Assembly (NCBI GenBank): GCA_023150345.1
Contig: JAKLLB010000032.1
Location: 1 to 40,418, forward strand
Length of the DNA: 40,418 nucleotides
DNA from: Aquabacterium sp.
Lineage (GTDB): Bacteria; Pseudomonadota; Gammaproteobacteria; Burkholderiales; Burkholderiaceae_C
Direction: 5' to 3'
Made by a program: the position numbers and the translations under genes. Of this stretch, positions 1 through 40,418 are shown one piece after another (the stretch's first letter is position 1; each line of letters starts with the position of its first letter). The notes beneath the pieces were generated by a model, which worked only from the letters and a program-made list of their open reading frames with translations, searched no databases and was not told the origin of the DNA.

Positions 1-129
1 AAGCTGACCATCGCACTGGAGGTGTCCGAACGCTGCCTGGTCATGGGACATGGCCAGATCGTGTTCGAGGGCACGCCTGCAGAACTCAAGGCCAACGCCT
101 ATATTCGCAAGGAGTGGCTGGAGGTGTAG
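1..129 (+). CDS. LivF-like ABC transporter ATP-binding protein, C-terminal fragment
   Basis: The window opens inside this gene; only the last 42 codons and the TAG stop are present. The visible tail has the pattern seen at the C-terminus of branched-chain amino-acid (LivF/LivG) ATPases: a degenerate SERCLVMGHGQIVFEGTP stretch (the region after the H-loop, with the typical G.I...G.P.EL pattern), then an ending in YIRKEWLEV, close to the Y-L-G tails of LivF. The ATPase would sit on the cytoplasmic face and power uptake of a small amino-acid-like or carboxylate substrate. No nucleotide-binding motif can be checked because the Walker and signature motifs lie outside the window. A hairpin follows directly, so this is probably the last gene of its operon. 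Confidence 0.8.
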   Translation, partial: KLTIALEVSERCLVMGHGQIVFEGTPAELKANAYIRKEWLEV

Positions 130-150
130 GCCCGGCACGCAGCTCGCGCA

Positions 151-203
151 AACGGCCGGTGCGCTGTCACGCCCACGACAGGCGCCGGCCGTTGTTGCTT
201 TCT
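151..203 (+). terminator. Probable rho-independent terminator of the upstream ABC operon
   Basis: Positions 151-159 (AACGGCCGG) are perfectly complementary to 185-193 (CCGGCCGTT). The stem can extend three more pairs inward (160-162 with 182-184, one of them a G-U). A modest T-rich stretch (GTTGCTTTCT) follows. The hairpin lies 21 bases after the ABC gene stop and before the operator of the next operon. The T tract is interrupted, so efficiency is uncertain. Confidence 0.55.
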
Positions 204-208
204 AGAAT

Positions 209-222
209 CGAACGATCGTTCG
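209..222. promoter_or_regulatory. 14-bp perfect palindrome, candidate TetR-family operator
   Basis: CGAACGATCGTTCG is a perfect inverted repeat 33 bases upstream of the ATG of the fatty-acid oxidation operon. Its form (GAAC/GTTC arms around a short core) is like operators of TetR-type repressors that sense acyl-CoA, such as the PsrA/FadR-type regulators of beta-oxidation genes. No regulator gene is adjacent in the window, so the cognate protein is unknown. Confidence 0.5.
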
Positions 223-255
223 TTTCGCTGTTTTCACCGCAATGAAAGGGGCCCC

Positions 256-2349
256 ATGAGCGCCAGCTATGAAGTTCGCGACGGCGTTGCCGTCATCACG
301 CTGAACAACCCGCCGGTCAACGGCCTGGGCTACGACACTCGCGTGGGCATCACCCAGGGGCTGGAGCAGGCCCAGTCCGACGCGGCGGTGCGGGCCATTG
401 TCATCACCGGGGGTGGCAAGGCGTTTTCGGGCGGTGCGGACATCCGCGAGTTCGGCACGCCCAGGGCGATCGCCGAGCCCAACCTGCTGAGCGTCATCCG
501 CGCCATCGAGCTGTGCAGCAAGCCGGTGGTGGCCGCCGTGCACAGCGTGGCCATGGGCGGCGGCCTGGAGCTCGCGCTGGGTTGCCACTACCGCGTCACC
601 GCGCCCGGCGCGCAGATTGCGCTGCCCGAGGTGAAGCTCGGCCTCATCCCCGGGGCGGGGGCCACCCAGCGCCTGCCGCGCGTGCTCGGTCTGGAGACGG
701 CGCTCAACATGATCGTCAGCGGCGAGACGGTCAAGAGCGACGTGCTGGCCGCGCTGCCCGGTCAGAAGCTGTTCCAGCAGGTGATCGAGGGCGACCTGCT
801 TGCCGGCGCCATCGCGTATGCGCTGCAGGTGGCCGACCAGCGCCCGCTGCCGCTGGTGCGCGAGCTGAAGGTCACGCATCCCAATGCCGAGGCCTACCTG
901 CAGTTTGCGCGCAACATGGTCAAGGGCATGTCCAAGAACTTCCCGGCGCCGGGCAAGTGCGTCGATGCGGTGGAGATGTCGGTCAAGCGCAAGTTCGACG
1001 AGGGGATGACCGGCGAGCGCGAGATCTTCCTCGCGCTGATGCTCACGCCCGAGTGCAAGGCGTTGCGCCATGCCTTCCTGGGCGAACGCGCGGCGAGCAA
1101 GATTCCCGATGTGCCCGAGGGCACGCCGGTGCGCGAGGTGCGCACGGTGGGCGTGATCGGCGCAGGCACCATGGGCGGCGGCATCACCATGAACTTCCTG
1201 AACGCCGGCATTCCCGTCACCCTGCTCGAGATGAAGCAGGAGGCACTCGATCGCGGCGTGGCCACCATCCGCAAGAACTACGAGGCCCAGGTCAAGAAGG
1301 GCAAGCTCAAGCAGGACAAGTACGAGCAGCGCATGGCCCTGCTCGGCACCACGCTGCGCTACGACGACTTGAAGGACGCCGATCTCGTCATCGAGGCGGT
1401 GTTCGAGGAGATGGGCGTCAAGGAGGCGGTATTCACGCAACTCGATGCGATCGCCAAGCCTGGCGCGATCCTGGCCAGCAACACCTCCACGCTCGACGTC
1501 GACAAGATCGCCGCGTGCACCAAGCGGCCGCAGGACGTCGTGGGCCTGCACTTTTTCAGCCCAGCCAATGTCATGAAGCTGCTGGAGGTGGTGCGCGGCA
1601 AGGCCACAGGCAAGGACGTGCTGGCCACGGTGATGGGCGTTGCCAAGAAGATCAAGAAGACGGCGGTGGTTTCGGGCGTGTGCGACGGCTTCATCGGCAA
1701 CCGCATGATCGAGCAGTACGGGCGCCAGGCCGGCTACCTGCTCGACGAAGGCTGCACGCCCAGCCAGGTGGACAGGGCGATCGAGAAGTTCGGCTTTGCG
1801 ATGGGGCCGTTCCGCATGGGCGACCTGGCGGGCAACGACATCGGCTGGGCCATCCGCAAGCGCAGAGCGCAAGAGCGGCCGAACATGCGCTACAGCAAGA
1901 CGGCCGATCTGCTGTGCGAGATGGGCCGCTTCGGCCAGAAGACGGGCGCAGGCTGGTACGACTACCGCGAAGGCAAGCGCGACGCCATCGCCTCGCCAGT
2001 GGTCGAGCAGATGATCGCCGACTACCGCAAAGAGCAGGGCATCAAGCCACGCAAGATCAGCGACGACGAGATCGTGCAGCGGCTGGTGTACTCCCTGGTC
2101 AACGAGGCGGCGCGCATCCTCGAGGAAGGCATCGCCAGCAAGGCCAGCGACATCGACATGGTCTACCTCACCGGCTACGGCTTCCCGCTGCACCGTGGCG
2201 GCCCGCTGTGCTATGCCGATACCGTGGGCCTGTACAACGTGGCCGCCGCCATGAAGCGATTCGCCGCCAACCCGCACGACGATGCCGGCTTCTGGCAGCC
2301 CGCACCGCTGCTGGCGCGGCTGGCCGCCGAGGGCAAGACCTTCAACTGA
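256..2349 (+). CDS. Fused enoyl-CoA hydratase / 3-hydroxyacyl-CoA dehydrogenase (FadJ/FadB-like)
   Basis: This 697-residue bifunctional beta-oxidation enzyme hydrates 2-enoyl-CoA and then oxidises the 3-hydroxyacyl-CoA with NAD+. Residues 1-190 form the crotonase domain, with the oxyanion-hole segments GGGKAFSGGADI and AMGGGLELALG and the catalytic-glutamate region LPEVKLGLIPGAGATQRLP. A Rossmann domain starts near residue 298 (GVIGAGTMGGGI), followed by LHFFSPANVMKLLEVV with the catalytic histidine, and a duplicated C-terminal dehydrogenase domain. Length and order fit the stand-alone FadJ-like alpha subunit; there is no epimerase/isomerase extension. The ATG is preceded by GAAAGGGG. It is the first gene of an operon with a thiolase and acyl-CoA dehydrogenase, so a role in acyl-CoA degradation is well supported. 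Chain-length specificity cannot be read from the sequence. Confidence 0.93.
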   Translation: MSASYEVRDGVAVITLNNPPVNGLGYDTRVGITQGLEQAQSDAAVRAIVITGGGKAFSGGADIREFGTPRAIAEPNLLSVIRAIELCSKPVVAAVHSVAMGGGLELALGCHYRVTAPGAQIALPEVKLGLIPGAGATQRLPRVLGLETALNMIVSGETVKSDVLAALPGQKLFQQVIEGDLLAGAIAYALQVADQRPLPLVRELKVTHPNAEAYLQFARNMVKGMSKNFPAPGKCVDAVEMSVKRKFDEGMTGEREIFLALMLTPECKALRHAFLGERAASKIPDVPEGTPVREVRTVGVIGAGTMGGGITMNFLNAGIPVTLLEMKQEALDRGVATIRKNYEAQVKKGKLKQDKYEQRMALLGTTLRYDDLKDADLVIEAVFEEMGVKEAVFTQLDAIAKPGAILASNTSTLDVDKIAACTKRPQDVVGLHFFSPANVMKLLEVVRGKATGKDVLATVMGVAKKIKKTAVVSGVCDGFIGNRMIEQYGRQAGYLLDEGCTPSQVDRAIEKFGFAMGPFRMGDLAGNDIGWAIRKRRAQERPNMRYSKTADLLCEMGRFGQKTGAGWYDYREGKRDAIASPVVEQMIADYRKEQGIKPRKISDDEIVQRLVYSLVNEAARILEEGIASKASDIDMVYLTGYGFPLHRGGPLCYADTVGLYNVAAAMKRFAANPHDDAGFWQPAPLLARLAAEGKTFN

Positions 2350-2370
2350 CGGGCCACCGGGCGCACCGCC

Positions 2371-3861
2371 ATGATCCGCCGTGTCCTGCTGGCCGGTGCC
2401 GCGTTGCTGGTGCTGCTCGTGGTCGTGCTCGGTGTCAACACGCTGACCAAGGGATCGCGCCAGTTGCAGGTGCCCGCGGTGGCGGGCCCGAAGGTCGACG
2501 CGCAAGCGGTGGGCGAGTCGCTCTCTCGTGCGATCCGGGCCCGCACGGTCTCGTCGGCCAGCGATGCCGCGCTGAACGCCGATCAGTTCGAGGCGTTGCA
2601 GGCGCATCTTCGCCAGCGCTACCCCCGTGTCCATGCGCAACTCAAGCGCGAAGTCATCGGCGGGCTCAGCCTGCTCTACACCTGGGCCGGAACCGATGCG
2701 TCGGCGCCGGCCATCGCGTTGATGGCGCACCAGGACGTGGTGCCCATCGCGCCCGGCACCGAGGGCGACTGGCTGGCCGAGCCCTTCGCAGGCACCATCA
2801 GGGACGGCTATGTCTGGGGCCGTGGTGCCTGGGACGACAAGTCCAACCTCATCAGCCAGCTCGAGGCGGTCGAATCGCTGCTGGGCGAAGACTTCGTGCC
2901 GAGGCGCACCGTCTACCTCGTATTTGGTGCGGATGAGGAAGTGGGCGGCGAGCGCGGCGCCCTGCAGATCTCGCGCCTGCTGCAGCAGCGCGGCGTCAAG
3001 CTCGAATACGTGATCGACGAGGGTCTGCTGCTCACGCAGGGCATCCTCAAGGGACTGAAGGCGCCTGCGGCGCTGGTGGGCGTGGCCGAGAAGGGCTATG
3101 TGTCGGTGCGCATGCAGGCCAAGGCGCCGCCCGGTCATTCGTCGCTGCCTCCGGCCGTGCCCGGGCAGCAGGCCATTGCGCAGATCAGCCGGGCGCTGGT
3201 GGCGTTGGACAGCCAGCCCATGCCGGCGTCCATCGGCGGAGTCGCGGGCGACATGTTCGACGTGCTGGCACCCGAAATGGACGGCCTGCAGCGGGTGGTG
3301 CTGTCCAACCGCTGGCTGTTCGGTCCTTTGCTCGTGCGCCAGCTCGAGCAGGCTGGCAGCACCAACGCGCTGCTGCGCACCACCACGGCGCTGACGATCG
3401 TCAACGCGGGCAACAAGGACAATGTCCTGCCCGGTCGTGCCGAGGCCGTGGTGAACTTCAGGCTGGCCCCGGGCGACAGCCGGCAGACCGTGGTCGAGCA
3501 TGTTCGGCGCACCATCGCCAACGAGGCCATCGAGGTGGCGCCACTGCCAGGAGGCGGCGAGCCTTCGGCCGTGGCCGACACTGCGGCGCCGTCCTATCAG
3601 GCCGTCAACCGCACGGTGCGCGAGGTGTTCCCCGGTGCCTTGGTGGCACCAGGGCTGATGCTGGCCGGCACCGACTCGCGTCACTTCGAGCCGTTCACGC
3701 GCCAGATCTATCGCTTCTCGCCGGTGCGTGCCGGCCCTGAAGACCTCTCGCGCTTTCACGGCACCAACGAGCGCATTTCGCTGGCCAATCTGGCCGAGAT
3801 GGTGCGCTTCTATCACCGCCTGCTGCAGCACACGGCCGGCGCGCCTGGCGCAAGCCGCTGA
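2371..3861 (+). CDS. Membrane-anchored M20 family metallopeptidase (PM20D1/carboxypeptidase S-like)
   Basis: This 496-residue protein has an N-terminal hydrophobic segment (residues 5-22) that probably anchors it with the catalytic domain outside the cytoplasm. The dinuclear-zinc ligand motifs of clan MH are visible: AHQDVVP (about residue 120), GRGAWDDK (about 150), the catalytic/metal pair in ADEEVGG (about 190) and a late GTDSRHF histidine. The long form with this N-terminus resembles the PM20D1/CPS1 group, whose animal member makes and cleaves N-fatty-acyl amino acids; other relatives are simple carboxypeptidases. It starts 21 bases after the hydratase/dehydrogenase and precedes the thiolase, so it is co-transcribed with fatty-acid oxidation genes. 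Cleavage of an N-acyl amino acid that feeds the acyl chain into this operon is an attractive but unproven inference. Confidence 0.85.
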   Translation: MIRRVLLAGAALLVLLVVVLGVNTLTKGSRQLQVPAVAGPKVDAQAVGESLSRAIRARTVSSASDAALNADQFEALQAHLRQRYPRVHAQLKREVIGGLSLLYTWAGTDASAPAIALMAHQDVVPIAPGTEGDWLAEPFAGTIRDGYVWGRGAWDDKSNLISQLEAVESLLGEDFVPRRTVYLVFGADEEVGGERGALQISRLLQQRGVKLEYVIDEGLLLTQGILKGLKAPAALVGVAEKGYVSVRMQAKAPPGHSSLPPAVPGQQAIAQISRALVALDSQPMPASIGGVAGDMFDVLAPEMDGLQRVVLSNRWLFGPLLVRQLEQAGSTNALLRTTTALTIVNAGNKDNVLPGRAEAVVNFRLAPGDSRQTVVEHVRRTIANEAIEVAPLPGGGEPSAVADTAAPSYQAVNRTVREVFPGALVAPGLMLAGTDSRHFEPFTRQIYRFSPVRAGPEDLSRFHGTNERISLANLAEMVRFYHRLLQHTAGAPGASR

Positions 3862-3891
3862 ATACCGTTTCCATTTCCGCAGGAGCCCCGC

Positions 3892-5067
<1,176 letters not shown>

Positions 5068-5084
5068 GCGCCGCGCCCGCTGCC

Positions 5085-6941
5085 ATGCGCGCCACCGTCG
5101 AGTTCCTGCTGCACGACTGGCTGGACGTGCAGCGGCTCATCGAGCATCCGCGCTACGCCGACCACAGCCGCGAGACCTTCGCACAGGTGCTCGACACCTG
5201 CGAGCGCATCGCCCGCGAGAAGTACGCGCCGTACAACCGCCTGGTCGACGTGGAGGAACCCCGCCTCGAGGGCGATCGCGTCGTGCTGCCCGAGGCCACG
5301 CGGCAGGCCTGGCGCGCCTATGCCGACAGCGGCATGCTCGCTGCCGCGCAAGACTACGCGCTCGGTGGCATGCAACTGCCCTATGTCGTGGAGGCCGCGG
5401 CCAATGCGTTTTTCGCGCGGGCATCGGTGAGCATCGGTGCGGGCATGCTCACCACGGCCAACGCCAACCTGCTCATGGTGCATGGCAGCGCCCTGCAGCA
5501 GCAGGTGTTCGCGCACAACGAGTTCAACGGCCGTTACTCGGGCACGATGTGCCTGTCGGAACCCCAGGCCGGATCGAGCCTGTCGGACATCACCACCCGC
5601 GCCGAGCCTGACGGGGCAGGGTACGCCGACGACCCACTGGGCCCGCGCTACCGCCTGCGCGGCAGCAAGATGTGGATCTCGGCCGGCGAGCACGAGCTCA
5701 CCGAGAACATCATCCACCTCGTCCTGGCCAAGATCCCGGGGCCCGACAGCCAGCTGATGGCGGGCACCCGCGGCATTTCGCTGTTCATCGTGCCGCGCCA
5801 GCTCGTCGGCAGCGACGGACAACTCACTGGCGAGCGCAACGACGTTGCGCTGGCGGGCCTGAACCACAAGTGCGGCTGGCGCGGCACCACCAACACGCTG
5901 CTGAACTTCGGCGAGGGCCGCTACCCGGTGCGGGCACAGGGCGGCGGCGGGCTCGACGGCGCCGGCGCCGGTGCCATCGGCTACCGCGTGGGGCAGCCCG
6001 GCGAGGGCCTGCGCTGCATGTTCCACATGATGAACGAGGCGCGCATCGCCGTGGGCCTGGCAGCGGCGATGCTGGGCATGGCCGGCTACGAGGCGTCGCT
6101 GGACTACGCGCGCCAGCGCCCGCAGGGCCGGCCCATCACCGGCGCCGGCAAGAACGCCGCCGCGCCGCAGGTGGCCATCATCGAGCACGCCGACGTCAAG
6201 CGCATGCTGCTGGCGCAGAAGGCCTATGTCGAAGGCGCGCTGGCGCTGGGCCTGTATTGCGCCCGCCTGGTCGACGAGCAGCGCACGGCAGCGCCCGCGG
6301 CGGCGCGCGAGGCTGCGCTGCTGCTGGAGGTGCTCACGCCGGTGGCCAAGAGCTGGCCCAGCGAGTGGTGCCTGGAGGCCAACAGCCTGGCCATCCAGGT
6401 GCATGGCGGCTACGGCTATACGCGCGACTTCCCGGTGGAGCAGTACTGGCGCGACAACCGCTTGAACATGATCCACGAGGGCACGCACGGCATCCAGGCG
6501 CTCGATCTGCTCGGGCGCAAGGTGCTGATGGAGGACGGCGCCGGGCTTGCGCTGCTGGCTGCGCGCATCGCCGGCACGGCCGCGCGTGCACGGGCATCGG
6601 CCACGCCGCGCGCATCTGAGCAGGCGCAGGCGCTGCTGGCGGCGGTGCAGCGCGTGGCCGAGACCACCCGCGGGGCTTGGGCCACTGCCGTGCCCGAGGA
6701 GGCGCTGGCCAATGCCACGCCCTACCTGCAGGCCTTCGGCCATGTGGTGCTGGCCTGGATGTGGCTCGAGCTGGCCCTGGCGGCGCAGGCCGTGCGGCAG
6801 CGCGACGCCGACTTCGCTCAGGGCAAGCTGCAAGCCTGCCGCTACTTCTACGAGTATGAACTGCCTCGCATCGATGCCTGGCTGGCGCCGGTGGCCGCGC
6901 GCAACGACACCTGCCGCGCCATGCTGGACGCCTGGTTCTGA
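5085..6941 (+). CDS. Long-form acyl-CoA dehydrogenase (DmdC/AcdA-like, ~600 aa class)
   Basis: This 618-residue FAD enzyme introduces the alpha-beta double bond in acyl-CoA. I chose ATG 5085, 17 bases after the thiolase stop, because the protein then begins at the family-typical short N-terminal segment; the frame stays open further upstream but that part shadows the thiolase. Visible features are the flavin-binding MCLSEPQAGSSLSDITTRA, the substrate-domain KMWISAGEHELTENIIHLVLA, and the catalytic glutamate in NMIHEGTHGIQALDLLGRKV (E465). A C-terminal extension of about 130 residues after the dehydrogenase core places it with the approximately 600-residue class that includes 3-methylmercaptopropionyl-CoA dehydrogenase (DmdC) and FadE5-type proteins, not the 380-residue class. 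Substrate unknown; neighbours point to fatty or branched acyl-CoA. Confidence 0.9.
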   Translation: MRATVEFLLHDWLDVQRLIEHPRYADHSRETFAQVLDTCERIAREKYAPYNRLVDVEEPRLEGDRVVLPEATRQAWRAYADSGMLAAAQDYALGGMQLPYVVEAAANAFFARASVSIGAGMLTTANANLLMVHGSALQQQVFAHNEFNGRYSGTMCLSEPQAGSSLSDITTRAEPDGAGYADDPLGPRYRLRGSKMWISAGEHELTENIIHLVLAKIPGPDSQLMAGTRGISLFIVPRQLVGSDGQLTGERNDVALAGLNHKCGWRGTTNTLLNFGEGRYPVRAQGGGGLDGAGAGAIGYRVGQPGEGLRCMFHMMNEARIAVGLAAAMLGMAGYEASLDYARQRPQGRPITGAGKNAAAPQVAIIEHADVKRMLLAQKAYVEGALALGLYCARLVDEQRTAAPAAAREAALLLEVLTPVAKSWPSEWCLEANSLAIQVHGGYGYTRDFPVEQYWRDNRLNMIHEGTHGIQALDLLGRKVLMEDGAGLALLAARIAGTAARARASATPRASEQAQALLAAVQRVAETTRGAWATAVPEEALANATPYLQAFGHVVLAWMWLELALAAQAVRQRDADFAQGKLQACRYFYEYELPRIDAWLAPVAARNDTCRAMLDAWF

Positions 6942-6992
6942 ATCCCCCGTTCCACCCCACACTCCCACACACCCAGACCCACAAGGACAGCG

Positions 6993-7784
6993 ATGAGTAC
7001 CCCCGTTCAGCAATTGTTCGACCTTCGCGGGCGCGTTGCCCTCGTCACCGGCGGCTCGCGCGGTCTGGGCCTGCAAATTGCCGAGGCCCTTGGTGAAGCC
7101 GGCGCCAAGGTCATGCTCACGTCGCGCAAGGCCAGCGACCTGGAGGAGTCGGTGGCGCACCTCAGCCAGCGCGGCATCGACGCCCGATGGATCGCCGCCG
7201 ACGCCAGCTCACCCGATGATGCGCGCCGCGTCTGCGCCGAAACCCTGGAGCGCCTGGGCGCCGTCGACATCCTGGTCAACAACGCCGGTGCCGCCTGGGG
7301 CTCGCCGGCCGAAGATCATCCGCTGGAGGCCTGGGACAAGGTGATGAACCTCAATATCCGCAGCGTCTTCGTGTTCAGCCAGGCCATCGGCAAGCTGTGC
7401 ATGATTCCGCGGCGCAGCGGTCGCATCATCAACATCGCCAGCATCGCAGGCCTGGGCGGCAACCCGCCCGGCATGGAGACCGTCGCCTACAACACGAGCA
7501 AGGGCGCGGTCATCAGCTTCACCCGCACCTTGGCCTGCGAGTGGGGCGAGCACGGCATCACGGTCAACGCCATTGCGCCGGGCTTCTTCCCGAGCAAGAT
7601 GACGCGCGGCACCCTCGACCGCCTGGGCGAGGACACGCTGGCCTCGCATGCGCCGCTCAAGCGACTGGGCGACGACGACGACCTCAAGGGCGCCGCGCTG
7701 TTGTTCGCATCGGCCGCGGGCAAGCACATCACCGGCCAGATCCTGGCGATCGACGGTGGTGTATCGGCCGTGACCGGCGGCTGA
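6993..7784 (+). CDS. SDR family oxidoreductase (FabG-like)
   Basis: A 263-residue classical short-chain dehydrogenase. It shows the cofactor motif TGGSRGLG near residue 19, the structural NNAGA near 95, the active-site pair in YNTSKGA and the C-terminal GQILAIDGGVSA typical of FabG-like ketoreductases. An arginine next to the glycine motif (GGSRG) and R45-K46 after the second strand favour NADP(H). An AAGGACAGCG ribosome site precedes the ATG. It lies between the acyl-CoA dehydrogenase and another SDR, so it probably reduces or oxidises a 3-oxo/3-hydroxy intermediate of the same degradation pathway; the actual substrate cannot be deduced. Confidence 0.88.
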   Translation: MSTPVQQLFDLRGRVALVTGGSRGLGLQIAEALGEAGAKVMLTSRKASDLEESVAHLSQRGIDARWIAADASSPDDARRVCAETLERLGAVDILVNNAGAAWGSPAEDHPLEAWDKVMNLNIRSVFVFSQAIGKLCMIPRRSGRIINIASIAGLGGNPPGMETVAYNTSKGAVISFTRTLACEWGEHGITVNAIAPGFFPSKMTRGTLDRLGEDTLASHAPLKRLGDDDDLKGAALLFASAAGKHITGQILAIDGGVSAVTGG

Positions 7785-7810
7785 GGTTGGGCGCGGACGA
7801 GGGCCACGGC

Positions 7811-8710
7811 ATGGACGACTTCAAGGGCCGCACGGCGGTCATCACCGGCGCCGCCTCCGGCTTCGGGCTCGAGACGTCGCGCCTGGCGGCGCAACTGGGC
7901 ATGAACATCGTGATGGCCGACGTGCAGGCCGACGCGCTGGAACTGGCTGCGCGCGACCTGCAGGCGCTGGGCGCACAGGTGCTGACCCGGCACGTGGATG
8001 TGTCGAGTGCCGAGCAGGTGCAGGCGCTGGCCGATGCCACGCAGGCGCGCTTCGGGGCGCCGCACTTCGTGTTCAACAACGCTGGCGTGGGCTCCGGTGG
8101 CCTGATCTGGGAGAACTCGCTGGCCGACTGGCAGTGGGTGCTGGGTGTGAACCTGTGGGGTGTTGTCCACGGTGTGCGCTCGTTCACACCCATGATGCTG
8201 GCCGCCGCCGCCTCGGATACGGGTTATCGCGGCCACATCATGAACACGGCCTCCATGGCCGGGATGCTCAACCCGCCCAACATGGGCGTCTACAACGTAA
8301 GCAAGCATGCGGTGGTGTCGCTGAGCGAGACCCTGTACCAGGACCTCGCGCTGGTGACCGACCAGCTCAGTGCCCACGTGCTGTGCCCGTACTTCGTGCC
8401 CACCGCCATCCACCGCAGCGATCGGAACCGGCCGGCCGGCGCCGAGGCGGAGCAGCCCACCCGCAGCCAGATGATCTCGCGGGCGATGAGCGAGAAAGCC
8501 GTCTCCGGCGGCAAGGTCACCGCGGCGGATGTCGCCCGCATGGTGTTCGACGCACTGCGCGAGCGTCGCTTTTACGTCTTCAGTCACCCCAAGGCGCTGG
8601 GCTCCGTGCAGACGCGGCTGGAAGACGTGATGCAGATGCGCAACCCCAGCGACCCCTTTCGAGACCGACCCGAGATCGGCCAGCAGCTGCGGCAGGCGCT
8701 GCGCGGATAG
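7811..8710 (+). CDS. SDR family oxidoreductase
   Basis: A 299-residue short-chain dehydrogenase starting at ATG 7811, 26 bases after the previous gene. It has TGAASGFG (about residue 11), the acidic end of strand 2 in MADVQADALE, which favours NAD+, NNAGVGSGG near 92 and the catalytic YNVSKHA near 164. It is longer than the upstream SDR at the C-terminus, with an extended region containing the substrate-binding loop (FVPTAIHRSDRNRP). It is the last gene of the + strand operon, followed only 13 bases later by the stop of the oppositely oriented HDOD gene. Its role in acyl-CoA or alcohol oxidation is inferred from context. Confidence 0.87.
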   Translation: MDDFKGRTAVITGAASGFGLETSRLAAQLGMNIVMADVQADALELAARDLQALGAQVLTRHVDVSSAEQVQALADATQARFGAPHFVFNNAGVGSGGLIWENSLADWQWVLGVNLWGVVHGVRSFTPMMLAAAASDTGYRGHIMNTASMAGMLNPPNMGVYNVSKHAVVSLSETLYQDLALVTDQLSAHVLCPYFVPTAIHRSDRNRPAGAEAEQPTRSQMISRAMSEKAVSGGKVTAADVARMVFDALRERRFYVFSHPKALGSVQTRLEDVMQMRNPSDPFRDRPEIGQQLRQALRG

Positions 8711-8723
8711 TTCGGCTACCCCA

Positions 8724-10061
8724 TCAACTTCCAGCGCCGGCCTGGGTGGCGAACAGCCAGGCGCGCGCCGAGTGCGCCATCACCTGTGCCAGGCCGCCAA
8801 ACGGCTCGACCAGCGGCTGCGCCTCGACGAGGTCGCCTTCGTCCAGCACCTCGGCCAGACCGAGGTAGGCCGCCCACGGCCCGGTGCGTTCCAGCAGGGC
8901 CTGCGCGGCCAGCGGGTGCAGGTGCATCGACGCCAGCACGTCGTCGAGCGGTGTGCGCAGCAGCAACGGCAGCATCGACGCCAGGCCCATGGTGAACAGG
9001 GCGCCCGGCTGCGGTTCGCCCAGGTCTGCCGCCAGCAGCTCGAAGTGGCGTGCCCGCGCCAGGGCCATGGCCTGCAGCGCCGGTGAGACCGGGCGCGCCG
9101 GCGCCAGGCGCACCAGCAGCACACACACCCAGCGGTAGAGCTCGTTGCGACCCAGCAGGGCCACGGCTTGCTCGATCGAACCGAGCTCCACATCGGGGGC
9201 CACGGCCGCGCTGTTCATCTGCCGCAGCAAGCGCAGGCTCAGGCCGACGTCGGCCTTGACAGCCGCCACGACGGCGTCGGTGTCGGCATCGCGCGCCAGC
9301 TGCTGCATCAGCGCCAGCAGGCGCTGGGCCTGGGGTGGCAGCGTGCGGGCATCGGTGGGTGCGGCGCTGCCGTCGACGTGACAGCTCGCCAGGCTGGCCC
9401 CGGCGGCCAGCGCCGCTTCGAGGGTATCCACGTCGGGCAATTCGGTGACCAGCAGGCCCGCCGCGGGCAGGGCGGCTCGGGCGGCACGCACCGCGCCGCG
9501 AACGGCGCTCGCGTTGCCGGCACCCGGGCCGGGCAGCGGCAGCACGGTGAAGTCGGGCGTCAGGCTCGAGGCGGCAGCCGGTGCGGCGCCGCTGCGCCAG
9601 CCCACACGGGCCTGTGCACCACGCCACTGTGCGACCGCACGCGCCAAGGCCGGGGCGTCGGTCTCGTCGGGCGCCGGCGTCAGCGACAGGTGCATGCCGG
9701 CCACCAGCTGCGCCGGTGTGACCGATAGGCAGGCCCAGCCCGCCGGCAACTCGGCATAGGCCACATGGCCCTGCTGGGCACACAGCCGCATCGCGCCCAG
9801 CAGGTGGCCCACATTCACCCGTATGGCCACCGGGTCACCGCGTTCGGCCAGCCGTCGTCGGGTGGCCTCGCCCAGGTCGAACTCGAACCCGGCGATCCCG
9901 CCGCGGGCCGACACGATCGGCCGGCGGGCACCGACGGCCACGCCGGTGGCATCCAGCGTCGGCGCGCGTGCGGACGCCGGCGACGGGCGCTCGGACGGTC
10001 GTTCGGGGCTGCGCGCCGCGGGCGCCGGGCGCCGTCCGCGCAGGCGATCGATCAGGGCCAT
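8724..10061 (-). CDS. HDOD domain signalling protein with degenerate EAL-like N-terminal region
   Basis: A 445-residue protein read from ATG 10061 (MALIDRLRGR), which has GGGGG about six bases upstream; ATG 10067 is an alternative and the frame stays open to 10148. The N-terminal third (RRPIVSARGGIAGFEFDL and onward) resembles the opening of EAL-like domains fused to HDOD (YuxH/CdgJ type), but no catalytic EAL signature is present. Residues from about 240 fit HDOD: LPPQAQRLLALMQQL, SLRLLRQMNSA and the IEQAVALLGRNELYRWV helix. HDOD proteins act in intracellular signalling and motility regulation, usually without enzymatic activity. The first 40 residues are a proline/arginine/serine-rich low-complexity tail. 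It is divergent from the pigment operon with 157 bases between; no functional link is evident. Confidence 0.78.
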   Translation of the reverse strand: MALIDRLRGRRPAPAARSPERPSERPSPASARAPTLDATGVAVGARRPIVSARGGIAGFEFDLGEATRRRLAERGDPVAIRVNVGHLLGAMRLCAQQGHVAYAELPAGWACLSVTPAQLVAGMHLSLTPAPDETDAPALARAVAQWRGAQARVGWRSGAAPAAASSLTPDFTVLPLPGPGAGNASAVRGAVRAARAALPAAGLLVTELPDVDTLEAALAAGASLASCHVDGSAAPTDARTLPPQAQRLLALMQQLARDADTDAVVAAVKADVGLSLRLLRQMNSAAVAPDVELGSIEQAVALLGRNELYRWVCVLLVRLAPARPVSPALQAMALARARHFELLAADLGEPQPGALFTMGLASMLPLLLRTPLDDVLASMHLHPLAAQALLERTGPWAAYLGLAEVLDEGDLVEAQPLVEPFGGLAQVMAHSARAWLFATQAGAGS

Positions 10062-10176
10062 CAACATCCCCCGCAGGCTACCGACTGCACTGCCCGACCG
10101 ATGGGCGGAAAAGCACCGGCTTTCGGGTGGAGACGTCACCGGCAACACCGCACGGCCGGAGCCATGATCGCCGAAC

Positions 10177-10182
10177 TAAAAT
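10177..10182 (+). promoter_or_regulatory. Possible -10 box for the forward pigment operon
   Basis: TAAAAT lies about 37 bases before the ATG of the acyl carrier protein gene, in the 157-base gap between divergent genes. It is one of few AT-rich hexamers in that gap. No convincing -35 element sits 16-18 bases upstream, so either an activator is needed or the assignment is wrong. Confidence 0.3.
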
Positions 10183-10218
10183 GGAAGGCTTGCCTGTTGC
10201 CAGAACCCGACGCCCACC

Positions 10219-10539
10219 ATGAGCAATCCCGCATCCTTGAACACCGCCCCGCACGCCGCCGACGCCGCGCCGCAGGTGGCGCTGCCCGACCTGGAGCGCG
10301 AGCTCGCGGCCTTGATGGTCGAGGCGCTCAATCTCGAGGTCGATGCCGGTTCGATCGATCCGGCTGCCCAGCTGTATGGCGATGGCCTGGGGCTGGACTC
10401 GATCGATATCCTCGAGCTGGCACTGGAGGTGTCGCGCCGATACGGCTTCCAGCTGCGCTCGGACGACGAGAACAACCGCAACATCTTCGCCTCGCTGCGC
10501 AGCCTGGCCGCGCACGTGGCGCAGAACCGCACGCTCTGA
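10219..10539 (+). CDS. Acyl carrier protein of an aryl-polyene type cluster
   Basis: A 106-residue carrier protein with the phosphopantetheine attachment motif GLDSIDILELAL (serine about residue 58). It would carry the aryl starter and the growing polyene chain as thioesters in the cytoplasm. The first 25 residues are alanine-rich and not conserved; the helical core is ordinary for the ACP family. It is the first gene of the forward operon and lies directly before the COG4648 membrane protein and AMP ligase, the order seen in aryl-polyene clusters. Aryl-polyene loci often have two ACPs; only one is present in this window. Confidence 0.92.
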   Translation: MSNPASLNTAPHAADAAPQVALPDLERELAALMVEALNLEVDAGSIDPAAQLYGDGLGLDSIDILELALEVSRRYGFQLRSDDENNRNIFASLRSLAAHVAQNRTL

Positions 10540-10556
10540 TCCCGCAGGGCCGTGGC

Positions 10557-11186
10557 ATGCACATCCGGCTGGGCTTGGGGCTTCTCGCAATCGTCGCGTA
10601 TGCCTGGGCGTCGCACTGGTTGATGGTGCACGCGGCGCAGGCGCCCTGGGCCGTAGCCGCACTGCTGGGACCGCTGCTTCTGCCGCTTCTGGGCGTTGCC
10701 TGGCGCCAACGCAACGTTTGGCTGCTCGGGCTGGGGCTGGCGGGCGTTGTGGCCCTGGTACAGGTGGTGGCCGCAGGCGGCCTGGGCGACGTGCGGCGGC
10801 TGTACCTGCTGCAGCACGTGGGCATGCACCTGGCCCTGGGAGCCGGGTTCGCAGCCAGCCTGCGCGCGCCCGGGCCTGCACTCATCTCCCGCATGGCGCA
10901 GCGGGTGCACCGCGAGCTCACGCCGCAGATGCGCGCCTACACCGAGGCGCTCACCGGGGTGTGGGTGGCTTACTTCTTCGGCATGGCCGTCGTGTCGGTG
11001 GCGGTCTACGTCTGGGGACATTGGGAAACGTGGTCGCTGCTGGCCAACGTGCTGACACCGCTGGCCATCGGCGTGCTGCTCGTCGGCGAGCATGGGGTGC
11101 GGTATCGGTTGCATCCCGAGTTCGAACGGGTGTCGCTCATGGAGACGGTGCGCGCGTTCCGCGGCTCCGCGGCAGGCCATGGCTGA
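10557..11186 (+). CDS. COG4648-type multi-spanning membrane protein of aryl-polyene clusters
   Basis: A 209-residue protein with about five or six predicted transmembrane helices, alternating hydrophobic stretches with short charged loops (segments near residues 4-20, 27-45, 52-72, 77-97, 133-153 and 160-175). The sequence between carrier protein and AMP ligase, with conserved-looking LYLLQHVGMHLALG and ALTGVWVAYFFGM, matches the uncharacterised inner-membrane protein found at this position in aryl-polyene clusters (ApeG-like). Its molecular role is unknown. It starts 17 bases after the ACP stop, and its end overlaps the next gene by 8 bases, implying translational coupling. Confidence 0.75.
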   Translation: MHIRLGLGLLAIVAYAWASHWLMVHAAQAPWAVAALLGPLLLPLLGVAWRQRNVWLLGLGLAGVVALVQVVAAGGLGDVRRLYLLQHVGMHLALGAGFAASLRAPGPALISRMAQRVHRELTPQMRAYTEALTGVWVAYFFGMAVVSVAVYVWGHWETWSLLANVLTPLAIGVLLVGEHGVRYRLHPEFERVSLMETVRAFRGSAAGHG

Positions 11187-12612
11187 CACCCCCCGCCGAG
11201 GGCCGCACGCAAGCGAGGTGCCACCGCCCGGACTGACCGACGGGGCATGGCCGTTGCTGGCCCCGCGCGAGCTCGACCAGCCGCTGGCCTGGCGCAACGG
11301 CGAGGCGGTCTCGGGTGCGCAGTTCCTGGCCCAGGCGCAAGCGTTGGCGTGCCGGTTGCCCGAAGGGGCGGCCGTCGTCAACCTGTGCCAGGACCGGCTG
11401 GCGTTCGCCGTGGCGCTGGCGGCCGCCCTGCTGCGGGGCTGCGACAGCCTGCTGCCGCCCAACGCCCGCCTGGACACGCTCCAGGCCCTGGGTGACCAGC
11501 GAGGCGGTGTGCTCGCCTTGGTGGACAGCGGTGCGGGCGTGCAGTGGCCCATGGCTCACCTCGGCGTGGACCTCACATCGGATGCAGTGGCCCGGCCTCA
11601 GCCCGATGGCCTGCCGTTGCTGCCCGCCGTGCAGCCGGCTGCGTGCCTGCTCACGTCGGGCTCCACCGGAACGCCGCAGCCGCATGCCAAGACCTGGGGC
11701 ATGCTCAACGTGAATGTGCGCTCGGAAGCCCGACGCATGGCCGATCATCTGCGCCTGCCCTCGCTGGCCGGGCTCGCCGTCGTGGCCACGGTTCCGCCCC
11801 AGCACAGCTACGGGTTCGAGTCGAGCGTGCTGCTGGCCATGCTGGGCGGTGCGGCCTTCGAATGCAGCAGGCCGTTCTATCCGGCCGACATCGTCAAGGC
11901 GCTGGGGTCGGTGCCGGCCCCGCGTGCGCTGGTCACCACGCCCTTCCACCTGAAGGCACTGCTGGCGTCGGGCCTGGCGTTGCCGCCTGTCGATCTGGTC
12001 ATCAGCGCCACCGCGCCGTTGTCACCGCAACTGGCACGCCGCACCGAAGCGGCCACCCGCGGGCAGCTCATCGAGATCTACGGCTGTACCGAAGCCGGGC
12101 AGGTGGCCACGCGCCGCACCGCGGTCACCGAGACCTGGCACACATTCGGCGAGTTGCGCCTGCATGCGCGTTCCGGCGATGACGGCGAGGTCTATGTGGC
12201 GCATGGCGGGCACGTTGCCGATCCGACCGACCTGTCGGACATCCTGCGCCTGGCCGACTCGAGCCACTTCGAGCTGCTCGGGAGAGCCAACGACCTCATT
12301 CATGTGGCCGGTCGGCGCAGTTCGCTGGGGCATCTGAACTACCACCTCAACAGCATCGACGGAGTCGAAGACGGCGCGTTCTGGCTGCCCGAAGACGTGC
12401 CCGACGGGGTGGTGCGGCCGGTGGCATTCGTGGTGGCGCCGCGCCTGGGTGCCGCCCAGATCATCCGAGCGCTGCGCGAGCGCCTGGAGCCGGTGTTCGT
12501 GCCGCGTCGGGTCGTGCATGTGCCGTGCCTGCCGCGCGAAGCCACCGGCAAGCTCACCGCCCAGTCGCTGCGCGAGTTGGCACACAGCCTGCTCGGCCGC
12601 ACCGGCGGCTGA
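11179..12612 (+). CDS. AMP-dependent acyl/aryl-ACP ligase (ApeH-like)
   Basis: A 477-residue member of the ANL adenylating family, starting at ATG 11179 inside the end of the previous gene. The nucleotide-binding loop LLTSGSTGTPQPHAK lies near residue 157, the IYGCTEAGQ motif near 300, and a C-terminal domain ends with the catalytic-lysine motif PREATGKLT. In aryl-polyene pathways the ligase activates a hydroxybenzoate or hydroxycinnamate starter and loads it onto the ACP; here the convergent operon encodes a chorismatase that could supply hydroxybenzoate. Length is a little shorter than CoA ligases, as is usual for ligases in these clusters. Confidence 0.85.
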   Translation: MADTPRRGPHASEVPPPGLTDGAWPLLAPRELDQPLAWRNGEAVSGAQFLAQAQALACRLPEGAAVVNLCQDRLAFAVALAAALLRGCDSLLPPNARLDTLQALGDQRGGVLALVDSGAGVQWPMAHLGVDLTSDAVARPQPDGLPLLPAVQPAACLLTSGSTGTPQPHAKTWGMLNVNVRSEARRMADHLRLPSLAGLAVVATVPPQHSYGFESSVLLAMLGGAAFECSRPFYPADIVKALGSVPAPRALVTTPFHLKALLASGLALPPVDLVISATAPLSPQLARRTEAATRGQLIEIYGCTEAGQVATRRTAVTETWHTFGELRLHARSGDDGEVYVAHGGHVADPTDLSDILRLADSSHFELLGRANDLIHVAGRRSSLGHLNYHLNSIDGVEDGAFWLPEDVPDGVVRPVAFVVAPRLGAAQIIRALRERLEPVFVPRRVVHVPCLPREATGKLTAQSLRELAHSLLGRTGG

Positions 12613-12618
12613 CGGCAC

Positions 12619-12933
12619 ATGGCAGCGGCGCCGGTCGTGAACACGCCCTGGGTCGAACGCTGGACCGTACCGGCGGATCATCCGGCGTTCGACGGCCACT
12701 TCCCCGGCCAGCCGGTGGTGCCGGGCGTGGTGCTGCTGGCCCAGGTTCTCGAGCTGATGGCGCGCCACGTCGCACGGCCCGGCTCGCTGGTGCTGCGGCA
12801 GGCCAAGTTTCTGTCGATGGCCGGCCCAGGGGCCACCCTCGAGCTGAGCGTTCATCCCGCCGAGACCTCGTGGCGGTTCGAGGTGCGTGAAGGCGAGCGC
12901 CTCGTCGCCACCGGCGTCTACGCCACCGATTGA
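12619..12933 (+). CDS. FabA/FabZ-like 3-hydroxyacyl-ACP dehydratase (ApeI-like)
   Basis: A 104-residue single hotdog-fold protein. It contains the FabZ signature HPAFDGHFPGQPVVPGV, with the catalytic histidine in GHFPG about residue 29, and a matching central helix VVLLAQVLELMA. It would dehydrate 3-hydroxyacyl-ACP to the enoyl-ACP without reducing it, keeping each double bond in the polyene. The ATG follows the ligase stop by 6 bases. Most FabZ proteins are about 140-150 residues; this short form is typical of the small dehydratase encoded next to the AMP ligase in aryl-polyene loci. Confidence 0.85.
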   Translation: MAAAPVVNTPWVERWTVPADHPAFDGHFPGQPVVPGVVLLAQVLELMARHVARPGSLVLRQAKFLSMAGPGATLELSVHPAETSWRFEVREGERLVATGVYATD

Positions 12934-13871
12934 CGCCCTTGGACGCACCCAAGGCCGCGACCTGGGCCCATGAGCCCGAACGCAGCAACGCATTCGCCTT
13001 GCGGGTGATGGTGTGGATCGCGCTTCGACTGGGCCGCCGCATCGCGCGTGGCGTGCTGGTGTTGATCGCCATCTACTTCGTGCTGGCTGCCCCGCGCCCG
13101 CGACGAGCCAGCCGTGCCTACCTGGAGCGTGCGCTGGGCCGCCCGGCGAGCTGGGCCGACCTGTATCGGCATGTCCACGCCTTTGCAGCCACCATCCTCG
13201 ATCGTGTCTACTTTCTGCGGGGACACACGCGTTGGCTGAGCCTGAGCAGCCGCGGCATCGACGATCTCGAGGCCGTGCTGGCGCGAGGCCGCGGCGGCTT
13301 TCTCGTCGGCGCCCACTTTGGCAGCTTCGAACTGTTGCGCGCGGCCGGCCTGCAGGTCCGCGGGGGCTTGCGCATTGCAATGGCCATGTTCCCGGACAAC
13401 GCGCGCAAGATCAACGCAGCCCTGGCGGCCATCGCGCCCGATGCGGCACCGGAGGTGATCGCGCTGGGGCGCCCGGAGTCGATGCTGGCCGTGCGCGACT
13501 TTCTCGATCACGGTGGACTGGTCGGGCTGCTGGCGGACCGCAGCCTGCCACAGGAATCCGAGCGCGGCCAGCGCGTGCGGCTGCCGTTCCTGGGCCGTGA
13601 GGCCGAGTTCAGCGACGGACCCTTCCGCCTGGCTGCCTTGCTGCGGCAACCGGTTGTCTTCATGGCCGGCATCTACCACGGCGGCAGCGCCTACGAAATG
13701 CGCATGACGCCGCTGGCCGATTTCTCCGAGCGGCCGACCGATGCCGGCGCGCGCGAGCAGCAGATCCGCCAGGCGCTGTCGGCCTATGTGGCCCACCTAG
13801 AATCGCTGTGCCGCGAGGCGCCGTACAACTGGTTCAACTTCTATGACTTCTGGTGCGAGTCCGACACCTGA
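12930..13871 (+). CDS. LpxL/HtrB-like lysophospholipid acyltransferase family protein
   Basis: A 313-residue protein read from a TTG start (12930) that overlaps the dehydratase stop codon by one base step, so translation is probably coupled. It has an N-terminal membrane segment (about residues 36-55), then the HX4-type active site in GAHFGSFELLR (about residue 128) and a DRS...P region before the C-terminal half, as in lauroyl/myristoyl acyltransferases of lipid A. In aryl-polyene clusters such a protein is thought to transfer the polyene to a membrane lipid or sugar. The last 29 bases overlap the LolA-like gene. A start further in (ATG near 13009) is possible but would cut the N-terminal helix. 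Confidence 0.82.
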   Translation: MTPLDAPKAATWAHEPERSNAFALRVMVWIALRLGRRIARGVLVLIAIYFVLAAPRPRRASRAYLERALGRPASWADLYRHVHAFAATILDRVYFLRGHTRWLSLSSRGIDDLEAVLARGRGGFLVGAHFGSFELLRAAGLQVRGGLRIAMAMFPDNARKINAALAAIAPDAAPEVIALGRPESMLAVRDFLDHGGLVGLLADRSLPQESERGQRVRLPFLGREAEFSDGPFRLAALLRQPVVFMAGIYHGGSAYEMRMTPLADFSERPTDAGAREQQIRQALSAYVAHLESLCREAPYNWFNFYDFWCESDT

Positions 13872-14487
13872 AGCCCGCCGGTTGCGCGGCGGGCGCACGA
13901 CCCTTGCGCACCGGCTGCGGGCACTGGCCGCGGCAACGCTGTCCATGCTGGCCATGCCCGCGCTGGCACTCGACTTGGCCGAACTCATGACGCTGTTGGC
14001 CCAGGTGCGCAGCGGCGAGGCCCGCTTCACCGAGCAGCGCACCGTGCAGGGCCTGGATGCGCCGCTGTTCAGCAGTGGCACGCTGAGCTTTGCCGCGCCC
14101 GACCGCTTCGCGCGCCACACCCTCAAGCCACGGCCCGAAAGCATGGTGGTCGAGGGCAACATGGTCACGCTCACGCGCAGCGGACGCACCCGCACGGTGG
14201 TGCTCGACGCCATACCGGAGGTCGAGGCCATCGTCGAGGCGGTGCGCGGCACACTCACCGGCAATGCAGGCAGCCTGCAACAGCACTTCCGAACCGCGGT
14301 GGCGGGCAATGCCGAGCAGTGGACGCTGGAGCTGCGCCCGATCGAGCCACGGCTGCAGGTGCTGCTGGCCAGCGTGCACATCGTTGGCCGCGGCTCGCTG
14401 CTGCGCAGCGTCGAGATGCGCATGGCCGATGGCGACCGCTCGTTGATGCAGGTCGAGCCGGTCGCACCCGCCGCGCGCAAGCCGTGA
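13843..14487 (+). CDS. LolA-like outer-membrane lipoprotein carrier family protein
   Basis: A 214-residue exported protein with a twin-arginine-containing n-region and a signal peptide ending in MLAMPALA-LDLAEL (cleavage about residue 43). The mature part has the LolA-like pattern GEARFTEQRTVQGLDAPLFSSGTLSF followed by a beta-rich domain. In aryl-polyene clusters this family is placed next to the MMPL exporter and is thought to ferry the lipidic pigment across the periplasm to the outer membrane, by analogy with lipoprotein transport. It overlaps the acyltransferase by 29 bases and the exporter by 4 bases (GTGA). Confidence 0.8.
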   Translation: MTSGASPTPEARRLRGGRTTLAHRLRALAAATLSMLAMPALALDLAELMTLLAQVRSGEARFTEQRTVQGLDAPLFSSGTLSFAAPDRFARHTLKPRPESMVVEGNMVTLTRSGRTRTVVLDAIPEVEAIVEAVRGTLTGNAGSLQQHFRTAVAGNAEQWTLELRPIEPRLQVLLASVHIVGRGSLLRSVEMRMADGDRSLMQVEPVAPAARKP

Positions 14488-16940
14488 ACGGCGCATCGTT
14501 GGCCGGCCCGTGGCTACCCTGGCAGCGCGCCCTGGCGCTGCTGGCCTGGGTGCTGGCGATGGCCGTTGGCGGCGCCGTGATCGCCCGGTCCCACTTCTCG
14601 GCCGACCTGTCGGCCTTTCTGCCGGCGAGTCCCGATCCGGGTCAGCAAGTGCTGATCGAGCAGCTTCGATCGGGGGTGACCGCGCGGACCTTGATGCTGG
14701 CCATCCGCGGCGGAGAGCCCAACCAGCGCGCCGAAGCATCCCGTGCACTGGGCGCCGCGCTGCGCGCGTTGCCCGAAGTGGAGCAGGTGCACAACGGCGA
14801 TGTGTCGGTGTGGCGGTCCAGCGGGGCTGCCCAGTGGCTGTTCGCCCACCGCTACCACCTCAGCCCTGACGTCACGCCCGAGCGCTACACAGCGCAAGGC
14901 CTGCGCGACGCCATCGACGACACGCTGGTGCTTCTGGGCACGCCAGCGGGCGCCATGGTCAAGCCAGTGCTCGAGCAGGACCCCACCGGTGAAACCCGAC
15001 GCGTCGCCGAGGCCATGATGCCGGCCCAGGCGCCGCGCACACTACATGGCACCTGGGCGTCGCGCGATGGGCAGCGGGCAGTGCTGCTGGTGCAGGGGCG
15101 TGCACCGGGCAGCGACCTGGACGGGCAGCAGGCCCTGATCCGTGCCATCCAGAAGGCCTTCGAGCGAGCGGCTGCGGCGCCCGGCGCGCAGGGGCTGGAG
15201 CTGCAGATGAGCGGCCCGCCGCTGTTCGCGGTGGAAAGCCGCGAGCGCATCGAGCAGGAGGTGCACCGGCTGGCGATCGCGGGCACCTTGCTGATGGGCG
15301 GCGTGCTGTGGCTGGCGTTTGCGTCGATGCCTGCGCTGGCGGTGGCCTTTGTGCCGGTGGCCAGCGGCGTGGTGTCTGGCATCGCAGCCGTGAGCCTGGG
15401 CTTCGGCACCGTGCATGGCATTACGCTGGGATTCGGCAGCACGCTCATCGGCGAGGCCGTCGATTACGCGATCTACTACCTGATCCAGGCCCGCGTGGCG
15501 GCTGCTCCAGGCACTGGCTGGCGCGTCTGGCATGCCCGGTCCTGGCCCACGGTGCGCCTGGGGTTGCTCACATCGGTGTGCGGCTTCGCTGCGCTTGTCT
15601 TTTCCGGTTTTCCGGGGTTGGCACAGTTGGGGGTGTTCTCCCTGGCGGGGCTGGTAGCCGCCGCCTTGGCCACGCGCTGGGTGTTGCCGGCCTGCCTGCC
15701 CGATGGCGCAGCCGGCCAAGGGCTGCGCGGATGGCTGGGACGGCAGGCGTGGGCGGCGTCGGTGCAGGCCGGTCGGCTCCGGGTGCCGTTCATCGTTGTC
15801 GGTCTGCTGGTGTGCGTGGCCTTGGCGGCGATGGTCAGTCGCCACGGCACGCTGTGGCAGGGCGACCTGGCTTCCTTGAGCCCGGTGCCAGCGGCACAGC
15901 TGCAGCAAGACGAGAGCCTGCGCCGCGATCTCGGCGCCAACGATGCGGGCACACTGGTGGTGGTGCAGGCGCCCGGCGTCGAGGCCACACTGCGGGCCGC
16001 AGAGGCCGTGGGCCGCGCACTGGACCATCTGGTGGAGCAGGGCACACTGGCGGGCTACGACAGCCCGGTGCGCTGGCTGCCCAGCATGCAGACGCAGCGC
16101 GAGCGGCTGCACAGCCTGCCCGACCCGGTGGCGCTGCGCCAACGCCTGGCCGAGGCTACCGAGGGCGGACCGCTGCCCGCGCGCCGCCTGGAACCCTTCG
16201 TGGCCGCCGTACAGCAGGCCCGTGGGCAGCCGCCCATCACGCGCGAGGCGCTGGCTGGAGGGCCATTCGCGCCCCTGGTCGATGCCATGCTGATGCCACG
16301 CCAGGGCGCGGATGGCGGGCGCTGGATGGCGTTGCTGTCGTTGCAGCCGGGAAGCGAGCCCATGGACGCTGCGGCGCTGGAGCGCACGCTGCAATCGGCA
16401 TGCGGCACCGGTACCGGCGGTGCCGCACCATCGACCGACCGACCCGACCTGCCTACGGTGACCGTGCTGGAGATCAAGCGCTCACTGGACGCGCTGTATG
16501 CCCGCTACCTCGCCGAAGCGCTGTGGCAATCTGGCCTGGGCGCGCTCGGTGTGGTGGTCCTGATGGCGGTCGCCCTGCGACAAGGCAGACGCCTGCTGTC
16601 GGTGTGCCTTCCCCTCGCACTGGCCGTGGTGCTGACGCTGGGCCTGCTGGTGGCGGCGGCGGTGCCGTTGGGCATCCTGCACCTCGTGGGTCTGTTGCTG
16701 GTGGTGGCCGTGGGTTCGAACTACGCCCTGTTCTTCGACCAGTGGCACCGCAGCGGCGCCGTCGACACAGAGGCGCTGGCCTCGCTGGTGCTGGCCAACG
16801 GAACCACGGTGCTTTCGTTCGGGTTGATCGCCACTTCTGGCCTCCCTGCGCTATCGGCCATCGGGCAGGTGGTGGCGCCCGGTGCGCTGCTGGCATTGGT
16901 GCTGTCGGCGGCATTCGCGCCGCCACCGGCCGGGCGCTGA
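14484..16940 (+). CDS. MMPL/RND-superfamily exporter of aryl-polyene type
   Basis: An 818-residue inner-membrane protein starting at GTG 14484, whose last base pair steps overlap the LolA-like stop as GTGA. The topology is two repeats, each an initial helix, a large periplasmic loop and a block of five helices: helix about 15-35 then helices about 260-420, and helix about 437-455 then helices about 680-815. The first block carries the typical GFGSTLIGEAVDYAIYYL segment and the second LLLVVAVGSNYALFFDQW, equivalent to the charged GxxxD positions of MMPL transporters that couple to protons. It probably flips or exports the acylated polyene. The C-terminus is short (PPPAGR). Confidence 0.88.
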   Translation: MNGASLAGPWLPWQRALALLAWVLAMAVGGAVIARSHFSADLSAFLPASPDPGQQVLIEQLRSGVTARTLMLAIRGGEPNQRAEASRALGAALRALPEVEQVHNGDVSVWRSSGAAQWLFAHRYHLSPDVTPERYTAQGLRDAIDDTLVLLGTPAGAMVKPVLEQDPTGETRRVAEAMMPAQAPRTLHGTWASRDGQRAVLLVQGRAPGSDLDGQQALIRAIQKAFERAAAAPGAQGLELQMSGPPLFAVESRERIEQEVHRLAIAGTLLMGGVLWLAFASMPALAVAFVPVASGVVSGIAAVSLGFGTVHGITLGFGSTLIGEAVDYAIYYLIQARVAAAPGTGWRVWHARSWPTVRLGLLTSVCGFAALVFSGFPGLAQLGVFSLAGLVAAALATRWVLPACLPDGAAGQGLRGWLGRQAWAASVQAGRLRVPFIVVGLLVCVALAAMVSRHGTLWQGDLASLSPVPAAQLQQDESLRRDLGANDAGTLVVVQAPGVEATLRAAEAVGRALDHLVEQGTLAGYDSPVRWLPSMQTQRERLHSLPDPVALRQRLAEATEGGPLPARRLEPFVAAVQQARGQPPITREALAGGPFAPLVDAMLMPRQGADGGRWMALLSLQPGSEPMDAAALERTLQSACGTGTGGAAPSTDRPDLPTVTVLEIKRSLDALYARYLAEALWQSGLGALGVVVLMAVALRQGRRLLSVCLPLALAVVLTLGLLVAAAVPLGILHLVGLLLVVAVGSNYALFFDQWHRSGAVDTEALASLVLANGTTVLSFGLIATSGLPALSAIGQVVAPGALLALVLSAAFAPPPAGR

Positions 16941-17090
16941 GGCGGTCCACGGTACCTGCGCGAGCCTGCCGAGCCGGCACGCCTGCGCAGGGGCCATGGG
17001 ACAATCCGCGCCTCACGCTTGACGCGTCCCGCCTTGCCCGTCGCGGGGCAGCGGCCCTGCTCGTCGCCGCCCCGATCCAACCCGCCGTTC

Positions 17091-17963
17091 ATGCCCGATC
17101 CGCACACCACCTGGAGCCCGTTCTTGCGTGCCAGCGTCGGCGTGCATGCGGCGGCGCTCGTGCTGCCAGTGCTTGTGCCGGGTGCCTGGCCCTGGTCGGT
17201 GGGGGCGCTGGTGGCCAACCATGCCCTGATCACTGCTGCGGGTTTGTGGCCGCGATCGAGCTGGCTGGGGCCCAATCTCACACGCTTGCCCGAGGCTGCG
17301 GCCCGTCGTGGCGAGGTGGCCGTCACCATCGACGACGGGCCCGATCCCGAGGTCACGCCGGCCGTGCTCGACCAACTGCGTGAACACGGTGCCCGTGCCA
17401 CGTTCTTCTGCATCGCCGAGCGTGCGCGCCGGCATCCGGAACTCGTGCGGCGCATCGTGGCCGAGGGCCACAGCGTGCAGAACCACAGCCTGCGGCACCG
17501 GCACCACTTCTCGCTGCTGGGCCCCGCCGGCATTGCGCGCGAGCTGTCGGCTGCGCAGGAGGTGCTGGGCGAGCTGACCGGGGCGTATCCACGCTTTTTT
17601 CGGGCTCCGGCGGGCCTGCGCAACCCGTTCTTGCAGCCTGTATTGGCGCGGCAGGACCTGCTGCTCACCAGCTGGACCCGCCGCGGCTACGACACCCGCG
17701 AGCGCGACCCGGGCCGGGTGCTCGACCGGTTGTGCCGCGGGCTGGCCGCGGGTGACATCCTGCTGCTGCACGACGGCCACGCCGCCCGCGCGGCGGATGA
17801 CCGAGCGGTGGTGCTGCATGTCCTGCCTGGTCTGCTGCAGCGGATGCAACGGCTAAGCCTGCGCTCGGTCACACTGGATCAGGCGCTGCAGCCGGCACCG
17901 GGTGCCTGTGCGGTCAGCGCCCATGCTCGATCGGGCCCCTCGAACTCCTATTCCGCACCGTGA
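17091..17963 (+). CDS. NodB-type polysaccharide deacetylase
   Basis: A 290-residue protein from ATG 17091 (the frame is open from 17019). Two hydrophobic stretches (about residues 15-33 and 38-56) suggest a membrane anchor. The carbohydrate esterase 4 motifs are intact: TIDDGP (motif 1, catalytic aspartates), HSLRH (motif 2, metal histidines), RAPAGLRNP (motif 3) and ILLLHDGH (motif 4). It should therefore be a metal-dependent de-N-acetylase or related hydrolase. A 150-base gap separates it from the exporter, so it may have its own promoter, but it continues the same strand and overlaps the next gene as GTGA. A role in modifying a sugar head group of the pigment is inference. Confidence 0.85.
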   Translation: MPDPHTTWSPFLRASVGVHAAALVLPVLVPGAWPWSVGALVANHALITAAGLWPRSSWLGPNLTRLPEAAARRGEVAVTIDDGPDPEVTPAVLDQLREHGARATFFCIAERARRHPELVRRIVAEGHSVQNHSLRHRHHFSLLGPAGIARELSAAQEVLGELTGAYPRFFRAPAGLRNPFLQPVLARQDLLLTSWTRRGYDTRERDPGRVLDRLCRGLAAGDILLLHDGHAARAADDRAVVLHVLPGLLQRMQRLSLRSVTLDQALQPAPGACAVSAHARSGPSNSYSAP

Positions 17964-18739
17964 CCGATACGCTCGCCCCCAAGCCTGTACCTGCCCCCCG
18001 CGACGCCACGCCTGCGGCGGCCTGGCGGCTGCTGCACGAGTCGGCATGCGCACCGTATCGGCGGTCTGGCCGCTTCGCCTGGCACTTCGCGCGCGGCAAG
18101 CTGGGGCGCGACCCCGTGTTCCGCGGCATGCTCGAGCGGGGCGATCTGCCAGCGCATGCCCATGTGGTGGACATCGGCTGCGGCCAGGGCCTGCTCGCGA
18201 GCCTGCTCGATGCCGTGCATGCGCTGCATGCACAGGGACGCTGGCCCTCGCAATGGCCGGCCGCGCCCATCGATACGCACTACACCGGGATCGAGCTGAT
18301 GCCGCGCGATGTCGGCCGCGCCGAGGCCGCCTTGGCTGGCCTGGTCCGTCGCCCGCAGTTCATCTGTGGCGACATGCGACTGGTGCCCTTGCCCGCCTGC
18401 CAGGCGGTGGTCATCCTCGACGTGCTGCACTACGTCGATCATGCCGCCCAGGCCGCGCTGCTGGCACGCGTGCATGCGGCGCTGGCATCGGGCGGGCGGC
18501 TGCTGCTGCGCGTAGGCGATGCCGCGCAGTCACGCGGCTATGCCGTCAGCCAGTGGGTCGACCGCATCGTCACCCTGGTGCGTGGGCACCGCGTGCCACC
18601 CACCTTCGGCCGGCCGTTGGCGCAGTGGATCGCCCTGCTCGAGGGCATCGGTTTCTCGGTGCGCAGCGTGCCCATGAGCCTGGGCACGCCGTTCGCCAAC
18701 GTCCTGCTGGTGGCCGACAAGGCCCGCGCGCTGCCATGA
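17960..18739 (+). CDS. SAM-dependent methyltransferase (class I)
   Basis: A 259-residue Rossmann-fold methyltransferase starting at GTG 17960 within the deacetylase stop. Motif I is VVDIGCGQGLLA (about residue 68), the acidic ribose-binding end is TGIELMPRD, and motif IV is CQAVVILDVLHYVDH. Aryl-polyene loci often contain a methyltransferase acting on the aryl head (ring or O-methyl); this is the likely role but the target is not determined by sequence. The stop overlaps the next ATG by 4 bases. Confidence 0.85.
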   Translation: MTDTLAPKPVPAPRDATPAAAWRLLHESACAPYRRSGRFAWHFARGKLGRDPVFRGMLERGDLPAHAHVVDIGCGQGLLASLLDAVHALHAQGRWPSQWPAAPIDTHYTGIELMPRDVGRAEAALAGLVRRPQFICGDMRLVPLPACQAVVILDVLHYVDHAAQAALLARVHAALASGGRLLLRVGDAAQSRGYAVSQWVDRIVTLVRGHRVPPTFGRPLAQWIALLEGIGFSVRSVPMSLGTPFANVLLVADKARALP

Positions 18740-19233
18740 CGAACTCTCCGCACCTGCTGGAGCGTGCGGGCATCCTGGCGCGCATCCCGCACCAGGGGCG
18801 CATGGCGCTGCTCGACGCGCTGTGTGATTGGTCCCCCTCGCATGTGCACTGCACCGCCACCGGCCACGCCGACGCCAACCACCCGCTGCGCACACCCGGT
18901 GGTCTGCTGGCGGCGGCGGCGATCGAATACGCTGCCCAGGCCATGGCCTTGCACGGCGCGCTGGTCGCGCCGCCCCAGGGCACGCCCACGCCGGGATACC
19001 TGGCCAGCGTGCGCCAGGTGCGTTTGAGCGTGGCCACGTTGCACGACCGGCCGGGCCCGCTGCACGTGCGCGCGCAGCGCCTGGCTGGCGACGAACGGCA
19101 AATACTCTACACGTTCGAGGTGAGCGACGGCGATGGCGTCTGCCTGGCCGACGGCCGCGCCACCGTCGTCCTCAACACGCCTGCCACCCTGCCGGGCCAC
19201 GCTGCATCGGCGCTGCCTGGACGCACAACATGA
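18736..19233 (+). CDS. Hotdog-fold 3-hydroxyacyl-ACP dehydratase, COG4706-like (ApeP-like)
   Basis: A 165-residue hotdog protein starting ATG 18736 (ATGA overlap with the methyltransferase). It has the N-terminal signature IPHQGRMALLDALCDW and a central helix GGLLAAAAIEYAAQAMALHGAL, the pattern of the second dehydratase of aryl-polyene pathways, which forms a heterodimer with the small FabZ-like partner (here at 12619). It lacks the GHFPG catalytic histidine motif, consistent with a partner subunit role. It overlaps the reductase gene as ATGA. Confidence 0.83.
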   Translation: MTNSPHLLERAGILARIPHQGRMALLDALCDWSPSHVHCTATGHADANHPLRTPGGLLAAAAIEYAAQAMALHGALVAPPQGTPTPGYLASVRQVRLSVATLHDRPGPLHVRAQRLAGDERQILYTFEVSDGDGVCLADGRATVVLNTPATLPGHAASALPGRTT

Positions 19234-19967
19234 ACGCATCCCTGGCCGGCAAGCGGGCCCTGGTCACCGGCGCCAGCGGCGCCCTGGGCGCAGCCATCGC
19301 ACGACGCCTGGCCGCCGACGGTGCCACCGTGCTGCTGCACGCCGCGCGCCGCGCCGAGGCCGTGCAGGCGCTGGCCGACGAGCTCATCGCCACGGGCGCC
19401 CGGGCCGAAGTGCATGTGTTCGACCTCACCGACGCGGCCGCCGCGCAGGCAGCGGCCACGTCCATGCTGGCGGCAGGGCCGGTGCAGGTCATCGTGAACA
19501 ATGCCGGCATCCATGACGATGCGGTGTTCCCCGGCATGCGCGCCGACCAGTGGCATCGCGTGATCGACGTCAGCCTCCATGGCTTCTTTCACATCACCCA
19601 GCCACTGCTGCTGCCCATGCTGCGCACACGCTGGGGACGCATCATCAACCTGTCGTCGGTGGCCGCGCTGATGGGCAACCGCGGGCAGGTGAACTACGCC
19701 GCAGCCAAGGGCGCCCTCAACAGCGCCACCCGCGCCCTGGCGCTCGAAGTGGCCAGCCGCGGCGTTACCGTTAACGCAGTGGCGCCGGGCATCATCGCAT
19801 CGCCCATGGCCGATGCGGTGTTCGACGCGGCCACCGTCAAGCAGATGGTGCCCGCGCAGCGCGCCGGCACGCCGCAGGAGGTGGCCGACCTGGTCGCGTT
19901 CCTCGCCAGTCCGGCGGCCGCGTACATCACAGGCCAGATCATCTCCATCAACGGCGGCATGGCCTGA
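19230..19967 (+). CDS. 3-oxoacyl-ACP reductase, FabG-like (ApeQ-like)
   Basis: A 245-residue SDR ketoreductase from ATG 19230. It has TGASGALG (about residue 13), NNAGIHDDAVFPGM near 89, the active-site serine in NLSSVAALMGNRGQ, the catalytic YAAAKGA, and the FabG-type ending ITGQIISINGGMA. It would reduce the 3-oxoacyl-ACP formed in each elongation cycle. In related loci the next gene is a ketosynthase; here the operon ends with only a short membrane ORF. Confidence 0.9.
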   Translation: MNASLAGKRALVTGASGALGAAIARRLAADGATVLLHAARRAEAVQALADELIATGARAEVHVFDLTDAAAAQAAATSMLAAGPVQVIVNNAGIHDDAVFPGMRADQWHRVIDVSLHGFFHITQPLLLPMLRTRWGRIINLSSVAALMGNRGQVNYAAAKGALNSATRALALEVASRGVTVNAVAPGIIASPMADAVFDAATVKQMVPAQRAGTPQEVADLVAFLASPAAAYITGQIISINGGMA

Positions 19968-20034
19968 GCACCACCGCGGCGCGTGGGCCAGGCGCGCCGA
20001 GCCCGCGGCTTGCAATCGTGCCACCCGGCCCCAG

Positions 20035-20205
20035 ATGGCGACGATGAAGATCGACCTGCACTGGCGCAAGCCGCTGTTCTATCTGTTGCTGCCTATCCTG
20101 GTGTTCCTGGCCTTCGTCGGATTCCCGCCCCCGTTCGCACCCCTGCGACCCCCACGTGCCGAGCAGGAGCAGTCGGAGCCTGCAGAGCGCGAGTCCAAGA
20201 ATTAG
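20035..20205 (+). CDS. Possible 56-residue single-span membrane protein
   Basis: A short ORF 67 bases after the reductase gene, in the same orientation, running to TAG 20203-20205. The translation has a basic n-region (MKIDLHWRKP), one hydrophobic helix (residues 14-30, LFYLLLPILVFLAFVGF) and a charged, proline-rich C-terminal tail. It is too short to assign to a family. No strong ribosome site is visible upstream of ATG 20035 or of the alternative ATG 20044. The clean amphitopic layout suggests a real product, but it may be spurious. Confidence 0.4.
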   Translation: MATMKIDLHWRKPLFYLLLPILVFLAFVGFPPPFAPLRPPRAEQEQSEPAERESKN

Positions 20206-20227
20206 GACGCGCAACCGGTCTGCGCGA

Positions 20228-21007
20228 CTACCGCTGAAACGGCCGCATCCCCAGCAGCCGCCGGGCGATGAGCGCGGGCAGGCGCAGCGCGAACTCCAGC
20301 ACCAGTCGGGTGTGCATCCACGTGAGCAGGACGTTGTCGCGGCCGTATCGGAAGTGCGAGATGCCGCCTTCGTCGGCGCGCAGGTATTTCACCGGCGCGT
20401 TGATGTTGATGGGCTTGACGCCGCGCCACGCCAGGCGCACCACCAGTTCGGTGTCGAAGTCGAAGCGGCGCATCCAGCGCTGGCGGTTCATCACGGCCAC
20501 CAGTTCGCGGGCCGGGTAGACGCGAAACCCGTAGAGGGAGTCGCCGATACCGGCGCCCAGGGTTTCCAGGTTGGTCCAGGCGTTGGAGATGCGCCGTCCG
20601 CGCACGCGCAGCAGCGGGGCGCTGGCATCGAACACCGGGCGACCCAACACCATGACTTCGGGCCGCGCGATCGACTGCTGCATGAAGGTCGGTATGAGTG
20701 CCGCCGGGTGCTGGCCGTCGGCGTCCATCGTCAGCACGTGGGTGTAGCCGGCGGCCAGGGCCTCGCGCACTCCGTGCAGCACCGCGGCGCCCTTGCCCTG
20801 GTTGCGCGACAGCACGATCACTCGCAGGCCGGGGTCGGCCGCGGCCACGGCCTGCAGGGGTTCGGCCGAGCCATCGGTGCTGCCGTCGATCACCACCCAC
20901 ACCGGGTGCCACTGGGCGCGCGCGGCACGCACCGTCTCCAGCAGCAGGCGGCCGGTGTTGTAGCTGGGAATCAGCACCAGATGGGTGCTGGATGCGCGAC
21001 TGGGCAT
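20228..21007 (-). CDS. Family 2 glycosyltransferase
   Basis: A 259-residue GT-A fold enzyme from ATG 21007, four bases after the acyltransferase stop. The nucleotide-sugar/metal region is visible: HLVLIPSYNTGRLLLETV, DGSTDGS, NQGKGAAV and the DXD motif in LTMDADGQHP. The protein has no transmembrane helices at the C-terminus, unlike polyprenyl-phosphate glucosyltransferases. It is the last gene of the reverse operon and probably adds the sugar to which the polyene or its lipid anchor is attached; xanthomonadin and related aryl-polyene loci commonly contain such an enzyme. Confidence 0.88.
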   Translation of the reverse strand: MPSRASSTHLVLIPSYNTGRLLLETVRAARAQWHPVWVVIDGSTDGSAEPLQAVAAADPGLRVIVLSRNQGKGAAVLHGVREALAAGYTHVLTMDADGQHPAALIPTFMQQSIARPEVMVLGRPVFDASAPLLRVRGRRISNAWTNLETLGAGIGDSLYGFRVYPARELVAVMNRQRWMRRFDFDTELVVRLAWRGVKPININAPVKYLRADEGGISHFRYGRDNVLLTWMHTRLVLEFALRLPALIARRLLGMRPFQR

Positions 21008-21011
21008 GTTG

Positions 21012-21875
21012 TCAGGCCGCCGGCTCGCCGGGGGCGGACGACGCCGAGGCTGGTGCGGGCGAGTCGACCGCCGCAGACGTGTCGTCCGCATGCTCGTGCG
21101 GACTCAACCCGCGGCGGAAATAGGCTTCCAGTTCGCGCAGGCGGGCGTCGGCGTCGCGGCTGGGCACGAAGCGCTCGCCCAGGCGCACCGTGAAGACGAT
21201 GGGCAACGGCGGCAGGCGCCACAAGGGCCAGCCCTTGCCCAGGTAGGGCGAGGTGGTGTCGATGAACACCGTCTGGATCGGTGCCGGCGCCAGCTTGGCG
21301 ATCAGTGTGACACCCGGCATGAACGGATTCAGCGGTTTTTGCGTGGTGCGCGTGCCCTCGGGAAACATGACCAGTTGTCCGCCGTCGCGCAAGTCCTGCA
21401 CCGCGTGGCGCACCATCGCCACCGGTGCTTCATTGCTGATGTAGCGCGCCAGGCGGGCACCGGCGCCCAGGAAGATGTTGCGCAGCAGGCTGGCCTTCAT
21501 GATGCAGGTGGCGCGCGGCAGCCGGGCCACGAGCATCAGCGCGTCGAGCATGCTCGGGTGGTTGGCCACGATGATCAGGCCGGGCTCGTTGCGCAGGGCA
21601 TCGAGCACATCGGCTTCGAGCCGCAGCATGCCGCAGGCACGGGCGAGGGCCCAGAACAGCCGGTATCCGTAGGCGATTCCTGCGCGACCCACCGCCAGCC
21701 CGCGGGCGCGCGGCAGCAGCGGGTGCAGCACCAGCGCGATCAGGTTCCAACTGAGCGACAGCAGGCCGAGGAACAGCAGCAGCGCCCACAGCAGCGGCGT
21801 GGCCACCAACGCCAGCGGCCAGGCTGCGGGTCTGCCTGCAGGTGCGCGCGCGGTGATGGGTGAGGAAGGGGCCAT
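21012..21875 (-). CDS. PlsC-like 1-acylglycerol-3-phosphate acyltransferase family protein
   Basis: A 287-residue acyltransferase. A membrane segment at residues 22-52 is followed by the catalytic HX4D in NHPSMLD (about residue 106) and the substrate-binding FPEGTR (about 172). The C-terminus is a serine/alanine-rich, apparently disordered tail of 25 residues. This is a second acyltransferase type in the locus, distinct from the LpxL-like one, and may build a lysophosphatidic or ornithine-like anchor lipid or acylate the sugar. It begins 9 bases after the MipA-like stop. Confidence 0.86.
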   Translation of the reverse strand: MAPSSPITARAPAGRPAAWPLALVATPLLWALLLFLGLLSLSWNLIALVLHPLLPRARGLAVGRAGIAYGYRLFWALARACGMLRLEADVLDALRNEPGLIIVANHPSMLDALMLVARLPRATCIMKASLLRNIFLGAGARLARYISNEAPVAMVRHAVQDLRDGGQLVMFPEGTRTTQKPLNPFMPGVTLIAKLAPAPIQTVFIDTTSPYLGKGWPLWRLPPLPIVFTVRLGERFVPSRDADARLRELEAYFRRGLSPHEHADDTSAAVDSPAPASASSAPGEPAA

Positions 21876-21884
21876 CGCCGATGA

Positions 21885-22742
21885 TCAGTCGTTCGCAGGT
21901 GCAGGCGCGGGCCGCGACGACGCCGCGAATACCCACGAGAGCGCGGCGCCGAACGCCACATGCTGGTGGCGGCGCACCAGCGGGCTGGCTTCGAAGGCGG
22001 CGCCTGACAAGCTGTCTGCCTTCACGAACAAGCCGGTCCAGCGGTCGCCATCGCGGCGCGACAACGCCGCGATGGCGGAAAACCCGGCCGCGCCGCCCGC
22101 GGAGTGAAACACGGGCCGGTCGGCTCGGGCGTACTCGGGCGCCACATCGTAGAAATAGGCGTGTTGCCGCCGGCTGCCGTACACCGGGCCAGCCAGGAGG
22201 CCCAGGTTCCAGCCGCCCACCGACTGGACATCGAGGTTGAAGTGCGGATGGCTGATCCAGCCCACCATGCGAGGCCGCGACTCCAGGGTCAGGGCCGCCC
22301 GCACCGGCACACGCAGGTCGAGCTTCCAGTTGCCACCGCGTGCCAAGGTCCAGTTCAGGTTGGGCCCCAGCTCGCCGGTGGGGGCCAGGTCGGGCATGCC
22401 CTCGCGGGCATGGCTGTCGCGGCTGCGCGTGGGCGCGCTGGCCGATGCACTCAGGTCCAGTTCGAGATCGGGGGAGTCGAACAGCACGGCCCTCGCGCCG
22501 TCGCGGTCGGCTTTGAAGATGGTGCCGCGGTAGGCCACGTAGGGCACCGGCAGCAGCCACAGGTGTGACTGGTCCGAGCCTCGGTAATGCGGCAGGCGCA
22601 GCATGCCTGCACCGATGCCCAGTTCCCACAGCGGTGCCGCGTGGGCGGCCGTGCCGAGGGCCATGGCCGCGGCGGCCAGGCCACGGGCAACGCCGCCGCA
22701 AGCCCGGCGCGGAGCGACCCGAGGGGAGCGGGTCGCCGTCAT
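21885..22742 (-). CDS. MipA/OmpV family outer-membrane protein
   Basis: A 285-residue exported protein with an arginine-rich n-region and a signal peptide ending about residue 35 (GTAAHA-APLWEL). The mature part is beta-strand-like: alternating hydrophobic residues, with the family-like opening WELGIGAGMLRLPHYRGSDQSHLWLLPVPYVAYRG and the terminal aromatic strand HVAFGAALSWVFA. MipA/OmpV proteins are about 250-290 residue barrels of mostly unknown function. Its start overlaps the chorismatase stop (ATGA), so it belongs to the pigment operon and could help place the polyene in the outer membrane. Confidence 0.8.
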   Translation of the reverse strand: MTATRSPRVAPRRACGGVARGLAAAAMALGTAAHAAPLWELGIGAGMLRLPHYRGSDQSHLWLLPVPYVAYRGTIFKADRDGARAVLFDSPDLELDLSASASAPTRSRDSHAREGMPDLAPTGELGPNLNWTLARGGNWKLDLRVPVRAALTLESRPRMVGWISHPHFNLDVQSVGGWNLGLLAGPVYGSRRQHAYFYDVAPEYARADRPVFHSAGGAAGFSAIAALSRRDGDRWTGLFVKADSLSGAAFEASPLVRRHQHVAFGAALSWVFAASSRPAPAPAND

Positions 22743-23809
22743 GGCCCGCTTGGCGATGGGCCGGCCACTGCATGACCCTCGATCTCGACCAGGAGATCGG
22801 TTCTGCAGATGTCGGCCTGGAGGAAGACGGCGCGCGCCAGCGCCGGAGCACGCGCCCCCCAGCGCTGGGCCATCACGTCGCGCACGGCGTCGGCATGTTC
22901 TGCATGTCGAACGTACACGTTGAGCACGAGATCGTCGCGCCCGATTCGCGTACCACTGGCTGCCGCAACCTCGAGCAGGGTTTCGATGTTGGCGAGCGTT
23001 TCATGCGTCTGCGCCCGCGGGTCGCCGGGGTGCACGGTGGCATGGCCCACGATGCTGGCCGTGCCCGACAGCCACAGGCCGCGACGGCCCGGGCCGATGT
23101 CGGCCAGCGCCGCGCGCGAGAACGTCGGTGCGCGCGGTCCGTAGTCGGTCGGGTAGCGATAGGCCGACACCTGCCTGGGGTTCTCGAGCGGCACCGGTGG
23201 GCGGCGGCAGGCCAGCACACCGATGCACAACGGCCCGGAGCGTGTGCCCAGCGCGCACGCGGCGGGCGCACCTTCGAAGGCCGCCTGCCCCGCCTGCGTG
23301 AACGCCTGCTGGCGCCCGATGTTGAATCGACGATAGCGCTCGAGGCCGTCCTCGACCTCGTTGATGCGCGGGATGTAGTTCCACAGCCGCACGGGGTGGG
23401 CGAAGCCGGTATCGCGCAGCGCCTGGAACAGGTCGAGATAGGCCGCCTGCACCCGCTGGCGCAGCGACTGCGGGTTGGCCTCGTCTTCGTTCACCTGCAT
23501 GGCGCCGAACAACCACTCGGCCCCGTGCCGCCAGTGCAGGGCGCCGGTGCGACCCTGGGCATGCGGGCCGGGTGTGCACCAGGCATCGACGAAATGCGAT
23601 GGCTCGCCGAGCACGGGCAGGATGGGGGCGAGGTCAGTGGGCTCGACGGCATGCGCACCCAGGCACAGCCGGCCCAGCGGCTGCGCAAGGTTCGCGCCGC
23701 GGACGGCCCACAGGTGGCCACTGTTGGCGCCGGGTTGCGGCGCGACAGGCGACGCAACGGCATCGTTGGCACGGCTGCCGCGCCGGGCATGCAGGACCGG
23801 CTCGGTCAT
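22739..23809 (-). CDS. Chorismatase of the FkbO/Hyg5/XanB2 family
   Basis: A 356-residue protein starting at ATG 23809, overlapping the halogenase stop as ATGA. Several segments fit chorismatases: RLWNYIPRINEVEDGLERYRRF split across residues about 120-141, then NIGRQQAF, SGTASIVGHATVHPGD (about 244) and the C-terminal LQADICRTDLLVEIEG. These enzymes split chorismate into pyruvate plus 3-hydroxybenzoate or a dihydroxy-dihydrobenzoate; XanB2 of Xanthomonas gives 3- and 4-hydroxybenzoate. Here it would supply the aryl starter for the polyene, replacing the tyrosine or histidine ammonia-lyase of other aryl-polyene loci. It can look superficially like RidA-type proteins because of its fold. Which benzoate is made cannot be decided from sequence alone. 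Confidence 0.82.
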   Translation of the reverse strand: MTEPVLHARRGSRANDAVASPVAPQPGANSGHLWAVRGANLAQPLGRLCLGAHAVEPTDLAPILPVLGEPSHFVDAWCTPGPHAQGRTGALHWRHGAEWLFGAMQVNEDEANPQSLRQRVQAAYLDLFQALRDTGFAHPVRLWNYIPRINEVEDGLERYRRFNIGRQQAFTQAGQAAFEGAPAACALGTRSGPLCIGVLACRRPPVPLENPRQVSAYRYPTDYGPRAPTFSRAALADIGPGRRGLWLSGTASIVGHATVHPGDPRAQTHETLANIETLLEVAAASGTRIGRDDLVLNVYVRHAEHADAVRDVMAQRWGARAPALARAVFLQADICRTDLLVEIEGHAVAGPSPSGP

Positions 23810-25152
23810 CGGGCGTCCAGCACGTTCTCGCCGCTCAGCGGCCCCGCGTCTCGGATGTTGCGACGCCGGCGGAGCATCGACCGCAGCGTGCGCGGCAGGT
23901 GGCCGAGCGACATCAGCCAGTAGACGATCTTCAGGATGCGCAGCGAACCCCAGATCGGCGTGCTGCCGTAGATGTCGCCCGCGAGCAGCGAAAGCATGGC
24001 TTCCTTCACCCGCCACGGATTCTGCGGATGCATGAACAGCTCGCGCATGGTGGGGTTGGTCACGCGGAAAATGAACCAGGAGAACTCGCGCGGTCCCTTG
24101 CGCATCATGGCCTCGAAGCGTTGCCGGGCGGCAGCGGCTTCGGCCGGGCGGTCCAGCCGCGTGGCCACGAGTTCGGCCCCCTCGAAGGCGGCGTACATGG
24201 CAAGGTAGACACCCGACGAAAACACCGGGTCGATGAATGCGTAGGCGTCGCCCAGCAGAACATAGCGGTCACCGGTGCAATGGGTGGCGCTGTACGAGTA
24301 GTTGCCGGTGGCATGCACCTGGCCATCGACGAGCGTGGCACCCTCCAGTCGGGCGGCAAGCTCGGGGCACATCGCGATGGTGTCCGCGAAGAACGCATCG
24401 AGCGGCTTGTCGCGGGACTTCAGGTAATAGGGCCAGCACACAGCGCCGATGCTGGTCGTGCCATCGGCCAGCGGAATGAACCAGAACCAACCGTGCTGGA
24501 ACCAGAAGATCGAGATGTTGCCTTCGAGCTTGCCCTCGAGTCGTCGCGCGCCCTGGAAGTGCGCGAACAACGCCGAGCTGTTGTGGCGCGTGTTGCGCTG
24601 CTTGCAGCGCATCCGGTTGGCCAGAAAGGTGTCGCGTCCGGAGGCGTCGACGACAAAGCGCGCGCGATAGCGACGGGCGCTCCCGTCTTCGAGCTCGACC
24701 TGCACATCGGCGCCATCGTCATCGAACGCGACGTCGCGCACGCGGGCGCCTTCGGTGACGCGGGCGCCGGCCGCGGCTGCATGGCGAAAGAGGATGTCGT
24801 CCAGATCGGATCGCCGAACCTGCCACGCATAGGGCATGGACTTGTCCCAGGCATCGGCGAACTCGACGTAGCTTCGGTGCGCGTGCGTGGGCGAGCAGAA
24901 CTCGACGCCCCACTTGCGCATGCCGATGCGCTCGACCTGCTCGCGCACGCCCAGGCGGTCGAACAGCTGCGCGTTGGCCGGCAGGAGCGACTCGCCCACG
25001 TGAAACCGCGGGTGATGCGCCTTCTCCAGCATGACCACATGGCGGCCCTGGCGGGCCAGCAAGGTGGCGATGGTCGAGCCGGCCGGGCCGCCACCGATCA
25101 CCAGCACGTCGCATGCGTGCACCTGCTCGGGTTCGGGCGTAACGGTGTTCAT
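23806..25152 (-). CDS. Flavin-dependent halogenase-like FAD oxidoreductase
   Basis: A 448-residue flavoprotein with an N-terminal dinucleotide-binding motif [12 protein letters not shown] (about residue 16). The halogenase WxWxIP motif is present as GWFWFIPL (about 222), and GMRKWGVEF (about 78) resembles the KxG element with the catalytic lysine of phenol- and pyrrole-type halogenases. [15 protein letters not shown] is the second FAD motif. It is the first gene of the reverse operon and is followed by the chorismatase; xanthomonadins are brominated aryl polyenes, so halogenation of the aryl head is the likely reaction. Relatives include hydroxylases that lost halogenase activity, so this is probable, not certain. 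Confidence 0.8.
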
Positions 25153-25257
25153 CGGGTCCTCGTCGGTCGGCGAGCTCAGCGGCGCGGCGGTGGTGGCCGG
25201 CTGGCCGGATGGTCGTGCCTGCCGGGGTACGGCGAGGGCACTTGCGTGCGTCGGGCA

Positions 25258-25263
25258 TTATGC
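25258..25263 (-). promoter_or_regulatory. Possible -10 box for the reverse (halogenase) operon inside an inverted repeat
   Basis: On the - strand the hexamer CATAAT lies about 106 bases before the halogenase ATG. It sits in a short inverted repeat on the + strand, GGCAT-T-ATGCC (25254-25264), followed by the palindrome GGCATGCC (25268-25275), so a repressor or activator site is possible. No clear -35 box was found. Confidence 0.25.
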
Positions 25264-25394
25264 CGAAGGCATGCCACGGCCCTGCGCTGGTGCATGTCCC
25301 TAGTTCGGCGATGGCGGTGGCTGCCCGGCACCGCCTGCAAGTGGTATGGCAAACTCGCGCGCTTCGCGTTTTCCAGGCCCACGGGGCGCCTGCC

Positions 25395-27758
25395 TTGGAC
25401 CAGATCCTTCTCCAGATCGCGACCGAACTGAAGGTTGCGCCGCGGCAGGTCGATGCCGCCGTTCAATTGCTCGATGGTGGCGCCACGGTGCCCTTCATCG
25501 CCCGCTACCGCAAGGAGGCCACCGACGGCCTCGACGACATCCAGCTGCGTGAGCTCGAGTCGCGCCTGGCTTACCTGCGTGAGCTGCAGCAGCGGCGCGA
25601 GGCCGTGCTGCGCAGCATCGACGAGCAGGGCAAGCTCACGCCGCAATTGCGTGCGGCCATCGAGGGCGCGCCGACCAAGCAGGAGCTCGAAGACCTGTAC
25701 CTGCCCTACAAGCCCAAGCGGCGCACCAAGGGCATGATCGCCCGGGAGGCGGGGCTGGAGCCGCTGGCCGACCGCCTGTTCGCCGACCCCTCGCTCGATC
25801 CGCAGGCCGAGGCTGCCGGCTACCTCAATGCCGAGGCCGGCTTCGCCGATGTGCATGCAGTGCTCGATGGTGTGCGCGACCTGCTCTCCGAGCGCTGGGC
25901 CGAGGACGCCGCGCTCGTGGGCCTGCTGCGCGAATGGTTGTGGGCCGAGGGCCGGTTTTGTTCGAAATTGGTCGATGGCAAGGACGAGAACCAGGCCGAC
26001 GTGTCCAAGTTCCGCGACTACTTCGATTACGCCGAGCCCATCCGCAGCGTGCCTTCGCACCGCGCGTTGGCGGTGTTTCGCGGCCGTGCGCTGGAACTGC
26101 TCGATGCCCGGCTGCAGCTCGACGAAGCCGAAGTGACGCTTCCACGAGGTGCCGCGGGCGCGCCTGCGGCCAAGCCGCCGGTCTCGCTGGCCGAAGGTCG
26201 CATTGCGCGCCACCTCGGGTGGAGCCATGCGGCGCGCCCGGCCGATGACCTCATCCGCAAGACCATCGCCTGGACCTGGAAGGTCAAGCTGTCGCTGAGC
26301 CTGGAGCGCGACCTGTTCGCGCGACTGCGTGAATCGGCCGAGGCCACCGCAATCAAGGTGTTCGCCGAGAACCTGCGCGACCTGCTGCTGGCAGCGCCGG
26401 CGGGCAAGCGCGTGGTGATGGGGCTCGACCCTGGAATCCGCACGGGCGTCAAGGTGGCGGTGGTGTCCGACACCGGCAAGGTGCTGGCCACGGCCACGGT
26501 GTATCCGCACGAGCCGCGCAACGACTGGGAAGGCGCTTTGCATGCGCTGGGCCGGCTGGTGGCCACGCATGGCGTGAACCTGATCGCCATCGGCAACGGC
26601 ACGGCCAGCCGCGAGACCGACCGCCTGGCCGGAGACCTCATCAAGCGCATCGCCCAGATCGCGCCGCAGGCGGCCGTGCAGAAGGTGGTGGTCAGCGAGG
26701 CGGGGGCGTCGGTCTATTCGGCCAGCGAGTTCGCGAGCCAGGAGTTGCCCGAGCTCGACGTGAGCCTGCGCGGCGCTGTGTCGATCGCCAGGCGGCTGCA
26801 GGATCCGCTGGCCGAGCTGGTGAAGATCGAGCCCAAGAGCATCGGCGTGGGCCAGTATCAGCACGACGTCAACCAGGGCGAGCTCGCTCGCACCCTCGAC
26901 GCGGTGGTGGAAGACTGCGTCAACAAGGTGGGGGTGGACCTGAACACCGCATCGGCGCCCCTGCTGGCGCGGGTGTCCGGCCTTTCGGCGTCGGTGGCCT
27001 CGGCGATCGTGCGCTGGCGCGATGTCCACGGCGCGTTTCGCAATCGCCGGCAGCTGCTCGAGGTGGCGGGGCTGGGGCCCAAGACCTTCGAACTGGCCGC
27101 CGGCTTCCTGCGCATTCGCGACGGCGACAACCCGCTGGACATGTCGGGCGTGCACCCCGAGACCTACCCGATCGTGCAGCGCGTGCTCGAAGGCCTGCGG
27201 CGGCCCATCACCGAGCTGATGGGCAAGGCCGATGTCATCCGCACCCTGCGCCCCGAGGCCTACGCCGACGAGCGCTTCGGCGCGATCACCGTGCGCGACG
27301 TGTTGGCCGAACTGGAAAAGCCCGGCCGCGACCCGCGCCCCGATTTCAAGGTGGCCCGGTTCAACGACGGCGTCGAAGACCTGAAGGACCTGAAGGAGGG
27401 CATGGTGCTCGAGGGCACCGTGAGCAACGTCGCGGAGTTCGGTGCGTTCGTGGACCTGGGCGTGCATCAGGACGGACTGGTGCATGTCAGTCAGCTCGCA
27501 CACCGTTTCGTGAACGACGCACGCGAGATCGTGAAGGCTGGCGACATCGTCAAGGTGAAGGTGCTCGAGGTGGATCTGGCGCGCAAGCGCATCGCGCTGA
27601 CCATGAAGCTCGATGCCTCGCCCGGTGCGCGCAGCGGCGCGCCGCGTGGCGAGGGCGCGCGTCCCGGGCAGCGCGCCGCCATGGTGCGTGCCGCATCGGA
27701 GCCGGCCGCGACGGGGGCGATGGCGGCGGCGTTCGCTCGCTTGCAGTCCAGGCGTTGA
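25395..27758 (+). CDS. tex: Tex family RNA-binding transcription accessory protein
   Basis: A 787-residue protein if started at TTG 25395 ([12 protein letters not shown]), the position that matches the normal Tex N-terminus and length of about 775-790. ATG 25311 would add 28 residues unlike the family. Domains in order: N-terminal helix-turn-helix region (1-190), the YqgF/RuvC-like domain ([18 protein letters not shown] about 338), helix-hairpin-helix repeats ([14 protein letters not shown] and [12 protein letters not shown], 515-570) and a C-terminal S1 RNA-binding domain ([22 protein letters not shown] about 670-740). The final 45 residues are alanine/arginine-rich. Tex is a conserved cytoplasmic nucleic-acid-binding protein that affects transcription. 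It is divergent from the halogenase operon with 242 bases between. Confidence 0.93.
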
Positions 27759-27804
27759 CAGCCCCCCCCCGATCGGCGCGCTGGTGCAGGCGCGCCGGCT
27801 CGCC

Positions 27805-27810
27805 TACAAT
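27805..27810 (+). promoter_or_regulatory. Candidate -10 box of the thrS promoter
   Basis: TACAAT (27805-27810) is a one-mismatch consensus -10 element. CTGGTG (27781-27786) could serve as a weak -35 box at 18 bases. Transcription would begin near 27817, leaving an approximately 178-base leader before thrS that contains the leader peptide and attenuator hairpins. Confidence 0.45.
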
Positions 27811-27856
27811 CAAGCCCACTTCCACCCTGGCAAGAGCGAGAAAGGCACATACGGTT

Positions 27857-27895
27857 ATGACACCGCGGACTACCCCGTTCGCCACCGGTACCTGA
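27857..27895 (+). CDS. Threonine-rich leader peptide upstream of thrS
   Basis: ATG 27857 to TGA 27893-27895 encodes MTPRTTPFATGT: 12 residues, five of them threonine (codons ACA, ACT, ACC, ACC, ACC). A GAAAGG sequence lies 11 bases before the ATG. The ORF ends about 48 bases before a strong terminator-like hairpin that precedes thrS. Such a composition is the hallmark of amino-acid leader peptides, in which ribosome stalling on scarce charged tRNA decides between antitermination and termination. The match of the enriched amino acid to the downstream synthetase makes chance unlikely. Confidence 0.75.
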   Translation: MTPRTTPFATGT

Positions 27896-27901
27896 TTCCG
27901 G

Positions 27902-27953
27902 CCGCGCTGTCACGCCTGTTCGTCTGCACTTCTCTCGAACACCAAAAGCGCGG
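27902..27953 (+). promoter_or_regulatory. Antiterminator pairing of the thrS attenuator
   Basis: CCGCGCT at 27902-27908 is exactly complementary to AGCGCGG at 27947-27953, which is the 5' arm of the terminator hairpin. It is also identical to the terminator's 3' arm (27961-27967). The two structures therefore exclude each other. CGCGG within the leader-peptide codons (27864-27868) can pair with CCGCG at 27902-27906 and act as the protector when the ribosome is not stalled. Confidence 0.6.
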
Positions 27954-27972
27954 TCACCCACCGCGCTTTTTT
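27944..27972 (+). terminator. Attenuator terminator hairpin in the thrS leader
   Basis: A perfect 10-bp stem (AAAAGCGCGG 27944-27953 with CCGCGCTTTT 27961-27970, loop TCACCCA) ends in a run of six Ts (27967-27972). It sits only 22 bases before the thrS ATG, so it cannot merely end the tex transcript; it would stop thrS transcription unless overridden by the antiterminator. Confidence 0.82.
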
Positions 27973-27994
27973 GTTGCCCATCGAATTTCACACC

Positions 27995-29827
27995 ATGATC
28001 ACGATCACGTTACCCGATGGCTCCCGTCGCCAGTACGAGCAACCACTGACGGTCGGTGCCGTGGCCGCTTCCATCGGTTCGGGCCTGGCCAAGGCGGCCC
28101 TGGCCGGGCGGGTGGGCGGGCCTGGCCAGGCGCGCCTGGTCGATCTCAGCCACCTGATCGATGCAGTGAAGGAGCTGTACCCCGAGGCGCAAGTCACCAT
28201 CGGTCCGGTCATCGACAACGGGTTCTACTACGACTTCTCCTACAAGCGACCCTTCACGCCGGAAGACCTGGCCGCCATCGAGTCGCGCATGGGCGAGCTG
28301 GCGAAGAAGGACGAGCCCGTGGTCAGGCGTGTGCTGCCGCGCGACGAGGCCGTGGCCCACTTCAAAGGCCTGGGCGAGCACTACAAGGCCGAGATCATCG
28401 CCAGCATTCCGGAGGGGCAGGACGTCTCGCTGTACCGGGAGGGTGGCTTCGAGGACCTGTGCCGCGGCCCGCACGTGCCCAGCACCGGGCGGCTCAAGCA
28501 CTTCAAGCTGATGAAGGTGGCCGGCGCCTACTGGCGCGGCGATCATCGCAACGAGATGCTGCAGCGCATCTACGGCACGGCCTGGGCCACCAAGGACGAC
28601 CTGCAGAACTACCTGCGCATGCTCGAAGAGGCCGAGAAGCGCGACCATCGCCGTCTCGGGCGTGAGCTCGACCTGTTCCACATCGATGAGCACTCGCCCG
28701 GCACCGTGTTCTGGCACCCCAAGGGCTGGACGGTGTGGCAGCAGGTCGAGCAGTACATGCGGCAGGTGTACCGGGACAACGGCTACCTGGAGGTCAAGGG
28801 CCCGCAGATCCTCGACAAGGGCCTGTGGGAGAAGACCGGCCACTGGCAGAAGTACCGGGAAAACATGTTCACCACAGAGTCGGAAAAGCGAGACTACGCG
28901 CTCAAGCCGATGAACTGCCCCGGCCACATCCTGATCTTCAAGCAGGGCATCAAGAGCTACCGAGACCTGCCGCTGCGCTACGGCGAGTTCGGGCAATGCC
29001 ACCGCAACGAGCCCACGGGCGGGCTGCACGGCATCATGCGCGTGCGCGGATTCACGCAGGACGACGGCCACATTTTCTGTACCGAGGAGCAGATCCTGGC
29101 CGAGTGCGTGGCCTACACCGCGCTGCTGCAGCGCGTGTATGCCGACTTCGGCTTCCAGAGCATCCTCTACAAGGTGGCCACTCGACCCGAAGCGCGTATC
29201 GGTTCGGACGAGAGCTGGGACAAGGCCGAGTTTGCGCTCATGGAGTCGCTTCGCCGATCCGGCTGCGAGTTCGTCATCTCTCCTGGCGACGGCGCCTTCT
29301 ACGGCCCCAAGATCGAGTACACGCTCAAAGACGCGCTCGGTCGCGAGTGGCAGTGCGGCACCATGCAGGTCGACTTCTTCATGGCCGAGCGGCTGGGCGC
29401 TGAGTACGTGGATGACTCCGGAGAGCGTCGCACTCCGGTGATGCTGCACCGCGCCATCGTCGGCAGCCTCGAGCGCTTCATCGGCATCCTGATCGAGCAG
29501 CATGCCGGTGCGCTGCCGGCGTGGCTGGCTCCTACCCAGGTGGTGGTGGCCTGTATCACCGACGGCCAGGCCGAATACGCCGCCCAAGTGGTGAAAACGC
29601 TGCAAAAACAAGGAGTTAGAGCCGAGTGCGATTTGCGCAACGAGAAGATCACGTATAAAATCCGCGAGCATTCGTTGCAAAAGGTCCCGTACATCCTCGT
29701 CGCAGGCGACAAGGAGAAGGCAAGCGGGGCCGTTGCCGTGCGCGCCCGAGGCAACCAGGATCTCGGCGTGATGCCGCTCGACGACTTCATCCATAAGCTC
29801 GCCGACGACATCGCCCGCAAGATCTGA
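27995..29827 (+). CDS. thrS: Threonine--tRNA ligase with an apparent internal deletion in the editing domain
   Basis: A 610-residue class II synthetase that charges tRNA-Thr. An N-terminal TGS domain (residues 1-55), the rest of the editing domain ([21 protein letters not shown] with C156 and H160), the catalytic core (motif 2 region [21 protein letters not shown] split; zinc ligands in MNCPGH, DDGHIF and MLHRAI) and the anticodon-binding domain are all present. The protein is about 25-30 residues shorter than the usual 635-642. The missing part lies at residue 56/57, where LVDLSHLID runs straight into [10 protein letters not shown]. The segment normally here includes the HSxAH editing-site histidines. 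Aminoacylation should be intact; clearance of Ser-tRNA-Thr may not be. It starts at ATG 27995; no ribosome site is obvious after the hairpin. Confidence 0.93.
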
Positions 29828-29902
29828 GGCGGCCTCCCGGCGCGCGCGTTCGCTTTTTGTCCGGCCCGTTGCTTGCCTTGGGGTCACGAAGGGGTCAGCA
29901 CC

Positions 29903-30454
29903 ATCGCTACTTTTCTCGATCGCCGGATGCCCAACGTCGAGCGCAAGCATCGACTGAACCGGGAGATCATGGCGCCCACGGTTCGCCTGAACGGCGTCAA
30001 CAACGAGCCCTTGGGGATCGTCAGTCTGCAAGAGGCCTTGCGCCTGTCGGGTGAAGCCGATGTCGATCTGGTCGAGATCGCCGCCGCGGCCGACCCGCCC
30101 GTGTGTCGGCTGATGGACTACGGCAAGTTCAAGTACCAGGAGCAGAAGAAGGCGTCCGAGGCCAAGTCCAAGCAGAAGGTCATCGAGGTCAAGGAAGTCA
30201 AGTTCCGCCCGGGCACCGACGAAGGCGACTACAACGTCAAGATGCGCAACCTGCGGCGGTTCATCGCCGAGGATGGCGACAAAGGCAAGGTGACACTGCG
30301 GTTCCGTGGCCGCGAGATCACCCACCAGGACATCGGCATGCGGCTGCTCGAGCGCATTCGTGATGAGTTGGCCGATGTGGCGGTTGTGGAGCACATGCCC
30401 AAGCTCGAGGGGCGCCAGATGATCATGGTGCTGGCACCGAAGAAGAAGCAGTGA
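29903..30454 (+). CDS. infC: Translation initiation factor IF-3, rare ATC start
   Basis: A 183-residue IF-3. The conserved N-terminus begins with ATC 29903 ([15 protein letters not shown]), eight bases after an AAGGGG ribosome site; the ATG farther in-frame (29928) would remove conserved residues. Use of AUC/AUU/AUA as start is a known self-regulation device: IF-3 itself discriminates against non-standard starts. The N-domain (RLNREI...[20 protein letters not shown]), lysine-rich linker ([15 protein letters not shown]) and C-domain ([32 protein letters not shown]) are complete. It binds the 30S subunit and checks start-codon pairing. Gene order thrS-infC-rpmI-rplT is the usual one. Confidence 0.94.
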
Positions 30455-30474
30455 AGTTCTGAGTTCGATTTCCG

Positions 30475-30498
30475 CTGCGCGGTCTGGTCACCGCGCAG
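30475..30498 (+). promoter_or_regulatory. Stable hairpin in the infC-rpmI spacer (candidate L20 leader element)
   Basis: CTGCGCGG (30475-30482) and CCGCGCAG (30491-30498) form a perfect 8-bp stem around an 8-base loop, without a T run. In other bacteria L20 represses translation of rpmI-rplT by binding structured RNA in this region. A second potential long-range pairing uses the repeated CTGCAG palindrome (about 30516 and 30554). The function here is inferred from position only. Confidence 0.4.
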
Positions 30499-30583
30499 AT
30501 TGGAAGACAAGCCGCTGCAGGCCATGCAAGTGCCGGAGCCAGTGCCCCGGCCGCCTGCAGGTGGCAACCTAGAAGGAGCAGTC

Positions 30584-30787
30584 ATGCCCAAGATGAAGAC
30601 CAAGAAGAGCGCGGCCAAGCGGTTCCGCGTCCGTCCGGGGGGTACCGTCAAGCGCGGTCAGGCGTTCAAGCGCCACATCCTCACGAAGAAGTCCACCACG
30701 CGCAAGCGCCACCTGCGTGGCGCGACGAACGTGCACGAGACCAACATGGCCGGGATGGCGCAGATGCTGCCGTTCGCGGGTCTGTGA
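30584..30787 (+). CDS. rpmI: 50S ribosomal protein L35
   Basis: A 67-residue basic protein beginning [16 protein letters not shown], the invariant start of bacterial L35, and ending [13 protein letters not shown] 30584 follows a strong AGAAGGAG ribosome site; the longer open frame upstream lacks family similarity. It lies 129 bases after infC and 30 bases before rplT and encodes a large-subunit protein. Confidence 0.97.
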
Positions 30788-30817
30788 TCAACCGACGACG
30801 GATAGAAGGAGCTACTC

Positions 30818-31174
30818 ATGCCTCGCGTCAAACGTGGTGTCACCGCACGCGCTCGTCACAAGAAGATCCTCGCGCTGGCCAAGGGCTATCGCGGTCGCCG
30901 CAAGAACGTCTTCCGCGTCGCCAAGCAGGCGGTGATGAAGGCGGGCCAATACGCCTACCGTGACCGCCGGACCCGCAAGCGCGTGTTCCGCCAGCTCTGG
31001 ATCGCCCGTATCAACGCGGCGGCCCGCGGTCTGGGGCTCACCTACAGCAAGTTCATGGCCGGCCTGAAGAAGGCCTCGATCGACATCGACCGCAAGGTCC
31101 TGGCCGATCTGGCTGTCAACGACCCTGCTGCCTTTGGCAGCATCGTGGCGAAGGTGAAGGCCCAGCTCGCTTGA
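30818..31174 (+). CDS. rplT: 50S ribosomal protein L20
   Basis: A 118-residue protein with the standard L20 sequence [29 protein letters not shown] (seen in two parts) and length. It binds 23S rRNA early in large-subunit assembly and in other bacteria is the autoregulator of this operon. AGAAGGAGCTACTC precedes the ATG. A tandem hairpin array follows the stop before pheS. Confidence 0.97.
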
Positions 31175-31179
31175 TCCCG

Positions 31180-31210
31180 GCCTGGCAGCGGCGTCCAGCC
31201 GCTCCCAGGC
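31180..31210 (+). promoter_or_regulatory. Hairpin immediately after rplT
   Basis: GCCTGG (31180-31185) pairs with CCAGGC (31205-31210), and AGCGGC (31187-31192) with GCCGCT (31198-31203), broken by a single C-C mismatch; the loop is GTCCA. It lies 11 bases before the terminator hairpin at 31222 and may protect the 3' end of the ribosomal protein message or alternate with that terminator. Confidence 0.45.
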
Positions 31211-31221
31211 ATCGAGCATTC

Positions 31222-31250
31222 AAGGCCGTCACCTCGGGGCGGCCTTTTTT
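31222..31250 (+). terminator. Rho-independent terminator between rplT and pheS
   Basis: AAGGCCG (31222-31228) pairs with CGGCCTT (31240-31246) around an 11-base loop, followed by a run of six Ts (31245-31250). It lies 16 bases before the pheS ATG. Because no promoter is evident between it and pheS, it may work as a partial terminator or attenuator. No phenylalanine-rich leader peptide comparable to pheM is visible in the 92-base spacer. Confidence 0.75.
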
Positions 31251-31266
31251 ATTGGTTCGATAGACG

Positions 31267-32310
31267 ATGAACGAACTCGATCAACTGGTGGATGGTGCGC
31301 ACGCGGCATTCGCTGCGGCTCCCACGCCGGCCGAGCTTGAAAACGCCAAGGCCCGCTACCTGGGCAAGTCCGGGCAAGTCACCGAATTGCTCAAGGCACT
31401 GGCGTCACTGTCACCTGACGAGAAGAAGTCGCGCGGTGCGCGCATCAACGAGGCCAAGCAGCAGATAGAGGCCGCGCTGCAGCAGCGCCGCCAGGCGCTG
31501 GCCGATGCCGAGCTGCAGGTGCAGCTGCGCGCCGAGGCGCTCGATGTCACCCTGCCGGGCCGCCAGCGCGGCGTGGGCAGCGTGCACCCGGTGTCGCGCA
31601 CCATCGAGCGCATCGAGTCCATCTTCGCGTCGATGGGCTTCGACGTGGCCGATGGCCCCGAAATCGAGACCGACTGGATGAACTTCACCGCGCTGAACAA
31701 CCCGGCCAATCATCCGGCGCGTTCGATGCAGGACACCTTCTACGTCGACATGAAGGACGCCGACGGGATGTGGTACTGCCTGCGCACGCACACCAGCCCG
31801 ATGCAGGTGCGCTACGCGCGCGCGCACGCCGAGCGCCACGCTGGTGCCGCCACCATGCCCGAGATCCGCGTCATCGCCCCGGGCCGCACCTACCGGGTGG
31901 ACAGCGATGCCACCCATTCGCCCATGTTCCATCAGTGCGAAGGCCTGTGGATCGGCGAGAACGTCAGCTTCAAGGACCTCAAGGCGGTGTTCACCGACTT
32001 CTGCCGCCGCTTCTTCGAGAGCGACGACCTGCAGCTGCGTTTCCGACCCTCGTTCTTCCCGTTCACCGAGCCGTCGGCCGAGATCGACATCGCGTTCTCC
32101 AGCGGGCCGCTGCAGGGCAAGTGGCTGGAAGTCGCCGGTTCGGGCCAGGTGCATCCGAACGTGGTGCGCAACTTCGGTCTCGACCCCGAGCGCTACATCG
32201 GCTTCGCCTTCGGCATGGGCCCCGATCGCCTCACCATGCTGCGCTATGGCGTGAGCGACCTGCGCCTGTTCTTCGAGGGCGACCTGCGTTTCCTGTCGCA
32301 GTTCCGCTAA
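31267..32310 (+). CDS. pheS: Phenylalanine--tRNA ligase alpha subunit
   Basis: A 347-residue class II synthetase subunit. The N-terminal coiled coil (about residues 1-85) precedes the catalytic core with the motif-2 region [11 protein letters not shown] and [28 protein letters not shown], and motif 3 [22 protein letters not shown] at the C-terminus. It works as an alpha2-beta2 tetramer with PheT to charge tRNA-Phe. Length is normal. The spacer to pheT is 77 bases. Confidence 0.96.
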
Positions 32311-32387
32311 CGGCGGGCGTCGCATCTGCACGCATCCGCTCGCACCCGTTCGACTTTGTCGACCCGCACACCGCACACCGACCGATC

Positions 32388-34811
32388 ATGCAATTCCCCG
32401 AATCCTGGCTGCGCGAGTTCTGCAACCCGCCGCTGGACACCCAGGCCCTGGCCGATCTGCTCACCATGTCCGGCATGGAGGTCGAAGAGCTGCGACCGGC
32501 TGCACCGGCTTTCAGCGGCGTGGTCGTGGCCGAGATCGTCGAGGCCGAACCCCATCCCAACGCAGACCGCCTGCGGGTGTGCCGCGTCGAGGCCGGCGCC
32601 CACTCGAAGGACGGTCCGCTGCAGATCGTCTGCGGCGCCCCGAACGCGCGCGCTGGCATCAAGGTGCCGCTGGCGCTGGTTGGCGCGCAACTGCCATCCG
32701 GTGACGATGGCCAGCCGCTGAACATCAAACTGGGCAAGCTGCGCGGCGTCGAAAGCCAGGGCATGCTGTGCTCGGCGCGTGAACTGGGCCTGGCGGACGA
32801 CCACAGCGGCTTGCTCGAACTCACCGCCGACGCGACACCGGGCGCCGATGTGCGCGATCTGCTGCGCCTGGACGACACGGTCTTCACGCTCAAGCTCACG
32901 CCCAATCTCGCGCATGCGCTGTCGGTCCAGGGCATTGCACGGGAGGTGTCCGCGCTCACCGGTGCGCCCCTGGTGGCCCCGTTGATCGAACCGGTGCCGC
33001 CCCGGCATGACCAGCGCCTGCCGGTGCGCATCGAGGCGCGCGACCTGTGCGGGCGTTTCTCCGGTCGCATCATCCGCCACATCGATCCCAAGGCCCGCAC
33101 GCCAGCCTGGATGGTCGAGCGGCTGGCCCGCTGCGGGCAGCGCTCGGTCAATGCGCTGGTGGACATCTCGAACTATGTGATGTTCGAGTACGGCCGTCCG
33201 ACCCACATCTTCGACCTGGACAAGATCCACGACGAACTCGTAGTGCGCTGGGCTCGCCGCGGCGAGACGCTCGAGCTGCTCAACGGCAACACCGTCGAGC
33301 TCGACGAGGAAGTGGGCGTGATCGCCGACGCGCAGGCCGTGGAGTCGCTGGCCGGCATCATGGGCGGCCAGGCCACGGCGGTATCCGACGGCACCCGCCA
33401 CGTCTACGTCGAGGCGGCCTTCTGGTGGCCTGACGCGGTCGCCGGCCGCTCGCGGCGCTACAACTTCGCCACCGATGCCGGCCACCGGTTCGAGCGTGGT
33501 GTCGATCCCGCGCGCACTGTGGAGCACATCGAGCACATCACGCGCCTCATCCTCGAGATCTGCGGCGGTGAGCCGGGCCCGATGGATGACCAGCCGGTGG
33601 CGATGCCGCAACCCGAGCCGGTGACCTTGCGTGTCGATCGAGCCGCGAAGGTGATCGGCATGCCGTTGCCGCAGGCGCAGTGCGCCGACGTGCTGCGTCG
33701 GCTGGGGCTGGAATTGCGCGAAGAGCCAGGCAGGCTGATCGTCACACCACCGAGCTGGCGCTTCGACATCCGCATCGAAGAAGACCTCATCGAGGAAGTG
33801 ATCCGGGTCATCGGCTACGACCGCCTGCCTCCCGCTCCGCCACTGGCCGCCGTGACGGCACAGGCGCTGCCCGAGGCACGTCGCAGCGCGCACGCGGTGC
33901 GGCGCAGTCTGGCCGCACTGGGCTATCAGGAAACCATCAACTTCAGCTTCGTCGAGCAGCGTTGGGAAACCGAACTGGCCGGCAACTCCGATCCGATCCG
34001 GGTGCTCAACCCGATCGCCGCTCCCCTGGCGGTGATGCGCTCGAGCCTGGTCGGCAGCCTGATCCAGGTGCTGCGGCACAACCTGGCGCGCAAGGCCACC
34101 CGTGTGCGGGTGTTCGAGCTCGGGCGTGTCGCCCGGCGCGATGCGCAGGTGACCGACACGCATGCCACCGTGGCCGGCATCCACCAACCCATGAAGCTGG
34201 CAGCGCTGGCCTATGGCGCGGCGGATGCCCTGCAATGGGGCAGCCGCGAGCGCGCGGTCGACTTCTACGATCTCAAGGGTGACCTGGAATCACTGCTGGC
34301 GCCGCGCGCGCTGACCTTCGAGCCTGCGCAGCACCCGGCCCTGCACCCTGGGCGCAGCGCACGCGTGCGCTGCGATGGGCGCGAGATCGGCGTCATCGGT
34401 GAACTGCACCCGCGGTGGCGCCAGGCCTACGAGCTGCCGCATGCGCCCGTGCTGTTCGAAGTCGATCTCGACGCCGTGCTGGCCCGTGACGTGCCCGCTT
34501 TCGAGCCGATTGCACGGCACCAGAGTGCCTGGCGCGACGTGGCGCTGGTGGTGCCCGAGGCCGCCACCCACGACGCGCTGGTGCAGGCGCTGCGGGCCGA
34601 CCCGGGCGGTTGGGTGCGCTCGGCCACGCTGTTCGACGTGTTTCGCCCAAGCGGCGCGGTGACCGACATGGCGGCGGGCGAGCGCAGCATGGCCGTGCGG
34701 CTGGAGCTGCTGGACCCCGCGGCGAACTGGACCGACGAGCGCATCGACGATGTGGTCAAGGCCGCGGTGAACCGTGCCGGCCGCGCCGTGGGCGCGCGTC
34801 TGAGGGGTTGA
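32388..34811 (+). CDS. pheT: Phenylalanine--tRNA ligase beta subunit
   Basis: An 807-residue protein from ATG 32388 (MQFPESWLREFCNPP). It contains the N-terminal EMAP-like tRNA-binding domain (VVVAEIVEAEPHPNADRLRVC, about residues 46-66), the B3/B4 editing domain (ending near SLAGIMGGQATAVSD), B5, and the C-terminal ferredoxin-fold anticodon-binding domain (SAWRDVALVVPEAATHDAL). All domains are in the usual order and length. The longer open frame upstream shadows pheS. It forms the tetramer with PheS and removes misacylated Tyr-tRNA-Phe. Confidence 0.96.
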   Translation: MQFPESWLREFCNPPLDTQALADLLTMSGMEVEELRPAAPAFSGVVVAEIVEAEPHPNADRLRVCRVEAGAHSKDGPLQIVCGAPNARAGIKVPLALVGAQLPSGDDGQPLNIKLGKLRGVESQGMLCSARELGLADDHSGLLELTADATPGADVRDLLRLDDTVFTLKLTPNLAHALSVQGIAREVSALTGAPLVAPLIEPVPPRHDQRLPVRIEARDLCGRFSGRIIRHIDPKARTPAWMVERLARCGQRSVNALVDISNYVMFEYGRPTHIFDLDKIHDELVVRWARRGETLELLNGNTVELDEEVGVIADAQAVESLAGIMGGQATAVSDGTRHVYVEAAFWWPDAVAGRSRRYNFATDAGHRFERGVDPARTVEHIEHITRLILEICGGEPGPMDDQPVAMPQPEPVTLRVDRAAKVIGMPLPQAQCADVLRRLGLELREEPGRLIVTPPSWRFDIRIEEDLIEEVIRVIGYDRLPPAPPLAAVTAQALPEARRSAHAVRRSLAALGYQETINFSFVEQRWETELAGNSDPIRVLNPIAAPLAVMRSSLVGSLIQVLRHNLARKATRVRVFELGRVARRDAQVTDTHATVAGIHQPMKLAALAYGAADALQWGSRERAVDFYDLKGDLESLLAPRALTFEPAQHPALHPGRSARVRCDGREIGVIGELHPRWRQAYELPHAPVLFEVDLDAVLARDVPAFEPIARHQSAWRDVALVVPEAATHDALVQALRADPGGWVRSATLFDVFRPSGAVTDMAAGERSMAVRLELLDPAANWTDERIDDVVKAAVNRAGRAVGARLRG

Positions 34812-34841
34812 TCGCCCCATTCATGCAGCGATGATGGACAC

Positions 34842-35204
34842 ATGAGCATGGATGACAACAAGGTTGACCGCGTGATCCTGCCGTCGCTGGAGACGCCGAC
34901 GCTCACCAAGGCCGAGCTCTCCGAGCTGCTGTTCGAGCGCCTGGGGCTCAACAAGCGCGAGTCCAAGGACATGGTCGAAGCCTTCTTCGAGCTGATCCAC
35001 GGCACCCTGGTGCAGGGCGACGACGTCAAGTTGTCGGGTTTTGGCAACTTCAACATCCGGCGCAAGGCGCCACGGCCCGGGCGCAACCCGCGCACGGGCG
35101 AGGCGATCCCGATCAAGGCACGAAACGTGGTGACGTTTCATGCAAGTCACAAGCTGAAAGCGATTGTGCAGGGCGACACGCCCTTCGACGGCGAGTTCGA
35201 GTAA
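34842..35204 (+). CDS. ihfA: Integration host factor subunit alpha
   Basis: A 120-residue DNA-bending protein of the HU/IHF family: [32 protein letters not shown] helices (read in two parts), the [22 protein letters not shown] arm with the intercalating proline, and a short C-terminal tail [10 protein letters not shown]. It dimerises with IHF beta (encoded elsewhere) and bends DNA at specific sites. The position after pheT is the classic one. ATG 34848 is an alternative start two codons later. Confidence 0.95.
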
Positions 35205-35238
35205 AGTCTAACTTTTCCCGCGCACGCCGTTGATTTCA

Positions 35239-35673
35239 ATGGAGAAACCGCTTCCCGCGATTCCCGCCAAGCGCTACTTCACCATCGGTGAGGTCAGCGA
35301 GCTGTGCGGCGTGAAGCCGTACGTGCTGCGGTACTGGGAGCAGGAGTTCACCCAGCTCAAGCCCATGAAGCGGCGCGGCAACCGCCGCTACTACCAGCAC
35401 CACGAGGTGCTGCTGATCCGCCGCATCCGCGAGTTGCTCTACGACCAGGGCTTCACCATCAGCGGGGCGCGTAACAAGCTCGTCGAGCATCCACTGGCAC
35501 GCGTGCCGGTCGACGACAACGAATTCATCGATGCCGACGCCCCGGTGGGCGATGAACCGCTGCCGCCCGAAACCGCCGGCACGCCGATACCGCTACCGGA
35601 GGTTCTGGAGCTGTCGCCAGCGCAGCTGCGCGCCGAACTCATGTCGATCCGCACCTTGCTGCAACCCGTATAG
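35239..35673 (+). CDS. MerR family transcriptional regulator next to ihfA
   Basis: A 144-residue regulator. The N-terminal winged helix-turn-helix is clear: KRYFTIGEVSELCGVKPYVLRYWE, then RRGNRRYYQHHEVLLIRRIRELL. The C-terminal half (about residue 85 on) is acidic and proline-rich with no cysteine array, so it is not a metal-type MerR sensor. A TTG at 35230 is an alternative start three codons earlier. Genes of this type follow ihfA in many beta- and gammaproteobacteria; the target is unknown. It lies 34 bases after ihfA and is probably co-transcribed. Confidence 0.9.
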   Translation: MEKPLPAIPAKRYFTIGEVSELCGVKPYVLRYWEQEFTQLKPMKRRGNRRYYQHHEVLLIRRIRELLYDQGFTISGARNKLVEHPLARVPVDDNEFIDADAPVGDEPLPPETAGTPIPLPEVLELSPAQLRAELMSIRTLLQPV

Positions 35674-35688
35674 CGCCCGAACTCTGGC

Positions 35689-35694
35689 TATAAT
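35689..35694 (+). promoter_or_regulatory. -10 box of the tRNA-Pro gene
   Basis: A perfect TATAAT lies 12 bases before the mature 5' end of the tRNA. The next GC-rich bases (GCGCAG) resemble a stringent discriminator. A -35 box at 16-18 bases is weak. Confidence 0.6.
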
Positions 35695-35706
35695 GCGCAG
35701 CTTCGT

Positions 35707-35783
35707 CGGGGTGTAGCGCAGCCTGGTAGCGCACTTGCATGGGGTGCAAGGGGTCGCGAGTTCGAATCCCGCCACCCCGACCA
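35707..35783 (+). tRNA. tRNA-Pro (anticodon GGG)
   Basis: A 77-base gene with encoded CCA. The acceptor arms CGGGGTG (35707-35713) and CACCCCG (35773-35779) pair perfectly, with discriminator A then CCA. The anticodon stem CTTGC/GCAAG encloses the loop ATGGGGT, giving anticodon GGG, which reads CCC/CCU. The T-arm contains GTTCGAATC. It lies 33 bases after the MerR-type gene and marks the boundary to the accessory genes downstream. Confidence 0.96.
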
Positions 35784-35791
35784 TAGAAATC

Positions 35792-35824
35792 AACGGGCTA
35801 GTTCTCAAAAGGGGCTAGCCCGTT
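35792..35824 (+). terminator. Hairpin after tRNA-Pro
   Basis: AACGGGCTAG (35792-35801) pairs perfectly with CTAGCCCGTT (35815-35824) around a 13-base loop. The following GCCGTTTCC has only a short T stretch, so termination efficiency is uncertain, but the position directly after the tRNA fits a transcription end. Confidence 0.6.
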
Positions 35825-36002
35825 GCCGTTTCCGGCGCTCGGTGGGCTTTCGGCTCAGAACTCATTGATGCCGGTCAAACGACACGCAGCTAACCGGAAC
35901 CATGAGCGTCGAACAGGCCCGGCCGCGGGGGCGCAGTGTTGCACGTAGCCGCTGGTGAGGCCTATGCTTGCACGGATGTTGGGCAGCGCAGTGGGGTAAG
36001 CC
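35825..36002. other. Non-coding gap between tRNA-Pro and the accessory operon
   Basis: A 178-base stretch without a convincing gene. It contains CCGGAACC at 35894-35901, which resembles the -35 element of ECF sigma promoters, but no matching -10 element was identified. A GGGGTAAG sequence at the end serves as the ribosome site for the next gene. No repeat of the tRNA 3' end was seen. Confidence 0.4.
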
Positions 36003-36803
36003 TTGAGTCGCTATTGGCTGCACGGGGGTCTGTCGAAAGTGGGTGCGAGTCTGTTGGCTCGGGAACATGAGCAGCCGCGCCGCATCCGCTGGTCACCAGC
36101 GTGGCCCCTGATCTCTGTTGCACTCGTGTTCGGGCTGATCCTGCCTGCGTGTGTCAGCATCCAGCTGCCGACGATGGCTCACAGCCACGTCGGGCACGCG
36201 TTGACAGCCTGGCCGGATACGCCAGGGCAGAAGGGGCTGCTCGAAGTCGCGCGCATGGAGGCAACAGTCGCGGCCGAGCATGCCGCCTATGCCGTCGAAG
36301 GCGCGCGCAACATCGCCAGTGTCAAGCTGCATGCCGGCCACGTCCTGCACGCGGTCGACCCGAAGCTGCTCCCCGATGGGCCAGGAGCTGGCTACGGTCT
36401 GACTCGTGCCCTCCAGGGCAGTGTGGAGCACCTCGGGTACGCACGCGAGGTTCCGGACGCCGGCGCCAACCTTCGTGCCGGTCTGCCGGCGGTGATTGCC
36501 GAGCTCGATGCACTGCGGCGCGAGTCCCAGGTGTTGGCTGCACTCGCGCGCGATGCCCGTCTATCGGCTGACGAGGCGCATGTGGTGACCTATGCGCAGG
36601 ACATGGCCCGGCGCAGCACCCTGGTGGTCGCGGGGCTCGATCAGGCGCAGCGGCGTCTCGATGCCGTGCTGGCGGCCGAGCAGCCACCCTACCGGCCGAT
36701 TGCCCGCCGCTACCTGTTCGGCGTCATCCGCCTGCCATCCGGCGATTGGGCGTTCGATCCCGATCTGCACACGAAGCAGCCCGGCTCGCTCAGGTCGTAC
36801 TAG
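36003..36803 (+). CDS. Putative lipoprotein of unknown function
   Basis: A 266-residue protein from TTG 36003 (GGGGTAAG just upstream); GTG 36039 or TTG 36054 are alternative starts that would give a more usual signal length. A basic stretch (RRIRWSPAW) leads into a hydrophobic segment and a lipobox LILPAC, with C50 as the probable lipidated residue. The mature part is predicted mostly helical and rich in alanine, with long amphipathic stretches (VARMEATVAAEHAAYAVEGARNI split; VIAELDALRRESQVLAALARDARL split), suggesting a helical bundle. No family recognised. It precedes the caspase-like gene by 24 bases and is likely co-transcribed with it. Confidence 0.7.
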   Translation: MSRYWLHGGLSKVGASLLAREHEQPRRIRWSPAWPLISVALVFGLILPACVSIQLPTMAHSHVGHALTAWPDTPGQKGLLEVARMEATVAAEHAAYAVEGARNIASVKLHAGHVLHAVDPKLLPDGPGAGYGLTRALQGSVEHLGYAREVPDAGANLRAGLPAVIAELDALRRESQVLAALARDARLSADEAHVVTYAQDMARRSTLVVAGLDQAQRRLDAVLAAEQPPYRPIARRYLFGVIRLPSGDWAFDPDLHTKQPGSLRSY

Positions 36804-36827
36804 CGATGTTGCGGACGTGAGCGATCC

Positions 36828-38183
36828 ATGAGCGAATGGCGGTCATTCCTGGTTGCAGCGCTGCTTGTGGTTGCGGTCTGCTGGGCGCCCGCGCACGGCG
36901 CCGGGCTGAGCGCGTGCCAGGCAGACGCCAAGGAGCAGCTGAGCCCGGCATGCAGAGAAGCGATTGCGGGCGCGAGTGCGGGCGAGGTCATCGCGTTGGT
37001 CGATGCATGGGTGGCGGCGAGGCACTACGCCGAGGCGCTGCGTGTGCTGCAGGATGCGCGCCAGCACCGGCCGTCGGATGCGCGGCTGCGGCTGCGCGAG
37101 CATGAAATACAGAGCCTGGCCGACGAAGCGGCTTGGGTGGCACGCAGTCGCGCGGCAGAAGCGTCAAGGCCCGACGACGAGTTCGCGCTGGCCCAAACGC
37201 GGTGCCTGGGGCTGACGGGCGAGGCCGCCCTGGCTGCCTGCGACAAGGCCTTGAAGACCCGGCCGCAGGAACCCAGGCTGCTGGTCGCGCGCGGTGACCT
37301 GTTGCTTACCCTCGGCCGGACCGCGGATGCCGAGGCCTCCTACCGGCTTGCGGCTGCGCGCGAGCCGAGCCCCGCGCTGGACAAGAAGATCGCGCTGGCT
37401 GCCAACGCGGGCAAGCCGCCAGCGCCCACGCCGGTCGCTCAGGGCGATGCGCTGGCGCCCGTCGACGTGGCATCACTCGGCCGCTATCACGCGCTGGTGA
37501 TCGGCAATGACGCCTACAAGCACCTCGAGCGGCTGGACACCGCCGTGAAGGACGCGCGGGCCGTCGGGGATCTGCTGGCTGCCCAGTATGGGTTCGAGGT
37601 CACGGCACTGGTCAACGCCACGCGGGACCAGATCGTCGACGTGCTCGACGAGTACCGCAACCGCTTGCGCGCGAACGACAACCTGCTGATCTATTACGCC
37701 GGGCATGGATCGCTCGACACCGAGGCCGACAAGGGCTATTGGCTGCCGGTCGACGCCCAGCCGAACCGGCGCACCCAGTGGGTCTCCAACGACACCGTGC
37801 GCGACACCTTGCGCGCCCTCAAGGCCAGGCATGTGCTGGTCGTGGCCGACAGTTGCTTCTCGGGCACGCTGACGCGGGGCGCGGAGCTCAAACTCGGGCG
37901 TGGCCAGGAGCACCTCGAGCGCATGGCCCGGCTGAAGTCCAGGCAGGTGCTGAGTTCGGGCGGCCTCGAGCCGGTGGCCGATTCCGGCGGCAGTGGCCAC
38001 TCGCCGTTCGCCGCCGCGCTGCTGCGCGTGCTGGCATCGAACCGCGGCGTCCTCGACGCGACCTCGCTGTTCGCGGAGCTGCGAAGGCCGGTTGCGCTCA
38101 ACTCGGAGCAGCTGCCTCAGTTCGCCGATATCCGCCTGGCCGGGCACGAGGGCGGCGACTTCCTGTTCGTGCGGCGCAAGTAG
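36828..38183 (+). CDS. Secreted TPR-containing caspase-fold (C14) protease
   Basis: A 451-residue exported protein. The signal peptide covers residues 1-24 (cleavage near AHG-AG). Residues about 55-190 are helical TPR-like repeats (AEALRVLQDARQHRPSDARLRL; PRLLVARGDLLLTLGRTADAEASYRLA split). A p20 caspase domain starts near 218 (YHALVIGNDAYKHLERLDTAVKDA). The catalytic histidine H293 lies in YYAGHGS and the nucleophile C343 in VVADSCFSG, 50 residues apart as in metacaspases. An acidic specificity pocket suggests cleavage after basic residues, as in other bacterial members, but this is inference. The TPR part probably recruits a partner. It sits between a lipoprotein and an ECF sigma operon. 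Confidence 0.88.
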   Translation: MSEWRSFLVAALLVVAVCWAPAHGAGLSACQADAKEQLSPACREAIAGASAGEVIALVDAWVAARHYAEALRVLQDARQHRPSDARLRLREHEIQSLADEAAWVARSRAAEASRPDDEFALAQTRCLGLTGEAALAACDKALKTRPQEPRLLVARGDLLLTLGRTADAEASYRLAAAREPSPALDKKIALAANAGKPPAPTPVAQGDALAPVDVASLGRYHALVIGNDAYKHLERLDTAVKDARAVGDLLAAQYGFEVTALVNATRDQIVDVLDEYRNRLRANDNLLIYYAGHGSLDTEADKGYWLPVDAQPNRRTQWVSNDTVRDTLRALKARHVLVVADSCFSGTLTRGAELKLGRGQEHLERMARLKSRQVLSSGGLEPVADSGGSGHSPFAAALLRVLASNRGVLDATSLFAELRRPVALNSEQLPQFADIRLAGHEGGDFLFVRRK

Positions 38184-38407
38184 ACCTGCGCAGCAGGGCC
38201 GCGTAGCGCGCCTGGCGCTCTCGCCGCGCGCCGGCCGACGCGGTGGCGAAACAGTGAACCAGCGCGCGATTTGGCGCAACTCAGTTCCGACATGTCCCAT
38301 GCCGACGCGCAGGGCGTGGTGTCCGTGCGTCGATACAGGTCTTGCCCAGTAACGGCGGCAGAGGTGGACGCGCGATACTTCACAACCACGCCACTACCGC
38401 CGCCGTC

Positions 38408-38992
38408 ATGGACAACGCCCGGGTCATGGAGCTTCTGGCACGGATCGGCAAGGAAGACCAGGCTGCGTTTCGCGATCTGTACACGGCATTCAGCCGCAAG
38501 GTCTACGCCTATGTGCTGAACATGCTGAACGATCACGCGCGCGCAGAGGAAGTGGTGGTGGATGCAATGTATGAAGTCTGGCGGCACCCCGCACGCTTTC
38601 GCGGGGATTCGAAGTTCAGCACCTGGCTGATCGGGATTGCCCGCAACAAGGCGCTGATGGTCTACCGGGCGCGTCGACCCGACGAGGCCCACGACGAGCT
38701 CGATGACATCGCGGAAACGGTCGCCGCCGACACGCCGGACGGCTACACCCAGCTGGCGTCCAAGCAGCGCTCCGAGGGCGTCCAGCGTTGCATGGGCCGC
38801 CTGTCCGAGGAGCATCGCGAGTGCATGCACCTCGTGTTCTTCGAAGGCCTGTCGCTCGCCGAGGTGGCGCAGGTCCAGCGCTGCCCCGAAGGGACGGTCA
38901 AGACGCGCCTGTTCCACGCGCGGCAGAAGATCAAGGGCTGCCTGCAGCGGTTGCTGGGCAGCGAAGGCGACACCGCCGGGGCGACAGCATGA
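38408..38992 (+). CDS. ECF-type RNA polymerase sigma factor
   Basis: A 194-residue sigma-70 family factor from ATG 38408 (the frame is open from 38342). Region 2 is seen in FRDLYTAFSRKVYAYVLNML, DHARAEEVVVDAMYEVW and FSTWLIGIARNKALM; region 4 is in MGRLSEEHRECMHLVFFEGL and LAEVAQVQRCPEGTVKTRLF, a helix-turn-helix for -35 recognition. It lacks regions 1 and 3, as expected of the extracytoplasmic function class. Its stop overlaps the anti-sigma start as ATGA, giving coupled, stoichiometric synthesis. The 224 bases upstream form the only sizeable gap in this block and probably hold its promoter. Confidence 0.92.
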   Translation: MDNARVMELLARIGKEDQAAFRDLYTAFSRKVYAYVLNMLNDHARAEEVVVDAMYEVWRHPARFRGDSKFSTWLIGIARNKALMVYRARRPDEAHDELDDIAETVAADTPDGYTQLASKQRSEGVQRCMGRLSEEHRECMHLVFFEGLSLAEVAQVQRCPEGTVKTRLFHARQKIKGCLQRLLGSEGDTAGATA

Positions 38993-39603
38993 ACGAGCGC
39001 TTCGATGAACTGCTGCCGTGGTATGTCAACGGCACCTTGAGCGACGCCGATCGCGCCTGGGTCGAGGACTACCTGTCGCGGCATCCCCAGGCCGATGCCG
39101 AACTGAAGTGGCAGCAGTCGCTGCGCGAACGCATGCTCGAGGGTGCGCCGCGCGTGCCCGCGACGATCGGGCTGGACAAGGCGATGAAGCGGATCCGGGG
39201 CGACCGACCGACATGGGCCGAGCGCATCGGCTCCTTCGTTGCCAGCCTGGGCATGCGCCCGGCCACGGCACTGGCGGCCTTCGCCGTCGTTGCAGTGCAG
39301 GGCGGTGTCATCGTCAGCCTGCTCGGTGAGCGCGACGACGCGCAGGAGCTTCGCGCGTTGCGAGCCGTACAGGCGGACGAAGGACCATTGCTCAAGCTCA
39401 ACTTCGCACCTGATGCGAAGGAGGTGGACATCCGCATGCTCCTCGTCGAGATCGGCGGGCAGATCGTCGGCGGCCCAGGGCAGCTGGGCGACTACTACGT
39501 TCGCGTGGCGCCCGGTACGCAGGCGCAGGTACTCGAGCGCCTGCGTGGTCGACCGATCCTCCAGGCGGCATCACTGGCGCCCGGCCTGCCCCCGCGCGAG
39601 TAG
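38989..39603 (+). CDS. Single-pass membrane anti-sigma factor without zinc motif
   Basis: A 204-residue protein from ATG 38989. The cytoplasmic N-terminal part (1-88) begins MNERFDELLPWYVNGTLSDADRAWVEDYLSRHP (seen in pieces), the pattern of anti-sigma domains that clamp ECF factors, but the HxxxCxxC zinc motif is absent. One transmembrane helix (about 91-112) is followed by a periplasmic domain of about 90 residues. Its segment LKLNFAPDAKEVDIRMLLVEIGG with a matching QLGDYYVRVAPGTQAQVLERL looks like a small alpha/beta fold. Release of the sigma factor would need proteolysis or a conformational signal from the envelope. The caspase-like gene follows 18 bases later. Confidence 0.85.
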   Translation: MNERFDELLPWYVNGTLSDADRAWVEDYLSRHPQADAELKWQQSLRERMLEGAPRVPATIGLDKAMKRIRGDRPTWAERIGSFVASLGMRPATALAAFAVVAVQGGVIVSLLGERDDAQELRALRAVQADEGPLLKLNFAPDAKEVDIRMLLVEIGGQIVGGPGQLGDYYVRVAPGTQAQVLERLRGRPILQAASLAPGLPPRE

Positions 39604-39621
39604 GACCCGGCGGGCACTGCA

Positions 39622-40418
39622 ATGAACGCGTTGCGGATGGTCTCGTCGGAAGAGAGCGTCGATCGGCGGAGCATACTGGGCGCGATCGCCGCCACGATTG
39701 CGGGGGCAGCCACGGGCGCGCTGCCGCGGCTTGCCGCAGCGGCCCGAGATCCCGAGCGCATCGCGCTCGTGATCGGAAATGCGGCCTACAAGGCCGCGCC
39801 ATTGAAAAATCCGATCAACGATGCCAAGGCCGTTGCCGCGCGGCTGCGCGCCATGGGCTACGCCGTTGGCCTGCATGAGGACACGTCGCTGCGTGAGCTG
39901 ATCGAAGGCCTGCGCGAGTTTTCGCTGCGGGCGCCGCGGGCTCGGGTCCGATTGGTCTTTTACGCAGGTCATGGCGTCCAGTGGCGCGGGCGCAATTTCC
40001 TGTTGCCTGTGGACGCCAATCCGCAGACCGAGGACGACATCGAGCGCCAGGGCGTGGACGTCGGCGCTTTCGTCGAGCGGCTTGGTGCGATTGCGCACGG
40101 GATCAACGTGGTGGTGCTCGATGCTTGCCGCGTCAACCCCTTCGCCGGTGGCGTGATCGTGGGGCCGGACGGGCGCAGGCTCAAGTTTCGCGGGTCCACG
40201 CCGCCCGGGCTGGCCGCGCTGGATGCGCCGATGGGGACGATGATCGCGTTCTCCACTTCGCCCAACGGCGTGGCGCTCGACAACCCGGCAGGGTCGCACA
40301 GCGTCTATACCAAGTACTTGCTCGAGCACCTGGACACCCCCGGGCTGCCGATCGAGCAACTGTTCAAGCGCGTACGTGTCGGTGTGGCCGAGGCCACCGC
40401 ACGGGTACAGGTGCCTTG
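39622..40418 (+). CDS. Exported caspase-fold (C14) protease, 3' end outside the window
   Basis: The first 265 codons of a second caspase-like gene, open to the window edge. The N-terminus has a twin-arginine signal-like segment (VDRRSILGAIAATIAGAA) ending near residue 40, so export may be by Tat or Sec. The p20 domain begins RIALVIGNAAYKAAPLKNPINDA; catalytic H117 is in FYAGHGVQ and C169 in VLDACRVNPF. It is closer to the bacterial p20 proteins with C-terminal repeat or SH3-type domains than to the TPR protease upstream, but the C-terminus is not visible. It starts 18 bases after the anti-sigma gene and belongs to the same operon. Confidence 0.87.
   Translation, partial: MNALRMVSSEESVDRRSILGAIAATIAGAATGALPRLAAAARDPERIALVIGNAAYKAAPLKNPINDAKAVAARLRAMGYAVGLHEDTSLRELIEGLREFSLRAPRARVRLVFYAGHGVQWRGRNFLLPVDANPQTEDDIERQGVDVGAFVERLGAIAHGINVVVLDACRVNPFAGGVIVGPDGRRLKFRGSTPPGLAALDAPMGTMIAFSTSPNGVALDNPAGSHSVYTKYLLEHLDTPGLPIEQLFKRVRVGVAEATARVQVP

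Follow-up and report, generated by a model that had tools for sequence, protein, structure and literature searches.

The region directly upstream of thrS in an Aquabacterium sp. of the order Burkholderiales is very probably a ribosome-mediated transcription attenuator, which would sense charged tRNA-Thr through the translation of a short, threonine-rich leader. The window, i.e., the whole 40,418-nucleotide stretch of DNA that was analyzed (GCA_023150345.1, contig JAKLLB010000032.1, positions 1-40,418, + strand), carries on its + strand, in this order, tex, the leader, thrS, infC, rpmI, rplT, a terminator, and pheS. The regulated gene, thrS (27995..29827, +), encodes threonyl-tRNA synthetase (ThrRS), as judged from its Pfam domains tRNA-synt_2b, tRNA_SAD, and HGTP_anticodon. 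It shares 66-82% identity in the best segment with the best 80 named relatives, and the nearest full-length sequences among the matches listed are those of Methylibium, Rubrivivax, Roseateles, and Piscinibacter, with 79-81% identity.

The leader ORF MTPRTTPFATGT lies at 27857-27895 (+) and has 12 codons, ATG (27857) followed by ACA CCG CGG ACT ACC CCG TTC GCC ACC GGT ACC and the stop codon TGA (27893-27895), with Thr at codons 2, 5, 6, 10, and 12. The short ORF with five Thr codons among twelve, pointed out in the preliminary description of this DNA, can therefore be read directly from the sequence at the coordinates given there, and the cognate-codon enrichment typical of attenuator leaders amounts to 5 of 12 codons of a putative translation. 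The ORF is preceded by a likely Shine-Dalgarno sequence, GAGAAAGG (27838..27845, +), in which GAAAGGC is invariant in an alignment of 40 rows that combines the window with named relatives, and by a likely promoter -10 box, TACAAT (27805..27810, +), recognized by its conserved position. Between the leader and the first gene stands an intrinsic terminator (27944-27972), which consists of a 5' arm (segment 3, 27944-27954, or 27944..27955 with the base used by the antiterminator, +), a loop (27955-27959), and segment 4 (27960..27972, +), composed of the 3' arm (27960-27970) and the T run (27967-27972). The T's extend to 27972, 22 nt ahead of the thrS ATG at 27995. The terminator and its spacing had been described correctly, while the perfect stem comprises 11 pairs rather than the 10 claimed. 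RNAfold returns this hairpin with -15.9 kcal/mol, and it aligns with those of relatives, three of eight consensus pairs being changed on both sides in at least one of the 40 rows. A simple terminator pattern scan does not list the hairpin at 27944-27972, presumably because four of its T's can be counted into the stem. A Shine-Dalgarno sequence for thrS itself is not obvious by eye at 27973-27994 of the window, and several relatives have GGAG there.

Two further segments allow the RNA to fold in competing ways. Segment 1, TGACACCGCGG (27858..27868, +; from RNAfold), overlaps the leader start and the first codons, and segment 2, GGCCGCGCTGTCA (27900..27912, +), begins four bases past the stop codon and can be the partner of either segment 1 or segment 3. 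The duplication of the terminator 3' arm previously noticed at 27902-27908 (CCGCGCT) is seen in the sequence as part of segment 2. When the untranslated leader is folded with RNAfold, 27858-27868 pairs with 27902-27912 (TGACAcCGCGG with CCGCGcTGTCA, one C-C mismatch) and the terminator forms in addition. This 1:2 pairing was not named in the preliminary description, and its addition completes the classical 1:2 / 2:3 / 3:4 scheme. The antiterminator (2:3) comprises 9 bp, 27900-27908 with 27947-27955 (GGCCGCGCU with AGCGCGGUC), occupies the 5' arm of the terminator, and is the optimal fold of 27886-27958, which represents the RNA made as far as the loop with segment 1 covered (-22.3 kcal/mol for the stretch). 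A ribosome placed on the stop codon leaves just the terminator plus one small hairpin. Folding with and without an occupied leader, which the preliminary description had proposed, thus gives the expected structure in the window for each of three ribosome states. At equilibrium, once the 3' arm has been made, the terminator is favored over the antiterminator even if segment 1 is covered, and the switch would therefore have to be kinetic, with the choice made during transcription.

The following sequence of events can be proposed. RNA polymerase would start near 27817, and a ribosome would begin the leader ORF. If Thr-tRNA is plentiful, the ribosome would reach the stop codon and cover segment 2, the terminator at 27944-27970 would form, and transcription would stop before thrS. 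If Thr-tRNA is scarce, the ribosome would stall on the early Thr codons and cover segment 1; 27900-27908 would then pair with 27947-27955, allowing read-through into thrS, and possibly onward into infC-rpmI-rplT. In an untranslated leader, segment 1 would pair with segment 2, and the terminator would form. The most likely outcome, as predicted from the sequence, is that the cell would make more ThrRS when threonine-loaded tRNA is short.

For comparison, 210 thrS upstream regions were collected from the window, the best 80 named contigs, and 129 loci of genomes in the same GTDB family; of the 150 genomes in the family set, 146 gave a thrS match, 16 of which lie outside the 210 upstream regions. 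A 13-nt core, TTATGACACCGCG, occurs in 146 of the 210 regions (103 of the 129 family loci, 42 of the best 80 named ones, and the window). Removal of three duplicates (the three pairs in which the same element had come from two sources), one element in which no terminator was found, and three with weak terminators left 139 distinct elements. A TANAAT motif is present at -75 to -25 of the leader ATG, at a median of -50, in 98 of 136 of them (three with short upstream sequence being left out), and in 1 of 136 when a control stretch lying about 165-220 nt upstream is taken instead. This points to a putative promoter, although a scan for a full sigma-70 site at 9 of 12 matches gave none in 27700-31300. 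As the elements were chosen on the 13-nt core, their common MTPR is shared by construction, which is not so for Thr at codons 5 and 6, found in 139/139 and 113/139 elements, respectively. From codon 6 on, Thr accounts for 313 of 1235 residues (0.253), compared with 0.077 +/- 0.007 expected after base shuffling, and for only 12 of 1096 (0.011) and 34 of 1096 (0.031) in the +1 and +2 frames; the second commonest residue in this variable part is Ser (120/1235). The leaders have a median length of 13 codons and contain two Thr in 8, three in 27, and four or more in 104 of the 139 elements. The preliminary description had held that the proposal would fall if the Thr codons were not conserved among relatives; in the 139 elements they are kept, and their enrichment is specific to the frame. 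Codon 2 is ACA in all 139 elements, by construction, and codon 5 is ACT in 128 and ACG in 11, while ACA and ACT make up 2 and 4 of the 76 Thr codons in five genes of the window. Early rare Thr codons would suit a sensor of high sensitivity, and pairing of the RNA could equally explain them.

The pairings recur among the relatives to different degrees. Compared with the mean of its dinucleotide shuffles, the 2:3 pairing has the higher stability in 129 of the 139 elements, and it is among the best 5% in 49, whereas the 1:2 pairing, clear in the window fold, exceeds the shuffle mean in 114 and is among the best 5% only in 25. Segment 2 as deduced from either pairing overlaps by at least 4 nt in 129/139 elements, and it starts at a median of 1 nt past the stop codon (interquartile range, -5 to +3.5; 5th-95th percentile, -23 to +12), so that a terminating ribosome would cover it. 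The base pair flanking the antiterminator core can form in 75 of 127 rows when placement is made by the core alone, vs 49.7 +/- 4.2 with shuffled labels, and in 98 of 129 rows vs 64.9 expected when the flank takes part in placement, counts that ignore the relatedness of the rows. In the 54 rows where this flank base is unpaired within the terminator, 22 pair with segment 2; the next pair outward gives no signal (75/127 vs 72.6). Swap tests, in which an element's own spacer was compared with foreign ones, were considered as strong evidence of coevolution and came out weak: the own spacer exceeded the mean of foreign ones in 86/139, 11/20, 28/40, and 16/20 cases for 2:3, and in 78/139, 13/20, 25/40, and 13/20 cases for 1:2. 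RNAalifold on the 40-row alignment returned neither 1:2 nor 2:3, which a single consensus fold over variable spacers would hardly show; its consensus contains the terminator and, around the start codon, a small hairpin, GGTTATGACACC. The conservation of the alternative pairing, on which the earlier proposal was also staked, is borne out by the stability of 2:3 and by one covarying flank pair, although the swap tests are weak, and the sequences lend the alternative pairings real, moderate support. In two loci (L099 and L072), the stretch after the leader, AGTCGAGG...TTTTTCGTC, resembles by eye the terminator 3' half and its tail, as if segment 2 had arisen by duplication of half of the terminator.

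Related leaders also occur outside the window's family. An 18-nt core spanning the leader start, GGTTATGACACCGCGRAC, has one match each in 115 of the 150 family genomes, upstream of thrS, and the reversed control sequence has no match in the same genomes; in the matching genomes of the upstream set, the core falls inside the collected stretch, and in the 11 others, comparison of coordinates by eye puts it some hundreds of bases ahead of the thrS match, with contig and strand the same. Judged from these matches and from the frame specificity of the Thr enrichment, the element is more than a chance occurrence. Across the class, the 18-nt core was found among 185 genomes only in that of the window and one other of its family. 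In a sample of 140 genomes of the order, TTATGACACCGCGRAC occurs in 12, which belong to seven families including that of the window (f1, f3, f8, f10, f35, f39, and f47), and all 12 matches lie, by eye, a few hundred bases upstream of the thrS match. The 64 of the 210 regions that lack the exact core comprise 24 with a terminator alone, 20 in which no terminator was found, one truncated at a contig end, and 19 with a variant -RT- leader before a terminator, a count that rests on a loose filter and may include chance cases such as L150 and L091. Variovorax paradoxus (L098) and Acidovorax delafieldii (L057) are among the carriers of the element. Related leaders are found in Ralstonia (MIQAPRTTTASERQ), Pandoraea (MIARTFTVVKVRR), Achromobacter (MFFPPARTTTRNFRPMSR), and Bordetella petrii (MISRPTRTTTGNFRPMSR), the terminator of the last having failed the loose filter. 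In a set of 79 loci taken from 49 further families of the order (82 less one incomplete and two duplicates), an -RT- leader that has two or more Thr and is followed by a terminator was found at 22 loci in 17 families, or at 20 loci in 15 families when two that look spurious (L273 and L276) are set aside; likely leaders were missed by the filters at L229, L240, and L262, which makes 15 families a floor as far as such misses go. Some loci of the upstream set have other arrangements. In five of them (L045, L051, L055, L063, and L093; two are labelled Limnohabitans and one Rhodoferax), a GCGCGG/ACGCGG-type terminator follows a TAAAAT box at a distance of 19-30 nt and ends about 7-52 nt ahead of thrS, so that a terminator closely follows a promoter; neither a leader ORF nor a segment 2 is seen there. 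In a Polaromonas locus (L056), the leader at about 2355 has a start that reads ATA (CTATAACACCGCG) in front of an intact terminator, like a decaying leader.

Further observations that speak against the attenuator reading are the 8 of 139 leaders with just two Thr codons and the relatives, some in number, that keep the terminator without a leader. The latter would be natural if the hairpin were an ordinary terminator of the upstream gene, tex here and tRNA-Val in many relatives, with an incidental short ORF. In the other families, tRNA-Val(GAC) indeed lies upstream of thrS on the same strand at 56 of the 79 loci (L219-L298), made up of 16 among the 20 leader-bearing loci and 40 among the 59 scored as leaderless, and several of these, e.g., L251, L265, L272, L278, and L284, have the terminator and no leader. 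This explanation nevertheless seems very unlikely, as it leaves no place for the frame-specific Thr enrichment and the conserved leader start, and the window has no tRNA upstream of thrS. In the window's family, the tRNA-Val was found in the examined upstream stretch of only 2 of 129 loci, and a promoter-like box stands there instead; with this conserved -10 box between tex and the leader (98/136), the terminator seems to have a promoter of its own upstream.

The strict conservation of the core might alternatively reflect autogenous control, in which ThrRS would bind the leader RNA, the core being a putative protein-binding site and the Thr codons secondary. That TTATGACACCGCGRAC is kept in seven families is more than the peptide needs at wobble positions, and the small hairpin given by RNAalifold around the start codon, GGTTATGACACC, could serve such binding; most of the core, however, finds its 1:2 partner in the fold without any protein, and the terminator right before thrS, the Thr codons beyond the core, and the stop codon adjoining segment 2 argue for sensing by a ribosome, which makes protein binding highly improbable as the basis of the element. 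It is less credible still that the leader responds to any slowing of translation or initiation and not to threonine in particular. The shared Pro and Arg codons of MTPRT would suit a general sensor, as would the leaders with only two Thr codons and codon 4, which is CGA in 131 of the 139 leaders (CGG in the window), a codon used for 11 of 192 Arg residues in five neighboring genes, but Thr is by far the commonest residue of the variable part, and the regulated enzyme is ThrRS itself. The threonine-sensing attenuator claimed in the preliminary description is thus supported by its conserved, frame-specific Thr codons and by the competing folds.

How far read-through would extend depends on the genes behind thrS, infC (29903-30454, +; Pfam), rpmI (about 30584-30787, +; by resemblance, from the translation), and rplT (30818-31174, +; Pfam), which as a group (29903..31174) are possibly in one transcript with thrS. 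The start codon of infC is most likely ATC (29903-29905), behind AAGGGG; rare start codons are known for infC of E. coli. No + strand terminator was found from thrS to rplT by the pattern scan, the same scan that missed the one before thrS, and it lists one at 31222-31246. This terminator-like site between rplT and pheS, 20 nt ahead of the pheS start, resembles the one before thrS, and no Phe-rich leader is visible by eye ahead of it. In a table for Cupriavidus metallidurans, the thrS promoter is assigned to Rmet_R0015, and infC and rpmI are given promoters of their own (PMC9045368, the table), a warning that these two genes need not depend on an attenuator before thrS.

At the Rfam gathering score, the whole window contains only a tRNA, and the leader element has no match. 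The sub-threshold hits in 27760-28010 are ncS54 and PtaRNA1. The former (Burkholderia sRNA 54; 27907-27974) scored 19.7 bits vs a gathering score of 43 and was dropped as a chance match; in the 150 family genomes, ncS54 gave hits in three, none over the cut-off and none near thrS. PtaRNA1 is a weak match on the - strand (27788-27833, 23.3 bits vs 47). In E. coli, ThrRS represses the translation of thrS by binding a tRNA-like RNA that overlaps the thrS ribosome-binding site, with no leader peptide or terminator; the same gene is controlled there, by ThrRS binding instead of leader translation and termination. In Gram-positive bacteria, T-boxes of thrS bind uncharged tRNA-Thr directly and switch a terminator. 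The state of tRNA-Thr would likewise switch a terminator in the present case, unlike in T-boxes without direct binding of the tRNA, and Rfam finds no T-box in the window. The E. coli thrL leader of thrABC, represented by Thr_leader in Rfam, also controls a terminator through Thr codons in a leader peptide, but it regulates biosynthesis genes, and Thr_leader has no match in the window at threshold and none among the hits up to E 5 in 27760-28010. Similar in plan is the attenuator of gammaproteobacterial pheST, whose leader peptide is pheM: both have a cognate-rich leader peptide and a terminator/antiterminator switch ahead of an aminoacyl-tRNA synthetase operon, and they differ in amino acid and enzyme and in that the leader start described here is conserved at the nucleotide level across families of the order.

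The synthetase genes pheST, trpS, and leuS are named as having classical attenuators in the available text of PMC1262725, where thrS is absent; the same text states that proteobacterial attenuator patterns can be retained over large distances, and in this light the conserved core is less peculiar than it may seem. For Streptomyces lividans, a putative short ORF with Thr codons upstream of thrS, thrL, has been proposed as an attenuator (PMC8079986, in the part available). It shares with the present leader its position and Thr codons and differs in its peptide, MKRVRPFLETTPGFVPAR, with two Thr, in its leaderless start, and in that termination is unclear according to that report; by eye, the two leaders show no sequence resemblance. 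The accessible part of PMC5688073, which reports on ncS54, records short 5'UTRs before the tRNA synthetase genes BCAL3373 and BCAL3436, thrS is absent from the main text of PMC2965389, and in the accessible part of PMC6315756 it appears only in a proteomics table. We found no description of a Burkholderiales thrS leader peptide in the open-access literature; Lopatovskaya et al. 2010 (Mol Biol 44:128), beyond that scope, may contain the case. The kind of system is known, and the present one is a well-conserved member of it for which no earlier description was found in the open-access literature.

As for its origin, the leader may have arisen between the tRNA-Val terminator and thrS, or it may have been lost repeatedly. 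We tentatively suggest, as a possibility that could well prove wrong, that the leaders of Burkholderiales go back to a single ancient element and that its 16-nt core, TTATGACACCGCGAAC, which contains the start codon, has not changed in members of at least seven families because of a double function: it would encode the first Thr codons in forms that are rare in neighboring genes (ACA and ACT), and it would be the RNA arm that closes the switch, hiding the leader's own start. The element would sit where the tRNA-Val terminator meets thrS, an ordinary tRNA terminator having been converted into a regulatory switch, or the opposite may have happened, with losses. Lineages that have the terminator and no leader are natural experiments. 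The mechanism itself would not be surprising; how widely it occurs in the order, the conservation of a core containing the start codon, and the association with tRNA-Val would be. Rfam has no match to the element, which could receive an annotation in many genera of Burkholderiales. If the attenuator reading is true, bacteria would control thrS by at least three unrelated means: T-boxes in Firmicutes, the binding of ThrRS to the thrS mRNA in E. coli, and a Thr leader peptide in Burkholderiales. This bears on how often leader-peptide control has arisen for aminoacyl-tRNA synthetases.
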